Positions 1-59,217 of a DNA stretch of 59,217 nt are shown here, one piece after another; the first letter of the stretch is position 1, and each line of letters opens with the position of its first letter. The stretch lies in contig JAFMCI010000009.1 of the NCBI GenBank assembly GCA_017857855.1, positions 1 to 59,217 on the forward strand. The letters run 5' to 3'. Under the pieces are notes generated by a model. It was not told the origin of the DNA. It made no database searches and saw only the letters and a program-made list of their open reading frames with translations. The stretch is from Bacteroidia bacterium (GTDB lineage: Bacteria; Bacteroidota; Bacteroidia; NS11-12g; UBA9320). Both the position numbers and the translations under genes were made by a program.

Positions 1-169
1 AAAAGAGGTAATCTTATTTTGTCCCACTTTGGGCATAAATCCATCAAAAATCTAGTCATTAACCGTCGATAAACGCTAATTCTGTATATTTACGGGAATT
101 TCTACCACTACATAAAACATTAGTAACCAAGTTAATAACATTGATTGTGGAATACTTATTTCAAATAAG

Positions 170-194
170 TGGGAGGATGTGGGAGAAAGTGGGA
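170..194 (+). promoter_or_regulatory. Triple MraZ-box operator upstream of the dcw cluster
   Basis: Three direct TGGGA repeats start at 170, 180 and 190, exactly 10 bases apart. This matches the TGGGN-N5 repeat architecture that MraZ binds at its own promoter in E. coli. The next gene is mraZ, so negative autoregulation of the whole cluster is the natural inference. The repeats overlap the upstream in-frame GTG at 179, which argues that translation starts further downstream. An inverted TCCCA and a TGGGC near 22-36 may be a further, weaker site. Confidence 0.75.
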
Positions 195-232
195 TATTTC
201 GTCATACTTTTGTTTCCAAGAAATTAATAGCA

Positions 233-715
233 TTGGATAAGCCGCTGTATATAGGAGAATTTGAAGTAAAACTGGACGACAAGGGTCGGGTGGTGCTTCC
301 TGCTGGCTTAAAAAAGCAGTTGCCTCCTGATGCGGTAAGTAAATTGGTGGTTAATCGTGGTTTTGAAAAATGCCTAACTCTTTATACTCGAGCAGATTGG
401 GATTTAGAATTAACCAATCTTTCTTCTCTAAATCACTTTAATAAGAAACATCGTCTTTTCGTTCGTCAATTCAGTAATGGAGCTACAGAAGTGCAGCTAG
501 ACAATGCTTCAAGATTACTGGTGCCTAAGAAGTTGTGCGAATACGCAGAAATTAAAAATGAAGCTATTTTTTATGCGTATGGCAATAGAATAGAAATCTG
601 GAGTAAACACTTGTACGAGCAAATGATGGAAGTAGACGCTGATGATTTTGCGGATCTTGCTGAAGATGTATTGGGTGGAGCCGGAAGTAACGGAAGTGGA
701 GGTGAGGATGAGTAA
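233..715 (+). CDS. mraZ: Transcriptional regulator MraZ
   Basis: MraZ is a ring-forming DNA-binding protein with two SpoVT/AbrB-like halves that represses the dcw promoter. The first half shows the KGRVVLP motif shortly after the start; the second half shows the related DNASRLLVPKKL motif. With the TTG at 233 the protein has 160 residues, close to the usual 150. A GTG at 179 is in frame but lies inside the MraZ boxes and would add residues not typical of the family, so I prefer 233; the choice is uncertain. The acidic Gly/Ser-rich tail overlaps rsmH by 8 bases (ATGAGTAA), indicating translational coupling. Confidence 0.88.
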   Translation: MDKPLYIGEFEVKLDDKGRVVLPAGLKKQLPPDAVSKLVVNRGFEKCLTLYTRADWDLELTNLSSLNHFNKKHRLFVRQFSNGATEVQLDNASRLLVPKKLCEYAEIKNEAIFYAYGNRIEIWSKHLYEQMMEVDADDFADLAEDVLGGAGSNGSGGEDE

Positions 716-1613
716 TTATCATGTTCCTGTTATGCTTAAAGAGTGTTTGGAAGGCTTAAACATAAATCCCAAGGGAACATATGTAGATGTGACTTATGGC
801 GGAGGTGGACATTCCCGAGCTATACTCGATGCGTTAGATCAAGACGGTACCTTAATTGTTTTTGATCAAGATGCGGATGCCTTACGAAATAACATAGAGG
901 ATAAGCGATTGCTTTTTTGCGAAGCTAATTTTAGATACTTAGAAAATTTTTGTTCGTATCATAATGTGGGTCAGTTGGATGGTCTTTTGGCAGATTTAGG
1001 TGTGAGTTCTTATCATTTGGATGAACGTAGTAGAGGTTTTTCTTTTCGTTTTGGTGAGTCTGATTTGGATATGCGTATGAATACGGAGTCTGAGATTTCA
1101 GCTAAACAAGTATTAAACACCTATGATCAGCCAAAGCTTGCTAAGGTTCTACGTAGCTATGGAGAACTGGATAAAGCATCTATGTTAGCAAATGCGATTG
1201 TTGATTACAGAGGAGTAAAGGAAATAATTACCACAGAAGACTTGGAAGTTGCAGTGTCTAAGTTCTTAAATGATAAGACAAAAAATAAAACACTAGCTAA
1301 GATATATCAAGCGGTTCGTATTGAGGTAAATGCAGAGATAAGAACCCTAGAGCAAATGCTCGAGCAAGCTACAAGGTTGCTTAAGCCTGAAGGTCGATTG
1401 GTGGTAATGTCTTACCATTCGTTGGAGGATCGTATTGTAAAAAATTTGATACAAACAGGTAACGTTGCTGGAGATAGAGTTACTGATCATTTTGGCAATT
1501 TGCCTCAAGTGTACAAAGCGTTAACTAAGAAGCCAGTTGTGGCTACGAGTGATGAGATAGGGCTCAATACCAGAGCTAGAAGTGCCAAATTACGAATAGC
1601 GGAAAAAATCTAA
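708..1613 (+). CDS. rsmH: 16S rRNA (cytosine(1402)-N(4))-methyltransferase RsmH
   Basis: RsmH (MraW) methylates N4 of C1402 in the 16S rRNA decoding site using S-adenosylmethionine. The protein begins MSNYHVPVML and has 301 residues, the normal family length. The SAM-binding loop DVTYGGGGHS lies around residues 27-36 and the late MSYHSLEDRIVK block is also present. An in-frame ATG at 642 exists, but it lies inside mraZ and adds residues foreign to the family, so the ATG at 708 is chosen. It is the second gene of the dcw operon and its stop codon overlaps the next ATG by one base. Confidence 0.95.
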   Translation: MSNYHVPVMLKECLEGLNINPKGTYVDVTYGGGGHSRAILDALDQDGTLIVFDQDADALRNNIEDKRLLFCEANFRYLENFCSYHNVGQLDGLLADLGVSSYHLDERSRGFSFRFGESDLDMRMNTESEISAKQVLNTYDQPKLAKVLRSYGELDKASMLANAIVDYRGVKEIITTEDLEVAVSKFLNDKTKNKTLAKIYQAVRIEVNAEIRTLEQMLEQATRLLKPEGRLVVMSYHSLEDRIVKNLIQTGNVAGDRVTDHFGNLPQVYKALTKKPVVATSDEIGLNTRARSAKLRIAEKI

Positions 1614-1915
1614 TGGCTGCTACTAAAAAATCCACTTCGAACAAAGAAATTACCCTTACTGCCGAATGGATTTACTACCTAGGCTTCTTGTTTGCCTTAG
1701 CTCTGCTGTATATATATCTGACGCATCGTACAGATAATTTTGTACGCGACATAGAGACAGCTAAAAAAAATCTTATTGAGTTACGTGCTGAAAATATCAC
1801 GTTAAAGGCGGAGATTATGAAAAATAGATCACGTGCCAATCTCGAAGAAAGATTGTCTGATCAAGGGGTGAAAGAGCCAAATAGACCTATTAACTTAATT
1901 CCTAATACTAAATGA
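1613..1915 (+). CDS. ftsL: FtsL-like cell division protein
   Basis: This is a 100-residue single-pass membrane protein: a basic N-terminus, a hydrophobic segment around residues 19-37, then a heptad-rich coiled-coil stretch around residues 40-80. Size, topology and position between rsmH and the division transpeptidase gene identify it as FtsL, the small divisome protein that bridges FtsQ and the FtsW/FtsI synthase. Sequence conservation in this family is very low, so the call rests mainly on context. The start overlaps the rsmH stop (TAATG) and the end overlaps ftsI by four bases. Confidence 0.8.
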   Translation: MAATKKSTSNKEITLTAEWIYYLGFLFALALLYIYLTHRTDNFVRDIETAKKNLIELRAENITLKAEIMKNRSRANLEERLSDQGVKEPNRPINLIPNTK

Positions 1916-3981
1916 CCAATATCAAGCGAGATATATTGTGGCGTGTGGTATTTGGTATGGGGGCGGTAGTCATTTTTGCCGGTCTTATTCTTTTTCAAAT
2001 GTTCAAAGTGCAGGTGCTTGAAGGTGAAAAATGGCTGAGTTTATCAGATAGTATCACCATACATCAGCAAGATATTTCTGCTTCCCGAGGCAATATTTTT
2101 TCTGATGACGGAAGTTTACTTTCTACGTCAATGCCTATTTATGAGATACGTTGGGATGCTACAGTTCCAAGTTCAGATACGTTTAAGACATACGTAGATC
2201 AATTGGCAATTGGTCTCTCAGAGGTTTTTCCAGACAACACAGCTTCATACTATCGTACTATGCTTTTAAGAGCGAGGAGAGATAAAAACAGGTATACGCT
2301 GATACGAAGAAGAGTGACCTATTCTGAGCAAAAAGTGCTCAAAAAATTACCTTTATTTAACAAAGGAAGATACAAAGGAGGCTATCTCTCAGAGCTTACC
2401 ACTAAACGTGTAAAACCAGCCGGGCAATTGGCGTATAGGACTATTGGTTATAGCACAATAGATAATCCGGGCGTGGGTTTGGAGCGAGCTTATAATAGTG
2501 ATCTCGGTGGGGTTAAGGGTAAGCGTATTGTTCAGAGAATTTCAGGAGGCTACAGGCCAGTAAATGATGAAAATCTTCTTGAGCCTCAAAATGGTAGAGA
2601 CGTACATACTACGATAAACATTGATTTTCAGGAAATAACCCAACGGTCACTGGAGAAAGCCTTATTAAAACATAAAGCAGACCACGGGAGCGTAATTGTA
2701 ATGGAAGTAGCGACGGGTAAGATAAAAGCTATTTCTAATTTAAGAGTAACGGAAACAGGTGAGTTTGTGGAGCAGTACAACAGTGCCATAGGGGAGAGTT
2801 ATGAGCCCGGTAGTGTATGGAAGGTTTTTTCTGCAATGGCTGCTTTTGAAGACGAGCTTATTGATTTAGATGACAGTTTAGATATTCAAAATGGTGAGCG
2901 AGATTACTTTGGTAAGCCTATGCAAGACTCCGATAAAGGGCGTTTTCAAAAAATGAGTTTTACGCAAGCCTTTGCAAGATCAAGTAATGTGGCATTTTCA
3001 TCTATCATTTTTGATAACTATAATAAGAATCCAAGTAAATATTTAGCGCATCTCAAAACGTTAGATTTAGACAAGAAAACAGGAATAGAAATCTTGGGTG
3101 AACCCAAGCCTTTTTTGAACCATCCTAGCAGTAGTTCTTGGTCTAAGCTTACGCTTCCATGGTTGGCAATAGGTTATGAAAATCAGCATACTCCGCTTCA
3201 ATTACTTGCAGCGTATAATGGTATTATTAATGATGGTAAAATGATTAAGCCACGATTGGTAAACGAGGTTACTGATGCAGGATTAGTGATCAAAGACAAT
3301 AACAAAAAAGTAAAAGAAGTGACGGTGTGTTCTAAGGAGACGTCGGATAAAATCAAAAAATTAACGGCCGCTGTATTTACCGAAGGTTCTGCGAGTAACG
3401 TAAAATCAAACGTAGTTGCCCTGGCTGGCAAAACGGGTACAGCACAAATTGCAAGTGGCGGAGCTTACCAAACTACCAAGTTGTACAATGCCAGTTTCGT
3501 AGGTCACTTTCCGGCAGATAAACCAGCTTACAGTATATACGTGATGATAAATAGACCGAGTAATGGAGCTTTTTATGCATCGTATGTGGCAGCACCTGTT
3601 TTTGCGGAAATAGCCGAAAAAATATATACCATTAGTGTTAAGCAAGAAGTAAACGCTAGTGTAAAAAAGGCACCCACTTATACGGCAGGATATGTCTCTG
3701 ATTTTAATATCCTAAGTAGGTATTTGAATATTTCGTTAAATGAAGAGATAGATGGAGAGGTAGTAAGAATAGACGCAACCAAAGGAACAGCAAAAAATGT
3801 TGTAGTAAATACTGGCATAATGCCAAATGTAAAAGGATTGGGTGCCAAAGACGCCATGTATTTATTGGAAATGCAAGGGTTGAAACCACTTATATCAGGT
3901 TATGGCAGAGTGATGGAACAAAGTCCGAATCCGGGTGTGAGAGTTATCAAAAATCAACGTGTAAGAATTCAATTAAAATGA
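1912..3981 (+). CDS. ftsI: Division-specific peptidoglycan transpeptidase (PBP2/FtsI) with PASTA domain
   Basis: This is a class B penicillin-binding protein that cross-links septal peptidoglycan. A short cytoplasmic tail and one membrane helix (about residues 10-30) precede the dimerisation domain. The transpeptidase motifs are intact: SVWK with nucleophile S301, SSN at 357-359, and KTGT at 507-510. A PASTA domain occupies roughly the last 60 residues, from about MPNVKGL. At 689 residues it is longer than E. coli FtsI because of this C-terminal domain, which is common in Bacteroidota. It overlaps ftsL and murE by four bases each. Confidence 0.93.
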   Translation: MTNIKRDILWRVVFGMGAVVIFAGLILFQMFKVQVLEGEKWLSLSDSITIHQQDISASRGNIFSDDGSLLSTSMPIYEIRWDATVPSSDTFKTYVDQLAIGLSEVFPDNTASYYRTMLLRARRDKNRYTLIRRRVTYSEQKVLKKLPLFNKGRYKGGYLSELTTKRVKPAGQLAYRTIGYSTIDNPGVGLERAYNSDLGGVKGKRIVQRISGGYRPVNDENLLEPQNGRDVHTTINIDFQEITQRSLEKALLKHKADHGSVIVMEVATGKIKAISNLRVTETGEFVEQYNSAIGESYEPGSVWKVFSAMAAFEDELIDLDDSLDIQNGERDYFGKPMQDSDKGRFQKMSFTQAFARSSNVAFSSIIFDNYNKNPSKYLAHLKTLDLDKKTGIEILGEPKPFLNHPSSSSWSKLTLPWLAIGYENQHTPLQLLAAYNGIINDGKMIKPRLVNEVTDAGLVIKDNNKKVKEVTVCSKETSDKIKKLTAAVFTEGSASNVKSNVVALAGKTGTAQIASGGAYQTTKLYNASFVGHFPADKPAYSIYVMINRPSNGAFYASYVAAPVFAEIAEKIYTISVKQEVNASVKKAPTYTAGYVSDFNILSRYLNISLNEEIDGEVVRIDATKGTAKNVVVNTGIMPNVKGLGAKDAMYLLEMQGLKPLISGYGRVMEQSPNPGVRVIKNQRVRIQLK

Positions 3982-5435
3982 GAACATTAAGCGATATACT
4001 GTTAGCAATTAAGCCGATTTCGATTTATGGAGACATTGAAATAGAGGTGGCAGGACTTACGCTAGACTCCAGAGCGGTTAAAGCTGATTATGTTTTTGCA
4101 GCTATAAAAGGGGTAAGTACCGACGGTCACTTATTTATACCTAAGGCTATTTCTTTAGGAGCAACGGTAATTTTGTGCGAACAACCTCTAGAAGCACAAG
4201 AAGGAATAACCGTTATTTTGGTGGAGGATGCTGCAGAGGCACTGGGTTGTTTAGCTTCTGAATTTTACGATAATCCAAGCCATAACCTAAAACTAATAGG
4301 AGTAACCGGAACTAATGGCAAAACCTCTATCGCTACTATGCTATATGAGTGCTTTATGAATTTAGGTCATAAAAGTGGCTTACTCTCTACTATTAAATAT
4401 AGTATAAACGGAACAGATACTGCTTCTACACATACCACTCCAAACAGCGTTCGCATCAATGAATTGCTTGCAGAGATGGTAGATGCAGGTTGTGAATATG
4501 CGTTTATGGAAGTGAGTTCACACGCATTGCATCAGAAAAGAACAGCGGGACTAGAATTTGATGGTGCGGTTTTCACGAACATCACACACGATCATTTAGA
4601 TTATCATACTGATTTTAAAGATTATTTATATACCAAGAAAAGACTTTTTGATGGGTTAACGCTCAATGCATTTGCACTGGTAAATAAAGATGATAAGAAC
4701 GGCTTGGTCATGATGCAAAATACTAAAGCTACCAAATACACCTATAGTTTAAAGTCGGTTTCTGATTTTAAAACTAAGGTTATCGAAAGTGATTTTAACG
4801 GAATGCTTTTAGATATTAATGGATCTGAAGTATGGTTAAGATTGGTAGGTAATTTTAATGCTTATAATGTATTAGCTGTTTATTCCGTCGCATTTTTATT
4901 GGGTAAAGAACACCTGGATATAGTAACGGCTTTAAGCGCCATTAATAGTGTGGATGGTCGTTTTCAAAGTATACAACAAGGAGGCGTAACTGCTATAGTT
5001 GATTATGCGCATACTCCAGACGCACTTCAAAATGTGGTAGACACTATCAATGCAATCCGTACCAAAAATGAGCAATTAATTACGGTAATAGGATGCGGCG
5101 GAGATAGAGATAGAGAGAAACGGCCTGTAATGGCTCGTATAGCCTGCATGGCCAGCGATAGAGTTATTCTTACTTCAGACAATCCACGCTCTGAAGACCC
5201 AGATGCCATAATAGAAGAAATGATGCTAGGTGTTGAACCTCGGTATTTCAAAAAAGTACTTAAAATAGTAAATAGAGAAGAAGCTATAAAAACGGCTATA
5301 AGCCTTAGTAATGCAGACGACGTAATACTCGTAGCGGGAAAAGGGCACGAAACATACCAAGATATAAATGGAGTAAAACACCCATTTGACGATAAAGCGA
5401 TTATTACCAAAAACTTAAAATTAATAAAAGACTAA
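3978..5435 (+). CDS. murE: UDP-MurNAc-tripeptide synthetase MurE (meso-DAP type)
   Basis: MurE adds the third amino acid to UDP-MurNAc-L-Ala-D-Glu in the cytoplasm. The P-loop [10 protein letters not shown] lies around residues 111-120. The DNPRSEDP motif near residue 398 is the signature of enzymes that select meso-diaminopimelate rather than lysine. The length of 485 residues is typical. It lies between ftsI and mraY with overlaps of four bases and one base, so it is probably translated by coupling. Confidence 0.95.
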
Positions 5436-6685
5436 TGCTGTATCATTTATTCGATTATCTGCAACAAAATTACAATTTACCCGGGGCCGGAGTATTTCAA
5501 TATATCTCTTTTAGAGCGGCAATGGCGGTTATTATTTCGTTGGTTATCTCCTTGCTTTTTGGCAAAAGTTTAATTGAAAAACTTAGAAATCTTCAAGCGG
5601 CCGAAACAATCAGAACGCTAGGATTGGATGGCGAAGAGGCTAAGAAAGGTACCCCAACTATGGGAGGGTTAATCATTTTAGCCGCTATTCTTATCCCAAC
5701 CATCCTTTTTGCTAAGTTAAATAATGTGTATGTGTTGCTAATGATTTTTAGCACTATTTGGCTAGGTGTAATTGGTTTTATAGATGATTATATAAAAATA
5801 TACAAGAAAGATAAAGCCGGATTGGCGGGTAAGTTTAAGGTAATTGGACAAATCGGACTTGGAGTTATTGTGGCCTTAGTTCTACATTTTAATGATAATG
5901 TGGTTGTACGTGAGCAATATAAAATTGACACAGTAAGTGAGGCTCCAGCGGGAGCAGAGGTAAAAGAGATTAATGGACAGTTGATGTATTTTCAGGATGT
6001 AAAAAGTACAACCACTACACTTCCCTTTTTGAAAACACACCAAATAGACTATTCGAAACTGCTGTTTTGGATGGATGATGAAGGTGCTAATAAATGGGCT
6101 TGGGTGGTGTATATGTTAGTCGCTATTTTTATTATCACTGCGGTTTCTAACGGAGCAAATCTAACCGATGGTATAGATGGTCTTGCCGCAGGGAGTTCGG
6201 CAATTATTGGAGTTACACTGGCGGTATTGGCCTTTATAAGTGGTAACCTTATTTTTTCGGACTACTTGGGAATAATGTTTATTCCTAATCAAGGAGAATT
6301 GGTGATTTATGCGGCAGCGTTTGCTGGTGCGTGTATTGGATTTTTATGGTATAACAGTTTTCCTGCTCAAGTATTTATGGGTGATACAGGTAGTCTCGCT
6401 TTGGGTGGAGTTATAGCTGTGTTAGCACTTATGATTCGCAAGGAATTGGTCTTGCCTATACTCTGCGGTATTTTTTTAGCTGAGAATCTAAGTGTCATGA
6501 TTCAGGTAAGCTATTTTAAATATACTAAAAAGAAATATGGCGAGGGAAGACGTGTTTTCTTGATGTCTCCTTTACATCACCATTATCAAAAACTTGGTTA
6601 TGCCGAGCCTAAAATAGTTACCCGATTTTGGATAGTAGGCATTATGCTAGCCATTTTTACCATCATCACTTTCAAATTAAGATAA
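5435..6685 (+). CDS. mraY: Phospho-MurNAc-pentapeptide transferase MraY
   Basis: MraY transfers phospho-MurNAc-pentapeptide to undecaprenyl phosphate, making lipid I. About ten membrane helices are apparent. The catalytic aspartate motifs [14 protein letters not shown] and [12 protein letters not shown] and the histidine motif PLHHHYQ are all present. At 416 residues it exceeds E. coli MraY (360) because of an insertion of about 60 residues around positions 150-215 between helices, which I regard as a Bacteroidota feature. The ATG overlaps the murE stop codon by one base. Confidence 0.95.
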
Positions 6686-6687
6686 AC

Positions 6688-8031
6688 GTGAGTAACCTTA
6701 TCTCCATATTAGGTGCCGGTGAAAGCGGTGTTGGATCAGCCATCTTAGCTCAGAAAGAAGGTTTTGATGTGTGGGTGTCTGACTATGGTCAAATAAAACC
6801 ACAATACAAAGCTGAGCTTGAGAAATATGGTATTGCCTATGAAGAAGGTGGTCACGATGTGGAGAAGATACTTTCTTCTGTTAAAATAGTTAAAAGCCCA
6901 GGGATAGCAGATACCGTTCCTATATTAAAGCAAGCTGCAGATCAAAATATACAGATTGAAGGAGAGATAGAGTTTGCAGCCGCATATACCAACGCAGTAC
7001 TTATCGGTATTACAGGAACCAATGGGAAAACAACCACGACACTTCTTACTCACCATTTGCTACAAAAAGCAGGGCTCAAAGTAGGTTTAGCGGGTAATGT
7101 AGGTTACAGTTTTGCAAAACAGGTTGCCGAAGAAAACCATGAATACTATGTGCTCGAACTGAGCAGTTTTCAGCTTGACGGTATGCATACCGTAAGATTG
7201 GATTACGCAGTATTACTAAATATCACTCCTGATCATTTAGATAGATATGATTCTTTTCAAGGATACATTGAGTCTAAGTTTAGAATAAATAATCATCAAA
7301 CCTCTGCGCAGAAATTTATTTACTGTGCTGATGATGAGGTGATTAAAAATCAACTTAAAAATCACATTACCGAAGCTCAGCTTATACCATTCACCTATGA
7401 TGGTGGTCCGTTGGAAGAAGGAGCTTGGGTAGCAGATAATCAAATCAACATAAAACTTAACAAACCAAAAACCGAATTTAACATGGCCGTAAATCAATTA
7501 ACAATCGCAGGTAAGCACAATACTTACAACTCTATGGCAGCGTCTATTATCGCCAATTCTTTGCTGATTAGAAAAGAGAGCATCAGAGAAAGTCTTTCTG
7601 ATTTTAAAAATGTAGAGCACAGACTGGAGTATGTAGCAAAGGTGAAGGGCATCAACTTTATAAACGACAGTAAAGCTACCAATGTAAATGCAGCTTGGTA
7701 TGCTCTTGAAAGCGTAGAAGATCCGATTATCTGGATAGCAGGTGGCGTTGATAAAGGAAATGATTACGAATCTCTTAGCCCTTTGGTTAAAGAAAAAGTA
7801 AGAATAATTGTGTGTCTTGGAGTAAATAATATGAAGTTACATCAAGCATTTCGTAAAGATGTGGACATGATGATTAACGCTAATTCAGCAGAGGAAGCGG
7901 TTCGAATTGCGTATAGTTTAGGTGAAAAAGGAGAAACAGTACTTCTTTCTCCTGCATGTGCTTCTTTTGATTTGTTTGAGAACTATCAAGATAGAGGTAA
8001 TCAGTTTAAAAGAGCAGTTAGAGGTTTATAA
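6688..8031 (+). CDS. murD: UDP-MurNAc-L-Ala:D-Glu ligase MurD
   Basis: MurD adds D-glutamate to UDP-MurNAc-L-Ala. The N-terminal Rossmann-like motif ILGAGESG and the ATP-binding GITGTNGKTTT near residue 110 are clear. The later NDSKATN motif is typical of MurD. I chose the GTG at 6688, three bases after the mraY stop codon, which gives 447 residues beginning VSNLISILGAG; an ATG at 6628 lies inside mraY and adds 20 residues unlike the family. The gene is followed after 8 bases by ftsW. Confidence 0.94.
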   Translation: MSNLISILGAGESGVGSAILAQKEGFDVWVSDYGQIKPQYKAELEKYGIAYEEGGHDVEKILSSVKIVKSPGIADTVPILKQAADQNIQIEGEIEFAAAYTNAVLIGITGTNGKTTTTLLTHHLLQKAGLKVGLAGNVGYSFAKQVAEENHEYYVLELSSFQLDGMHTVRLDYAVLLNITPDHLDRYDSFQGYIESKFRINNHQTSAQKFIYCADDEVIKNQLKNHITEAQLIPFTYDGGPLEEGAWVADNQINIKLNKPKTEFNMAVNQLTIAGKHNTYNSMAASIIANSLLIRKESIRESLSDFKNVEHRLEYVAKVKGINFINDSKATNVNAAWYALESVEDPIIWIAGGVDKGNDYESLSPLVKEKVRIIVCLGVNNMKLHQAFRKDVDMMINANSAEEAVRIAYSLGEKGETVLLSPACASFDLFENYQDRGNQFKRAVRGL

Positions 8032-8039
8032 GTTAGCGC

Positions 8040-9185
8040 GTGAAAGAGCTTTTTGGTAAATACTTAAAGGGCGATCCTGTAATATGGTTTGTCGTTTTGG
8101 CGCTCTCTGTAATAGGGGTTATGGCCGTGTATTCATCTACTGGTACTTTGGCATACAAAGACCGTGGCGGAGATACAGAGTACTACCTGATAAAGCATGT
8201 CTCATTGTTGGGTTTTGGTTTAGCAACAATGTGGCTTACGCATCTTATAAATATTCAATATTACTCACGTATTGGCCAGATTATGTTGTATTTGGCTGTT
8301 CCTCTTTTAATTTACACCCTTTTCTTCGGTCTTGAGATAAACGAAGCACGTAGATGGGTATCAATACCTGGCGGACTTACGGTTCAAAGTTCTGATTTTG
8401 CGAAGCTGGCTTTAATAGTTTTTGTAGCTAGATTTATGGCTAAGCGGCAGGGTGAAGTACATGATTTTAAGAAAACATTATTGCCCATATTAGGTTGGAT
8501 ACTCTTGGTTTGTGTCCTTATATTTCCGGAAGATTTTTCTACATCTGCAGTTCTTTTTTTAACGAGTATGCTGGTACTTTTTTTAGGTAGAATACCAATG
8601 AAACAAATCGGCTTACTTTTAGGAATTGGTGTGCTGGTTCTTGGAGGCTTGTTTGCATACGTTATGAATACGGACGTGCAATTTGGTAGGATTGCTACCA
8701 TGAAATCACGGATCGAAGCGTTTAGCAATGGCAGTGATGACGGGGGCAGTTTTCAGAGTAGACAGGCAAAGATAGCTGTGGCACGTGGAGGGCTTTTTGG
8801 CACAGGCCCAGGCCGAAGTCGACAAAAGAATTTTTTACCTTCTCCGTTTGCAGATTTTATCTATGCTATTATTATAGAAGAGTATGGCTACGCGGGAGGG
8901 TTGTTTTTACTGTTACTTTACATGACGTTGCTATATCGTGCATTTAGTATCGTCTTACGAACAGAAAATTCACTAGCGGCACTATTGGCTATTGGACTTT
9001 CATTTAGCTTGGTGGTGCAAGCGTTGATTAATATGGGTGTTGCTGTAAATATTTTGCCCGTTACAGGGTTGGCTCTGCCTATCGTAAGTAGGGGAGGTAC
9101 CTCTATATTATTTGTAAGTATAGCATTTGGTATCATACTAAGTGCAAGTAGAACCGTATATACAGATAAGGAAGATGCAGAATAA
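8040..9185 (+). CDS. ftsW: Septal peptidoglycan polymerase FtsW
   Basis: FtsW is a SEDS-family glycosyltransferase that polymerises lipid II at the septum together with FtsI. The 381-residue protein has about ten hydrophobic segments and the late SEDS signature PIVSRGGTSIL. The start is a GTG eight bases after murD. A soluble loop around residues 215-265 precedes the GTGPGRSRQKNFLP motif, which is typical of the family. It overlaps murG by 11 bases. Confidence 0.94.
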   Translation: MKELFGKYLKGDPVIWFVVLALSVIGVMAVYSSTGTLAYKDRGGDTEYYLIKHVSLLGFGLATMWLTHLINIQYYSRIGQIMLYLAVPLLIYTLFFGLEINEARRWVSIPGGLTVQSSDFAKLALIVFVARFMAKRQGEVHDFKKTLLPILGWILLVCVLIFPEDFSTSAVLFLTSMLVLFLGRIPMKQIGLLLGIGVLVLGGLFAYVMNTDVQFGRIATMKSRIEAFSNGSDDGGSFQSRQAKIAVARGGLFGTGPGRSRQKNFLPSPFADFIYAIIIEEYGYAGGLFLLLLYMTLLYRAFSIVLRTENSLAALLAIGLSFSLVVQALINMGVAVNILPVTGLALPIVSRGGTSILFVSIAFGIILSASRTVYTDKEDAE

Positions 9186-10260
9186 ATTACGTGTATTGAT
9201 ATCTGGCGGAGGCACTGGGGGGCATGTATTCCCTGCTATAGCAATTGCCAATGAAATAATGAAAAAGTATCCAGACGCTGCAATCGAATTTGTAGGAGCC
9301 TCAGGTAGAATGGAAATGGAAAAAGTTCCAGCAGCAGGATATAAAATTCATGGACTTTGGATTTCGGGTTTTCAGAGAAGTTGGAGTTTACAGAACCTTA
9401 TGCTCCCATTTAAGGTGATTTTTAGCTTATTGAAATCCTACCGAATTATTAAAGCATTTAAACCCACATTTACGGTTGGGGTAGGAGGCTACGCAAGTGG
9501 ACCGCTTAATTATATGGCTAGTAAAATGAGTGTGCCCGTTTATTTGCAAGAACAAAATTCCTATCCAGGGATAACTAACAAGTTGCTTAAAAATATTGCC
9601 CGAAAAATATGTGTGGCCTATGATGGCATGGAGCTATTTTTCCCTGCCCAAAAAATAGTAGTTACGGGTAATCCAATACGACAAGACTTGCTTGCAGATA
9701 CCGCTAGTCAAAGTGAGGCAAGGGATTATTTTAGATTGGCAAACGATAAAAAAACTGTTTTAGTAGTAGGAGGAAGTCTTGGTGCACGAACCATAAACGA
9801 AGCTATTATGGCAAACTTAGAGAAAATGCAGCATGCCGGAATTCAGCTTTTGTGGCAAACGGGTAAAAACTTCTCCGGTGAATTTGGTGACTTTAGTTGG
9901 GGAACTAGAACCGCATTTATACAACGCATGGACTTGGCTTATCAATGTGCAGATGTTGTTATAAGCAGGGCTGGAGCCATGTCTGTATCGGAACTAGCGG
10001 CGCTAGGTAAACCCACTATTTTTATTCCATCACCCTTTGTGGCTGAAGATCATCAGACTAAAAATGCCATGAGTTTGGTTCAGAAAAATGCAGCTCTCTT
10101 ATGTAAAGATGGAGAAGCCACAGAGAATATAGCGGATATGCTCTTGGAGTTACTCCGGAATCAATCGCAACTGGATATGCTTTCCAAAGAAATCATTAAA
10201 CTAGGGAAGCCCAATGCAGCAGAAAGTATAGTTAACGAAATTATAAAAGACCTTGGATAA
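9175..10260 (+). CDS. murG: UDP-GlcNAc:lipid I GlcNAc transferase MurG
   Basis: MurG converts lipid I to lipid II at the inner face of the membrane. The N-terminal GGGTGGHVFPA motif is at residues 8-18. The second domain carries SRAGAMSVSELAALGKP and AEDHQTKNA, the UDP-GlcNAc binding signatures of this GT28 enzyme. The ATG at 9175 gives 361 residues; an upstream in-frame start at 9142 would add 11 residues from inside ftsW. The gene overlaps ftsW by 11 bases and murC by 8. Confidence 0.95.
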   Translation: MQNKLRVLISGGGTGGHVFPAIAIANEIMKKYPDAAIEFVGASGRMEMEKVPAAGYKIHGLWISGFQRSWSLQNLMLPFKVIFSLLKSYRIIKAFKPTFTVGVGGYASGPLNYMASKMSVPVYLQEQNSYPGITNKLLKNIARKICVAYDGMELFFPAQKIVVTGNPIRQDLLADTASQSEARDYFRLANDKKTVLVVGGSLGARTINEAIMANLEKMQHAGIQLLWQTGKNFSGEFGDFSWGTRTAFIQRMDLAYQCADVVISRAGAMSVSELAALGKPTIFIPSPFVAEDHQTKNAMSLVQKNAALLCKDGEATENIADMLLELLRNQSQLDMLSKEIIKLGKPNAAESIVNEIIKDLG

Positions 10261-11620
10261 CCCTAAGTACATATATTTTTTAGGCATCGGCGGTATAGGC
10301 ATGAGTGCATTGGCGAGGTTTTTTAATAATGCCAGCGTTATGGTAGTGGGGTATGACAAAACGCCATCGCCACTTACTCATACACTTATTGATGAGGGGA
10401 TTGAAATTTCATTTATAGATGATGTGGTAAGCATTCCAAGCATTATACTTGAAAATAAGGTAGAAAGCTTGGTGGTGTACACTCCCGCTATTCCCCGAGA
10501 TAACAAAATATTTAATTTTTTTAAAGAGCATGGTTTTGTGCTTAAAAAACGTGCTGAAGTGCTAGGCATGGTTACCGCTCAAACAGAAAATTTAAGTGTA
10601 GCTGGTACGCATGGCAAAACAACAACTTCTTGTATAGTTGCCACTATTTTACAGCATTCTAACATGCATTTTTCAGCTTTTTTGGGTGGCATTAGTACAA
10701 ACTTAGCCAGTAATTATTATTATCAGTCAGCGCCAAGTCAGCACCTGAGTGTAACAGAGGCTGATGAGTTTGATCGCTCATTTTTGCAACTCAAACCACA
10801 ATATGCGGTGTTTACAAGTACCGATGCAGATCACCTAGACATTTACGGTAAACAAGAAGAACTAGAAAAATCTTATCAAGATTTTGCTAGCTTAGTTTCA
10901 GATAAAAACAATGTTTTTGTGGCATATGGTAGCAAGCATTTAATCACTGGAGTTACGTATTCGGCATCAAACACAAATGCAGATTATTATGCAATGATAA
11001 AAAGCAGAAGTGGTAAAGGAACTCATTTTAGTATTCGCAATAATTTGGGTGAAGATCCAATTGAAGATTTGTACTTAAACATACCCGGACAACACAACTT
11101 AGAGAATGCGATTGGGGCGGCTCTAATGACCCGTCAAGCTGGCGTACCATTGGAGTCTATTATAGCAGGTTTAGTAAACTTTAAAGGAATAAAAAGACGT
11201 TTTGAGTATATCTTAACGACCGAAAAAGTAATTTATATTGATGACTATGCACATCATCCTAGCGAGTTGCGGGCCATTATTTCGTCGGTAAGAGAATTAT
11301 ATCCAAACAAAAAGATAACAGCTATTTTTCAGCCTCATTTATTCAGTCGTACCCAGGATTTTATGGCAGATTTTGCCTATGAACTTTCGCAAGTAGACGA
11401 CTTACTTTTATTACCCATTTATCCCGCTAGAGAATTGCCTATTGCTGGTGTTACCTCGGAAGCAGTGCTAGCAATGGTAGATTTGTCTAATGCGCAATGT
11501 GTGGCTAAAGAGGAAGTAATAAATACACTTAAAAATCATCAGGTAGAGGTGCTTCTTACCTTGGGTGCTGGAGATATTGACAGACTTGTTTTACCCTTAA
11601 AAGAGTATTATGCCGATTAA
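10253..11620 (+). CDS. murC: UDP-MurNAc:L-Ala ligase MurC
   Basis: MurC joins L-alanine to UDP-MurNAc. The N-terminal FLGIGGIGMSALARF motif and the P-loop GTHGKTTTS near residue 118 are diagnostic, and DDYAHHPSE is present in the C-terminal domain. The start is a TTG inside the last codons of murG, giving a product of 455 residues; the first ATG downstream would remove part of the nucleotide-binding motif, so the TTG is needed. It overlaps ftsQ by 11 bases. No ddl gene follows, as is usual for this phylum. Confidence 0.94.
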   Translation: MDNPKYIYFLGIGGIGMSALARFFNNASVMVVGYDKTPSPLTHTLIDEGIEISFIDDVVSIPSIILENKVESLVVYTPAIPRDNKIFNFFKEHGFVLKKRAEVLGMVTAQTENLSVAGTHGKTTTSCIVATILQHSNMHFSAFLGGISTNLASNYYYQSAPSQHLSVTEADEFDRSFLQLKPQYAVFTSTDADHLDIYGKQEELEKSYQDFASLVSDKNNVFVAYGSKHLITGVTYSASNTNADYYAMIKSRSGKGTHFSIRNNLGEDPIEDLYLNIPGQHNLENAIGAALMTRQAGVPLESIIAGLVNFKGIKRRFEYILTTEKVIYIDDYAHHPSELRAIISSVRELYPNKKITAIFQPHLFSRTQDFMADFAYELSQVDDLLLLPIYPARELPIAGVTSEAVLAMVDLSNAQCVAKEEVINTLKNHQVEVLLTLGAGDIDRLVLPLKEYYAD

Positions 11621-12347
11621 AAGAAATCCATATATACGAAAGTTACTTTATCTGGTTTCGGTGATCTTACTTATCGCTCTTTTTGTGGTTTTAAAACAAA
11701 ATCAGAATAAACAAATCTGCGAAAAAATAACCATAGAAATAGATGCGCCTATTGAAAAGCAATTAGTTACTAAGCGCTTAATTAACAATCAACTTAATAG
11801 GTGGTATGTAGGCGGTTTATTGGGCATATCACAGGCTAATTTATCCTTGCCTACCATTGAGAAGCTTATTCAACAAATGCCCTCAGTGAAAAAAGCAGAA
11901 GTTAGTTTTGACTTGAGAGGCGAACTTCTTATTGAGATAGAACAAAGAATACCAGTAATGCGTGTAGTGCCAGCGTATGGTGCGTCATATTATGTGTCAA
12001 AAGACTTTGCCCAGATTCCTGCCAATACCACAGAAGCGGCAAGAGTGCCTATTGTAAATGGGAACTTAACAAAGACGATGATTAAGAAAGTGTACACACT
12101 ATCCACGTATGTGCAAGAAAACGAATTTATGGAGGCCTTAACAGAACAGATATTTGTAGATGATAATAGTGACTTAGTAATTATCCCTAAAATTAAGAAC
12201 CAAAGGATAGTTATTGGTGATACGACGCTTATACCAGAGAAGTTTGAAAAGTTAATACTCTTCTACCAAGAAGGACTTAATCATATAGGATGGGAAAAGT
12301 ATCACACTATAAATTTAAAATATAAGAACCAAATCGTTTGTAAATAA
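11610..12347 (+). CDS. ftsQ: Cell division protein FtsQ-like
   Basis: This is a 245-residue single-pass inner membrane protein with a membrane helix around residues 9-27 and a periplasmic region. Its position between murC and ftsA and its topology identify it as FtsQ/DivIB, the divisome scaffold that recruits FtsL and the FtsW/FtsI synthase. The region around PSVKKAEVSFDLRGELLIEIEQRIPVMR (given here in two parts: PSVKKAEVSF and LRGELLIEIEQRIPVMR) resembles the POTRA-to-beta transition of FtsQ. Sequence conservation is low, so context carries much of the call. It ends four bases before ftsA. Confidence 0.82.
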   Translation: MPIKRNPYIRKLLYLVSVILLIALFVVLKQNQNKQICEKITIEIDAPIEKQLVTKRLINNQLNRWYVGGLLGISQANLSLPTIEKLIQQMPSVKKAEVSFDLRGELLIEIEQRIPVMRVVPAYGASYYVSKDFAQIPANTTEAARVPIVNGNLTKTMIKKVYTLSTYVQENEFMEALTEQIFVDDNSDLVIIPKIKNQRIVIGDTTLIPEKFEKLILFYQEGLNHIGWEKYHTINLKYKNQIVCK

Positions 12348-12351
12348 TATT

Positions 12352-13632
12352 ATGGCAGAATCTCAAGAAAGAATAATCGTTGGTCTAGATATAGGCACTA
12401 CTAAAGTATGTGCAATAGTAGGAAGAGCCAATCAATATGGTAAGGTAGATATCTTAGGGATGGGCAAGGTGTCATCTCATGGAGGCGTTACACGAGGCGT
12501 GGTATCTAATATAGATAAGACAGTACTGGCTATACAAGAAGCGATTAAAGAAGCTGCCTTAAAATCTAATGTAGACATTAGAAAGGTGCAAGTTGGCATT
12601 GCTGGAGCGCATATTAATAGTTTGCAGCACAAAGGAATGATTATTAGAAACGATCGTGAGTCTGAAATCAATAAAGATGATTTGGAAAAGCTAGAGAATG
12701 ATATGTTTAAGCTGGCAGTTAAACCAGGCGACAGGATTATTCATGTGCTTCCACAAGATTATACGGTAGATGATGAACCAGGAATTCTGGATCCGGTGGG
12801 AATGTCTGGGGTGAAACTAGAAGGAAATTTTCACATTATAACTGGTCAAATTTCTGCGGCTAAAAACATTTACAAATGTGTAGAAAAGTCGGGCCTTAAA
12901 GTTTCTGAACTTGCCCTTGAACCATTGGCTTCAGCAGAAGCGGTGTTAAGTAAAGAGGAGTTAGAAGCAGGTGTGGTATTAGTTGATATAGGTGGTGGGA
13001 CTACAGATGTAGCGATTTTCCATGACGGTATTATTCGTCACACAGCCATTATACCCTACGGAGGCAACATTATTACAGAAGACATTAAAGAAGGATGTAA
13101 TGTAATGAAGGCTCATGCAGAGGCACTTAAAATTAAGTTTGGCAGCGCGTTAGCCAATGAACTAAGTGAAAATGAAATTGTAAGTATTCCAGGTATCCGA
13201 GGCAGAGAGGCGAGAGAGATTTCTATTAAGAACTTATCTATGATTATCCAAGCTAGGGTAGAAGAAATATTGGAATTAGTGTATTATGAAATAAAGGCTA
13301 GTAATGTTAAAAATCTTGCGGGAGGTATAGTACTTACCGGCGGAGGGTCTCAACTAAAACATATCTCTCAGTTAGCAGAATTTATTACAGGATTGGATGC
13401 GCGTATAGGTTACCCTAATGAGCATTTGGCAAAGGGTATGGTAGACGAAGTAAAAAGCCCAATTTATGCAACTAGTGTAGGATTGGTATTGCGAGGATTA
13501 GCCGAAGAGCGAAGTCAAATAAATATCGTTGCTGGATCTGTAGAGGATGTAGTAACACCAAGAAAGTCTCCGTTATTTGAGCGAATTAAAGATTGGTTGA
13601 AAGACGAAGCAGATGTACCTGATTATAAATAA
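12352..13632 (+). CDS. ftsA: Cell division protein FtsA
   Basis: FtsA is the actin-like ATPase that tethers FtsZ to the membrane. It begins with the phosphate-1 motif VGLDIGTTKVCAIVG and has the phosphate-2 motif VLVDIGGGTTDVAIF and the adenosine motif GGIVLTGGGSQLKHI. The C-terminus LFERIKDWLKDE fits the amphipathic membrane-targeting helix. The length of 426 residues is typical. It lies 12 bases upstream of ftsZ, as in most bacteria. Confidence 0.96.
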   Translation: MAESQERIIVGLDIGTTKVCAIVGRANQYGKVDILGMGKVSSHGGVTRGVVSNIDKTVLAIQEAIKEAALKSNVDIRKVQVGIAGAHINSLQHKGMIIRNDRESEINKDDLEKLENDMFKLAVKPGDRIIHVLPQDYTVDDEPGILDPVGMSGVKLEGNFHIITGQISAAKNIYKCVEKSGLKVSELALEPLASAEAVLSKEELEAGVVLVDIGGGTTDVAIFHDGIIRHTAIIPYGGNIITEDIKEGCNVMKAHAEALKIKFGSALANELSENEIVSIPGIRGREAREISIKNLSMIIQARVEEILELVYYEIKASNVKNLAGGIVLTGGGSQLKHISQLAEFITGLDARIGYPNEHLAKGMVDEVKSPIYATSVGLVLRGLAEERSQINIVAGSVEDVVTPRKSPLFERIKDWLKDEADVPDYK

Positions 13633-13644
13633 TAAAAAAAACGT

Positions 13645-15021
13645 ATGAGTTTCACAGTAGAATTACCAAAAGACAAATCATCCATTATTAAAGTTGTGGG
13701 TGTTGGAGGTGGAGGCGGAAACGCAGTTAATCACATGTATCGTGAAGGTATAAATGGAGTTGACTTTTTTATATGTAATACCGATGCGCAAGCGTTAGAA
13801 AACAGCCCAATACCAAATAGAATACAAATAGGTAACGAACTTACCGAAGGCCGAGGTGCTGGCTCAAACCCTGAAGTAGGTAGAAAAGCTGCGGAAGAAA
13901 ATATCAAAGATATTATCAATTCTTTTGGAGTAAATACTCAAATGGTATTCATCACTGCCGGAATGGGAGGAGGTACTGGTACTGGTGCCGCTCCTGTTAT
14001 AGCCAAGGCTGCTAGAGATATGGGTATTCTTACCGTTGGTATCATTACCACTCCATTTACCTTTGAAGGTGGCAGAAGATGTGATGCTGCTTTTCACGGT
14101 ATAGAAGAAATGCGAGAAAGTGTAGATTCACTTCTAGTCATCTCTAACGATAGAATCAAAGAAATATATGGCAACTTACCTATAAGCAAAGCATTTGGAC
14201 ATGCAGACAACGTGCTCACTACTGCAGCTAAAGGTATCGCTGAGATTATAACTATAGCCGGAAGTATAAACGTCGATTTTGAAGATGTGAAAACCGCTAT
14301 GAGTAATAGTGGGGTTTCTATTATGGGAATGGGATTAAGCGAAGGTGAAGATCGCGCTATGAGATCGGTAAACCAAGCACTTAACTCGCCATTGCTAGAT
14401 GATAATAAGATACAGGGAGCAAGTGACTTACTGGTTAATATATCGTATGGCGAAGAAGAAGCGACTATGGATGAGTATGCAGCAATCAATGAGTTCTTGC
14501 AAAATGAAGCAGGTAGAGATGCTACTCTAAAATGTGGATTATGTTATGATGCTTCGTTAGGCCGAGCTATTTCTGTAACGGTAATTGCTACCGGTTTTGA
14601 TAGAAATGATAATCGATATAAAAAAGAGTTAATAACTGAGCGAGAAATAGAATTTGACCTTAGTATGGTCAATATCAATGAAGATGGAATTACTAAGAAC
14701 TCGCTCATTACGCAGAAACAAACGACCATATTTGATCAGTTAAATGATATGGAAATGAATGATTCTTTGAGTGTAGACCGCAAGACGGAGCAAATGAAAC
14801 AAAGAATGAAATATTTGCGTGAATTAAACGAGACTTCTAATAAAGTAAACGGGCTGGAAGAACTGGAAAATGTACCCGCTTATAAGCGAAAAGGTGTTTT
14901 GTTAGATGAAGTAATTCATTCTAGTGACAGCGAAATATCACGTACCAGCTTAATAGAGGAACCAGATAGAAAGCCAGAATTACGTACTAATAACTCTTTT
15001 CTGCATGATAATGTAGATTAG
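13645..15021 (+). CDS. ftsZ: Cell division GTPase FtsZ
   Basis: FtsZ polymerises into the Z-ring. The nucleotide-binding [13 protein letters not shown], the tubulin signature [10 protein letters not shown] (about residues 108-117) and the catalytic T7-loop region [11 protein letters not shown] are present. The variable linker runs from about residue 330. The C-terminus ends [10 protein letters not shown], a form I associate with Bacteroidota rather than the proteobacterial FLRKQ peptide. It is the last gene of the dcw operon and is followed by a terminator. Confidence 0.97.
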
Positions 15022-15060
15022 TGAATTCATATTTTTTTATTTAATACTTAATGTAAAAAG

Positions 15061-15084
15061 AAATCCGCGAAAGCGGATTTTTTT
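15061..15084 (+). terminator. Rho-independent terminator of the dcw operon
   Basis: A perfect 8-base-pair stem (aaatccgc with gcggattt) closes on a GAAA tetraloop and runs directly into a T tract. It lies 40 bases after ftsZ. An A tract before the stem would let it act weakly in the opposite direction for the convergent minus-strand gene. Confidence 0.9.
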
Positions 15085-15196
15085 GTGCTTCTAATGGTTA
15101 TTTGAAAAAGTAGTAAAAGTAAAAATACCTTATATGTTAAGGTGCTTTGAAAAAAAGAAGTAACGCTAAGGCGTAATGCTTTAATCCCTGCTTTTC

Positions 15197-17605
15197 TTAC
15201 CCAAAATAACCATATCTCGGATACAAGAATTCCGTGCCGGTTATCTTGCCCAAACCTTCGGAATAGTGACGCATAGCCTCCACCAATCCTGGGATAAGTA
15301 TATGATTCTCATTTCCGTCTATTGGGAATAGCGCTTTCCATCCGTTGTAGGTGCCCAAACTTAAATCAAACTGCTCTAGTTGTTCATATAAGCCCGTTAT
15401 TCTGCCACAATAGGCTAATAATCCACTGGTGTTATAATGGTAGTTCTCTTTTATGTTACGCGCATTTTTTAGCTTCAAATTATTGATTGCTTCTCTGAAT
15501 GCCTCCTCTGTTTGTAATATATGTATTTGGTCTGTTAAACCTCCAATGTAGGTTTTAGCCATATTTAACACAGCATTGGGACGTAAATCTACAAATCCAT
15601 TGTTACATACTAGCCAGTTAATAAAGACTTCTCTATCTAGCTGCTGTTCTTTACAGAGTGAATCTATTTTTTCGATTAATGTATAGTTAGTGCTAAGTAC
15701 TAGATCAAGTGGTGCAAAATAGGGTCCCGAAAGAATTTCATCTTTCCCGTGCGCATTCTGGAAAATAATGGGAGTACCCAACGACGTGATAGCATTTATA
15801 GTCTTATTTACCGCCGAAAATAAACCGTTGTAAAAAGTAAGTGTAAATCCACTTAATCCGCCTTTAAAGCCTGTATAAAGCGCCAGATCTTCCGCAGATT
15901 GAATAGCAAATAAATCACTAAACGATTTAGATAGGCTTGGAATATCCTTACCGTATTCTACCACATCTTCTAAGCGTAATTTAGAAGTATTTGCATCCAC
16001 CCACTGCTTTACTTCTTGCTCTTCATACTTACTGGTTACTTGGTCGCTTACTTGTTTAGAGTTTAGGTTTTTGAGCTTATGCATTAACATGAATAAACCG
16101 TGCATGTGAAGCTCTGCTTGGTGCTTGCTACTTCCTAGCTCTTGAAATGCTTTTGTAGTAAATGCACTCGTTTGGTAGCGTCTGAATTCTTTTCTATTGT
16201 TAAGTAAAGCAAATACAAGACTAGAATTATCCGTTTGCGTATAATAGCAAATGCCATTGGTGTCAAACCAAGGTTTTTGCGGGTCATCGCCTAGCAATGC
16301 ATTGCTCACCAATACATGCGCCAACTCTTCTTGAGAAGCGATTTTCATATTGAGATATAATGCATAAGCGTTATCTAGCGAGAAAAGTCCATTTTCACCA
16401 CTTCTTAGTGCATAGTTTACGTGAAGATCAGGGATGTTGTCATTCTCATGCCCATAATCTAACTTGCTTTTAGTTATGGTATTACTTGCCGAGTTTGAAA
16501 TAGGATGGTTAACGGCTATGCTTTTAGCTTCGAAAACTTTATTTAGTAAACGGTCACTTTTTTGATCAAAAGTGACTTTTAAATCAAAAGGTAATGTATT
16601 GTTTTCGGATGCTTGTCTAAACTTACGCGAGATGCCACTGCTCAATGGCAGAGTGCTGCTTGCATAAATATAATCTATGCCAATCGCACTCGCTGTTACC
16701 AAGCTCTTAAGGCCGTAATTAGAGTAGTGTATGGTTAACTCGTTGGCATAGAATTGTTTTTCTTTGAGCAAGAAACCCAAAGAAGAGTGAGCGTAACCTA
16801 ATTTAATTACAGGTTCACCATCTATAATTTGATACATGCCACCTACCGAGGTAGTATGCGCCATAAGTACTTCTTCGGCGTGATGTTTTTTGATGTCACC
16901 AAAGTCTTCTGCAAGGCCTTTGAGTATTTCTTTTTTTATGGAGCGTTCTATTAATTTCTCATCATCGCCGTCAGATAAACCGTGTTTATCAAGGAGTATA
17001 TCTATATTTTCGAAGTGATATGTGGCGACACTGGGTACCGGTATACCGCTAAAAACAGCTCGTATTTTGTCTTCTGGCGCTATGCCAAGTTCTGTTTTTA
17101 TTTCTTTAATAAATGCCTCAAACGGAGAAGTCGTCCTGCTGGCTTCCGCAATTAGATAATCAATTTTAGCTTGCTTATTATCTATGTTTTTGAGTGCTTC
17201 TTCTAAGTCGGTTTGAAACTTAGGAATAGCCATCAATGTTTTAAAATGAAGTTCTACAAATCCATCATAAAGTAAAACAGATTCGTCTCCTTGCTCAGCG
17301 ACGGTTTTAAATTGTTGCTTGCCAAATACTTGAAATAGCTTACCACAAAACTGCTCTATTTGAGATTTATTGATGCCCGTGATTACTAGTTGCGGCCTTG
17401 CGTTGGGTTCCTCTATACTTGCATTTTTCATGTAAGCGTAAGATTCAAGCACTTCTATTACGGCTTGTCCTCCAACTGCACCTGTGCCGCCAAAAAAAAC
17501 CATTTTAAATGTAAATGGATTGGTGTTTGGATTTGCTACTAACTCTTTTAGCTTTAAAAAAAAAGATTGGTGTTTGTATTTCGTAAAATCGTCTTTGGTT
17601 AGCAT
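15197..17605 (-). CDS. Large uncharacterised protein with N-terminal dinucleotide-binding-like motif
   Basis: I do not recognise this 802-residue protein. It has no signal peptide and no obvious membrane segment, so it is probably cytoplasmic. Near residue 38, FFGGTGAVGGQAVIEVL resembles a Rossmann-type glycine-rich loop following a beta strand (KMVFFGG), which suggests NAD(P) or nucleotide binding. A second conserved-looking block, AHTTSVGGMYQI, occurs near residue 250. No known catalytic motif is evident. It is a single gene with a perfect TATCTTTG promoter element upstream (17634-17641) and converges on ftsZ. Codon use looks like that of its neighbours. Confidence 0.8.
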   Translation of the reverse strand: MLTKDDFTKYKHQSFFLKLKELVANPNTNPFTFKMVFFGGTGAVGGQAVIEVLESYAYMKNASIEEPNARPQLVITGINKSQIEQFCGKLFQVFGKQQFKTVAEQGDESVLLYDGFVELHFKTLMAIPKFQTDLEEALKNIDNKQAKIDYLIAEASRTTSPFEAFIKEIKTELGIAPEDKIRAVFSGIPVPSVATYHFENIDILLDKHGLSDGDDEKLIERSIKKEILKGLAEDFGDIKKHHAEEVLMAHTTSVGGMYQIIDGEPVIKLGYAHSSLGFLLKEKQFYANELTIHYSNYGLKSLVTASAIGIDYIYASSTLPLSSGISRKFRQASENNTLPFDLKVTFDQKSDRLLNKVFEAKSIAVNHPISNSASNTITKSKLDYGHENDNIPDLHVNYALRSGENGLFSLDNAYALYLNMKIASQEELAHVLVSNALLGDDPQKPWFDTNGICYYTQTDNSSLVFALLNNRKEFRRYQTSAFTTKAFQELGSSKHQAELHMHGLFMLMHKLKNLNSKQVSDQVTSKYEEQEVKQWVDANTSKLRLEDVVEYGKDIPSLSKSFSDLFAIQSAEDLALYTGFKGGLSGFTLTFYNGLFSAVNKTINAITSLGTPIIFQNAHGKDEILSGPYFAPLDLVLSTNYTLIEKIDSLCKEQQLDREVFINWLVCNNGFVDLRPNAVLNMAKTYIGGLTDQIHILQTEEAFREAINNLKLKNARNIKENYHYNTSGLLAYCGRITGLYEQLEQFDLSLGTYNGWKALFPIDGNENHILIPGLVEAMRHYSEGLGKITGTEFLYPRYGYFG

Positions 17606-17633
17606 TTATTTGGTTTCTGATTAAGAAAGTAGG

Positions 17634-17641
17634 CAAAGATA
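17634..17641 (-). promoter_or_regulatory. Bacteroidota -7 promoter element (TATCTTTG)
   Basis: On the minus strand this reads TATCTTTG, an exact match to the TAnnTTTG consensus of the Bacteroidota primary sigma factor. It lies 28 bases upstream of the ATG of the 802-residue gene. I see no good -33 TTTG partner. Confidence 0.55.
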
Positions 17642-17779
17642 ATAATTCATGTGTTTATTGGACATATAGCTATCGCACACCTCTTAAGTATATTCACTCA
17701 AAATAGCTGACGAGCAACAGAAGATTACTAAAAAGGTTACATTAGGAAAATGGGAAATAAAATCAGCCTTTAACAAAGA

Positions 17780-18298
17780 TTAAAGCTTGGAAATCTCTTT
17801 TTGATTACTCGCTATAAACTGCTTGAGAGGTGCGTACATAGCAGTCTTTTCTTCTGTGCTGGTTAAGCTTAGAACATCTGGGGATATGAGCAGATTCTGA
17901 TGCCCTAAATTATGCAAATGTTCAGAGGTGGCAGGACTGATGCCAATAGCCCAAATACAGCGGTATAAATCTTGGTTTGCAGTAAATGCATCTTCCTGTA
18001 TGACATACTCGGCAACTTGCGGAATTTGAAGTGCTTGTATTATCTTAGTGAACGAACTATCTGGTTGAAGGTATTTGTCCTTTAGAATGGAACTTGTAAC
18101 AATAACAAAGGGATGCTCTACCTTTTTTGGTGTTTCAGGTTCTACAATGTGATTGGCTCTTTCTGCCTTTACAAGTTGAGGAACATCAGCATTTACGGTT
18201 GTAGTAGTTTCAATTACAGCTTTAGTCGTTTTGTCTTGTGGCAATACCACTACTGTTTTGTACAACAAGGCTATATCAGATAGTTCCAACTCAATCAC
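17780..18298 (-). CDS. Hypothetical protein, possible divergent DNA polymerase III psi (HolD-like) subunit
   Basis: This is a 172-residue cytoplasmic protein starting at a GTG. A low-complexity Thr/Val/Glu linker (about residues 25-60) separates an N-terminal peptide (SDIALLYKTVVVLP) from a folded C-terminal domain of about 110 residues. The C-terminal domain shows the order VIVTSS, then DSSFTKIIQALQI, then WAIG, then LLISPDVLSLTSTEEKTAMY. This order resembles E. coli psi, which has LVMVAND, DVLRALTV, WRLG and VASPALTDLRANPTAR. That is similarity read by eye, not a search result. The gene stands alone, divergent from ilvE. Confidence 0.7.
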   Translation of the reverse strand: MIELELSDIALLYKTVVVLPQDKTTKAVIETTTTVNADVPQLVKAERANHIVEPETPKKVEHPFVIVTSSILKDKYLQPDSSFTKIIQALQIPQVAEYVIQEDAFTANQDLYRCIWAIGISPATSEHLHNLGHQNLLISPDVLSLTSTEEKTAMYAPLKQFIASNQKEISKL

Positions 18299-18331
18299 CT
18301 AGCAAATCAACGTCATTTTCTGGAACTTTTA

Positions 18332-18427
18332 GTGAATATTGACGAACTATTTATGAATATTTTTTTTAAAAATGCGGTCAGTTGATCTTAATCGACGATA
18401 AGATTCACCAACTATTCACTCGTGAAT
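18332..18427. promoter_or_regulatory. Cluster of GTGAAT half-sites between the psi-like gene and ilvE
   Basis: GTGAAT occurs at 18332-18337 and 18422-18427 on the plus strand and, inverted, at 18403-18408 and 18414-18419. The last two sites form a perfect palindrome ATTCAC-tc-GTGAAT, and the two inverted copies are 11 bases apart, one helical turn. TGAATATT is also repeated at 18333 and 18354. The arrangement looks like a multi-site operator in a divergent promoter region; the cognate protein is unknown. Confidence 0.45.
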
Positions 18428-18467
18428 TAGCTTACTTCGCGCGACTCGTGTTATTATTGCACCATTC

Positions 18468-19514
18468 ATGCATATAGAACGAGTTAAAGAATCTACACTA
18501 GGTAGTATTGATTTTGAAAAGTTAGATTTTGGAAAAATTTTTACAGATCATATGCTTATTTGTGATTTTGATGGAGAGTCATGGGGCGAATTTCACATTG
18601 AGCCATTAAAGCCGATTACCATGCACCCCGCTAGTTCGGTGTTGCATTACGGCCAGGCAATTTTTGAAGGTCTTAAGGCATACAAAAATGATGACAACCA
18701 GGTTAATATATTTAGATTGCAAAGCAACGTCGCCAGATTTAACGAGTCTGCATTGCGCATGCAAATGCCTTCTTTAGACCCTGATAAAACCTTATTGGCA
18801 ATTAAGAAATATGTGGCACTAGAAAAAGATTTTATTCCGACAAAGGAGCAAGGATCTCTTTATTTAAGACCATTTATGATAAGTACGGATCATACGCTAA
18901 AAGCGGTATCCAGTAAAAAATTCAGATTTATGGTAATTGCGTGTCCTGTTGGATTTTACTACGATAAACCACTAAATATATTTTTGGAACAAACGCATAG
19001 AAGAGCAGCGCGCGGTGGTGTTGGTTTTGCTAAAGCAGCAGGTAATTATGCGGCGTCATTTTACCCAACAGAGTTGGCAAGAGATAAAGGATATGATCAG
19101 ATATTATGGACTGATATTACCAACGGATGTACCTTAGAAGAACTGGGAAGTGCTAATTTTTTCTATGTAAAAGACGGGGCAGTGCATACCCCAGAGATTC
19201 ATGATAGTATACTAAAAGGAATAACCCGAGATAGTGTAATTCAACTGGCTAAAGCAAAAGGTCTTGATGTAATAGAAGGAAGTACTTCTGCCGCTGATTT
19301 CAAGAAAGATTTAGCAGAGGGTAATATAGAGTGTATGTTCGCTACTGGCACGGCAGCAGCAATTACTTATGTTAATAGTATCACAATAGGAAGTGACGCC
19401 TTTGAGGTTGACTCTAATCACTATCAACCTATCTTAGATTTAAAGGAGGACCTAGATAGTGTTAAGTTTTTAAAAAACAAGGAATTTCACCATTGGAACG
19501 TTGTCGTTGAATAG
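18468..19514 (+). CDS. ilvE: Branched-chain amino acid aminotransferase IlvE
   Basis: IlvE is a PLP-dependent fold-type IV transaminase that makes leucine, isoleucine and valine from their 2-oxoacids and glutamate. The protein has 348 residues. The VLHYGQAIFEGLKAY motif lies around residue 60, the PLP lysine is K189 in GFAKAAGNYA, and LEELGSANFF follows. It is transcribed alone, divergently from the psi-like gene, and ends at a strong terminator. A near-consensus -7 element (TATTATTG at 18452-18459) sits nine bases before the ATG. Confidence 0.93.
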   Translation: MHIERVKESTLGSIDFEKLDFGKIFTDHMLICDFDGESWGEFHIEPLKPITMHPASSVLHYGQAIFEGLKAYKNDDNQVNIFRLQSNVARFNESALRMQMPSLDPDKTLLAIKKYVALEKDFIPTKEQGSLYLRPFMISTDHTLKAVSSKKFRFMVIACPVGFYYDKPLNIFLEQTHRRAARGGVGFAKAAGNYAASFYPTELARDKGYDQILWTDITNGCTLEELGSANFFYVKDGAVHTPEIHDSILKGITRDSVIQLAKAKGLDVIEGSTSAADFKKDLAEGNIECMFATGTAAAITYVNSITIGSDAFEVDSNHYQPILDLKEDLDSVKFLKNKEFHHWNVVVE

Positions 19515-19540
19515 TCAAATAATCCTTATTGATATAAAAA

Positions 19541-19570
19541 AAATCCCGACCATACGGCCGGGATTTTTTT
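19541..19570 (+). terminator. Rho-independent terminator after ilvE
   Basis: An 8-base-pair stem (aaatcccg with cgggattt) is extended inward by two further pairs and followed by a long T run. It lies 26 bases after the ilvE stop. The A run on the 5' side makes it potentially bidirectional. Confidence 0.88.
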
Positions 19571-19594
19571 TACGTTATACCCGTACTTTGTAGA

Positions 19595-20677
19595 ATGCGC
19601 ATGAGTCAAAAAAAAATATCGTTGATCTTATGGATAACAATGCTTACCCTATTCTCTTTACCATCACGCGCTCAACTATACTCGCTCACTTCTACTGATT
19701 TTTATATTTATTTTGATTCTGACAGTTATGTCGTTAGTCCAGAGCAACAAGATTTGCTAACCAGTAAAATTCTGCAAATAGGAGGTACCAATATCAAAGA
19801 AATATACGTGGAGGGACACACAGACACGTTTGCAACAGCTCAATATAATCAAGTTTTAGCCTCGAAAAGGGCTCAGTCGACTGTTCAAGCACTAGTGCAA
19901 ATGGGAGTGCCTGATCGGTTTATTAAAACGGAAAGTTTTGGGGAGTCTCAGGTGATATCACAAAATCAAAAGGAGAATAGGCGAGCAAAAATATTTTTTA
20001 TTTACGAAACAGATAATAAGTCCAGGTTAAGTCCGCCTAAGTTTATAGTAATCAAGACTATAGATAAAAAAACAAAAAAGCCAATAAATGCCTCCATTGG
20101 ATTCGACTATAAAGATCAAGAGATGCGTTTTGCCACGACAAGTAAAAGCGGCATTTCGGGGACCTTTGAGATGCTTGGTGAAGAATTAAAAATTTCAGCT
20201 TCTGCGGTTAACTATCTGTCCGTGTATTATGATGTGCCTTCTTCTGATATAGATAAGCCTAGAGATACACTAGTGTATACATTGGAACTGGCAAAAGTTA
20301 AAATTACAGGCAGCTTTACGTTTAATAATATTTATTTTTTTACGGATACAGATGAGATAAAGCCTGAAAGTACTCCTGAATTACATAAGCTATTGGCTTT
20401 GCTTCAGCGCAATTCAGTTTCCTTTATAGAAATTCAAGGTCATATGAATTATCCGCTTGATAGACCTATGAACGCTATTCAAAGTCAATATAATAAAGAG
20501 CTAAGTTATAAAAGAGCGAAAGCCATTAACGATTATTTGGTTAGAAGTGGAGTAGATCAAAAACGCTTAACCTATGTAGGTATGAGTAACTCAAGAATGA
20601 AGTTCAAATTCCCGGCAAGTAAGGCGCAGGAAGATCAAAATAAACGAGTAGAAATTTATACGTTAAAAGAAATTTAG
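19595..20677 (+). CDS. Secreted protein with two OmpA-like peptidoglycan-binding domains
   Basis: After a signal peptide (about residues 1-28, ending SRAQ) comes a first OmpA-like domain (about 32-135) with DFYIYFDSDSYVVSPEQQ, VEGHTDT and KENRRAKIFF. A middle region (about 140-235) looks like an all-beta insert. A second OmpA-like domain (about 237-360) has NNIYFFTDTDEIKPES, LSYKRAKAINDYL and NKRVEIYTL. The second domain has GHMNYPLD instead of the GHTD motif, so its peptidoglycan contact may be altered. An ATG two codons downstream is equally possible as the start. The 3' end overlaps the convergent porin gene by four bases. Confidence 0.85.
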   Translation: MRMSQKKISLILWITMLTLFSLPSRAQLYSLTSTDFYIYFDSDSYVVSPEQQDLLTSKILQIGGTNIKEIYVEGHTDTFATAQYNQVLASKRAQSTVQALVQMGVPDRFIKTESFGESQVISQNQKENRRAKIFFIYETDNKSRLSPPKFIVIKTIDKKTKKPINASIGFDYKDQEMRFATTSKSGISGTFEMLGEELKISASAVNYLSVYYDVPSSDIDKPRDTLVYTLELAKVKITGSFTFNNIYFFTDTDEIKPESTPELHKLLALLQRNSVSFIEIQGHMNYPLDRPMNAIQSQYNKELSYKRAKAINDYLVRSGVDQKRLTYVGMSNSRMKFKFPASKAQEDQNKRVEIYTLKEI

Positions 20678-22545
20678 TTGTTTAAATCCCAACGGATATT
20701 AAGCCTCATAGAACGAGGCATCATTGGGTAAGTTGGAGAACTGTAATACGCATCACCCATTAGACCTTGTTGTGTATGAAAAAATTCTACGCCTAAATAG
20801 AAATTCTTGACCTTGGCATTAGCGTAAACATTGACCGGGGGATACATCGTAAAAGCCGTGCTACTGTTATGCCATTGCTTGGTATATGGATTGTACATCG
20901 GAGCGTCAAATTGACTAAACCAAAACATACGGAATCCCGCCTGCATTTTTAGGTTTTTCTTAAACAAGGCAAATTTGCTATACAGGTTTATGCTAGCGGC
21001 CGTATTTGGTCTTGGCAAAACTTGCTGATTGGATGAGTTTTGTAATACCATGTTTGCATTTACGCCAAAGTATTTTTGGTTTAATCCATAACTAAACTGA
21101 GTACGAAGCAGGCTAACTAAAGTATTAGCTTGATTAATGGTATTTGTTTGATTGTAGTAGATGAAATTATTGATGGTTTCCAGTAATACCTCTGCGCTAA
21201 GTTGATGTTGTTTTAGATGGATACCTGCTTCACCGAACAATTGATTGTTGGCTATCTTTTTATAAGGATTTTCCCAAGAAATCACCGGTGAATAACGCAT
21301 TATTTCAGTATAACTTGGCTCTATTAATTGAGATCTAATTCCTCCTTTAAGGTTAAACAATTTGAATAAAGTAGTGGCTTTTCCTTCTATATGATAGTCG
21401 CCTAGATTATAGCCGAGAAGGCCAAAACGTGCGTTAGCATCTATGGAAAACTGTTTTACTTTGAACTGGGTAATTCCGTTTAAATAAACGCTGTTAAAAT
21501 TTACAATATTCCCATTTTGGTAGACTCTATCTATGGCGTGTGATAAACTTACCGAAAGACGAAGTGGCTTGATCTTGATCATGTAGCCAAATTCATTTTG
21601 TATAGAACGGTGATTTATACTATCCAAGAATGAATCCGTTTTTTTGCCGTAATTGGTGCTATCTGGTGCCTTATCTTCAAACTCAAAACGGTTGTGAGTT
21701 AACTCAGATTTTAAAAAAAACTGAGCATTAAATTGCTGTAACGTAAAGTCTAATGTGCTATCAGTGCTTTTACCTCCTGGTCTAAAATATTGGGTAACTC
21801 TAAAGCTGTTTTGGGCTTGAGTGCCTTTTGCAGAGGTATAATTAGCTGCATTGTTTTGTAATTTATCTCTATCTACTTGTGTGTTAAAAATAGAATCAGA
21901 AGCCACTCCGCCGGTTTCAGCATTGATGGATCTGTTCCAAAGGTATGAGGTGATTAACTCGTATTTCCTGTCTTTGCTATAGTAGCTAGTGTAAAATTTC
22001 GAATTGAATAAATTACTCATCCTCAGTGTAGAAGCACTTGGCAGATTGGAGTAATAAAAATTTTGATTTTTGAGACGTCTGTAATCTAACCCAAAAGCAA
22101 GTCTTTCTGAAATTTGCTGCCCATGGCTTATCTCCATGTTAATCATTTCTTTGGCACCTTGAGAGTAGTTAAGTCTTGTAAATGGTCGTTTGGTTTGGTA
22201 TATGTTTATGGAATGATCAAAGAAATATGCATCCATATTATGCATTCCTATATTAAAATTGAGTTCTCGCTCGTGAGAAGCTGCTAATGGTAAAAGTGCT
22301 GAGCCTTCTAACCCCTGATCTAAAAAAGGAAAATCTGTTTTGTACGGTGCATAGTAGTTGTAAAAAAGGTTTACCGTGGTGTCTACGTGGGTAGAATCTA
22401 GATTTAATAAGTGTATACCAGACTCGGAAATGGTCGAAACTTCTATGCGTTTAAATGTATGCACATCTGAAGTATCCAGGAGTTGTGCCTGTGCCATTTG
22501 CACGCAGACTAAAACAAGAAAGTATAAGAGAGCTCTTATTCTCAT
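20674..22545 (-). CDS. Putative outer membrane porin (Bacteroidota porin family)
   Basis: The 623-residue protein has a signal peptide (about 1-20, ending AQAQ) and a long series of amphipathic, aromatic-rich beta strands, ending in the hydrophobic RLNIRWDLNN typical of outer membrane barrels. The early segment YNYYAPYKTDFPFLDQGLEG (20 residues) resembles the Bacteroidota 'putative porin' family. Substrate specificity cannot be read from the sequence. It follows a lipoprotein gene on the same strand after six bases, so the two are probably co-transcribed. Confidence 0.75.
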   Translation of the reverse strand: MRIRALLYFLVLVCVQMAQAQLLDTSDVHTFKRIEVSTISESGIHLLNLDSTHVDTTVNLFYNYYAPYKTDFPFLDQGLEGSALLPLAASHERELNFNIGMHNMDAYFFDHSINIYQTKRPFTRLNYSQGAKEMINMEISHGQQISERLAFGLDYRRLKNQNFYYSNLPSASTLRMSNLFNSKFYTSYYSKDRKYELITSYLWNRSINAETGGVASDSIFNTQVDRDKLQNNAANYTSAKGTQAQNSFRVTQYFRPGGKSTDSTLDFTLQQFNAQFFLKSELTHNRFEFEDKAPDSTNYGKKTDSFLDSINHRSIQNEFGYMIKIKPLRLSVSLSHAIDRVYQNGNIVNFNSVYLNGITQFKVKQFSIDANARFGLLGYNLGDYHIEGKATTLFKLFNLKGGIRSQLIEPSYTEIMRYSPVISWENPYKKIANNQLFGEAGIHLKQHQLSAEVLLETINNFIYYNQTNTINQANTLVSLLRTQFSYGLNQKYFGVNANMVLQNSSNQQVLPRPNTAASINLYSKFALFKKNLKMQAGFRMFWFSQFDAPMYNPYTKQWHNSSTAFTMYPPVNVYANAKVKNFYLGVEFFHTQQGLMGDAYYSSPTYPMMPRSMRLNIRWDLNN

Positions 22546-22551
22546 GAATGA

Positions 22552-22971
22552 TTACTTAGCCGTAAAAGTATATTGAATGGGTAGGGGAGCATTTCCTACA
22601 AAGTCTAAAGCAGTTATATTGACTTCGTATACCATACTTTTTGAGGTAGGTAAAGTGTATGTAGATTCCAAGTTGTATGTTGTAAGGCCGGTAAGGTCGC
22701 GTGTTAAGATAAACGGTGCAAGGGTTATATCAGAAGGGTCTATTCTTACGGTAACAGATGCTAGCTCATAATCATCGCTTAACTCCAGGTGTATAGGAAT
22801 AGAGGTCTGTCCTATAAAAACATCGTCTGCTATGGGTGAGATTAATTTCACAACAGGAGCCAGACTGTCAACATACGCTGTCTCTGGTATATTAATTATG
22901 TCTTTGCAGCTCACCATAGAGGCAATAGCTATCAAAGCTACAAATACTATAATTCCTGTTATTTTTCGCAT
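22552..22971 (-). CDS. Small lipoprotein with Ig-like beta-sandwich domain
   Basis: The 139-residue product has a lipoprotein signal peptide with C22 in the lipobox MVSC, followed by D-I and a short linker. The rest is predicted all-beta. The segment starting PVVKLISP followed by HLELSDDYELASVTVRI resembles the Ig-like or cadherin-type sandwich seen in Bacteroidota surface lipoproteins. An upstream in-frame ATG at 23013 would add 14 residues in front of the signal peptide, so 22971 is chosen. The gene directly precedes the porin gene and may encode a partner of it. Confidence 0.75.
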   Translation of the reverse strand: MRKITGIIVFVALIAIASMVSCKDIINIPETAYVDSLAPVVKLISPIADDVFIGQTSIPIHLELSDDYELASVTVRIDPSDITLAPFILTRDLTGLTTYNLESTYTLPTSKSMVYEVNITALDFVGNAPLPIQYTFTAK

Positions 22972-23000
22972 GGTGCAAATAACATAAATAAATGGCAGAC

Positions 23001-23008
23001 TATCTTTG
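23001..23008 (+). promoter_or_regulatory. Bacteroidota -7 element, nearly leaderless
   Basis: TATCTTTG is an exact match to TAnnTTTG and ends six bases before the ATG at 23015. With the usual spacing, transcription would start within a few bases of the start codon. It lies in the 43-base gap shared with the divergent lipoprotein gene. Confidence 0.6.
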
Positions 23009-23014
23009 CCCAAA

Positions 23015-24043
23015 ATGTCAGAAACTATCGACTTTATTATCGTAGGAGGTGGTATCTCTGGTCGCCTTATGCAACTCGCCTTGCAAAATCAGGGAGGCAC
23101 TACGTTGGTTTTTGATGAAGCGAATAGCAATCAAAGTTCTATTGTAGCTGCAGGACTGGCCAATCCATTGGTTGGGAAGTTTTTTACGATTGGTTGGCGA
23201 GCTAATGAATTTTTTAATGGATTGACTGATTTTTATCAGGATTTAGAAAATAGACTCGATGCTCATTTTTATAAACCCTGTACGATGCGGCGTATAATTG
23301 CAAGCGCTGGAGAGCAAAATATTTGGCTGAGTAAGGCACATCAAAGCAAGTATGTTGGTTTTTGTGATTTTAGTCCGGAGCCTATTCCTGGGTTAGATAC
23401 AAATTTCGGGATACTTAATGTGCATCAAGGCGGGGAGTTAGATACACGATTATTCCTAAAAGCATGTTATGAAAATCTTCCAACAGATAATTCTAAATTT
23501 GATTTTGGGCTATTAAATATGGCTAAAAACAGGTATGGTAATCTGAAGTTTAAGCATATTGTTTTTTGTGAAGGATATAAAGTAATGGAAAATCCTTACT
23601 TCAATACGTTACTCAATGTAGTGCCTACCAAAGGTGAGTTGATAGAGATAGACACAGAACTTGCTCCCAAGGGTGATATATATCTAGGTTCTGTTTTCCT
23701 ACAATATTTATATGATAGAAGATGGCGCGTTGGGTCTACTTATAGTCAAGGAGATAGCTCGCCATTTCCCACAGAGATGATGAAAAATGACCTACTCGTA
23801 AAACTCGATAAAACATTAAACTTACCGTACACTCTCGTAGAACATTACTGCGGTATCAGACCTGCTTCTATAGACAGAAAGCCAATATTAGGTACTCACC
23901 CTCTGCATAAAAATATGCACCTTGTAAATGGTATGGGAAGCAAATCGGTTAGTTTAGCACCTCTTTTAACCCAAGAAATGTCAGAATATCTGATAAATAA
24001 CACTCCTTTGCAGCCCGAAGTAGATATACAACGATTTTGGTAG
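23015..24043 (+). CDS. FAD-dependent oxidoreductase (DAO family)
   Basis: The 342-residue protein starts with a dinucleotide-binding fold, DFIIVGGGISGRLM (GxGxxG form), and follows the D-amino-acid oxidase/ThiO/MnmC-C layout, with GIRPASIDRKPILGTHP and NGMGSKSVSLAP near the end. No signal peptide is visible, so it acts in the cytoplasm. The substrate is unknown. The ATG at 23015 is favoured over a TTG three codons upstream. The last codons overlap the next gene, which encodes an LTA-synthase-like membrane protein. Confidence 0.85.
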   Translation: MSETIDFIIVGGGISGRLMQLALQNQGGTTLVFDEANSNQSSIVAAGLANPLVGKFFTIGWRANEFFNGLTDFYQDLENRLDAHFYKPCTMRRIIASAGEQNIWLSKAHQSKYVGFCDFSPEPIPGLDTNFGILNVHQGGELDTRLFLKACYENLPTDNSKFDFGLLNMAKNRYGNLKFKHIVFCEGYKVMENPYFNTLLNVVPTKGELIEIDTELAPKGDIYLGSVFLQYLYDRRWRVGSTYSQGDSSPFPTEMMKNDLLVKLDKTLNLPYTLVEHYCGIRPASIDRKPILGTHPLHKNMHLVNGMGSKSVSLAPLLTQEMSEYLINNTPLQPEVDIQRFW

Positions 24044-25779
24044 GCGCATATACATATTATTTAAGAGCTGCAAAATATATTCTGCTCCTTTTTGCGGCAG
24101 CCAAGTTGTATTTCTTACTGGTTAATATGGCGTCTTTTGAAGATGTGCTTTCTTTTCCTGAAATCTGGTGGAATGGAATCAGACTTGATTTATCTATACT
24201 TGGATATGTAATGGTATTGCCACTATTGCTAGGATTGCTGGCGTTAGTCTTTCCTCGTTTTTCGGCTATTTTCTCGTTAGTTTATTGGTGGCTTATTTGG
24301 CTGTTTATTACAATAGTAGTAGCAGTAGATCCTTATTTTTTCAATTATTGGGGCCAAAAAACCAACTTAGGATTTACCCAGTTTTTAGGCAAAGAAAATG
24401 CAGGTTTAGATTCTATTGAAACGTCAACTTATGTCATTGCATTAAGTTTTATCGTGTTAGCAGCGTATTGGTTTTATAGGTATGGTCAACATCTTTTGGT
24501 TCATAAAGTTGCGCATACATGGCCGAGCACCCTGTTGCTCTTGGTATGTAGTATTGGACTCATCAGAGGGAGCATAGATAAAGTGCCTATTAATGTATCA
24601 AGTGCCTATTTTAGCTCAAATAATTTGTACAATAATACTGCTGTAAATGCAGTTTGGAATTTTTTAGCCACAGAAGTAGAAAGAGATAAACATGCTGCTT
24701 TGGTATTTTTTGAGGACGATGAAGAAGTCATAGCTTTACTTACGGATACTATACCTAAGAACGACTATGCTGATTTGGTTGTGGTAAATGATTCTACCAA
24801 CATTATCTTAATTGTACTCGAAAGTTTTAGTGCTAAAGCCGTTGGCTTTTTAAGTGGTCCAACATATGGAGCTACCCCTAAGCTAGATGAGTTGATGTCT
24901 CAAGGAGTGAGTTTTAAAAATGCATATGCATCCAGTTTTCGATCGGATAAAGGGTTACTCGCAATTACCACAGGAATTCCAAGTGGGGCTAGGCAAACAT
25001 TAACCAATTTTCCGGCAGAACTGGCAGCAGTACCTAATATTTTTCAACTGTTTAAAGCAAATTACAAAACTTCTTTTTATTACGGTGGGAACTTGGAGTT
25101 TGCCAATATAAAAGTGCTTTTTAAAGATGCGGATAAGGTAAAATCACAATGGTCTTTTAACTCAATGAATAGAAATGCTTGGGGAGTTCATGATGAAGTA
25201 GTCTTTGATGAATTTGCCAATGATTTTCTTGCGGAACAACAACCGCAATTCAAAATGATATTCTCATTAAGCAGTCATGAACCCTTTGATGTGCCTAATT
25301 TTAATGCTAAAAAGGAACCATATCTCAACAGCATTGCCTATACAGATAGTTGCTTAGGTGTTATGATTGATAAGCTTAAAACGTCCCCAAAATGGAAAAA
25401 TACCGTAGTGATTATCACGGCCGATCATGGCACTATTCGGCCAGATAACGCACCAATTTATGATGCAATAAACTTTAAAATCCCCTTGCTTATGCTAGGG
25501 GGGGCTGTCCAGAGTTCTGCAATGATTAATGAGATCGTAAGTCAAGCAGATATTCCTGCGACGATTGCTTGGTTCTTGGGAGACACTACTTCATTTGCGC
25601 AGCATCCAATTATAAAACCGAGTAATCGAGCGTTTTATTCCTATCACGATGGTATAACTATGGTGTCGCCCAACTGCACTCAGTATTTTGATTTAGGGCA
25701 GAAAAACTATCTTTTTCCTGCCTGTAATCCTCCTATTGAAAAGGCTTATTATCAAAGAGCAAACAAGTCTTTTTTTTAG
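24037..25779 (+). CDS. LTA synthase/MdoB-like membrane phosphotransferase
   Basis: The 580-residue protein has about five membrane helices in the first 175 residues and an extracytoplasmic sulfatase-fold (alkaline phosphatase superfamily) domain from about residue 250. Metal ligands expected for the family are visible: ILIVLESFS for the glutamate and ADHG with D463 and H464. The residue aligned with the catalytic threonine of LtaS is S303 in FRSDKGLL. Family members move phosphoglycerol or phosphoethanolamine onto envelope glycans or lipids; the substrate here is unknown. The start is a TTG overlapping the oxidoreductase stop by seven bases. Confidence 0.82.
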   Translation: MVGAYTYYLRAAKYILLLFAAAKLYFLLVNMASFEDVLSFPEIWWNGIRLDLSILGYVMVLPLLLGLLALVFPRFSAIFSLVYWWLIWLFITIVVAVDPYFFNYWGQKTNLGFTQFLGKENAGLDSIETSTYVIALSFIVLAAYWFYRYGQHLLVHKVAHTWPSTLLLLVCSIGLIRGSIDKVPINVSSAYFSSNNLYNNTAVNAVWNFLATEVERDKHAALVFFEDDEEVIALLTDTIPKNDYADLVVVNDSTNIILIVLESFSAKAVGFLSGPTYGATPKLDELMSQGVSFKNAYASSFRSDKGLLAITTGIPSGARQTLTNFPAELAAVPNIFQLFKANYKTSFYYGGNLEFANIKVLFKDADKVKSQWSFNSMNRNAWGVHDEVVFDEFANDFLAEQQPQFKMIFSLSSHEPFDVPNFNAKKEPYLNSIAYTDSCLGVMIDKLKTSPKWKNTVVIITADHGTIRPDNAPIYDAINFKIPLLMLGGAVQSSAMINEIVSQADIPATIAWFLGDTTSFAQHPIIKPSNRAFYSYHDGITMVSPNCTQYFDLGQKNYLFPACNPPIEKAYYQRANKSFF

Positions 25780-25782
25780 TCG

Positions 25783-27774
25783 CTAGTACTTTACGAAGCG
25801 GTGGGTTGTGCCATCTTGCAAGAGATAGTACACGCCACTTCCTAGTTGTGTTACATCAATTGTTGTTTTAATTCCCGCTATTTTACCCCGTTGCATTTCC
25901 ATCCCAATAGCGTTAATAATAGAATAGCTAGATGTCTTATTACTTTGGTTTTCAAGGGTAAGCGTAGCATTCGTAATCGTTGGGTACAGTTTTAACGCCT
26001 GGCTACCAACTGCTGCTATTTTAGCTGTTCGCTGTACACTGTTTTTAGTTCCTAAGCTCAGGTTAATGTAGCTTCCGCTACCCGTTTCAGTTTCTCTTGC
26101 AGCGCGAACCATGTAGTAAGATTTGCCATTCAGTGGTGACTCATCTACATATGTAGTCCCTGAAATGATATTATTAGATGCTAATGTATATGAACCAAAT
26201 TCTTCTGCACTTCGGTAAATGTAGTATCCCAATACATTCATGTCGCTGCTTGCTGTCCATGAAGATTTTACTTTTTGATCACTGTCTTGTATGCTTAAAG
26301 ATAGATTGGTTGGTGGTGAAATAAAATGGGTTCTAAGGCTAGGATCGCCTAGCAAGTTCATGTGAACGCCATTTTGGTAATAATTTCCGTCGTAGTCTTG
26401 CCAATTATTTTGTGAGCGTATCGCTATGCCTGCATAGTTATCTCCTAGCGCCATGGTATGCCATACCCACTTAGGTCTGCCACTCCATACGCATCCAAAG
26501 CCAAGCTTGGTGCTGGCCATACTAGCTCTCATAAAATTATTGTCAATGTCAAAATCACCAAAGTAACTTCCGAAAATAAAATTGAAAGCAGCACCATTTT
26601 GTGTTTTGTAATTAGTTGAATTTCCAACACCACTGCAAGAATTATAATATCCACCACCACAGGTGTATGAAAATAGAAAATCGGCTGTGTCTGAATTGGC
26701 AAAAATATCACCTCGTAAAATGGAGTTTGGTCCGCATACCGCAGTTATATTTCTAATTGCCGAAGAGCTAAAACCTTCTGCATACCCACTAAAATTATCT
26801 TCTACTATCCCCTTATTTTGAGTAACTGTCTCACCCATTTTAAAAGCGTGCACTTTTGCTAAGTATCTTTTGGTGAGTTGCACTTCAGACTCTTTAAAAG
26901 CAGATAACTTACTGAAATCTACACGTCCTATGGCTACACTGATAAGTCCAGGTAATCTATTATTATCAAACTTGCCATCGCCTGGTATGTTTTTATTTTC
27001 GGCGCGGGCTCCTGTGCTATCGGTTTCTACATCTGTCCAATTACCTTCAAAAGATCCAAAGTAAACATCAGAAGGCCATGCGCCACAGTGAGATGGAGGC
27101 GCAGCTGCCGTATGGCCATCCGGAGGATACTGATAACTTACATCAGTGCAAAACGTACCGGAGTAGGGCACCGGAATATTTCCTAGTAAATAAACAGCAT
27201 CGCATTGTCCTGCCTCTTTTTTAGCCTTAATAATAGCCTTTACTTGGATTACCGTTAGGTCAGACGTTATAACCTCAGTGCTAACTGCCCAACCGTCATT
27301 AGAAAGGTCATCTACAAGACCAGCAATTTCGGAGGAAAGACTGTCATTAATTAAATTGGTGATTAACAAAAGCATTGCGCCATTGGCATGGTTGGCTGGT
27401 TTTTGTATGGAAGCAGAGATGTAGCTATATCCTTGCATAGTACCACCTGCTAATGGATCAGCAGTATTGGTTGTTTTTTGAATGGCATATTCATACACAG
27501 TTTCTGGAGTAACTGTTTTATCTAGATATTCTAATTCTGTCGTAGAGAGCGTTTTTATTGGATTGCCCCAAGAGCTACTGCCAAGTGCTCTTCTATAAAT
27601 TTTATAACCGGTAGCATTGCCCGTTCCGCTCCAGTGCAAGGTTATACTTGGCGTATTTAGGTCAATGCTTGCATAACCTTCTACAGATCTACTTTCAGCT
27701 GATGTTTGTGCTTGAGTAGATATGAATGAAGTAAAGAAGGCTAGAAAGAGTATTGCTTTACACATTTTATTCAT
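25783..27774 (-). CDS. Secreted T9SS cargo with degenerate gingipain-like (C25) fold
   Basis: The 663-residue protein has a signal peptide (about 1-23), an FN3-like domain (about 31-125), a C25 gingipain-like region (about 130-485), a second FN3-like domain (about 488-580) and a C-terminal type IX sorting domain (about 595-663, with LKLYPTITNATLTLEN). C25 landmarks are YLLGNIPVP, SDVYFGSFEGNWTD, AIGRVD, a GDF block and NLLGDPSLR. The catalytic positions are changed: the expected His-Gly is CGGG at 372-375 and the expected Cys is S403 in GSYFGDF. It is therefore probably inactive as a cysteine protease. It diverges from an M1 peptidase gene. Confidence 0.75.
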   Translation of the reverse strand: MNKMCKAILFLAFFTSFISTQAQTSAESRSVEGYASIDLNTPSITLHWSGTGNATGYKIYRRALGSSSWGNPIKTLSTTELEYLDKTVTPETVYEYAIQKTTNTADPLAGGTMQGYSYISASIQKPANHANGAMLLLITNLINDSLSSEIAGLVDDLSNDGWAVSTEVITSDLTVIQVKAIIKAKKEAGQCDAVYLLGNIPVPYSGTFCTDVSYQYPPDGHTAAAPPSHCGAWPSDVYFGSFEGNWTDVETDSTGARAENKNIPGDGKFDNNRLPGLISVAIGRVDFSKLSAFKESEVQLTKRYLAKVHAFKMGETVTQNKGIVEDNFSGYAEGFSSSAIRNITAVCGPNSILRGDIFANSDTADFLFSYTCGGGYYNSCSGVGNSTNYKTQNGAAFNFIFGSYFGDFDIDNNFMRASMASTKLGFGCVWSGRPKWVWHTMALGDNYAGIAIRSQNNWQDYDGNYYQNGVHMNLLGDPSLRTHFISPPTNLSLSIQDSDQKVKSSWTASSDMNVLGYYIYRSAEEFGSYTLASNNIISGTTYVDESPLNGKSYYMVRAARETETGSGSYINLSLGTKNSVQRTAKIAAVGSQALKLYPTITNATLTLENQSNKTSSYSIINAIGMEMQRGKIAGIKTTIDVTQLGSGVYYLLQDGTTHRFVKY

Positions 27775-27787
27775 TTTAATTTAGAGC

Positions 27788-27805
27788 TATATTCGTACGA
27801 AAATA
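27788..27805. promoter_or_regulatory. Symmetric back-to-back promoter element
   Basis: The plus strand reads TATATTCG at 27788-27795 and the minus strand reads TATTTTCG at 27805-27798. They flank TTCGTACGAA, a perfect 10-base palindrome at 27792-27801. Both are near matches to TAnnTTTG with C at the seventh position. They are 17 and 23 bases from the two divergent start codons, so one site appears to serve both genes. Confidence 0.5.
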
Positions 27806-27812
27806 GCGATAA

Positions 27813-30203
27813 ATGAATATTACTAAAGTTTCAATTTTGCTTTGTGGCCTATTAATAAGTATGTTGAGTTCAGCTCAAAAATTTTGCGAACACTTGCGCA
27901 TAACAGAACAATCTGCTGTGCTAAATACGATAGATGCCCGCACCGATACATTTGATGTACTGAGTTATGAAATAAATGCGGCATTTTTAAACTACCAGGC
28001 GGCAAAGCATATCGATGCAAACACAGTGCTCACATGTATTCTAAAAGTACCCAACACAGGGAGCATGAGGTTAGATCTTTTGGGTTTAAATGTAACTGAG
28101 GTTTTAGTAAATGGTACAAGTGCCATTTTTTCATATGCAAGCCCAAGCATTGAATTACTGCTGCCGCCTCTGGTTAATGACACCTTTAAGGTTACGGTTT
28201 TTTATAGCGGTACGCCTAAACCCGACGCACAATGGGGTGGATTTTATTTTACAGGTGAATATGCATTTAATTTAGGTGTTGGATTTGCTGCTGATCCGCA
28301 TAACTTTGGTCGAGCTTGGTTCCCTTGTTTTGATAACTTTACCGATCGTGCTCTCTACTATACCAACATCACTGTAGACTCAGGCTTTAAAGCTTATGCC
28401 AATGGATATTTGACGGAAATACTAAATAATGGAAATGCTACCCAAACATTTAAATGGACCATGGATGAGGCAATTCCTACCTACCTAGCATCTGTCGCTA
28501 TTGCGCAATATGAAGAGGTGACTATGAATGTAAACGGAATCCCGGTAATTCTTACATCACTGGCTTCTGATACCAGTAATCTAAGAAGCAGTTTCGAGAA
28601 TTTGCCAGCATGTATTAAGCGGTATGAGCAAGTGTATGGATCGCATACGTTTGACAGAATTGGCTTTAATTGTGTCCCTTTCAACAGTGGTGCTATGGAG
28701 CACGCTACTAATATTGCATATCCGCTGTATGCAATTGCTGGGGGTAGCAAATCCTCGGAAACACTTTATGCGCACGAACTAGCTCACCACTGGTGGGGTA
28801 ATACCATAACTTGTCGTACCCCAGAAGATATGTGGCTTAATGAAGGCTGGGCTTCGTACTCAGAGCGTATTTTTTTGGAAGCAGTATATGGTAAGAATAA
28901 ATATGATGAAGATATCGAAGCCAATCATAGAAGCGTTCTACAATTTGCGCACGTTCAAGATGGCGCTATTTTACCCGTAAGTGGTATAGGTCACGCCAAC
29001 ACGTATGGCCGACATGTGTATAATAAGGGAGCTGATATGGTGCACACCTTAAGAGGTTTTATGGGTGATGAAGCGTTCTTTGAAGCGTGTGCTGCTTTTC
29101 AGTCAACGTATAAGTTGAAAGATGTCAGTACAGAAGATATGCTAGCTTCTTTTCAGCAACACACTTCACTCGACCTGAGTGGATTTTTCATGCAATGGAT
29201 AAAAAAACCAGGATTTGCTCATTTCGATATGTGGGTTCAAGACAACGGAACGAATTACGATGTTCATGTAAAACAAACACCTCGATTTAATACCGAAACA
29301 TATATGGGGGTCAATGTTACGATTTCTGCTTTTTCCGCCGATTGGCAGCGATATGATGTGAATGTGATAATTAATCAAAAGGAGCAAACAATAGAAGTAA
29401 ATTGTCCGTTTGAGCCAGTGTTTTGGTCCTTTGATTTTGATGATAAGATAAGCGACGCGGTAACCACAGAGTGGTCCGTAATAAAGGCGAGTGGCACAGT
29501 TGATATGCCTCAAGCATTAATGAACAAAATTAATTTTACCAGCTCAACGTCAGATTCTGCTTTGCTTAGGATAGAACATCATTGGGCTCCCGCCGATGGC
29601 ACTTTTGGAGTACCCCAAGGTGCGGTAATTAACCGTCAACGTTATTGGACTGTAGATGGTATTTGGCCAGAAGGTACTTCGTTATCTTCAGAAATTATTT
29701 ATAGCGGATTAGTGTCTACGTCTGCAGATTATGGATACTTAGATAATGAACTAATCAAGATTACCGAGGATAGCTTGGTATTGCTATTCAGACCAAATGC
29801 TGGAGTTGCTTGGTCGGTTGCTTCGGATTACACCAAAAATATGGGTTCCCTTTTTGACAAGCGTGGCACCATTTCTATTAGTAACTTAAAACGAGGTCAG
29901 TATGCGCTAGCCATGTATGATAGTAAGTTAGCAAATACAAAAAGAATACATAACAATAAGGCTGAATTTACCGTGTTCCCTAATCCTGCAAGCAAAGAAC
30001 TAAATATAGTTTTTGCAGATAAACATGATTGTTGTTTTGCAGAAATTACCAACACACAAGGACAAGTGGTACTTACCGAAAAGTTAAAAGGCCGATCTAA
30101 CGAAAAGAAGATTGATATTTCTATGCTAGCGGGCGGTACTTACTTTGTGGGCGTAGTTACCGATAATTTGGCTTATGATTTAAAGAGAATTGTAATAGAG
30201 TAG
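27813..30203 (+). CDS. Secreted M1-family metallopeptidase with T9SS sorting domain
   Basis: The 796-residue protein has a signal peptide (about 1-21). An M1 beta-sandwich domain is followed by the catalytic domain with GAMEHATN, the zinc motif H321-E-L-A-H325 and the third ligand E344 in NEGW, spaced as expected. A C-terminal type IX secretion sorting domain (about residues 715-796) starts with FTVFPNPASKEL. It is therefore predicted to be an exported aminopeptidase-type enzyme on the cell surface or in the medium. The C-terminal half before the sorting domain (about 560-700) is of unclear fold. Confidence 0.92.
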   Translation: MNITKVSILLCGLLISMLSSAQKFCEHLRITEQSAVLNTIDARTDTFDVLSYEINAAFLNYQAAKHIDANTVLTCILKVPNTGSMRLDLLGLNVTEVLVNGTSAIFSYASPSIELLLPPLVNDTFKVTVFYSGTPKPDAQWGGFYFTGEYAFNLGVGFAADPHNFGRAWFPCFDNFTDRALYYTNITVDSGFKAYANGYLTEILNNGNATQTFKWTMDEAIPTYLASVAIAQYEEVTMNVNGIPVILTSLASDTSNLRSSFENLPACIKRYEQVYGSHTFDRIGFNCVPFNSGAMEHATNIAYPLYAIAGGSKSSETLYAHELAHHWWGNTITCRTPEDMWLNEGWASYSERIFLEAVYGKNKYDEDIEANHRSVLQFAHVQDGAILPVSGIGHANTYGRHVYNKGADMVHTLRGFMGDEAFFEACAAFQSTYKLKDVSTEDMLASFQQHTSLDLSGFFMQWIKKPGFAHFDMWVQDNGTNYDVHVKQTPRFNTETYMGVNVTISAFSADWQRYDVNVIINQKEQTIEVNCPFEPVFWSFDFDDKISDAVTTEWSVIKASGTVDMPQALMNKINFTSSTSDSALLRIEHHWAPADGTFGVPQGAVINRQRYWTVDGIWPEGTSLSSEIIYSGLVSTSADYGYLDNELIKITEDSLVLLFRPNAGVAWSVASDYTKNMGSLFDKRGTISISNLKRGQYALAMYDSKLANTKRIHNNKAEFTVFPNPASKELNIVFADKHDCCFAEITNTQGQVVLTEKLKGRSNEKKIDISMLAGGTYFVGVVTDNLAYDLKRIVIE

Positions 30204-30231
30204 GGGTCTTGTGAACTAGGTTTCATTGTAA

Positions 30232-30253
30232 GCTTGGTTCAAGCAATTTTTTT
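30232..30253 (+). terminator. Probable terminator after the M1 peptidase gene
   Basis: A five-base-pair stem (gcttg with caagc, loop gtt) is followed by AA and a seven-T run. It lies 28 bases after the stop and overlaps the 3' end of the convergent rluE gene. The stem is short, so efficiency is uncertain. Confidence 0.45.
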
Positions 30254-30838
30254 ATCTACTAAAAGAGATTGTACCTCTGTTACTTCTCCTGATTTCATGC
30301 TTCCTAAGGCAATTTGGCCAATTCTTACCCGGACTAAACGAAGTGTCGGAAAACCAACGGCTGCAGTCATTTTACGTACTTGCCTATTCTTTCCTTCGGT
30401 AAGTGTTATGCTGAGCCAACTGCTTGGTCCATGACTTTCACCGCGAACTTTTCGAAGAGGAGTCTCGAAGGTAGGTAGTGTTTTTAGCCTTATTGCTTGA
30501 CAAGGTTTTGTGGTATAGGGAACACCTTCTATGGTAAGAAAAACACCTTCTTGTAATATCTTTATTGCTTGATCTGTAGGGATGCCCGCTACTTCTACAT
30601 GATATTCTTTTTCGATTGAGCTACTTCGTATATACTCGCTCACCGAGCCGTCTGTAGTAAGTAAAAGTAGGCCTTCTGAGTTTTCGTCTAATCGCCCAAT
30701 GGCCATGGTTTGTTCTGGGAAATCTCCTAATTCTCCCAGCAGTTTTTTGTTTTTTCGCTTGCTCATATTATGCACAAACTGAGAAAGATAACCGTAGGGC
30801 TTATGTATTATGAAATGCTGATGAATTACACGAGACAT
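30239..30838 (-). CDS. rluE: 23S rRNA pseudouridine synthase, RluE/RsuA family
   Basis: This 199-residue enzyme of the RsuA/RluB/E/F family isomerises uridine in rRNA. The catalytic-aspartate motif is MAIGRLDENSEGLLLLTTDG (20 residues), and KEYHVEV and TEGKNRQVRKM are the following family blocks. There is no N-terminal S4 domain, and the protein begins directly with HFIIHKPYGYLSQF, as in RluE, which modifies U2457 of 23S rRNA. It lies 13 bases downstream of engB on the same strand, forming a ribosome-biogenesis pair. Confidence 0.88.
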   Translation of the reverse strand: MSRVIHQHFIIHKPYGYLSQFVHNMSKRKNKKLLGELGDFPEQTMAIGRLDENSEGLLLLTTDGSVSEYIRSSSIEKEYHVEVAGIPTDQAIKILQEGVFLTIEGVPYTTKPCQAIRLKTLPTFETPLRKVRGESHGPSSWLSITLTEGKNRQVRKMTAAVGFPTLRLVRVRIGQIALGSMKSGEVTEVQSLLVDKKIA

Positions 30839-30851
30839 TTACAGGAATGCG

Positions 30852-31448
30852 TTATTCTAATCCTACTTGCTCTGCGATCCAAGCTCCAAGTGTTTCCACA
30901 CCATGTTTCGTGCTTGCGCTGGTCTCAAAGGTTACAGGTAATTCTTCAAAATACAAGTCTAATTGCGCTTCAAAAGCACGCATATTGGCTTCGGTTTCTT
31001 TGGGTTTTTTCTTATCCGTTTTGGTAAAAACAATACCCACGGGTACTTTATTGGAACCACACCACTCTAAAAATTCTAAGTCAATTCGTTGAGGAGGAAT
31101 GGCCGCATCTATAAGTACAAATACGATAAAGAGATTCTCACTTTGGATAAGGTATTCCGTAATAAGTCCCTCAAATTGTTCGCGTAGTTTTTTGGAAACT
31201 TTGGCGTATCCATAACCTGGTAAATCTACAAGGCTAAGGTGGTGCTCAATATTAAAGAAATTAATAAGTTGCGTTTTACCCGGTTTAGCACTCGTTTTTG
31301 CCATATCCCTTTTCATGGTCATGGCATTAATAAGAGAGCTTTTACCTACATTACTTCTCCCTATAAAAGCAAACTCTGGAGTTTTACTGTCTTTTATTTG
31401 ATCTACATGACTGTAGCTTCTGAAAAATTTTGCCTTTCCGAAATTCAC
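30852..31448 (-). CDS. engB: Ribosome biogenesis GTPase EngB (YihA/YsxC)
   Basis: EngB is a small GTPase needed for 50S subunit assembly. The 198-residue protein shows G1 GRSNVGKSSL, G2 in the GKTQLINFF block, G3 DLPGYG and G4 TKTD, followed by a SA-type G5 (TSAST). The start is a GTG. It lies only four bases downstream of a perfect TACATTTG promoter element, so the transcript may be leaderless. It is followed by rluE. Confidence 0.94.
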   Translation of the reverse strand: MNFGKAKFFRSYSHVDQIKDSKTPEFAFIGRSNVGKSSLINAMTMKRDMAKTSAKPGKTQLINFFNIEHHLSLVDLPGYGYAKVSKKLREQFEGLITEYLIQSENLFIVFVLIDAAIPPQRIDLEFLEWCGSNKVPVGIVFTKTDKKKPKETEANMRAFEAQLDLYFEELPVTFETSASTKHGVETLGAWIAEQVGLE

Positions 31449-31452
31449 TTTG

Positions 31453-31460
31453 CAAATGTA
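31453..31460 (-). promoter_or_regulatory. -7 promoter element of engB
   Basis: On the minus strand this reads TACATTTG, an exact TAnnTTTG match, four bases before the GTG start codon of engB. Confidence 0.6.
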
Positions 31461-31588
31461 GTTTTAAGATTAAGTTAAAGTCTATCTTTACGTTTAAACC
31501 AATCCAGTGAAAAAACTTTATAACTTTTTACATGTTCCTAAATGTATATTCACACAACCTTGATCCTTAATCATTCAACCTTAAACCT

Positions 31589-31596
31589 TATTTTTG
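31589..31596 (+). promoter_or_regulatory. -7 promoter element of ubiE
   Basis: TATTTTTG matches TAnnTTTG exactly and ends 15 bases before the ubiE ATG. It probably drives the long plus-strand run from ubiE onwards. Confidence 0.5.
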
Positions 31597-31611
31597 CAAC
31601 GTATTAAAAAA

Positions 31612-32331
31612 ATGGGAACCACCGTAAAACCATATCAGTCCGAAGGCTCTAAAAAAGAGCAAGTACAGCAAATGTTCGATAACATTGCTCATCGATACGA
31701 TTTTCTGAACAGATTTCTGTCGCTAGGTATAGACAAAGGCTGGCGAAAGAAAGCGATTAAAATGCTCGAAGCTTATCAGCCTAAACGTATTTTGGATGTG
31801 GCCACAGGTACGGCAGATTTTGCTATAGCAACGCTCGAAATAAATCCAGAAGAGGTAATTGGTGTAGATATTAGTGAAGGTATGCTCGATGTTGGGCGCA
31901 AAAAAATAACCGAAAAGGGTATAACGAATATCCGTCTAGAAAGCGGTGATAGTGAGAATTTGCAATTTGAGGATGCTAGTTTTGATGCAGTTATAGTAGC
32001 CTTTGGTGTTCGTAATTTTGAAAATCTAGAGAAAGGTTTGGCAGAAATTAACAGGGTGTTACGTCCAGGAGGTGTTGCAATGATCCTTGAATTTTCAAAG
32101 CCTAAAGGCCTTTTTGGTGTTATTTTTAGCATTTACAATAAAACCCTTTTACCACTTTGGGGTAAGTTGTTTTCAGGCGATAATGCAGCATACAAATACC
32201 TACCTGAATCGGTAGCAGCATTTCCTGAGGGTGATGAGTTTAAACAAATAATGACGAGCGTTAAATACAAAAATGTGACAGACCGTCGTTTAACTTTTGG
32301 AATATGCAGTATATACACAGGATTAAAGTAA
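31612..32331 (+). CDS. ubiE: Demethylmenaquinone methyltransferase UbiE/MenG
   Basis: This enzyme methylates demethylmenaquinone with SAM, the last step of menaquinone synthesis, and so supplies the quinone used by the Nqr complex encoded further on. The 239-residue protein has the class I SAM motif ILDVATGTADFAIA and the UbiE signatures YDFLNRFLSLGID and LRPGGVAMILEFSKP. The ATG at 31612 is preferred to a TTG six codons upstream, which overlaps the promoter element. Its last 28 bases overlap porT. Confidence 0.94.
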   Translation: MGTTVKPYQSEGSKKEQVQQMFDNIAHRYDFLNRFLSLGIDKGWRKKAIKMLEAYQPKRILDVATGTADFAIATLEINPEEVIGVDISEGMLDVGRKKITEKGITNIRLESGDSENLQFEDASFDAVIVAFGVRNFENLEKGLAEINRVLRPGGVAMILEFSKPKGLFGVIFSIYNKTLLPLWGKLFSGDNAAYKYLPESVAAFPEGDEFKQIMTSVKYKNVTDRRLTFGICSIYTGLK

Positions 32332-33008
32332 TAATCTTATTTTTAGTAATATCTATGAGCGCGCAAGCGCAAGAGATAAATCCGCTGTATGATAGAAAAC
32401 CCGTCAGATTTGGTTTTTCTTTAATGGGCAATACAGCCAAAATGAAGTATTCAGTGAAAGACAATAATCTAAATACGGACACCTTAAAGCTAATAGAGTC
32501 TGTATTTTATCCGGGCTTTGGTTTAGGGGGAGTGGTTAATTTTCGACTGGCAGAAAATATTGATTTACGTTCGGGACTTAATATTCAATTCGCACGAAGA
32601 GATATGAACTATCAGTTTATACAAACGTCAACACAACCTGCCAAGCCAAAAATAGTTGAAATGGAAGCGACCTATATGGAGATACCAATGACTTTTGAAT
32701 ACAAGAGTGACCGTCATAAAAACTGGAGAATATACTTGCTTGGTGGTGTTACGTATCGATTTGATTTTACCAGCGATATTGAAACAGATAGAAGCGATAC
32801 AAAGCCAATTGTGGCTTTATACCCAAATACATTTTCTTATGATATAGGATTTGGATTTGATTTTTACTATGACTTTTTTAAGTTCAGTCCTGAAGTAAAA
32901 TTAAGTAACGGCTTAGGAAATCAAAAAGTGCCGGATAATTTTATTTATGCCAGCAGTATCGAACGAATGTCTCCAAAATTACTTCAATTTAGTCTTATTT
33001 TTCAATAG
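32304..33008 (+). CDS. porT: PorT-family outer membrane protein (type IX secretion/gliding)
   Basis: The 234-residue protein has a signal peptide (about 1-22, ending AQAQ) and a small eight-stranded-type beta barrel ending in LLQFSLIFQ. PorT is an outer membrane component required for type IX secretion in Porphyromonas and related bacteria, and its gene commonly sits next to ubiE in this phylum. Here it overlaps ubiE by 28 bases. The presence of type IX cargo genes and gldD/gldE nearby supports the call. Confidence 0.85.
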   Translation: MQYIHRIKVIILFLVISMSAQAQEINPLYDRKPVRFGFSLMGNTAKMKYSVKDNNLNTDTLKLIESVFYPGFGLGGVVNFRLAENIDLRSGLNIQFARRDMNYQFIQTSTQPAKPKIVEMEATYMEIPMTFEYKSDRHKNWRIYLLGGVTYRFDFTSDIETDRSDTKPIVALYPNTFSYDIGFGFDFYYDFFKFSPEVKLSNGLGNQKVPDNFIYASSIERMSPKLLQFSLIFQ

Positions 33009-34126
33009 TGTTTTTCAAACTTCAGCACACCGAAAAGGATACCAAAGCCAGAGCAGGTCTTATAACTACAGACCACGGTGAAATCCCAACCCCTATTTTT
33101 ATGCCCGTGGGCACTCAAGGAACGGTGAAAGCCGTGGACCAAGAGATTTTAAAAAATAAGATAGACGCTAAAATTATATTAGGTAACACTTATCACCTTT
33201 ACCTGCGGCCAGGATTAGATATTTTAAAAGGCGCTGGGGGGTTGCATAAATTTATCAACTGGGATAGGCCAATGCTTACCGATAGTGGAGGATTTCAAGT
33301 ATACAGCATTTCTGACCAACGAAAAATAACCGAAGAAGGTGTTATTTTTAGAAGTCATATAGATGGGCATAAATTATTATTTACTCCTGAAAATGTGATG
33401 GATACTCAGCGAATTATTGGTGCCGATATAATAATGGCTTTTGATGAGTGTACTCCGTATCCTGCAACGAAAGAATATGCCACTAATTCTATGCACACCA
33501 CGCATCGATGGCTGGACAGATGTATTACTAGATTTAATGAAACGGAGCCGATTTACGGTCATTCTCAACAGCTTTTTCCTATTATTCAAGGAAGTGTTTT
33601 TGAAGATCTAAGATTACAAAGTACCGAATATTGTTTGAAGCAAGATACAGAGGGTATAGCCATTGGCGGTCTTTCTGTGGGTGAACCACATGAGGATATG
33701 TATCGCATTACAGAGCAGATTTGTAATATAGTCCCTAAAGACAAACCACGTTACCTTATGGGAGTAGGTACCCCCGCTAATTTATTAGAATGTATTCATT
33801 TAGGTATAGATATGTTTGACTGTGTAATGCCAACTAGGAATGCACGAAATGGTATGCTATTTACCAAAGAGGGAACCATAAATATTATTAATAAAAAATG
33901 GGAAGACGATTATAGTCCGGTTGATGAAGATCATACACCACAATACAGTAAGGCATATTTAAAACATCTTTTTAAAGCCAAAGAGTATTTGGGTGCACAA
34001 ATAGCCAGTGAGCATAATTTACGATTTTACTTATGGTTGGTAACCGAAGCACGTAAGCAAATTTTAGCTGATACTTTTTTACCCTGGAAAAATAAAATGA
34101 TAGCCAAGTTAAACCTACGCTTATGA
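33008..34126 (+). CDS. tgt: Queuine/preQ1 tRNA-guanine transglycosylase Tgt
   Basis: Tgt exchanges guanine 34 of GUN-anticodon tRNAs for preQ1. The 372-residue protein has the TDSGGFQVYS motif, the GGLSVGE loop and FDCVMPTRNARNG with the nucleophilic aspartate region. The three zinc cysteines of E. coli Tgt (C302, C304, C307) are absent: the aligned stretch PVDEDHTPQYSKAY (from residue 304) has none, although the histidine ligand is kept as H336. The start is a GTG overlapping the porT stop by one base. It overlaps the next gene by four bases. Confidence 0.94.
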   Translation: MFFKLQHTEKDTKARAGLITTDHGEIPTPIFMPVGTQGTVKAVDQEILKNKIDAKIILGNTYHLYLRPGLDILKGAGGLHKFINWDRPMLTDSGGFQVYSISDQRKITEEGVIFRSHIDGHKLLFTPENVMDTQRIIGADIIMAFDECTPYPATKEYATNSMHTTHRWLDRCITRFNETEPIYGHSQQLFPIIQGSVFEDLRLQSTEYCLKQDTEGIAIGGLSVGEPHEDMYRITEQICNIVPKDKPRYLMGVGTPANLLECIHLGIDMFDCVMPTRNARNGMLFTKEGTINIINKKWEDDYSPVDEDHTPQYSKAYLKHLFKAKEYLGAQIASEHNLRFYLWLVTEARKQILADTFLPWKNKMIAKLNLRL

Positions 34127-34476
34127 TGGATGATGTATATAGCAGAGCAAAATTATTAAGCAAAACTTGCTTAAAAATAGCCTTGGTGTTGCCTGCAGAA
34201 ATAACCCTTTGTAATTTAATGAGAGGACAGTTGATTGATCGAGCTACAGATATGGCCATAAAATCAAAAGGTCTTATGATGACACAGAACTCTGATTTTT
34301 TTGGTAAAAAATTGAGTGAAGCAAAGGAGGCTGCAGATGGTTGTCACTATTGGTTAGAGTTGATTCAAGAAGAAAATTATCTTGATTCAGCTATCATTAA
34401 TCCGATTCTGGCAGAAAGTGAAGCTATTTCTCATTTATTTGCAATGGCAATGCGTAAGATTAAACCTAATTATTAG
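34123..34476 (+). CDS. Four-helix-bundle protein (S23 family)
   Basis: This 117-residue, almost entirely helical protein fits the 'four helix bundle protein'/S23 family, first noticed in intervening sequences of 23S rRNA genes. Helices run approximately over residues 4-21, 26-48, 57-83 and 88-112, with the LIDRATDMAIKSKGL and EAADGCHYWLELIQEENYL blocks. No function is established for the family. Unusually, it sits inside an operon of conserved genes, overlapping tgt by four bases (ATGA) and followed by lptG. Confidence 0.75.
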   Translation: MMDDVYSRAKLLSKTCLKIALVLPAEITLCNLMRGQLIDRATDMAIKSKGLMMTQNSDFFGKKLSEAKEAADGCHYWLELIQEENYLDSAIINPILAESEAISHLFAMAMRKIKPNY

Positions 34477-34506
34477 GAGAATCATTGTCTCAAAAACGTA
34501 GAGTAA

Positions 34507-35589
34507 GTGAGATTAACTAAAATAGACTACTACATTATAAAAAGGTTTCTAGGGGCTTTTGCTTTGGCTTTAGGACTTTTTACGGTCATTATTATGGTCT
34601 TTGATCTTTCTGAAAAGATTGACGATTTTATGAGAAATGAGGCTCCTTTTAGTGAAATAATTTTTAATTATTATGTCAACTGGATACCGTTTCTTCTGAA
34701 CCTGTTTAGTCCTGTATTCGTTTTTATATCCGTAATTTTCTTTACTTCAAAAATGTCTCAGAATTCTGAGATTGTGGCCATACTCGCTAGCGGAGTGTCA
34801 TACAGACGCTTATTACTTCCCTATATTATAACTGCTATTTTTTTGGCGTTGGTGTCGTTTAGCCTGTTCGCATGGATTATACCCAAGGCAGATAAAACAC
34901 GAGTTGTCTTCGAAAATAAGTACATTAGAGACCAACGACACTATACCGCTTCTCAAATAAAAACACAAATATCCCCGGGGCAAATCTTGAGTATTCGCAA
35001 TTTTAATTTTTCAGATAGCGCAGGCTTTAAAGTGAGCTTAGAACAAGTTGAAAACGGAAAATTAGTAGCAAAGTTGTATGCTGATAGAATGATATGGAAC
35101 AAAAGGACTAAAAGTTGGAGAATGCAAAAATGGTGGACAAGAGAGTTTGTTGACGGAATAGAAATTATAGAAAAGGGTGCTGTTATGGATACCTTAATCC
35201 CTTTTAACCCAGAAGACTTTTTTAGAAAAAATGACGATGTCCAAATGTTCAATTTAAGTGAATTAGATCATATGATTGCTTCCGAAAAAATGCGAGGGAC
35301 AGGACATACGTTCTTTTACATAACTGAAAAATATAAGCGATTTGCAATGCCCTTTGCCATGATAATTCTTACTATTATTGGCGTTAGTGTTTCTTCTAAA
35401 AAGACAAGAGGCGGTATCGGATTAAATTTAGGGATTGGGTTATTAGTTAGTTTTAGTTTCCTTATCGTATTCCAGTTTTTCTTGGCATACGGATCTAGTG
35501 GGGCGTTACATCCACTAATAGCCGTCATAATCCCTAATCTTATTTTCGGTACAATTGCTTTTATTATGTACAAACTAGCCCAAAAATAA
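34507..35589 (+). CDS. lptG: LptG/LptF-family lipopolysaccharide export permease
   Basis: The 360-residue protein has the YjgP/YjgQ layout: two to three N-terminal membrane helices, a periplasmic beta-jellyroll domain (about 130-255) and three C-terminal helices. The N-terminus RLTKIDYYIIKRFLGAF is typical. It belongs to the LptB2FG complex that extracts lipopolysaccharide from the inner membrane. Only one such gene is in the window, so its assignment to LptG rather than LptF is by resemblance. The start is a GTG; the stop overlaps truB. Confidence 0.85.
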   Translation: MRLTKIDYYIIKRFLGAFALALGLFTVIIMVFDLSEKIDDFMRNEAPFSEIIFNYYVNWIPFLLNLFSPVFVFISVIFFTSKMSQNSEIVAILASGVSYRRLLLPYIITAIFLALVSFSLFAWIIPKADKTRVVFENKYIRDQRHYTASQIKTQISPGQILSIRNFNFSDSAGFKVSLEQVENGKLVAKLYADRMIWNKRTKSWRMQKWWTREFVDGIEIIEKGAVMDTLIPFNPEDFFRKNDDVQMFNLSELDHMIASEKMRGTGHTFFYITEKYKRFAMPFAMIILTIIGVSVSSKKTRGGIGLNLGIGLLVSFSFLIVFQFFLAYGSSGALHPLIAVIIPNLIFGTIAFIMYKLAQK

Positions 35590-36287
35590 TGAGTGAAATA
35601 AGCATAGAAGAAGGAGGATTTTTACTAATCAATAAACCTTACCAATGGACTAGTTTTGATGTTGTAAAGAAACTGCGTAACATTTCTAGAATAAAAAAAA
35701 TAGGCCACGCGGGTACGCTAGATCCTTTGGCTACAGGACTGCTCATCGTTTGCTATGGTAAATACACTAAAAAAATAGACTATCTGCAGGCCAAAGAAAA
35801 GCAATACACAGGTACGTTTGAGCTAGGTGCCACTACCGAGTCATTTGACCTTGAACAAGAGGTTATATCGGGATTTCCCCTGGATCATATTACCCCTGAG
35901 CTTGTTGAGAAAGCTGTTTCTATGTTTAGAGGCGATATACGACAAGTGCCACCTCAGCATTCTGCCATTAGAGTTAATGGTAAGCGCGCATATGAGCACG
36001 CTAGAAAAGGGGAGGAAGTGGAATTAAAGTATAGAGATGCGCACATTGCACAATATTTGGTAGATTCTTCTAATTTACCAAGGGTGAGCTTTGATATAAT
36101 TTGCAGTAAGGGTACATACATACGATCATTAGCCCGTGACTTAGGTGTTTCTCTAGAGAGTGCAGCCTACATGTCATCACTAGTGCGGACAAGAATAGGA
36201 GAGTACAATGTGCTAAATGCCTGTCAAATGGAAGATATAAAAACGCAAGAAGATTTTTTCAAGTTTGCACAACAGTTAGAAAATTGA
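35589..36287 (+). CDS. truB: tRNA pseudouridine(55) synthase TruB
   Basis: TruB makes pseudouridine 55 in the T-loop of tRNAs. The 232-residue protein has the catalytic motif GHAGTLDPLATGLLIV near residue 39, plus the thumb-loop region and CSKGTYIRSLARDLG. It lacks an extended C-terminal PUA domain, giving a short form. It is embedded between lptG and ribF with overlaps of one and four bases. Confidence 0.95.
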   Translation: MSEISIEEGGFLLINKPYQWTSFDVVKKLRNISRIKKIGHAGTLDPLATGLLIVCYGKYTKKIDYLQAKEKQYTGTFELGATTESFDLEQEVISGFPLDHITPELVEKAVSMFRGDIRQVPPQHSAIRVNGKRAYEHARKGEEVELKYRDAHIAQYLVDSSNLPRVSFDIICSKGTYIRSLARDLGVSLESAAYMSSLVRTRIGEYNVLNACQMEDIKTQEDFFKFAQQLEN

Positions 36288-37213
36288 AAGTAATATACGA
36301 TATATCACTTTTTTCATCAAAAAAACCAATAGTTCTCACACAAGGGACATTTGATGGCGTCCATTTTGGTCATAAGAAAATCTTAAGTCAAGTGGTGTCA
36401 GAGGCAAAAAAAATGAAGGGAGAAAGTGTTCTGCTTACATTTTACCCGCATCCCAGATTAGTGCTTAATCCAGATAAAAACGACTTGAAACTTCTTTCTA
36501 CAATAGAAGAGAAAACAGAGTTGGTTGCTGATTTAGGCATTGATTATTTGATCATAATACCGTTCACGCAAGAATTTAGTCAACTGAGTGCATCCGCATT
36601 TGTCAAAATTATTCTAGTAGATAAAATTCATATTGCGAAGCTCATAATTGGCTACGATCATCGTTTTGGCAGAGGTCGAGAAGGAGGGATAGAACAAATG
36701 AAAGAGCTGGCGGAGCTACACCATTTTCAACTAGCCGAAATTCCAGCGCAAGATATATCCGAGAGTATTGTAAGTAGCACCAAAATAAGGCAGGCACTTT
36801 TAATTGGTGATGTTCAACTGGCAAATCAATATTTAGGTACTCGATATGTAATCAGTGGTAAAGTAGAAGAAGGGCATCAACGAGGCAGAACACTAGGTTT
36901 TCCCACGGCTAATATTAGATTAGATAGTAGCTTTAAGCTTGTTCCTTTAAATGGTGTGTATGCAGTGTGGGTATGTATAGACAAAAAAAAGTATCCTGGT
37001 ATGCTTAATATTGGCTACAATCCTACTTTTGAAGAAAATAAATGGAGCCTAGAAGTACATGTGTTTGACTTTAGTGAAAATGTGTATCATAAGCAAATTT
37101 CGGTCGAGTTTGTGGCTAGACATAGGTCCGAGCAAAAGTTCGATAGCCCAGATTCATTAATCAAAGCATTAAGAATGGATGAGAAGAAAATTAGAGAAAT
37201 TTTGCAAGCTTAG
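36284..37213 (+). CDS. ribF: Bifunctional riboflavin kinase/FAD synthetase RibF
   Basis: RibF makes FMN and then FAD from riboflavin. The N-terminal adenylyltransferase domain (about 1-180) has TQGTFDGVHFGHKKIL, YPHPRLVL and the late SSTKIRQAL. The C-terminal kinase domain (about 185-305) has GRTLGFPTANI and LNGVYAVWV. The start is a TTG that overlaps the truB stop codon. FMN and FAD made here are needed by the Nqr complex and ApbE. It overlaps the following M23 peptidase gene by 35 bases. Confidence 0.94.
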   Translation: MKVIYDISLFSSKKPIVLTQGTFDGVHFGHKKILSQVVSEAKKMKGESVLLTFYPHPRLVLNPDKNDLKLLSTIEEKTELVADLGIDYLIIIPFTQEFSQLSASAFVKIILVDKIHIAKLIIGYDHRFGRGREGGIEQMKELAELHHFQLAEIPAQDISESIVSSTKIRQALLIGDVQLANQYLGTRYVISGKVEEGHQRGRTLGFPTANIRLDSSFKLVPLNGVYAVWVCIDKKKYPGMLNIGYNPTFEENKWSLEVHVFDFSENVYHKQISVEFVARHRSEQKFDSPDSLIKALRMDEKKIREILQA

Positions 37214-38078
37214 TATTGCCTTTTTGGCGATTACGCTGGCTTTACCAAGTTTTTCACAAGACACTTCCTCTACCTATAGAATTCAATATCCTGATTTTGA
37301 CGAGGATATTGTTCCCGCACAGATAATATATGGGAATAGTTGGGATCCTGACCATGTTGATAGCCCAGCCTACAATGCAGAACATATGTCATGGGGATTT
37401 CTTATTATGTTAGCGGATTCAAATTTTCCATATTGTCACCCTATTAAGGGAAGAGTTACTTCTCATTATGGATGGCGTAAAAGTCGGTGGCATAAGGGCA
37501 TAGATATAAGCCTAGACATCGGAGATCCAGTATGTGCTGCTTTTGATGGCGTGGTAAGAATGCAACGTTATAATGCTGGTGGATTTGGTAATTACATCGT
37601 TATACGCCATGAAAATGGCTTAGAAACGCTATATGCACATTTGTCAGAGGCGATTGTTGAACGAAATCAAATTGTTAGTGCGGGAGATACTATTGGTTTT
37701 GGCGGAAGTACTGGAAGAAGCACAGGTCCGCATCTACATTTTGAAGTGAGGATAATGGGCCAAGCTTTTGATCCTGCTCGCATCATTGATTTTACCAATT
37801 ACAAGCTTGCAGTTCCCCAAGCGTATATCAATCATACATGGTTCCCTTATATAAAACATAAAGTTCAAAGATCAACAGATGAACTGTCCAGTGCGAAAAC
37901 GCAAGGGAAACCAGTGGTAGTTAATATAGCTCCCAAAAAGTACCACAAGGTAAAAAAAGGAGACACACTGTATGCAATATCGAAGAAATACAACGTCCCT
38001 GTCAACACTATTTGTAAGCTGAATAAGATGACTAGGAATTCGCCGCTTTCTATCGGAAAAAATCTTCGGATTAAGTAA
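37179..38078 (+). CDS. Exported M23 peptidase with C-terminal LysM domain
   Basis: The 299-residue protein has a signal peptide (about 1-26, ending FSQD) and an M23 LytM-type domain (about 85-200), with the zinc-ligand motifs HKGIDISL and GPHLHFEV and the core GNYIVIRHENGLETLYAHLS (20 residues). A LysM domain (about 252-299, YHKVKKGDTLYAISKKY) binds peptidoglycan. It probably cleaves peptide cross-links in the periplasm. Its 5' end overlaps ribF by 35 bases in another frame, and it converges on gldD. Confidence 0.93.
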   Translation: MRRKLEKFCKLSIAFLAITLALPSFSQDTSSTYRIQYPDFDEDIVPAQIIYGNSWDPDHVDSPAYNAEHMSWGFLIMLADSNFPYCHPIKGRVTSHYGWRKSRWHKGIDISLDIGDPVCAAFDGVVRMQRYNAGGFGNYIVIRHENGLETLYAHLSEAIVERNQIVSAGDTIGFGGSTGRSTGPHLHFEVRIMGQAFDPARIIDFTNYKLAVPQAYINHTWFPYIKHKVQRSTDELSSAKTQGKPVVVNIAPKKYHKVKKGDTLYAISKKYNVPVNTICKLNKMTRNSPLSIGKNLRIK

Positions 38079-38089
38079 GAAATATTATG

Positions 38090-38668
38090 TTATTGAAACT
38101 GAAAAGTTTCTAGAGCACGCATTATATCTGCATTTAAAAAAGTATAAATAGGCATAACACTATCCATTTCAGTCTTTTTATTAAAATAAAAAGAGCCTCT
38201 AATAAAATGCTTTTTCCCATCGGTTAAATAAAAGTTAAATGGTGTAGCAGTCTTTCCTTCTAAGTCGTAAATCATTCCATAGAGGCCTTTGGAGCTGTCG
38301 GATATTTCACGTTCAATAATTTCTTCTGCTCTTTGTATGTGAGGTGTAAAGACCATCCTGTAGGCATCTTCAGCCAAACTATCTAATTCTTTCGTGCCTG
38401 TGATGGGTAAATAACTTAAATGCAATGTAGCGTCAAAAGGCGAGTATACTAAATTGTACCAGCACGTATTTGCAGCATCTCCATAAGGTTCTAGTATACT
38501 ATATACAGGTTTGTCAAAAGTGAATGGACAGTTAGCATCTGCCTTGTTATATGCCTTTACAGGATATAAAATGCGAGGGTAAGCTTTCGGCTTAGGTATA
38601 TAGGTGTTGCAACTAAACTGAAGGATAGAAGCAAGAATTAATGTTAAGCTAATAAAGTTAGTCTTCAT
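38090..38668 (-). CDS. gldD: Gliding motility lipoprotein GldD
   Basis: The 192-residue lipoprotein has its lipobox cysteine at C20 (LQFSC). The N-terminal YIPKPKAYPRILYP stretch matches GldD, which is needed for gliding in Flavobacterium johnsoniae and is linked to type IX secretion. The gene order mutY-ssb-gldE-gldD is the same as in many Flavobacteriia, which strengthens the call. It overlaps gldE by 11 bases. Confidence 0.93.
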   Translation of the reverse strand: MKTNFISLTLILASILQFSCNTYIPKPKAYPRILYPVKAYNKADANCPFTFDKPVYSILEPYGDAANTCWYNLVYSPFDATLHLSYLPITGTKELDSLAEDAYRMVFTPHIQRAEEIIEREISDSSKGLYGMIYDLEGKTATPFNFYLTDGKKHFIRGSFYFNKKTEMDSVMPIYTFLNADIMRALETFQFQ

Positions 38669-40070
38669 TGTTTATGATTAAACTTGGGTCTAATTTTAAT
38701 TGAACTCTTTTTATACGTCTATTATCTGCGGCAATAATGGTAAAGGAAAGGGTGTCTAAAATTATTTTTGTCCCCTTGTTCGGAATTTTGCCTTCTATTT
38801 CCATTAATAAACCACCAATAGTATCAGCATCCCCTCTTACTTTTTCAAAGTAGTCATTGGTGAAATTTAGAATCTTGCAAAGCTCAAGTAAGGGAGTTTT
38901 TCCTTCAAACTGATATGTTAGCTCGTCTATCTTAGTAAACGAAATCTCATCAATGTCGTCAAATTCATCTTTGATTTCTCCAAATACTTCCTCTAAAATA
39001 TCTTCCATAGTTACGATTCCTTTTGTGCCTCCATATTCATCTACAACTATGGCCATATGAACCCGTTTATCTTGAAACTCTTGGAGCAGGTCGTCTATTT
39101 TTTTATGTTCAGGAACATAAAAAGGTTGTTTTAGTAAGTTTTGCCAATTAAAATTGGTTTTTTTATGAATATGTGGCAAAAGATCTTTGACATATAAAAT
39201 TCCTCTGACTTGATCAAAGGTATCTTCGTATACGGGGATACGACTATAGCTCCATCCAACTATAGTTGATAATAATTCGTGGGCATCTGTGCTAATGTCT
39301 ATACCACTTACTTCCGTACGCGGTTTCATTATTTGCTTAACGCTAGTATTACCAAAATTAATTATGCCCTTCAGAATATGCTTCTCTTCAATTTCCTTGT
39401 TTTCATCTGCAATATCAATGGCCTGGCTAATTTCTTCTACCGAGATATTATGCATTTGCTTTTTAAGATATTTATCAAAAAGGGATGAACTGGCTGAAAG
39501 ACCTAGAATGATAGGCTTGAAAATACGATAACATATTTGCAAAGGTTTACCCATGAATCTAACCACTTTTAAATTGTTTTTAGTAGCGTATATCTTTGGG
39601 ATAATTTCGCCAAGCAGTACAAGAAGAAAAGTGATAAGTACTACTTGTAATGAGAATGCAATGATCTCTTTCTTTAGCATAAAGAAAGGAGTTATCCAAT
39701 CTTGAAAACTGAATAACGAATCAAAAAGGAATGATGAGAAGATAATTATAAAAACGTTTACCAAATTATTCATTACCAATATGGTAGCCAGTAATCTTTG
39801 AGTAGCGGTCTTGCGATCAGGATCATTTATAAGTTCAAGTGCCGTTTTAGATGCATGACTATCTTCTTCGTTTAGAAGCACTAGGTCACTGGGGCTAAGG
39901 CTAAAAAAAGCATTTTCAGCACTAGAAAACAGGCCTGAAAGGAAGAGGAAAAAAAGAATAACAATTAATCCAATAACACCAGTGAATATATCACCTGCTA
40001 CGTTAGAAGTATGTACTTCTGAGGATATGAGAAGTAGAATTTGTTGAAAGGGCTCGGAGTCGGTTTTCAA
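38658..40070 (-). CDS. gldE: Gliding motility-associated protein GldE (CorC/CNNM-like)
   Basis: The 470-residue protein has an N-terminal CNNM transmembrane domain with about four hydrophobic segments (30-205), a tandem CBS pair (about 235-355, with MKPRTEVSGID and MAIVVDEYGGTKGIVTMED) and a C-terminal CorC/HlyC-type domain (about 370-460). GldE is the partner of GldD; related proteins have been implicated in magnesium transport. The start is a TTG (40070), 12 bases after ssb; a later start is possible but would shorten the N-terminal tail only. Confidence 0.92.
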   Translation of the reverse strand: MKTDSEPFQQILLLISSEVHTSNVAGDIFTGVIGLIVILFFLFLSGLFSSAENAFFSLSPSDLVLLNEEDSHASKTALELINDPDRKTATQRLLATILVMNNLVNVFIIIFSSFLFDSLFSFQDWITPFFMLKKEIIAFSLQVVLITFLLVLLGEIIPKIYATKNNLKVVRFMGKPLQICYRIFKPIILGLSASSSLFDKYLKKQMHNISVEEISQAIDIADENKEIEEKHILKGIINFGNTSVKQIMKPRTEVSGIDISTDAHELLSTIVGWSYSRIPVYEDTFDQVRGILYVKDLLPHIHKKTNFNWQNLLKQPFYVPEHKKIDDLLQEFQDKRVHMAIVVDEYGGTKGIVTMEDILEEVFGEIKDEFDDIDEISFTKIDELTYQFEGKTPLLELCKILNFTNDYFEKVRGDADTIGGLLMEIEGKIPNKGTKIILDTLSFTIIAADNRRIKRVQLKLDPSLIINNED

Positions 40071-40082
40071 GATATTTTAGAA

Positions 40083-40532
40083 TTAAAAGGGGAGGTCATC
40101 ATCGGCGTTATCCATAATGCTATGAATAGCTGCTTCATTTTGCTCTTCAATTTGTTTGACTGCGGCTGGGGCAGGACTACTTGCAACATTATTTTGATTT
40201 GATTCACCGGCAGCTTTATCCAACATATTCATGGTGTTTACACGTATGCGTGTGGTATATCGCTTTATTCCGTCTTTTTCCCATTCTTCGGTCTTTAGTT
40301 TCCCTTCCACATAGATTAGTGATCCTTTTTTTAAATATTTCTCTGCGACTTTGGCAAGGCCGTCCCACATTTCAATATTATGCCATTCTGTTGTGTCTAC
40401 TCTATTACCATTTTTGTCGGTATAGCGGTCATTAGTAGCAATTGAAAAATTAGCCACAGCTCTATCCTTGTCGAGATATTTTACTTCTGGATCCTTGCCC
40501 AGGTGACCCACTAAGATTACTTTGTTTATCAT
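40083..40532 (-). CDS. ssb: Single-stranded DNA-binding protein
   Basis: Ssb coats single-stranded DNA during replication and repair. The 149-residue protein has an OB fold (about 1-105) beginning MINKVILVGHLGKDPEV, with ATNDRYTDKNG and EWHNIEMW. A flexible linker and the acidic tip DDDLPF, which recruits partner proteins, follow. It begins one base after the mutY stop, in the mutY-ssb-gldE-gldD operon. Confidence 0.96.
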   Translation of the reverse strand: MINKVILVGHLGKDPEVKYLDKDRAVANFSIATNDRYTDKNGNRVDTTEWHNIEMWDGLAKVAEKYLKKGSLIYVEGKLKTEEWEKDGIKRYTTRIRVNTMNMLDKAAGESNQNNVASSPAPAAVKQIEEQNEAAIHSIMDNADDDLPF

Positions 40533-40533
40533 G

Positions 40534-41634
40534 TTATTTTTGTTGTTTTAAATATTTTAGGGTTAGCACACTGGTAGGGAATACTTTTCCTAAATCATCT
40601 AATTCTATTTCAAATATATTGTTTTTTAAAATTTCAGATCCGGTATTTAGTGATATTGTGTAAAATTTAGCAAATATTTTTCTATGCGTTAGTATGTGCT
40701 CTATTTCTCTGATTGAATGCAAATGGATAGTTTTACGTATTCCAAACTCTTCAGTAAAATGGTTTATGACTTCACTATCAGACATTTGCTTCTCTATAAG
40801 TGGAAATTGGTATAGATTTTTCCAAATACCCGTTTCTCTTTTCTGAATGTAGGTTTTTGAACCTAATCTCATAACTAAATAAGAATGATAAACCTGAGTG
40901 ACCTTGGTTTTACCTTCTTTAGTTGGAATTATATTTACTTTTTTTGAGCTCCAAGCTAGACAATTTGTGTTTAAAGGACAATCAGTACAATTTGGGTTGC
41001 GCGGGGTGCACTGTAGAGCACCAAATTCCATAATAGCTTGATTCCAAATATCTGGCCTACTGGGATCAAAAATCTGTTCAAGTGCTATTTTTATTTCGGC
41101 TTGCCCATCAGGCTTATTAATCGGTTTTTCTATTCCAAATAGGCGAGAAATCACCCTGTTGACGTTTCCATCGATAACCGCATGTGGAAGTCCAAATGCG
41201 AAACTAGCAATCGCTGCGGCTGTATAATCTCCAATACCTTTAAGGGCTCTTATATCTTGGTAGTTTGAGGGGAATCGACCATTGTATTGGTATGCAATTA
41301 CTTGGGCTGTATGATGTAAGTTCCTTGCTCTACTGTAGTAGCCTAAACCTTGCCATAAATTAAGTATATCCTCTTCTCTAGCATCTGCAAGTTTCTTTAT
41401 AGTGGGAAAATGTTCAACAAATTTCAGGTAATAAGGCAATCCTTGAGCAACACGTGTTTGCTGCAAGAGAATCTCTGAAAGCCATATGTAGTAAGGGTTC
41501 CTAGTAGCTCTCCATGGTAAGTCACGCTTGTTTTCTTGGTACCACGGTATGAGTAAAGTTGCTATTTTCAAAATATTTTCAAAAAAAGTACTTACAAATG
41601 ACAATATGTTTGAAAAAAAACTAAATTTGTCCAC
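40534..41634 (-). CDS. mutY: Adenine DNA glycosylase MutY
   Basis: MutY removes adenine opposite 8-oxoguanine. The motifs are WLSEILLQQTRV (catalytic glutamate), the helix-hairpin-helix LKGIGDYTAAAIASF, IDGNVNRVISRL (catalytic aspartate) and the iron-sulfur cluster C-X6-C-X2-C-X5-C in CTPRNPNCTDCPLNTNC. A C-terminal NUDIX-like domain follows. The GTG at 41634 gives 366 residues, but the first 21 are unlike the family and overlap the HU promoter element. A TTG at 41571 (345 residues) may be the true start. Confidence 0.93.
   Translation of the reverse strand: MDKFSFFSNILSFVSTFFENILKIATLLIPWYQENKRDLPWRATRNPYYIWLSEILLQQTRVAQGLPYYLKFVEHFPTIKKLADAREEDILNLWQGLGYYSRARNLHHTAQVIAYQYNGRFPSNYQDIRALKGIGDYTAAAIASFAFGLPHAVIDGNVNRVISRLFGIEKPINKPDGQAEIKIALEQIFDPSRPDIWNQAIMEFGALQCTPRNPNCTDCPLNTNCLAWSSKKVNIIPTKEGKTKVTQVYHSYLVMRLGSKTYIQKRETGIWKNLYQFPLIEKQMSDSEVINHFTEEFGIRKTIHLHSIREIEHILTHRKIFAKFYTISLNTGSEILKNNIFEIELDDLGKVFPTSVLTLKYLKQQK
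41622..41629 (+). promoter_or_regulatory. -7 promoter element of the HU gene
   Basis: TAAATTTG matches TAnnTTTG exactly and lies 28 bases before the HU ATG. It falls inside the first codons of mutY if the GTG at 41634 is used for that gene. Confidence 0.5.
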
Positions 41635-41657
41635 TAACTAAAAATTAAAGTACAGAA

Positions 41658-41936
41658 ATGACTAAAGCAGAAGTGGTTACTGAAATAGCCGAGCGAACGG
41701 GAGTTGAGAAGACCCTAGTGCAGGAAACAGTAGAAAGTTTTTTTAAAGTGGTTAAAGGGTCACTTTTGAAGGGTGAAAATGTTTATTTTAGGGGTTTTGG
41801 AAGTTTTATTATTCAGCAGAGAGCCCAAAAAATAGCAAGGAACATATCTAAAAACACACAAATAACTATTCCTGCACACAACATCCCTAAATTTAAGCCT
41901 GCTAAGACTTTTATTGAAAAAGTAAAAAAAGGTTAA
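41658..41936 (+). CDS. HU/IHF-family DNA-binding protein
   Basis: The 92-residue protein begins MTKAEVVTEIAERTGVEK and has the nucleoid-protein core VYFRGFGSFIIQQRAQKIARN (cited as VYFRGFGSF and QQRAQKIARN), followed by the beta-arm region with the IPAHNIPKFKPAKTF motif. The family bends and compacts DNA as dimers. It diverges from mutY and is followed by the TPR-protein gene after 20 bases. Confidence 0.93.
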   Translation: MTKAEVVTEIAERTGVEKTLVQETVESFFKVVKGSLLKGENVYFRGFGSFIIQQRAQKIARNISKNTQITIPAHNIPKFKPAKTFIEKVKKG

Positions 41937-41956
41937 ATTTCAAAGTTGTAGAATAA

Positions 41957-42439
41957 TTGATTAGAAACAAAAGATACTTGAACACTGTAATTATAGTGTT
42001 GGGTGCATTTTTAGTAATTAGCTTAACCTGGGCTGGGTTTATATCCAGTACTAAATCAGTCGCGCCAGCTACAATAGAACCTCACAATCTTAAAGAAACT
42101 GAATCCAAAGGGCCTATGATGATCTCTGATTCAGAGTTAGATCCTGACGCCGACTTAAATGAAGTGGTAGACTTAGCTGTAAAAAATATGCAGAGAGGTA
42201 AGGAATCAGGAGATATGAATCTAGCTATGAATGAGGGAGTTATGAAACTTTTAGCGGTTGTTAAAAAAGATTCAAATCATATTAATGCGCTGAAATATTT
42301 AGGTCTTTTTGCCTTAGAGTCAGGACAAATAGAAAAAGCTGAAAAAAGATTCAAAAAATTAGTACTTTTGCAGCCCGAAAATCAGGAGTTTAAAACGACA
42401 CTCCAAGAAATTCGTGAGGAGTTAGAACACAAACATTAA
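41957..42439 (+). CDS. Membrane-anchored TPR-like protein
   Basis: The 160-residue protein has one N-terminal membrane segment (about 8-28) and a C-terminal helical region (about 65-155) containing TPR-like units, for example ALKYLGLFALESGQIEKAEK (20 residues), followed by a second partial repeat. Such proteins usually act as interaction scaffolds; the partner is unknown. The start is a TTG, since no ATG precedes the membrane segment. It lies between the HU gene and the tiny basic peptide gene. Confidence 0.75.
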   Translation: MIRNKRYLNTVIIVLGAFLVISLTWAGFISSTKSVAPATIEPHNLKETESKGPMMISDSELDPDADLNEVVDLAVKNMQRGKESGDMNLAMNEGVMKLLAVVKKDSNHINALKYLGLFALESGQIEKAEKRFKKLVLLQPENQEFKTTLQEIREELEHKH

Positions 42440-42460
42440 AAAAAATATTTGATATAAGTT

Positions 42461-42553
42461 ATGCCAAGCGGTAAAAAAAGAAAAAGACATAAGATTGCTA
42501 CTCATAAACGTAAAAAACGTTTAAGAAAAAACAGACATAAGAAAAAGAAATAA
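42461..42553 (+). CDS. Tiny basic AURKAIP1/COX24-domain peptide, probable ribosomal small-subunit protein
   Basis: This 30-residue peptide starts MPSGKKRKRHKIATHKRKKR and is almost entirely Lys, Arg and His. It matches from memory the short Bacteroidota proteins annotated with the AURKAIP1/COX24 domain, related to mitochondrial ribosomal protein mS38. The family relation suggests it binds rRNA in the 30S subunit; this is inference. It lies between the TPR-protein gene and rng, a neighbourhood of RNA-related genes, and was found by eye because it is far below usual gene-length cut-offs. Confidence 0.85.
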   Translation: MPSGKKRKRHKIATHKRKKRLRKNRHKKKK

Positions 42554-42571
42554 ACCTTAATTCTTAAGAAA

Positions 42572-44134
42572 ATGGCCTACGAAATGATAATAGACGTAGG
42601 GTCAGATGGAGAGAGAATAGCTCTACTTAAGGATAAGAAACTTGTTGAATTACACCAAGAAAAAAATGAGAGTGGAAACTTTCTAGTTGGTGAAATTTAC
42701 TTAGGTAAGGTAAAGAAAATCATGCCGGGACTTAATGCCGCGTTTGTCGACATAGGTCACGAGAAAGATGCTTTTTTACACTACCACGATTTAGGCCCAT
42801 ATATAAATTCATTGGTTAAAATAACCGATGAATCTTTAGATGGGAAACGAACAAATGGGGATTTATCCAACTTTGTTTTAGAACCCGAAACGGTTAAAAC
42901 TGGTAAAATAAACCAAGTTTTAAAGCGAAACCAACAATTACTTGTCCAAATAGCAAAAGAGCCTATTTCTACCAAAGGCCCACGGCTCACTACAGAAATT
43001 TCTGTAGCCGGCAAATACTTTATTTTAGTTCCTTTTTATGATACAGTAAACGTTTCTAAAAAAGTTAGTACTTTAGACGAACGCAAGAGATTAAAGAATC
43101 TAGGTAGTAGTTTGAAAACTCCCAAACTTGGTCTTATTTGCAGAACTGCAGCAGAGCAAAAAGGAGGACAAGATCTACATCAGGATATCTTAGAGCTGCA
43201 AGAGAAATGGGAAACTATCTTCAAAAAGTTGCCAGGCGCGCAAGTGCGTGACAAGATTTTAGGAGAAGACCAGAAAAGTTTCGCAATTCTAAGAGATCTA
43301 CTTAGTTATGAATTTACTTCGATTACCGTAAATCAAAAAGTTCTTTACGATGACATGAAAGCACATGTAGAGACAATTGATAAACAACTTCCGAAAGCCT
43401 TGAAGTTGTATTCAGGTAAGGAGGATATCTTTTCACATTTTGGAGTCGATAAACAAATTCAAGCTTCTTTTGGTAAGAGTGTGTCATGTGCTGGAGGAGC
43501 ATATCTGATTATAGAACATACTGAAGCTCTTCACTCTATAGACGTAAATAGCGGTAGTAAACAGTCTAAATCGTCTAATCAAGAGGAAAATGCACTAGCA
43601 GCTAATCTTGATGCAGCGAAAGAAATTGCTAGACAATTGCGCTTAAGGGACATGGGGGGTATCGTGGTGATCGATTTTATCGATTTGCGTAGCCCTAATT
43701 TTAAGAAGCAATTGTGGAATACATTGAGTGAAGCCATGGCTGACGATAAAGCAAAGCATACTATATTACCAATGAGTAAGTTTGGCTTAATTCAAATTAC
43801 TAGGCAACGTGTGCGTCCAGAGATGGATATTACAACCGCAGAGAATTGCCCGACTTGTAATGGTACTGGTCAAGTCACTTCGTCGGTTATGATTTTTGAC
43901 AATATTGTTCAGCAACTTGATTATTTAATTACTACGGCTAAGCACAAAAGAATAACTTTAGTAACCAATCCTTATCTTGCCGCATATACTATTCAAGGGT
44001 TCCCATCTCACCGTATGAAATGGTTTTGGGAATACAAGCAATGGATACAAGTAAAAGATGATGTAAAAATGGGTATGATGGAGTATGCGTTTCTAGATGG
44101 AAGTAATGAAATTATCAATCTAGATATGCCGTAA
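42572..44134 (+). CDS. rng: Ribonuclease G/E family endoribonuclease
   Basis: The 520-residue protein is the catalytic core of the RNase E/G family, which processes rRNA and degrades mRNA. An S1-like domain (about 30-130) with FLVGEIYLGKVKKIMPGLNA (20 residues) comes first. The DNase I-like catalytic part has the motif DMGGIVVIDFIDL. The zinc-link CPTC motif follows near residue 430. There is no long C-terminal scaffold as in E. coli RNase E, so the RNase G-like form fits. It overlaps rlmH by one base. Confidence 0.92.
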   Translation: MAYEMIIDVGSDGERIALLKDKKLVELHQEKNESGNFLVGEIYLGKVKKIMPGLNAAFVDIGHEKDAFLHYHDLGPYINSLVKITDESLDGKRTNGDLSNFVLEPETVKTGKINQVLKRNQQLLVQIAKEPISTKGPRLTTEISVAGKYFILVPFYDTVNVSKKVSTLDERKRLKNLGSSLKTPKLGLICRTAAEQKGGQDLHQDILELQEKWETIFKKLPGAQVRDKILGEDQKSFAILRDLLSYEFTSITVNQKVLYDDMKAHVETIDKQLPKALKLYSGKEDIFSHFGVDKQIQASFGKSVSCAGGAYLIIEHTEALHSIDVNSGSKQSKSSNQEENALAANLDAAKEIARQLRLRDMGGIVVIDFIDLRSPNFKKQLWNTLSEAMADDKAKHTILPMSKFGLIQITRQRVRPEMDITTAENCPTCNGTGQVTSSVMIFDNIVQQLDYLITTAKHKRITLVTNPYLAAYTIQGFPSHRMKWFWEYKQWIQVKDDVKMGMMEYAFLDGSNEIINLDMP

Positions 44135-44598
44135 TGGCAATTAAGCTAATCGTTATAGGTCCCACTAAAGAAACTTTTTATAAAGAAAGCGAAAATGAGT
44201 ACCTCAAGCGACTTACTAAATACTGTAAGTTAAATTACATCCAAATTCCGGCATCCCGTAAATCTGTTATAAGAGAAGAATGTCTCGCTATGGAATCTAG
44301 CAGTATCAAGAAACATATAGGTCCTTCGGATTTTGTTCTTTTATTGGATGAGAAAGGAGATTATTATAGCAGTAGACAATTTGCAGAAGAGCTCAATCTG
44401 AAATTAGTAAACCAATCCAATATTACGTTCATAATTGGCGGAGCTTTTGGATTTTCAGATGATATTAGACAGCGAGCTGATTCGCTTTGGAGTTTATCTA
44501 AACTAACTTTTCCTCATCATTTGGTGCGAACGGTTTTTTTGGAGCAACTTTACCGAGCTTTTACTATACTGAACGGGGAAAGCTATCATAATGATTGA
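44134..44598 (+). CDS. rlmH: 23S rRNA pseudouridine(1915) N3-methyltransferase RlmH
   Basis: RlmH is a small SPOUT methyltransferase acting on assembled 70S ribosomes. The 154-residue protein has LLLDEKGDYYSSRQFAE, the knot motif FIIGGAFGFSDDIRQRAD and the C-terminal HHLVRTVFLEQLYRAF, all standard for the family. The ATG overlaps the rng stop codon, so the two are translationally coupled. Confidence 0.96.
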   Translation: MAIKLIVIGPTKETFYKESENEYLKRLTKYCKLNYIQIPASRKSVIREECLAMESSSIKKHIGPSDFVLLLDEKGDYYSSRQFAEELNLKLVNQSNITFIIGGAFGFSDDIRQRADSLWSLSKLTFPHHLVRTVFLEQLYRAFTILNGESYHND

Positions 44599-44653
44599 TA
44601 AGCTGATAATTTAAAGTTTTAAATAACTAATAATGTTTTATGCTAAACTTTGA

Positions 44654-44661
44654 TATGTTTG
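44654..44661 (+). promoter_or_regulatory. -7 promoter element of the 44694 gene
   Basis: TATGTTTG matches TAnnTTTG and ends 32 bases before the ATG at 44694. An AGGG near 44681 is a possible ribosome binding site. Confidence 0.5.
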
Positions 44662-44693
44662 CAACGACTTTTTAATTGCGAGGGTAAGAAAAA

Positions 44694-44972
44694 ATGGGAA
44701 GAAGTAAAAAAGAAAAACCAGAAGAGAAAAAAAAGATGGGAAGGCCACCTACTAAACCAGTAGTTAAAAGGCCCGCTTACTATGTTAGCGTCAAAGTGAG
44801 TAATTCCATGAACTATCAAAATACTAACGTTTTAATTAGTAAAGATACTATCCCAGAAATTAAGCAACTTATCGCCAGATCCCCTCAACAAGTTGAGTTT
44901 TTGGGGTATTGGAATGGGAAATCTTACGAAAATGTTGCTGAGATTGACGAGTTTATAAAGACGAGAAAATAG
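44694..44972 (+). CDS. Small basic protein with AT-hook-like motif, function unknown
   Basis: I do not recognise this 92-residue protein. Residues 1-27 are highly charged, with a run of Lys/Glu and then MGRPPTKP, whose GRP core resembles an AT-hook that binds the minor groove of AT-rich DNA. Residues 28-92 look like a compact alpha/beta domain (YYVSVKVSN at the start, VEFLGYWNGK later). It has its own promoter and terminator. A DNA-binding role is a guess from the AT-hook-like segment. Confidence 0.75.
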   Translation: MGRSKKEKPEEKKKMGRPPTKPVVKRPAYYVSVKVSNSMNYQNTNVLISKDTIPEIKQLIARSPQQVEFLGYWNGKSYENVAEIDEFIKTRK

Positions 44973-44999
44973 CCTAGTTTGTTTGTAGTCAAAAATTTG

Positions 45000-45030
45000 A
45001 AGGAGTTTACACAAGTGAACTCCTTTTTTT
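45000..45030 (+). terminator. Rho-independent terminator after the AT-hook-like gene
   Basis: A ten-pair stem (45001-45010 with 45015-45024, one G-T wobble) closes on an ACAA loop and runs into seven T residues. It ends only 17 bases before the MFS ATG. Confidence 0.87.
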
Positions 45031-45046
45031 ATCACTATTGTTCAAT

Positions 45047-46213
45047 ATGTTGAAGAAGTATCCTGTACAATTTTGGCTTTTGTGTTTAAGTACATGGCTT
45101 TTTTTCTTCAGTTTTACTTTACTTGTTCCTGAACTATCCGATTATATAACCTCTCTGGGAGGGGAGGATTATAAAGGCGCTACGATAGGCCTCTTTACCA
45201 TCGCGGCTTTACTATCAAGACCTATTAGTGGCAAACTGGCGGATGTAATAGGAAGGCTGCCCGTAATGATTTTTGGAGGTGCAGTGTGTGTTGTGATGTC
45301 CATATTATATCCATTGTTCACTAGTGTTTTTGGTTTCCTTGTTCTCCGTTTTTTTCATGGAATGAGTACTGGATTCATGCCCACAGGTACGGTTGCGTAT
45401 TTGGCAGATATTATCCCAAAAGATAAGCGCGGAGAGGCAATGGGTTTAATTGGAATAATGAATAATCTAGGAATGATGAGTGGCTATGCTGTAAGTGGTT
45501 ATGTGGTTCAATATTTAGGTTTAACCAATATGTTTTGGTTATCTGGAGTTATTGCTTTTTTGTCGGTCGCTATTGTTCTTGGTATGGAAGAAAGTTTACC
45601 CAACGCCGCAAAGTTGCGAGTTACGCATTTTAAATTAAAAATAGAAGATCTCTGGGATAGTAGAGCTAAAGAACCTGCCATTTTAATGATGCTCACTGTG
45701 ACTATGTTTGGAGCAATCATTACTTTGATACCCGATTATTCAAAAGGTCTAGGGATTCTAAATAAAGGACTTTTTATTTCTATTATGACGGTTGCTACCA
45801 TTCTCACACGATTATTTACCAGTAAGATGTCTGACGTGAGAGGTCGCATATTTAGTTGTAAGATAGGAACTGCTTTTTGGATTTTAGGCGCAGTACTTCT
45901 TGTTTTCAGACAAATAGAATTATTCTATTTATCAGCTGTTGTCTGTGGTTTTGCCTCGGGTATAAACTCCCCAGCTTTATTCGCTTGGGCAGTTGATGTG
46001 GCTAACGGTCATCGAGCAGGCAGAGCAATGGCAACATTATTTATAGCACTGGAAGCAGGGATTACAATTGGAGCATTTGCATCAGCTTTTATTTACAACA
46101 ATCATTTTGAAAATTTCACGTTCGTTTTCTCAGCCATTGCCATTCTAAATATGGGCGCTTTGACCTTTCTTTTTTTTGGAGTTAAAAATCCTAAAGAGCC
46201 TTTACTTAATTAA
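45047..46213 (+). CDS. Major facilitator superfamily transporter
   Basis: The 388-residue integral membrane protein has about 12 hydrophobic segments. The loop 2-3 motif is SGKLADVIGRLPVM, the standard MFS motif A pattern, and the second half has TSKMSDVRGRIF in the equivalent loop. The pattern fits a drug or sugar efflux-type MFS protein; the substrate cannot be told. The ATG at 45047 is used; an upstream TTG at 45038 would add three residues. Confidence 0.88.
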   Translation: MLKKYPVQFWLLCLSTWLFFFSFTLLVPELSDYITSLGGEDYKGATIGLFTIAALLSRPISGKLADVIGRLPVMIFGGAVCVVMSILYPLFTSVFGFLVLRFFHGMSTGFMPTGTVAYLADIIPKDKRGEAMGLIGIMNNLGMMSGYAVSGYVVQYLGLTNMFWLSGVIAFLSVAIVLGMEESLPNAAKLRVTHFKLKIEDLWDSRAKEPAILMMLTVTMFGAIITLIPDYSKGLGILNKGLFISIMTVATILTRLFTSKMSDVRGRIFSCKIGTAFWILGAVLLVFRQIELFYLSAVVCGFASGINSPALFAWAVDVANGHRAGRAMATLFIALEAGITIGAFASAFIYNNHFENFTFVFSAIAILNMGALTFLFFGVKNPKEPLLN

Positions 46214-46303
46214 TTGCTACTTTGTAGCGATTAAAAATAAACTTAAAACGTAGGTTTTTAGGGTGTCTTGGAAGAAAAAGTGACCCATAAATTAAGATAT
46301 GAA

Positions 46304-46318
46304 CAATTACTGTAATTG
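46304..46318. promoter_or_regulatory. 15-base palindrome upstream of the nqr operon
   Basis: CAATTAC and GTAATTG flank a central T, forming a perfect inverted repeat. It ends 26 bases before the -7 element, next to where a -33 element would lie. It could be an operator for a dimeric regulator of nqr; the regulator is not identified. Confidence 0.5.
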
Positions 46319-46344
46319 AGGCGTTTATTTTTTAGTCAAAATAA

Positions 46345-46352
46345 TACATTTG
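46345..46352 (+). promoter_or_regulatory. -7 promoter element of the nqr operon
   Basis: TACATTTG matches TAnnTTTG exactly and lies 22 bases before the nqrA ATG. No clear -33 TTTG is seen at the usual spacing, which would suit an activated promoter. Confidence 0.6.
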
Positions 46353-46374
46353 CAGGAAATTTTAAACGTTTTTA

Positions 46375-47721
46375 ATGGGTCAGAATATTAAAATAAAACG
46401 CGGATTAGATATTAATTTAGAAGGTTCTCCTTCGAATGATATTTATAGCGTAAATTCCCCTGCTACGTTCGCAATCAAGCCTACCGATATCAAAGGTCTC
46501 GTACCAAAGATGAACGTTAAGCAAGGTGACGAAGTAAAGGCGGGTGATTGTCTTTTTACAGACAAGAAGAATGAACGAATTTGCTTCACCGCTCCGGTTA
46601 GTGGGGAAATAGCAGAAGTAGTAAGAGGCGACAGAAGAGCTATACTAGCAGTCAAAATATTGGCTGACTCCAAAGTTTCTTTCAAGAGCTTTGATACTAG
46701 CGGATACGAAACCAAAAGTGCCGATGAATTGAAGGAGCTTTTATTAACATCAGGTTTGTGGCCGTTCATAGTGCAACGACCATTTGGTGTCTTAGCAGAT
46801 CCTTCTGTTACTCCAAAAGCTATTCATGTTTCAGGTTTTGATTCTGCTCCTTTGGCAGCAGATGTATCTATTACCTTAAAGGGTGAAGAAGCTAACATAA
46901 AAGCGGGATTTGAAGTACTGAAAAAATTAACAAGTGGTAAAGTTCATCTTAATTTACATTCCGCAAAAGATAGCTCTGTTTATGCCGCTGTTGAAGGAGT
47001 GGAAAGAAATGACTTTAGTGGACCTCACCCAAGTGGTTTAGTAGGTGTTCAAATTAATAAGATTGACCCCATCAATAAAGGAGAAGTGGTATGGACTTTA
47101 AAACCACAGCACGTTGCTTTTATTGGTAAATTCTTTGAAACGGGTAATCTTAATTTGGAACAGACTATTGCGGTAGCAGGTTCAGAAGTATCAAAGCCAG
47201 GATATTACACTACTATAGTAGGCGCAGATGTTTCAGGTTTACTTGCCAATAATTTATTGAGTGATAACGTGAGAGTTATCAGCGGTAATGTGCTAACGGG
47301 TACCAAAATTTTGAAAAATGGCTATCTAGGTATGCATGATACCCAAATTTCGGTGATACCGGAAGGTGATCATTATGAGTTATTAGGATGGTTATTTCCA
47401 TCTTACCCTCGCCCTACTATAAGCTCTACCTTCCCAATATTTAAGTTTTTGAAAAAAACATTTAAAGCAAATACCAATCCGCATGGTGAGCACAGAGCCT
47501 ACGTGGTTACCGGTCAATACGAAAAAGTAATGCCAATGGACATTATGCCTCAGCAATTAATCAAGTCTATCATAGCTAAAGATTTAGAGCAAATGGAAAA
47601 TTTAGGTATATATGAAGTGATAGAAGAAGATATGGCTCTTTGTGAGTTTGTATGTACTTCTAAAATTGATGTACAAAGAGTGCTTTCGGAAGGTTTAGAA
47701 CTAATGGCTGAGGAGTCGTAA
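46375..47721 (+). CDS. nqrA: Na+-translocating NADH:quinone reductase subunit A
   Basis: NqrA is the cytoplasmic subunit of the Na+-NQR complex. The 448-residue protein begins IKIKRGLDINLEG and has RPFGVLADPSVTPKAIHVSG (20 residues) and the late CEFVCTSKIDVQRVL block. It has no membrane segment. It is the first of six nqr genes, with its own promoter; nqrB follows after 11 bases. Confidence 0.96.
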   Translation: MGQNIKIKRGLDINLEGSPSNDIYSVNSPATFAIKPTDIKGLVPKMNVKQGDEVKAGDCLFTDKKNERICFTAPVSGEIAEVVRGDRRAILAVKILADSKVSFKSFDTSGYETKSADELKELLLTSGLWPFIVQRPFGVLADPSVTPKAIHVSGFDSAPLAADVSITLKGEEANIKAGFEVLKKLTSGKVHLNLHSAKDSSVYAAVEGVERNDFSGPHPSGLVGVQINKIDPINKGEVVWTLKPQHVAFIGKFFETGNLNLEQTIAVAGSEVSKPGYYTTIVGADVSGLLANNLLSDNVRVISGNVLTGTKILKNGYLGMHDTQISVIPEGDHYELLGWLFPSYPRPTISSTFPIFKFLKKTFKANTNPHGEHRAYVVTGQYEKVMPMDIMPQQLIKSIIAKDLEQMENLGIYEVIEEDMALCEFVCTSKIDVQRVLSEGLELMAEES

Positions 47722-47732
47722 TAGTTACATAG

Positions 47733-48914
47733 ATGAAATTTTTAAGAGATCAAGTTGATAAATTAAAACCAACCTTTTCAGAGGGTGGTAAGTTAAGTTT
47801 CTTGCATTCTACATTTGATGCATTAGAAACATTCCTCTTTGTGCCCAACCATACTACACATAGTGGTGGTCATATTAGAGACGGTATAGACTTAAAACGT
47901 ACTATGTTTATCGTAGTTATTGCACTGCTTCCTGCACTTATGTTTGGTATGTGGAATTTGGGTTACCAATTTCACAGAGCAACAGGAATGGAAGTTAGCT
48001 TATTCGAAAACTTTTGGTATGGAATGCTTCAAACCTTACCTATCATTATAGTATCTTATGGTGTTGGTTTAGGTATAGAAATGGCTTTTGCGCAGTTCAA
48101 AGGACATCCAGTAAACGAAGGTTTCTTGGTAACAGGATTATTAATACCAATGGTTATGCCTGCAGATGTCCCATTGTGGATGGTAGGCTTAGCTACTGCA
48201 TTTGCAGTAGTTATTGGTAAAGAGGTGTTTGGTGGTACAGGGATGAACTTGTTAAATCCTGCGCTTACTGCCCGTATGTTCCTTTACATTGGTTATACGC
48301 CAGAAATGAGTGGTGATAAGTGTTGGGTGCCTATTGCAGATGGTGTTGCTACCGTGGATGGCTATTCAGGTGCTACAACCTTAGGTAATGTAGGAGTAGC
48401 GAGTTCTAATGGTACACCTTGGAGTGATTCATTGTTGTCATGGGGAACGAGTATATCAGATAGTATTATGGGAACAATTCCTGGATCTATTGCAGAAACT
48501 TCCGTTATTGCAATTTTATTAGGCGCAGTTATATTAATCGTGACAGGCGTAGGTAGTTGGAAAATAATGTTAAGTACCGTTATAGGTGCTTTATTTATGG
48601 GCGGTATTTTGAATCTTGCAGGCGGAAACGCATGGTACGATATGCCAGCGTGGTATCACCTAGTTATCGGTGGATTTATGTTTGGTACTGTATTTATGAC
48701 TACAGATCCTGTATCTGCAGCTCAAACAGAACGAGGTAAATGGATTTATGGATTCTTCATCGGTTTATTAACCGTACTTATTAGAGTATACAACCCGGGT
48801 TACCCAGAAGGAATCATGATGGCGATACTTCTTATGAACGTATTTGCACCATTAATTGACTATAGAGTAATTCAGTCTAACATTAAAACAAGATTAAATC
48901 GTGTCAAAGCTTAA
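47733..48914 (+). CDS. nqrB: Na+-translocating NADH:quinone reductase subunit B
   Basis: NqrB is the large membrane subunit, with about ten helices, carrying riboflavin and covalent FMN. The flavinylation motif SGAT is at residues 212-215, so T215 is the predicted FMN attachment site made by ApbE. GTGMNLLNPALTARMFLYIG (20 residues) and MTTDPVSAAQTERGKWIYG are further family signatures. The length of 393 residues is normal. It overlaps nqrC by 14 bases. Confidence 0.96.
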   Translation: MKFLRDQVDKLKPTFSEGGKLSFLHSTFDALETFLFVPNHTTHSGGHIRDGIDLKRTMFIVVIALLPALMFGMWNLGYQFHRATGMEVSLFENFWYGMLQTLPIIIVSYGVGLGIEMAFAQFKGHPVNEGFLVTGLLIPMVMPADVPLWMVGLATAFAVVIGKEVFGGTGMNLLNPALTARMFLYIGYTPEMSGDKCWVPIADGVATVDGYSGATTLGNVGVASSNGTPWSDSLLSWGTSISDSIMGTIPGSIAETSVIAILLGAVILIVTGVGSWKIMLSTVIGALFMGGILNLAGGNAWYDMPAWYHLVIGGFMFGTVFMTTDPVSAAQTERGKWIYGFFIGLLTVLIRVYNPGYPEGIMMAILLMNVFAPLIDYRVIQSNIKTRLNRVKA

Positions 48915-49638
48915 TAGAAATTCAAACGGGTATATCTTCGGATACGCCATCTTATTAACCCTTGTGTGCGGCACATTGCTAGCATTTGTGTCTGAAGGAT
49001 TAAAGGAAAAACAGAAAGCAGCTATACTTGTAGAAAAACAGAAGTTTATTCTAAGAGCAGGTTTAGGTGCAACTAGTTTAAATGGGTTAACAGATCCAAT
49101 GATTACTGAACTTTATAACCAAGTGGTTAAAGTTGAGACAATCAATTCAAAAGGGGAATCTGTTGAAGCAGATGAGGCCAAGCTTTCTATTTTTAAAGAG
49201 TATAAGAAACCAGCAGCTGAGCGAACACTACCTGTTTATGTAGTAGGGAAAAAAGATAATCCATCTGAAGTAGAATCTTTTGTATTACCCACTTACGGAA
49301 ACGGACTCTGGGATAATATTTGGGCTTATGTAGCTATAGACGGAGATGCTGAGACTATTGAAGGTATCGTGTTTGACCACAAAGGTGAAACTCCAGGATT
49401 AGGTGCAAGAATTACAGACGCTGAAATTCAAGAACGATTTGTAGGTAAGAAATTAGCCTATGAAGCAAGTTCGATAAATGCCCCTGATTTTCAAAAAGGA
49501 GAAGGCAATAACTTTGACAATGAACCTCAAAAAGTAGATGGTATGAGTGGAGCTACAATCACTGGAACCGGTGTAAATGCAATGCTTGATGCATATATGA
49601 CCTTATATCAACCGTACTTAGTTACTAAAAAGAAATAA
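48901..49638 (+). CDS. nqrC: Na+-translocating NADH:quinone reductase subunit C
   Basis: NqrC has one N-terminal membrane helix (about 9-29) and a periplasmic FMN domain. The flavinylation motif SGAT lies at residues 216-219, with T219 as the predicted FMN site (T225 in Vibrio). GETPGLGARITD is also typical. The start is a GTG inside nqrB. The 245-residue length fits. nqrD follows after one base. Confidence 0.96.
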   Translation: MSKLNRNSNGYIFGYAILLTLVCGTLLAFVSEGLKEKQKAAILVEKQKFILRAGLGATSLNGLTDPMITELYNQVVKVETINSKGESVEADEAKLSIFKEYKKPAAERTLPVYVVGKKDNPSEVESFVLPTYGNGLWDNIWAYVAIDGDAETIEGIVFDHKGETPGLGARITDAEIQERFVGKKLAYEASSINAPDFQKGEGNNFDNEPQKVDGMSGATITGTGVNAMLDAYMTLYQPYLVTKKK

Positions 49639-49639
49639 T

Positions 49640-50299
49640 ATGAGCACAGAAGTAATCGATAAAGTAGAAGTGAAAAAAGAGACAGAAGCTCTTTTTTCAA
49701 AAAAACGCAAATCCCTGGTTAGCAATCCAATGGATAGTGACAATCCTATTACAATACAAGTATTGGGAATATGCTCAGCTCTAGCCGTAACTATTGCATT
49801 ACAAGGAACTCTTATTATGGCTTTTGCTGTAATGTTTGTGGTTATGATGGCTAACGTTGTAATCTCTGCACTTAGAAATACAATACCAAATAGAATAAGA
49901 ATCATCGTACAATTAGTAGTTGTAGCTACATTAGTGGCTACCGTAGATCAGACACTCAGAGCTTTTGCTTACGAGCAATCAAAAGCTCTTTCGGTTTTTG
50001 TTGGTCTTATTATTACTAACTGTATCGTTATGGGTCGTCTCGAGGCTTTTGCTATGGGAAACAAACCATGGGATTCACTATTGGACGGTTTTGGAAATTC
50101 TTTGGGTTACGCTTGGATAATTATTGCCATCGCGTTTGTTAGAGAATTATTAGGTGCTGGTAAATTATTGGGATTTCAAGTACTGGATAAAGCATGGTAT
50201 ACTGCTAACGGATTTTTCGCAACTCCCGCTGCAGCATGTATCATTTTAGGTGTTATCATCTGGATACTTCGTGCAAGAAGCGGTTATGTAGAAGATTAA
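49640..50299 (+). CDS. nqrD: Na+-translocating NADH:quinone reductase subunit D
   Basis: NqrD is a membrane subunit with about six helices. Cysteines C45 (LGICSALAV) and C128 (ITNCIVMGR) are at the positions that, with two from NqrE, ligate an iron centre in the middle of the membrane. At 219 residues it has a somewhat extended N-terminus (about 33 residues). RELLGAGKLLG and the late ACIILG segment are family features. Confidence 0.96.
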   Translation: MSTEVIDKVEVKKETEALFSKKRKSLVSNPMDSDNPITIQVLGICSALAVTIALQGTLIMAFAVMFVVMMANVVISALRNTIPNRIRIIVQLVVVATLVATVDQTLRAFAYEQSKALSVFVGLIITNCIVMGRLEAFAMGNKPWDSLLDGFGNSLGYAWIIIAIAFVRELLGAGKLLGFQVLDKAWYTANGFFATPAAACIILGVIIWILRARSGYVED

Positions 50300-50334
50300 T
50301 AGTTGTACGTAAATAATATTAAGATTTTTAAAAA

Positions 50335-50955
50335 ATGGAAAATTTATTAAACATATTCGTAAGGTCAATCTTTATTGACAATATGATATTCGCTTACTTC
50401 CTAGGTATGTGCTCATACTTGGCAGTATCCAAAAAATATAAAACAGCTACAGGACTAGGCGCAGCTGTAATTTTTGTGTTAGCCATTACAGTTCCACTTA
50501 ACTGGTTAGCCTATAATTATTTATTAAAAGAAGGTGCATTAACTTGGGTAAGTGAAAACTTAGCTGATGTAGATTTGGAAGTACTTAAATTTATCGTATT
50601 CATTGCAATTGTTGCAGCTTTTGTACAATTGATAGAAATGATAGTAGAGAAGTTTTCACCTTCACTGTACAATGCGTTGGGTATTTTCTTGCCTCTAATC
50701 GCAGTAAACTGCTCCATTCTTGGTGCAGCCTTGTTTTTACCTTCACGTGAGTACAATTTAGCCGAAGCGACTACATTTGGTGTTGGTTCAGGTGTTGGAT
50801 GGTTTTTAGCAGTAGTGTCGCTTGCCGCTATCAGAGAAAAAATGGCTTACAGTGATGTGCCTAAGCCATTAAGAGGATTGGGAATTACTTTCATCGTTGT
50901 GGGTCTTATGGCCTTTGGCTTTATGAGTTTCGCAGGATTTAAACTTCCATTTTAA
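50335..50955 (+). CDS. nqrE: Na+-translocating NADH:quinone reductase subunit E
   Basis: NqrE is the paralogous, inverted partner of NqrD. It has about six membrane helices and cysteines C26 (LGMCSYLAV) and C126 (AVNCSILG) that complete the iron site. [20 protein letters not shown] (20 residues) at the N-terminus and [10 protein letters not shown] near the end are typical. It has 206 residues and lies 35 bases after nqrD. Confidence 0.96.
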
Positions 50956-50969
50956 GAAAAGTAAGAAAA

Positions 50970-52292
50970 ATGTTATTAGCAATAAATCAAACAGTAATCA
51001 TACTAGCGGCAGTAGTATTTACGCTCGTTATAATACTCTTAGTAACTATGCTTGTAGTTGCAGCTAAAAGATTAGTAAACTCAGGTGCAGTAAAGCTGAC
51101 CATTAATGGAGAAAGAGAAGTAGAAGTGGAAGCGGGTGGTACCCTCTTGGGTGCATTACAACAAGCAAATCTATTTTTACCTTCTGCATGCGGCGGAGGT
51201 GGTACTTGTGCAATGTGCAAATGTCAAGTTATGTCTGGTGGAGGTGACATACTTCCTACAGAAACAGGACATATTAAACGTAAAGATCAAAAGGATAATT
51301 GGAGACTCGCTTGCCAAGTTAAGGTGAAAGAGAATATGGTAGTTGAAGTTCCAGAGGAAGTTTTTGGGATTAAAAAATGGGATTGTACAGTTGTTTCAAA
51401 CTATAACGTAGCATCATTCATCAAAGAATTTGTAGTTAGACTCCCAGAAGGTGAGCATCTTGATTTCGAAGCAGGAGGATATATTCAAGTGGATGTTCCA
51501 CCAATAGAAGTTGATTTTAGTACTATAGATATTACTGCTCATCCAGAGTTGGTTGCATTGGGTAGAGACCCTATGGATTTTAAATCTGAGTGGGATAAAT
51601 ATGCTCTTTGGGATCTCAAAATGATTAATGATGAACCAATTTTTAGAGCATACTCGATGGCTAATCACCCAGCAGAGGGTAATATCGTTATGCTGAACAT
51701 ACGTATTGCCACCCCGCCATGGGATAGAAAAAATAACAAATGGATGGATGTAAATCCGGGGATTTGTTCTTCATATGTTTTCGGTTGTAAACCAGGCGAT
51801 AAAGTAACTGTCTCAGGCCCTTATGGAGAATTCTTCATAAAAGAAACTGGAGCAGAAATGCTGTACATAGGGGGTGGAGCTGGAATGGCGCCTATGCGTT
51901 CTCATCTTTTCCATTTATTTCACACACTAAAAACTGGTAGAAAAGTAACCTATTGGTATGGAGGAAGAAGTAAAAGAGAATTGTTTTATCTAGATCACTT
52001 CAATAAAATAGCTGCAGACTTCCCTAACTTTAAATTTTTCATCGTCCTATCGGATGCTGTGCCAGAAGATAACTGGGTTGCTAAAACAGATGTTAACGAT
52101 ACCACTGGAGATGGATTTACGGGCTTTGTACATCAAGCCGTGATAGATCAGTACTTAAGTAAACATGAGTCGCCTGAAGATATTGAATTCTATTTCTGTG
52201 GACCTCCGATGATGAACCAAGCGGTACTTAAAATGTGTGACGATTGGGGCGTTCCTCCTGAAAATGTGGCATTTGACGATTTTGGCGGTTAA
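50970..52292 (+). CDS. nqrF: Na+-translocating NADH:quinone reductase subunit F
   Basis: NqrF takes electrons from NADH. It has an N-terminal membrane helix (about 8-28), a plant-type 2Fe-2S domain with C74, C80, C83 and C115 ([10 protein letters not shown] then LAC), an FAD domain with RAYSMAN, and an NADH domain with [12 protein letters not shown] and [13 protein letters not shown]. The length of 440 residues is slightly above that in Vibrio. Its stop codon lies 42 bases before the terminator-like hairpin inside apbE. Confidence 0.97.
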
Positions 52293-52312
52293 GTCATTCA
52301 GCGAAAATTCAA

Positions 52313-53341
52313 ATGAATTTATATTATAAAACTAAAGGCAGAGTAATCTGCCTTTTTTTTGTGTTATCAATACTGGAGTCTTGCAGTAGTGATAAGAAAA
52401 TAGTTACCCAGAGACTTGAAGGTAATGCGATTGGAACAACATATCATATTTCCTATTTGGGTGACGAGATTAAAAATTTATCCCAAAAGATTGACTCCAT
52501 AACGGTTGCGGTAAATCACGGATTATCCACGTATCAGGTTAATTCGATGGTAACAGCATTCAATTCAAATTCTGATTCTATTTGGAAAATTCCCTCAGAG
52601 TATGATCATTATACTGACGATATGCAGCATTTTATCGAGATGCTGACTTTATCTAAAACGATTACGCAAGAAACGTTAGGTGCTTTTGATCCATCTGCAG
52701 CATCACTTTTTGAAGTCTATAATAGGGCTAAAAAAGATGGTGTATTTATGAAAGATTCAGATGTTGAAGAGTGCAAAAAGCATCAAGGAATGGAAAAAAT
52801 ACAGTTTGATGAAAAGGGTAATCCCTATAAACTAGATTCTCTTGTTGCAGTTAATTTTAATGCTATCGCCAAGGGTTATTTAGTAGATATTATTTCGCTT
52901 TATCTGGAAACCAACGGGGTTATGGATTTTATGGTAGAGGTGGGTGGAGAACTTAGAGTGAAAGGTAAGAATGATGAAGGAACATTTTGGAAGGTGGGCG
53001 TAAATACACCAATAATCAATGCAAATCCTTCAGACTTCTTCACTGTCCTGGAGCTTGAAAACGTATCCTTAGCCACAAGTGGAAATTACCAAAACTTTTA
53101 TGAAGTTAATGGAAATATAATTGGTCACACCTTAGATCCTAGAAGTGGTAAGCCGGTTATAAATACATTGAAAAGTGCAAGTGTGCTGCACGATTATTGT
53201 GCCGTTGCAGATGCGTATGCTACCGCATGTATGGTCTTGGGTCTGGATGAGGCAACTAAGCTTATAAAAGCAAATAAGAGCCTTTCAGCCTATTTTATTT
53301 ATGACGATGGAACTTCACTGAAGGGCGTGTACGTAGAATAA
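52313..53341 (+). CDS. apbE: FAD:protein FMN transferase ApbE
   Basis: ApbE attaches FMN to the SGAT threonines of NqrB and NqrC. The 342-residue product is a lipoprotein with lipobox cysteine C24 (LESC), so it acts in the periplasm facing NqrC. Family motifs include GNAIGTTYHISY, VNFNAIAKGYLVD, FMVEVGGELRVKG and HTLDPRSGKPV. It starts 20 bases after nqrF and completes the operon. Codons 8-16, in the signal peptide, form a strong terminator-like hairpin with a T run. Confidence 0.95.
   Translation: MNLYYKTKGRVICLFFVLSILESCSSDKKIVTQRLEGNAIGTTYHISYLGDEIKNLSQKIDSITVAVNHGLSTYQVNSMVTAFNSNSDSIWKIPSEYDHYTDDMQHFIEMLTLSKTITQETLGAFDPSAASLFEVYNRAKKDGVFMKDSDVEECKKHQGMEKIQFDEKGNPYKLDSLVAVNFNAIAKGYLVDIISLYLETNGVMDFMVEVGGELRVKGKNDEGTFWKVGVNTPIINANPSDFFTVLELENVSLATSGNYQNFYEVNGNIIGHTLDPRSGKPVINTLKSASVLHDYCAVADAYATACMVLGLDEATKLIKANKSLSAYFIYDDGTSLKGVYVE
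52334..52360 (+). terminator. Terminator-like hairpin inside the apbE signal peptide codons
   Basis: A perfect nine-pair stem (52334-52342 with 52347-52355) closes on a GTAA loop and is followed by a T run through 52360. It begins 42 bases after the nqrF stop and encodes apbE residues 8-16. As RNA it has all features of an intrinsic terminator, so it may end most nqr transcripts before apbE unless ribosomes starting at 52313 open it. Confidence 0.7.
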
Positions 53342-53462
53342 AGGTTAAGAAGCGTATCCCTTGATAACGCAGACGAGAGAAAACTTCTCACCCTAATATG
53401 TTTTGCTAGAATAGATTAGAACAAAAAATAATCGCTTACTTTGTTTTACTTTATTAAAAAGC

Positions 53463-54710
53463 ATGAATGATCTAGCCAAAAATGTAGCCGAACGCTTTAT
53501 GCGTTATGTACAAATAGATACACAAAGTGACCCTAACAGCGTCTTGTTTCCAAGTACCGAAAAGCAGAAAAATTTAAGTAACATACTGGTAGAAGAATTA
53601 TTGTCTATAGGTGTTAATGATGCCTATATGGATGAACATGGTTATGTGTTTGGTACGTTGTCGAGCACTTCAGCTAAAGAGAATTTGGAGACAATTTGCT
53701 TCTGTTCTCATGTGGATACAGCGCCAGATTGCAGTGGGACAGACGTTAGGCCCATACTTCATGCTAATTATCAAGGTCAAGATATCATCTTGCCAGACGA
53801 TACTACTCAGGTTATTACCATCGCACAACATAAGTATTTATCAGAGCGTATCGGAGACGATATAATTACAGCGAGTGGGAAGACTCTCCTTGGAGCAGAC
53901 GATAAGGCTGGGGTGGCCATCATAATGCAACTAGCGGCAGAATTGGTAAACAATCCAACAATTAAGCACGGGGATATCCGAATTCTATTTACACCAGATG
54001 AAGAAGTAGGAAGGGGAGTAGAAATGCTGGACATGAAAAAACTGAATGCCGATGTTGGATATACTTTAGACGGAGGGCCAAGAGGCTCACTCGAAGGTGA
54101 CACGTTTTCGGCGAACGCTATGACCATTACATTTCACGGCATAAGTGCTCACCCAGGGTATGCAAAAGGTAAAATGGTGAATGCAGTAAAAGTTATTAGT
54201 CATTTTATGGAATCCTTACCGGCAATAGGTTTTTCGCCAGAAACAACGAGTGGCTCTGAAGGATTTGTTCATCCCTATAACTTGAAAGGGCAGTTGGAAA
54301 CAGCGAGTGTCGATTTCTTAATACGAGATTTCACTACTGCTAATTTGGAGAATCACCAGGCCGTATTGATTGAACTAGCTGAAGCAACTATAGCCCGATT
54401 TCCAGGTGCTAGATATGAAACTAGAATAAAGGAACAATATCGCAATATGCGAGAAGTGCTAGATACCAAACCCTATATAGAAGAATATGCCGTAGAGGCG
54501 ATGCATCGTGTGGGCATAAAACCTAGACAAGACCTTGTTCGTGGAGGTACGGATGGCTCACGCTTATCGTTTATGGGTTTACCATGTCCGAATCTTTTTA
54601 CCGGTGAAATGGCCATACACGGCAAACACGAATATGTGAGCGTGCAAGACATGGAAGCTGCGATAAAAACATGTATCGAGTTGGTGCAGGTGTATGAAGA
54701 GAAGGCTTGA
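53463..54710 (+). CDS. pepT: Peptidase T (tripeptide aminopeptidase)
   Basis: PepT is a cytoplasmic M20-family zinc peptidase releasing the N-terminal residue of tripeptides. Metal ligands lie in FCSHVDTAPD, LGADDKAGVA and FTPDEEVGRG, and RGGTDGSRLSFMGLPCPNLF (20 residues) marks the C-terminal catalytic part. The length of 415 residues is normal. It is a single gene, with a TTACTTTG stretch 18 bases upstream as a possible promoter element. Confidence 0.94.
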   Translation: MNDLAKNVAERFMRYVQIDTQSDPNSVLFPSTEKQKNLSNILVEELLSIGVNDAYMDEHGYVFGTLSSTSAKENLETICFCSHVDTAPDCSGTDVRPILHANYQGQDIILPDDTTQVITIAQHKYLSERIGDDIITASGKTLLGADDKAGVAIIMQLAAELVNNPTIKHGDIRILFTPDEEVGRGVEMLDMKKLNADVGYTLDGGPRGSLEGDTFSANAMTITFHGISAHPGYAKGKMVNAVKVISHFMESLPAIGFSPETTSGSEGFVHPYNLKGQLETASVDFLIRDFTTANLENHQAVLIELAEATIARFPGARYETRIKEQYRNMREVLDTKPYIEEYAVEAMHRVGIKPRQDLVRGGTDGSRLSFMGLPCPNLFTGEMAIHGKHEYVSVQDMEAAIKTCIELVQVYEEKA

Positions 54711-54755
54711 GACATGGAATTGATACTATCCCCTATTTTTACTCGTTAAGCGTAA

Positions 54756-55307
54756 ATGAGATATCCTCTAGTTCTTTTTGCCCTAATACTTGCAGGCGCT
54801 TCTGGTGCTCAAAGTTCATTTGAACTCTTTGGGGAATCGAAATACTTATATACGACCGTGCGCCAAGTACTCGGTGTTTCCTATAAAGTAAATACCTACA
54901 CCCACTCGTTATACTTTAGCTATGACAAAGCGAGCTCTGATCAGCGAAACGTAGGAGTAGGATATCAGTTGGGTTACACCTTGGCCAGTGGATGGGGTAT
55001 AGATGCAAGTATACAGGGTAGATTTGGAGAATTCCGTACGGGCTCCAAAGATATTGGTGGGCTGGTTGTTTCGTGTCACGGAAAATTCGTGCTGGAGGAA
55101 GGCATTGGATTGCACTATCAGCTCAAACGGAAATTTTTAAACGATAGATTAACTGTTCAGCCGTTTGTGCGTATAAGCTTTGCACAAGGTTTTGATCAAG
55201 TAGAAGAATTAGAAAATTCACCGATAAGTTACGAGTGTGATATCCCTTTACGTGATGTTTCGTATCCTTATCTAGGCTTGCAATATAGATTTAGGTTAAC
55301 GAAGTAG
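54756..55307 (+). CDS. Small outer membrane beta-barrel-like protein, function unknown
   Basis: The 183-residue protein has a signal peptide (about 1-18, ending SGAQ) and alternating amphipathic strands ending in YLGLQYRFRLTK, consistent with an eight-stranded outer membrane barrel. I do not recognise a family. It lies between pepT and the ABC pair and is preceded by only 45 bases after pepT, so it may be read from the pepT transcript. Confidence 0.7.
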   Translation: MRYPLVLFALILAGASGAQSSFELFGESKYLYTTVRQVLGVSYKVNTYTHSLYFSYDKASSDQRNVGVGYQLGYTLASGWGIDASIQGRFGEFRTGSKDIGGLVVSCHGKFVLEEGIGLHYQLKRKFLNDRLTVQPFVRISFAQGFDQVEELENSPISYECDIPLRDVSYPYLGLQYRFRLTK

Positions 55308-55390
55308 CTTATTATAAATTGAATGAAAATAAGTGGATAGTGTACTTTATAAGTTAAGAATAGCGTTCGCACAACATCATATATAAACTC

Positions 55391-56299
55391 ATGACAGAGA
55401 TTTTCAAGGTTGAGAACCTTAAAAAGAAATTTAACCGATCCGGGTTTCAACTATCCGTAGACCAGCTCTCGCTATTAGCAGGTTCAATAACGGGGGTTGT
55501 TGGAGAAAATGGAAATGGTAAAACCACATTACTTGATATTATAGCGGGAGAAACCAAAGCCAATGGTCAATTTCATTATTTTGGAATTGAAGCAAATAGC
55601 CATACCAATTGGTTAGAATTAAAAAACAATATTGGTTTTATCCCCCAGCGTATACCAAGGTGGTACGGTACACTAGAGCAAAACTTGGTAATAAAAGCTG
55701 CCTTAGAAGGTATTTCTGCCGGCAATATTGATGGAGAGTTGGACAAGTTATTAGATTTTTTAGGTTTGCAAGAATATCGAAAACTTAATTGGACTGAGAT
55801 ATCGACAGGATATAGGCTTCGATTTGAGTTAGCTCGAATTCTTATAGGCAATCCCCGATTATTGGTTTTGGATGAGCCACTAGCTAATCTAGACATAAAT
55901 ACACAACAGAAATTTCTTTCTGATTTAAAAAAATTATTAGCGAAAAAAGACTATCCATTAGCTGTAATTCTTAGTAGTCAACAATTGCATGAAATAGAAT
56001 CTGTGGCAGACCAAATGCTATTTATTAAAAAGGGAGAAGTGTTGTATAACGGAAATTTAGCCAATATAGCTCTAGACGAAGAGCATGTGTACGAGCTCCA
56101 ACTTAATGATAGAGAAGGGCATGATACAGAAGCTTACTTTGATAGTATGGGATATAAGGTATGTATTGTAGGTCCTTATTACCAAATAACCACGAAGCAA
56201 TCCGTTTCTATATTTTTAAAGACTCTGAGTGATAACGACATGGAGATTAAGTATTTTAGGAATTTGAGTAACTCAACTAAACGATTTTTTAATAACTGA
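55391..56299 (+). CDS. ABC transporter ATP-binding protein with altered H-loop
   Basis: This is a 302-residue ABC ATPase. Walker A GENGNGKTT is at residues 38-46, the Q-loop is IGFIPQR, and Walker B is LLVLDEP. The signature is STGYR rather than LSGGQ. In the H-loop the expected histidine is glutamine Q197 (LSSQQLHEIE), which normally impairs hydrolysis. A C-terminal extension (about 220-302) follows. It overlaps the next gene by one base; that gene encodes the likely membrane partner. The substrate is unknown. Confidence 0.85.
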   Translation: MTEIFKVENLKKKFNRSGFQLSVDQLSLLAGSITGVVGENGNGKTTLLDIIAGETKANGQFHYFGIEANSHTNWLELKNNIGFIPQRIPRWYGTLEQNLVIKAALEGISAGNIDGELDKLLDFLGLQEYRKLNWTEISTGYRLRFELARILIGNPRLLVLDEPLANLDINTQQKFLSDLKKLLAKKDYPLAVILSSQQLHEIESVADQMLFIKKGEVLYNGNLANIALDEEHVYELQLNDREGHDTEAYFDSMGYKVCIVGPYYQITTKQSVSIFLKTLSDNDMEIKYFRNLSNSTKRFFNN

Positions 56300-57759
56300 T
56301 GCTTCAAAGATTTAAAAACTGGGATGTTCGTATAAGCAAGTCTTATCCGAAAATATGGATTCTTGGAGTTCATATTTATCTTCCTATATTAACCATAATG
56401 GCATTAACTTTTTATGCCTTTGGGTGGGCTTATAACATAACGAATATGCCGCCTATGAGAGAAGTAAATGATTATGGATATGGCCTACTTCAATTTGCGA
56501 TTTTGCCAATGCTTCTGGCAGGAATTATGTATTTTATACGGCAAATTAAATTTAACTCTTTGCGTGTACACCACCATTTGCCTTATAAAAATCCCTACTT
56601 AAGTTTTATAACGTTCGTGATTGTATTTTTTATCATTACAGCAACGCCATTTATAGCTGGGGTAGGAATGCATCATAAGTTTAGTAAACAGATAGATGAA
56701 CGTCAATTTATTGAAGACCTGTCGATATTAAACAAAGGATATTCTCACTTTTATCAAAAGGAGTTCACTGGGGTAGTATATGCAGCATCAGTAAGCATGG
56801 TAAGTGATAGTGATTTGGAAGTAGTTCAATCTCCAGAAGGGAAGCAAACTATTGTAGAGACGTATCGGTTAGATAAAGCCACAGGTAATCTCATTCTTTA
56901 TAGAGAAATAGCTCATAGAGAGGTAGATGGCAATTATATCGGAGATACATCGTTGCAATGTTATGCGCGCTATGGTTGGGATACCATAAGTGTGGCTCAA
57001 GCTCATCAAGAAATGCACGATTTTATAGATGCTGCACCCCGATATTATGGCGAAATCAAGGATAAGGATGTTCAAAAAATTTTCATGCAACATCTCTTGC
57101 ATGTTGCCAAGTATAGAGACACAGAAGATTATAATAGTCCGGATTTTAATCAAATTGGGGATAGAAATCGTTTTGAAAGTACGTTAGGGACATATTCAGC
57201 AGTAATTACCAAGGATGACGTATTTATAGGTTCCTCATTAGGATTTTGGCTTTATTATATTATCTTCTCTCTTAGTGTGAGTACTATTTTATTTATAGTA
57301 TGTTCCGTGAGAATAATAGATTTTGGTTGGTCAATGCTAGTTGTGGCTCTTACGGGAATGTTTGTGATGATAGCCAACGGACTGCTCACTGTATTTCGCT
57401 GGTTACCTTCCAATACAGAGATTCAGTTTAACCTAATTCTTATTACGGTTCTTGTCGTTATTTTTATGTTGTTAATTGGAGCAAAATGGCTAAAATCAAG
57501 TATAAGTAAAGCGTTTACGATTGCGTTGCAGTTATTACTTCCGGCCACTGTTTTTGCTTACTTCGGACTATTTGATAATTTGCATGATTGCCCTTATCGC
57601 GGAGAAAATTGGGCTGAACAGTGCAAAGATTTTGAATATTTTACCAATACAGATTACTATTTAATGGCTTATGGGATTTGTGTTTTGGCTAGCCTATTCG
57701 GGGTATATGTTTTTAATCGCATTTATATCCGACAATACGTCCATCCAAAACAACAGTAG
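56299..57759 (+). CDS. Multi-pass membrane protein, probable partner of the adjacent ABC ATPase
   Basis: I recognise no family for this 486-residue protein. It has hydrophobic segments at about 22-48, 57-75, 95-120, 310-335, 343-370, 380-400, 410-430 and 450-475, with a large soluble domain (about 125-310) between the third and fourth, probably extracytoplasmic. The layout resembles a type of ABC-2-like permease with a long loop. The overlap with the ABC gene (TGATG) supports a two-gene transporter or a mechanical or regulatory complex. A YFxxTDYYL segment near the C-terminus has no known meaning. Confidence 0.72.
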   Translation: MLQRFKNWDVRISKSYPKIWILGVHIYLPILTIMALTFYAFGWAYNITNMPPMREVNDYGYGLLQFAILPMLLAGIMYFIRQIKFNSLRVHHHLPYKNPYLSFITFVIVFFIITATPFIAGVGMHHKFSKQIDERQFIEDLSILNKGYSHFYQKEFTGVVYAASVSMVSDSDLEVVQSPEGKQTIVETYRLDKATGNLILYREIAHREVDGNYIGDTSLQCYARYGWDTISVAQAHQEMHDFIDAAPRYYGEIKDKDVQKIFMQHLLHVAKYRDTEDYNSPDFNQIGDRNRFESTLGTYSAVITKDDVFIGSSLGFWLYYIIFSLSVSTILFIVCSVRIIDFGWSMLVVALTGMFVMIANGLLTVFRWLPSNTEIQFNLILITVLVVIFMLLIGAKWLKSSISKAFTIALQLLLPATVFAYFGLFDNLHDCPYRGENWAEQCKDFEYFTNTDYYLMAYGICVLASLFGVYVFNRIYIRQYVHPKQQ

Positions 57760-57791
57760 ACGTTACCCGATAACGAGGCAGTAGAATAAAA

Positions 57792-58001
57792 TTAAGCAGG
57801 GGCCTCTTCGCTCTTACATTCTTCGGTAGGCATTGCGCCACACATGGTGCACGCAACTCCTTCTTCTTGCATCATCGGGTTTTTACCCGCACAACCGCCT
57901 CTGACTTCTCCATTTTTTACTAAAAAAAGTCGAACGGCCATACCTATTAAGGCGATGGTTAATAGGGTAAGAATTAATCCAAGTACTACTAGAAATTGCA
58001 T
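57792..58001 (-). CDS. Small membrane protein with four cysteines, NqrM-like candidate
   Basis: The 69-residue protein has one N-terminal membrane helix (about 3-28) and a short tail with C37, C51, C54 and C62 (GGCAGK then CTMCGAMPTEEC). NqrM, the iron-delivery factor for NqrD/NqrE, has the same layout: one helix, a GSCGG motif, then a C-x-C-x3-C cluster. The spacing here differs, so this is a divergent candidate rather than a firm assignment. It lies 4.5 kb from apbE. A TACCTTTG promoter element sits four bases before the ATG. Confidence 0.75.
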   Translation of the reverse strand: MQFLVVLGLILTLLTIALIGMAVRLFLVKNGEVRGGCAGKNPMMQEEGVACTMCGAMPTEECKSEEAPA

Positions 58002-58005
58002 GACG

Positions 58006-58013
58006 CAAAGGTA
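58006..58013 (-). promoter_or_regulatory. -7 promoter element of the NqrM-like gene
   Basis: On the minus strand this reads TACCTTTG, an exact TAnnTTTG match, four bases before the start codon. The transcript would be nearly leaderless. Confidence 0.6.
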
Positions 58014-58141
58014 TTCGATTAAACATAATATAACCGGTCATTTTGCCGATACATCTGTCATATTTACCGACGAAAATGGTAAGGTAACTTTTTGGCACTA
58101 TATTCGTAAAACTTAAATTAGTAATCGTGCAAAGTCACTTT

Positions 58142-58366
58142 ATGCTTAAAAGACCAAAATTTATACCGAAATCAACCTTAGTTATTATTGCACTTGTGGT
58201 GCTTAATCTTATTGTTTTTCTGGCCGTTTCATCTGGTATAAACATAAGTCACAAGCACAGGACTACAGATAACATAATAACGAATGCAGACGATAATAAC
58301 TACTTCAAAGCAGGCGTTAATGTACTGGATTGGAGTTACGCTCTTCTTCGGTATTTTAATAAATAA
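58142..58366 (+). CDS. Small single-pass membrane protein, function unknown
   Basis: The 74-residue protein has a basic N-terminus (MLKRPKFIPKS) and one membrane helix (about 13-33), followed by a polar tail rich in Asn and Asp ending in WSYALLRYFNK. No family is recognised. A GTG at 58127 would add five residues. TATATTCG at 58099-58106 is a possible promoter element, the same octamer as before the M1 peptidase gene. It lies 81 bases upstream of the histidine kinase gene. Confidence 0.55.
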   Translation: MLKRPKFIPKSTLVIIALVVLNLIVFLAVSSGINISHKHRTTDNIITNADDNNYFKAGVNVLDWSYALLRYFNK

Positions 58367-58428
58367 GAGGTTAGTAGATATTTAGCTGACATTTAGCCTA
58401 GCTATGGCCAATATCTTATTTCTTGTTT

Positions 58429-58436
58429 TACCTTTG
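58429..58436 (+). promoter_or_regulatory. -7 promoter element of the histidine kinase gene
   Basis: TACCTTTG matches TAnnTTTG exactly, 11 bases before the ATG at 58448. Confidence 0.5.
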
Positions 58437-58447
58437 GTTTGAATAAA

Positions 58448-59217
58448 ATGGAGCACACCGTTAAGTCATTTATTAACAGCACCCAGTACAAGCAACTCAC
58501 GAAGTATAACCTTCATCATGTTTTACTTTGGCTGGTTTATTTTATGTTTTGGGTCTATGTGCTTAGTCCCGGAAGCAGCACGTTAGATTTTTATATCAAC
58601 TCATTCGTCATTGTAACTATTCATGCATTGGTGAGTTATTTTAATATCTACTTTCTCTTTCCTGTCTTTTTACAAAAAAGGGATTATTTAAAGTATTTTG
58701 CAGCAATATCACTCACTATTTCTCTTGGAACCTTTTTAGAGTCGGGTGCTTTTTTAGCCCTAAATACCATTGGTCCAGAGGATAAATTAGCGCTACTTTC
58801 CATACGTTTTTTGTTGACTTCTGCCATGGCTATAATTTACACAACGGCTATTACTATGAGTTTGAAATTAGTGAAACATTGGTACGAAAAAGAACGTCTC
58901 GCTAAAGTGTTAGAGAAGTTAAATGCCGAGACCGAACTGAAGTACCTTAAATCACAAATTAATCCGCATTTTCTGTTCAATAGTTTAAATAGTATTTACG
59001 CCTTATCACTTCAAAAATCTGATTTCACACCGGATTTAATTTTAAAACTAAGTGATATTTTGCGTTATCTGTTGTACGAAGGGAGTGAAAAAAAAGTAAG
59101 TTTAACGCAAGAGATAAAGTATTTAAGGAGTTACTTGGAGCTAGAAAAGGTTAGGCATGGAGATCGTATGGATTTGCAAATTGAAATACAAGGAGAAACA
59201 GATTCATGTGAGATAGC
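58448..59217 (+). CDS. LytS/YehU-family sensor histidine kinase, truncated by the window end
   Basis: 256 codons are visible. The N-terminal part (about 1-150) has four hydrophobic segments, and a short helix then leads to the His_kinase domain with LKSQINPHFLFNSLNSIYAL (20 residues), the phosphorylated histidine being H174. The motif LSDILRYLLYEG follows. The ATPase domain lies beyond the window. Such kinases usually pair with a LytTR-type response regulator encoded next to them, which would be expected just past the end. Confidence 0.9.
   Translation, partial: MEHTVKSFINSTQYKQLTKYNLHHVLLWLVYFMFWVYVLSPGSSTLDFYINSFVIVTIHALVSYFNIYFLFPVFLQKRDYLKYFAAISLTISLGTFLESGAFLALNTIGPEDKLALLSIRFLLTSAMAIIYTTAITMSLKLVKHWYEKERLAKVLEKLNAETELKYLKSQINPHFLFNSLNSIYALSLQKSDFTPDLILKLSDILRYLLYEGSEKKVSLTQEIKYLRSYLELEKVRHGDRMDLQIEIQGETDSCEI

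Follow-up and report, generated by a model that had tools for sequence, protein, structure and literature searches.

A transcription terminator of the nqr operon probably lies within the signal-peptide codons of apbE in a Bacteroidia bacterium

In a member of the Bacteroidia (Bacteroidota; Bacteroidia; NS11-12g; UBA9320), a hairpin followed by a T run just downstream of nqrF probably serves as the intrinsic terminator of the nqrA-F operon while lying within the signal-peptide codons of the next gene, apbE, such that partial read-through would give low levels of ApbE. The window that we analysed comprises 59,217 nucleotides (contig JAFMCI010000009.1 of assembly GCA_017857855.1, positions 1-59,217). 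On its forward strand, the nqrA-nqrF operon (46375-52292) was recognized from its ORFs and from Pfam matches to NQRA domains and to the Fer2, FAD- and NAD-binding domains of NqrF, whose gene spans 50970-52292 (stop codon at 52290-52292). The gene that follows on the same strand, apbE, encodes a flavin transferase lipoprotein precursor of 342 residues (52313-53341; Pfam PF02424, E=1e-63), with its ATG at 52313, 20 nt past the nqrF stop, and an N-terminus (MNLYYKTKGRVICLFFVLSILESC) that reads as a lipoprotein signal peptide. As described in an earlier note on this DNA, a nine-pair hairpin with a GTAA loop and a T run occupies apbE codons 8-16: the stem arms (AAAGGCAGA/GTAA/TCTGCCTTT), supported by folding, covariation and codon use, lie at 52334-52355 in codons 8-15, with the loop at 52343-52346, and the T8 run lies at 52353-52360 in codons 14-16 (CTT TTT TTT). 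The first three T pair with AAA and the remaining T form the U-tract. Codons 8-16 (AAA GGC AGA GTA ATC TGC CTT TTT TTT) are translated as K G R V I C L F F, and there is no in-frame stop between the apbE ATG and the T run.

With its G+C-rich stem, its short loop and a U-tract directly 3', the apbE hairpin has the form of an intrinsic (Rho-independent) terminator. An 81-nt stretch folds at -19.7 kcal/mol versus a mean of -10.15 for shuffled sequences (z -3.67; 0 of 200 shuffles), and the hairpin alone at -12.3 kcal/mol. On a d'Aubenton-Carafa-type scale calibrated on E. coli, the site scores 39.6, which is the 87.5th percentile among 40 after-stop terminators in 629 kb of this genome; the strength of the hairpin is that of the genome's ordinary terminators. 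The pattern AGGCAGN{3,8}CTGCCTTTTT occurs a single time in the 2.2-Mb genome, and a repeat element was rejected on this ground. No known RNA family matched the nqrF-apbE junction, and no Bacteroidota-type promoter (TTTG-N17-23-TAnnTTTG) was detected in the window.

The hairpin is widely conserved among relatives, all of them uncultured genomes of varying completeness. At least 20 apbE loci of the family have an in-register hairpin of the GGCAG type in their signal-peptide codons; the count covers loci where apbE lies behind nqrF and loci truncated at a contig end immediately before or after. Nearly every sampled family apbE directly after nqrF retains the hairpin and the T run, at ApbE identities to the window protein that go down to 36-58% (most 50-58%; 40% in G010), and the T run is kept together with the stem (T6-T8 in nearly all relatives). 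The stem is altered in G036 (AAAGGCGGT/ACCGCCTTT), G009 and G037 carry unrelated hairpins and T runs at the equivalent position in apbE, and in G011 (L025) a comparable hairpin was looked for and not found. Among 17 distinct alignable hairpins, 94.8% of the alignment cells are paired, three of the nine pairs are changed on both sides and the covariation score exceeds that of 500 of 500 shuffles; G-U pairs are present in the stems. The earlier note had proposed such an alignment of apbE 5' ends, and its outcome is the opposite of a stem that is lost while the signal peptide persists: the stem is kept by compensating pairs while residues in and around it change. A congener (G018) serves as a natural control, as its terminator is non-coding (+21 to +57 after nqrF), its apbE starts at +236 and this apbE has neither the hairpin nor KGRVICLFF.

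We compared codon use in 16 genomes at the 99 non-Met/Trp ApbE columns that show no variation or a single exception. One codon is used throughout in just four of these columns (Gly9 GGC, Cys13 TGC, Leu14 CTT and Phe15 TTT), all of them in the hairpin, while the commonest codon averages 58% in the remaining invariant columns; the 16 genomes share ancestry and the counts are not independent events, with the contrast to the other 95 columns acting as the control. Gly, Cys and Leu are always encoded by GGC, TGC and CTT at the hairpin positions, although these are minority codons that make up 14%, 20% and 21%, respectively, of the codons for those residues in the same apbE genes, and the lipobox Cys close by is encoded by TGC in 5 genomes and by TGT in 11. 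At codon 10, Arg and Ser interchange via AGN with the AG retained. These patterns point to selection acting on the nucleotides, not the residues, at the apbE hairpin.

Terminators are also common at nqrF ends across the class. Scoring hairpin plus T sites of at most -9 kcal/mol located no more than 100 nt from the nqrF stop, we found a terminator behind nqrF in 67 of 88 class-wide junctions (41 of 55 without apbE next and 26 of 33 with apbE). At the 26 sites with apbE, the ATG precedes the terminator in 10, likely follows it in 15 and is ambiguous in one (G226). The ten cases with the ATG before the terminator come from the window's own family (four), family f10 (five) and f6 (one, G312), and the stem sequences are unrelated between the own family, family f10 and G312. 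Because it is present behind nqrF with or without apbE, and is non-coding in G018, the terminator can be assigned to the nqr operon irrespective of the gene that comes next, and in at least two families the 5' codons of apbE have come to overlie it. The terminator proposed in the earlier note is thus strongly supported by its ordinary-terminator strength, the hairpin-specific codon constraint, the covariation and the class-wide nqrF terminators; that it is nqr's regardless of apbE, and that the architecture recurs at other operon junctions (see below), are points beyond that note. Embedded nqr terminators have a median score of 16.1 versus 28.9 for those without apbE (p = 0.052; class-wide, with the E. 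coli-calibrated score), which is compatible with tuned leakiness and partial termination, but codon constraint could also explain it.

We propose that in this lineage apbE starts so near nqrF that the nqr terminator gets read as signal-peptide codons, with the A-tract coding for the initial, lysine-containing segment of the peptide and the T-tract for Leu-Phe-Phe in its hydrophobic core. With its ATG 5' of the hairpin, apbE can yield full-length mRNA only by read-through, whichever promoter is used. The majority of polymerases would stop at about 52358-52362, the terminated nqr mRNA would keep a protective 3' hairpin, and the minority that reads through would provide a small ApbE supply for flavinylating NqrB and NqrC, with partial termination setting a low ApbE:Nqr ratio. 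We infer termination in the cell, partial read-through and the setting of this ratio from sequence data, with which the first of two alternatives in the earlier note, that most nqr transcripts end at the hairpin and leave little ApbE, would fit best. ApbE installs FMN on NqrB and NqrC, and the Vibrio apbE gene is also located behind nqr (PMC5655446, PMC12052999). Reasoning from this catalytic role in attaching FMN, a sub-stoichiometric supply of ApbE would therefore suffice. The terminated RNAs would hold the apbE ATG without a stop codon, and ribosomes starting there would therefore need rescue; as non-stop mRNAs, these transcripts predict tmRNA tagging, and a tmRNA gene is found in the genome (G000:C93:13839-14210, 125 bits).

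Alternatively, termination might be gated by translation, in line with the second possibility of the earlier note: a ribosome quickly reinitiating at the apbE ATG would occupy the 5' arm before polymerase has moved past the T run, and efficient apbE translation would lead to less termination. We consider this doubtful. The layout in relatives is favourable to such gating, with the ATG always upstream of the stem at a narrow spacing (stem start 21-33 nt past the ATG) and the nqrF stop close to or overlapping the ATG (-17 to +23 nt), and opening of a short-ORF terminator by a ribosome is experimentally established for S. gallolyticus pil1 (PMC3894217). However, the ATG and the T run are only ~45 nt apart, which gives initiation little time, signal-peptide anatomy may by itself account for the narrow spacing, and no upstream alternative pairing is conserved: a search for an upstream anti-terminator arm returned no conserved match, and chance-like 7-nt matches in three genomes only. 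A stem that starts 21-33 nt past the ATG is outside the footprint of the initiating ribosome, so several codons must be translated before polymerase clears the T run; it is possible that translation of the first apbE codons raises read-through. That the main effect of the hairpin is on translation or on the stability of the mRNA, by slowing apbE initiation or by protecting a processed nqrF 3' end, and not on termination, strikes us as improbable. A stable stem 21 nt past an ATG is expected to hinder translation and a 3' hairpin fits RNA protection equally well, yet the T run is conserved alongside the stem and the non-coding versions behind nqrF without apbE show a normal terminator form.

Protein-level constraint would account for the inverted repeat as a by-product of KGR-x-ICLFF being kept for the signal peptide, and the residues are indeed identical in most close relatives. 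We nonetheless rejected this explanation as highly implausible, since single-codon use falls at exactly the hairpin residues, the Arg/Ser exchange preserves AG, hairpins and residues at the equivalent place are unrelated in G009 and G037, and G018 retains ApbE while the motif is gone once apbE starts after the terminator. An inverted repeat is equally a DNA feature, such that a palindrome bound by a regulator, as opposed to an RNA signal, could be envisaged, but the G-U pairs in the stems, the unrelated sequences between lineages and the T run on one side only make this very unlikely.

Partial intrinsic terminators are located between operon genes at E. coli rplL-rpoB and rpsU-dnaG. The nqr-apbE terminator resembles these in that it would likewise lower the output of a downstream gene relative to the upstream genes cotranscribed with it, but is placed inside the signal-peptide codons of that downstream gene and not between the genes. 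Similar to arfA of E. coli and brfA of B. subtilis (PMC6881298), apbE has an intrinsic terminator in coding sequence that, as predicted from the sequence, would yield non-stop mRNA. The brfA terminator lies close to the ORF's 3' end and functions in control of a rescue factor by tmRNA, whereas that in apbE lies close to the 5' end, at a junction between operon and next gene, where it would end the upstream operon; moreover, apbE encodes a flavin transferase and not a rescue factor of the arfA or brfA kind. The pil1 attenuator of S. gallolyticus (PMC3894217) shares with apbE a terminator hairpin that can be covered by a translating ribosome, but the pil1 ORF is a dedicated leader peptide with repeats, whereas the apbE ORF begins with the regulated enzyme's own signal peptide and its control by ribosomes is only possible. 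In E. coli and Borrelia, 3' ends within ORFs (PMC7815308, PMC10319736) resemble the predicted apbE ends in being premature ends in coding sequences; those are mapped RNA ends of mixed origin, while the apbE terminator is defined by its sequence, covaries and is located in signal-peptide codons. Partial terminators in operons, terminators opened by ribosomes (PMC3894217) and terminators that lie in coding sequence (brfA, PMC6881298) are already known, and we found no report of terminators in signal-peptide codons at operon junctions, with the incomplete literature coverage making this weak evidence of absence. At apbE, 27 bases maintained by nucleotide selection would serve both as a control signal of the RNA and as a targeting signal of the protein, a simple means of setting how much maturation factor is made relative to its enzyme complex, with non-stop mRNAs predicted as routine products. 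Automated terminator searches that skip coding sequence would miss such sites.

The sharing of RNA and targeting signals is seen at several unrelated junctions of this one genome. We scanned 629 kb (28%) of it for compact same-strand hairpin plus T sites inside mechanically called ORFs, with ORF ends excluded, and found seven ORF-internal sites, four of which, including apbE, fall within the first 90 nt, a portion that makes up 8.2% of the coding length; this concentration led us to reject a chance origin (binomial p = 0.0013). Each of the four sites lies in a gene that has a signal-peptide-like or hydrophobic N-terminus and abuts or overlaps its upstream neighbour. An LptC-family lipoprotein gene (L150:5977-6579, G000:C7), which starts 6 nt past a TPR-protein gene, has a hairpin of -20 kcal/mol in its signal-peptide codons (L150:6002-6034) that is 97.6% paired across the genus, with both sides changed at seven pairs (28 such cells; 0 of 500 shuffles), and that is absent from lptC in genus g3. 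A BioY-family gene (L151:9348-9896, G000:C8), which overlaps an upstream DUF4197 gene, has a hairpin in its hydrophobic N-terminal codons (L151:9397-9425) that is 98.2% paired and conserved in about a dozen relatives. The fourth site, a terminator-like hairpin (9433-9472, -29.2 kcal/mol), is in the signal-peptide codons of a 485-residue lipoprotein gene on the minus strand (L165:8041-9498, G000:C14) situated between genes for a 737-residue secreted protein and a 937-residue TonB-dependent-receptor-like protein; its relatives have changed stems in the same place, ending 11-12 nt before the lipobox Cys. Export signals of the proteins encoded at apbE and at least three other junctions thus seem to have a second function in stopping transcription. 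A plausible reason for the recurrence is that an A-tract, a G+C stem and a T-tract are translated into basic residues and then Leu/Phe, as in a signal peptide. That signal peptides are the sole host of such terminators was not sustained, as a hydrophobic N-terminus is found at four of four sites but also in 46% of the mechanical ORFs (p 0.045).

In a control scan of 250 kb of E. coli K-12, zero real coding cases occurred in the first 90 nt, the sole hit there being the non-coding dsrA sRNA (2025223-2025313), while 400 kb of G018 gave one first-90-nt site (bioY) and no enrichment in this genome alone. Signal-peptide codons of Bacteroidota could more broadly be a standing home for intrinsic terminators at many junctions, where escape would need the signal peptide to be translated promptly, so that exported or accessory proteins would have their transcription gated by their own translation start, a generalization that we think rather unlikely to hold. 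Terminator-like sites were also observed outside this family: a strong hairpin of -19.4 kcal/mol with a T8 run located 109 nt into a rimM-like gene (L253:5416-5456, G362), and a hairpin on the minus strand at the hydrophobic N-terminus (MAQKKIDWKKYILLTGVLFLFPL) of a 229-residue, possibly SCO1-like protein (L256:18189-18223, G391). Elsewhere in the window, at 19538-19569, lies a symmetrical terminator that has a T run on each strand (AAAAAATCCCGACCATACGGCCGGGATTTTTT).

Follow-up and report, generated by a model that had tools for sequence, protein, structure and literature searches.

A small gene in the window (the whole 59,217-nucleotide stretch of Bacteroidia DNA that was analyzed) encodes a protein that, with a probability of roughly 80%, is a Bacteroidota counterpart of NqrM that equips the NqrD and NqrE subunits of Na+-NQR with their intramembranous [2Fe-2S] cluster. 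This unusual cluster lies midway through the membrane; its insertion is poorly understood. To our knowledge, NqrM is the sole factor that has been proposed for inserting the cluster into NqrD-E, and it is needed for the assembly of active Na+-NQR according to a published account (PMC12174285). The assignment would fill a gap, in that 65 of 345 Bacteroidota genomes carry NQR and none carries a recognizable NqrM, and would provide a likely function for an uncharacterized Bacteroidota family of several hundred proteins. An NqrM-like role had been proposed in a sequence-only reading of the same DNA, and this proposal is now supported by the phyletic profile, the position of the gene, the cysteine tail, and the predicted topology of the protein.

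The product of the candidate gene (Table 1) is MQFLVVLG...GGCAGKNPMMQEEGVACTMCGAMPTEECKSEEAPA, in which a membrane helix at the N-terminus, spanning approximately residues 2-29, is followed by a tail that carries the cysteines C37, C51, C54, and C62. In an AlphaFold2 model made from 72 sequences, the helix (residues 2-29) is confident, with mean pLDDT values of 92 for residues 1-10 and 95 for residues 11-20, and the tail is of low confidence (mean pLDDT 73). Purifying selection on the gene is strong: when the candidate is compared with nine of the ten relatives used, pS ranges from 0.08 to 0.83 and pN from 0.006 to 0.15, and the tenth relative (L008) yields a pS of 1.00 and a pN of 0.112. Copies from the same genus differ mostly at silent sites, as exemplified by L007 (pS 0.76, pN 0.15). 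The sequence TAnnTTTG, which we take to be the -7 promoter element of Bacteroidota, is present within 60 bp upstream of 26 of the 27 members examined, compared to 3% of random 60-mers from the window, and by this sign the candidate gene appears to have its own Bacteroidota-type promoter. Because the element ends just 4 bp before the ATG, the candidate transcript may be leaderless. The same 4-bp spacing is seen in L003, L004, L025, L028, L029, L030, and L036, which suggests leaderless transcripts; other family members mostly carry the element about 22-32 bp upstream of the start.

An open reading frame for 90 amino acids on the plus strand (57844-58116) overlaps the candidate, and the latter might thus have been a chance frame, or an antisense shadow of the true gene. 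This explanation, to which we assign a negligible probability, is already refuted by the selection acting on the minus frame, by the spread of homologues of the minus-strand gene across Bacteroidota, and by the conservation of the promoter ahead of the minus-strand ATG. The 69-residue one-helix protein with its four cysteines, as first described from the letters, is confirmed from the sequence and belongs to a conserved gene.

The window also encodes the presumptive target. NqrD and NqrE had been said to retain all four cysteines of the cluster site, and alignment to the Proteus proteins bears this out: C45 and C128 of NqrD align with C29 and C112, and C26 and C126 of NqrE align with C26 and C120. 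In Vibrio cholerae NQR, the four cysteines of NqrD and NqrE are the ligands of the [2Fe-2S] cluster, as stated in one report (PMC9325719) and likewise for Vibrio NQR in another (PMC10643135). The latter also describes how NqrD-E opens to the cytoplasm when the cluster is oxidized (PMC10643135), and such an opening offers a plausible entry route for iron or the cluster. The further claim that the nqr operon of the window holds no gene of the NqrM type proved correct, and four genes (pepT and three others) separate the candidate from apbE.

Table 1. Coordinates of the candidate gene, its surroundings in the window, and related small genes at other loci.
Feature	Position	Strand	Remarks
nqrA	46375..47721	+	TIGR01936, 465.8 bits, over cut-off
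nqrB	47733..48914	+	TIGR01937, 455.8 bits, over cut-off
nqrC	48901..49638	+	TIGR01938, 169.6 bits, over cut-off
nqrD	49640..50299	+	TIGR01939, 262.1 bits, over cut-off; cluster cysteines C45, C128
nqrE	50335..50955	+	TIGR01940, 312.6 bits, over cut-off; cluster cysteines C26, C126
nqrF	50970..52292	+	TIGR01941, 581 bits, over cut-off
apbE (FAD:protein FMN transferase)	52313..53341	+	PF02424, 215.6 bits; NCBIfam ApbE below cut-off
pepT	53463-54710	+	between apbE and candidate
183-aa ORF	54756-55307	+	between apbE and candidate; no match in NCBIfam or Pfam
ABC ATPase	55391-56299	+	between apbE and candidate
486-aa membrane protein	56299-57759	+	between ABC ATPase and candidate
Candidate gene	57792..58001	-	intact ATG-to-TAA ORF, stop included; 69 codons, 69-aa product
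Putative -7 promoter element of candidate, TACCTTTG (TAnnTTTG)	58006..58013	-	4 bp before ATG
Type B members	L111:12831-13055, L112:12684-12890, L114:5537-5740, L115:5860-6075, L116:12633-12854; also L199-L209		
Cysteine-poor relatives	L108:3414-3644, L110:3426-3641, L213, L215		

A scan of genome contigs confirmed at least 574 stretches as relatives of the candidate, and the taxa represented among 80 of these are Bacteroidetes/Bacteroidia, Flavobacteriales, Cytophagales, Saprospiraceae, and Balneolaceae. Seven positions (K29, C37, A38, P42, C51, C54, and G55) are invariant in 72 aligned members, all of which share a rigid cysteine tail with the spacing C-x13-C-x2-C-x7-C (66 members) or C-x13-C-x2-C-x8-C (six members). 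Because the segment that follows the helix has a net charge of about +2.2 and the N-terminus one of about 0, the positive-inside rule predicts a cytoplasmic location for the tail. One protein, encoded at L118:4310-4528 in genome G403 (...GTCAGSNIKMKEKGITCGCGPEGCQ...), has the arrangement C-x13-C-x-C-x4-C, in which the fourth cysteine is near; it is a possible intermediate, judged by its spacing, between the Bacteroidota family and NqrM of gamma-proteobacteria.

Established family libraries do not recognize these proteins as NqrM. The Pfam model for NqrM, PF04400, has a curated cut-off of 22 bits and matches 14 of 14 real NqrMs, and it matches none of 34 family members at E<=10 and does not match the window protein, so that the family falls outside formal PF04400 membership. 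The family has no convincing match in either Pfam or NCBIfam. Its CxxC part gives weak matches resembling zinc ribbons, with such models scoring in 16 and 15 of the 34 members and reaching E values of about 3e-4 at best; a zinc-ribbon identity of the tail was rejected, since these matches are weak and the window protein falls under the curated scores. A plasmid search using a family member of the flavobacterial type returned no match.

The distribution of the family among genomes follows NQR. Of 345 Bacteroidota genomes sampled across the phylum, each at least 90% complete, 51 are matched by the family profile (A1), 49 of them with the full cysteine tail and two through cysteine-poor paralogues. 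The nqrD gene (TIGR01939) scores over its cut-off in 65 genomes of this sample, including all 51 with an A1 match; the A1 profile matches none of the 280 genomes lacking nqrD, among which are 22 that are RNF-only. The family therefore tracks NQR and not RNF (Fisher value against nqrD 1.7e-48, a figure that ignores the relatedness of the genomes). Presence and absence also vary within genera: family and nqrD occur together in G191, G261, and G396 of genus g29 and in G048 and G052 of genus g13, and both are missing from eight and seven other checked genomes of these genera, respectively.

In the order of the source organism, the family and nqrD are each found in 34 of 108 genomes, 31 of which have both, and when completeness of 90% or more and contamination of 5% or less are required, each is found in 21 of 64. 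Three incomplete genomes (70-73%) of the window's genus have the family, with nqrD and nqrF absent from the assembly. Missing sequence likely explains these cases, because the neighbors of their family genes (pepT and/or the 183-aa ORF) match those of nqr-bearing sisters. Another three incomplete genomes of the order (68-84%) have an nqrD match alone, in one instance below the cut-off.

Two observations had been named in advance as ones that would count against the proposal, namely a wide occurrence of the family in genomes without nqr and a canonical nqrM elsewhere in the same genome. The first is contradicted by the counts given above. As for the second, PF04400 finds nothing over its cut-off in the source genome (98% complete) or in any of the 345 Bacteroidota genomes, and it detects NqrM in four of four Pseudomonadota records used as a positive control. 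Weak PF04400 matches at E<=1 in 113 of the 345 genomes were judged to be due to chance, as they are short pieces, some with internal stops, and the best of them (in G390) is an arginine-rich ORF that lacks a helix.

Gene position provides additional evidence. Among 80 named loci chosen by sequence similarity alone, with flanks of up to 6 kb that are shorter at contig ends, 51 are flanked by an Nqr or ApbE gene, and the remaining 29 have neither. The family gene comes within 400 bp of apbE, typically at 3-60 bp, in 39 of these 80 loci, 38 times tail-to-tail and once (L171) in the same direction. It also adjoins apbE in 13 of a further 14 loci that were preselected for known proximity, and at L095 the genes nqrA-F, apbE, and the family gene follow each other on one strand throughout. 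Annotated nqrM genes lie directly 3' of apbE in Ruegeria, Providencia, and others, and come after nqrF in Enterobacter and Klebsiella. Pseudomonadota thus keep nqrM in the slot beside apbE that is occupied by the family. In the window's genus, the family gene stands at the distal end of the nqr-apbE segment, and pepT and further genes intervene. Relatives of the 183-aa ORF, the membrane protein, and pepT recur in various combinations at this same place in some genomes of the genus.

A direct relationship to NqrM is harder to establish from profiles, and the HMM-HMM comparison suggested with the sequence-only reading gave a mixed result. HHalign of the family against NqrM yields 94% with an E value of 1e-7, and shuffling the NqrM tail columns gave a score that high in 15 of 100 trials. 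This match was set aside as proof of descent because the shuffles reveal that the helix carries the score. Real tails contribute just a few bits (on average 8.5 versus 5.0), and 570 of 1,980 shuffles did equally well or better. A profile of the tail only gives no signal, as 2 of 99 exceeded the 95th percentile of the shuffled scores. What does stand is a set of reciprocal matches between full-length profiles. When a profile of 14 NqrMs was searched over the 5,592 ORFs of all non-NqrM loci (134 family members, 11 type B proteins as described below, and 5,447 decoys), E<=0.01 was reached by 29 family members, one type B protein, and one decoy, and E<=1 by 78 of the 134 family members, all 11 type B proteins, and five of the 5,447 decoys. 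The decoy interspersed with the family members is the arginine-rich ORF of G390, and none of 151 hydrophobic decoys reaches the median score of the family. In the reverse search, in which a family profile was run against the 14 NqrMs, 11 type B proteins, and 5,447 decoys, the top 16 positions are taken by 12 NqrMs and four type B proteins; the first decoy appears at E 0.18, and the remaining two NqrMs at E 0.62 and 1.4. The family profile also ranks the annotated nqrM best in whole plasmid records of Paracoccus and Ruegeria; it gives no match in a Proteus record and misses the nqrM of Neisseria, so that the gene is found in two of four records. Common descent of the family with NqrM is likely on these profile scores, with the signal mainly in the helix. 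The resemblance to NqrM is seen in the full-length matches, and neither in the tail-only profile nor with PF04400.

Most of the sampled Bacteroidota that have NQR and no member of the full family carry another small protein. The 65 genomes with nqrD divide into 49 with the full family, 11 with a protein that we call type B, four with a cysteine-poor relative, and one with none of these. Fourteen of the 65 have no A1 match, and 11 of these belong to f19, a family of the same phylum as the source that is listed outside its class. Type B, a one-helix protein with a CCGGGxC tail, is found by its own profile (A4) in all 11 nqr genomes of f19 and in none of the four RNF-only genomes of f19; across the 80 genomes searched with A4, of which 25 have nqrD over the cut-off, there are only two marginal matches (E 0.009) beyond these eleven. 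In the five loci inspected, the type B gene follows immediately 3' of apbE and in the same orientation. These proteins resemble the family in their single helix, cysteine-rich tail, and slot adjoining apbE, and the CCGGG-x-C tail is closer to the GSCGG of NqrM than is the family tail. The family profile does not match type B proteins apart from one at E 0.004, and the one type B member scanned against Pfam has no match. Type B is probably the NqrM counterpart of the f19 lineage.

Cysteine-poor relatives are the sole type in the nqr genomes G345, G447, G337, and G444 of families f13 and f14, where A1 matches are weak (G337 and G444) or absent (G345 and G447). They share the helix and linker with the family (profile E 2e-7 to 2e-6), but C37 is replaced and the CxxC is lost, and at the one locus of such a paralogue that was read, there is no nqr beside the gene. 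Families f13 and f14 are taken to be Bacteroidales because the named plasmid-collection records that resemble these relatives are from Bacteroides, Phocaeicola, and Parabacteroides. The nqr genomes of Bacteroidales thus have neither the full family nor type B. In Parabacteroides, a pair of small ORFs that follow nqrF was considered and rejected, as the cysteine motif is absent. The last genome, G371 (L113), carries nqrA-F, and the family, type B, and the cysteine-poor relative were not found in it. Its nqr contig is possibly stray, because the genome has 3% contamination. In G371, apbE does not adjoin nqrA-F, and the other listed members of its genus (g79) have RNF-type matches only. The description of the candidate as a Bacteroidota form of NqrM is therefore too broad for the phylum, as f19 carries type B and Bacteroidales carry neither.

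The candidate is best regarded as an NqrM counterpart because the apbE slot, the four-cysteine tail, the predicted topology, and the reciprocal NqrM matches agree. In such a role, the single helix would anchor the protein next to NqrD and NqrE, and the cysteines of the cytoplasmic C-x13-C-x2-C-x7-C tail would bind iron or a nascent cluster. The tail could then pass its cargo to the four mid-membrane cysteines of NqrD-E while this site is open to the cytoplasm.

Certain observations would also fit an accessory protein of NQR with some other job, such as an extra small subunit, a factor for the ferredoxin cluster of NqrF, or a partner of ApbE in flavinylation. The family is associated with nqr and apbE as a complete set, its gene adjoins apbE and not nqrD or nqrE, and the weak zinc-ribbon scores of some members suggest that the tail could be structural. 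RNF subunits are flavinylated by ApbE as well (PMC12174285), however, and the absence of the family from all 22 RNF-only genomes argues against partnership with ApbE. Furthermore, the slot on the apbE side holds nqrM in Pseudomonadota, and canonical NqrM is absent here. These considerations make a different accessory role unlikely, if still the most serious competitor. Far less probable is a thiol or metal sensor, or some other stress protein, that merely resides near nqr. The 29 loci with no Nqr or ApbE gene in their flanks and the family gene's own promoter would be expected of such a protein, but its complete absence from the 280 genomes without nqrD and the way in which its presence switches together with nqr inside genera would not.

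Relative to the family libraries and literature searched, the primary NqrM papers excepted, the claim of an NqrM counterpart is new. The sources consulted on NqrM and DUF539 include PMC6209661, PMC12174285, PMC12682751, and PMC12746109, and further literature searches listed nothing on an NqrM in Bacteroidota. If the NqrM-counterpart reading is correct, a second naturally occurring form of the factor becomes available for comparison, which would show which features matter (the helix, G-x-C, and CxxC or CxC). A more tentative proposal, to which we give somewhat worse than even odds, is that there are several separately shaped maturation factors for NQR that have nothing in common beyond a membrane helix and a tail with cysteines. 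Pseudomonadota would have NqrM, most Bacteroidota the GTCAS/CxxC form, f19 the CCGGGxC form, and Bacteroidales nothing recognizable. If so, either the tail arose anew on a shared anchor or the delivery chemistry accommodates widely differing sets of ligands, and in NQR of the Bacteroides type, maturation of the membrane cluster would proceed without any such factor. Bacteroidales are in any case singled out as a lineage with unexplained NQR maturation.

Comparison with the NqrM proteins of Proteus, Klebsiella, Neisseria, and Ruegeria reveals both likenesses and differences. Proteins of both types are about 70 amino acids long and begin with a helix that has a G-M/I-A motif near its end, followed by a lysine-rich linker, a G-[S/T/G]-C directly after the linker, and more cysteines 10-30 residues further on. 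For both, the gene adjoins apbE in many genomes and nqrA-F are present in the same genome. However, the family gene mostly lies on the opposite strand and has a promoter of its own, and the family tail reads GTCAS-x-NP...C-x2-CG...P-x-E-x-C, whereas that of NqrM begins GSCGGL. The G-S-C-G-G of NqrM is invariant in 14 aligned proteins and corresponds to G-[T/G/S]-C-A-[S/G] in the family, where the first glycine and the cysteine are kept and the GG is replaced. The cysteines of the family are spaced C-x13-C-x2-C-x7/8-C, as opposed to C-x11-C-x-C-x3-C in gamma-proteobacterial NqrM and C-x11-C-x2-C-x15-C in the alpha-proteobacterial form.
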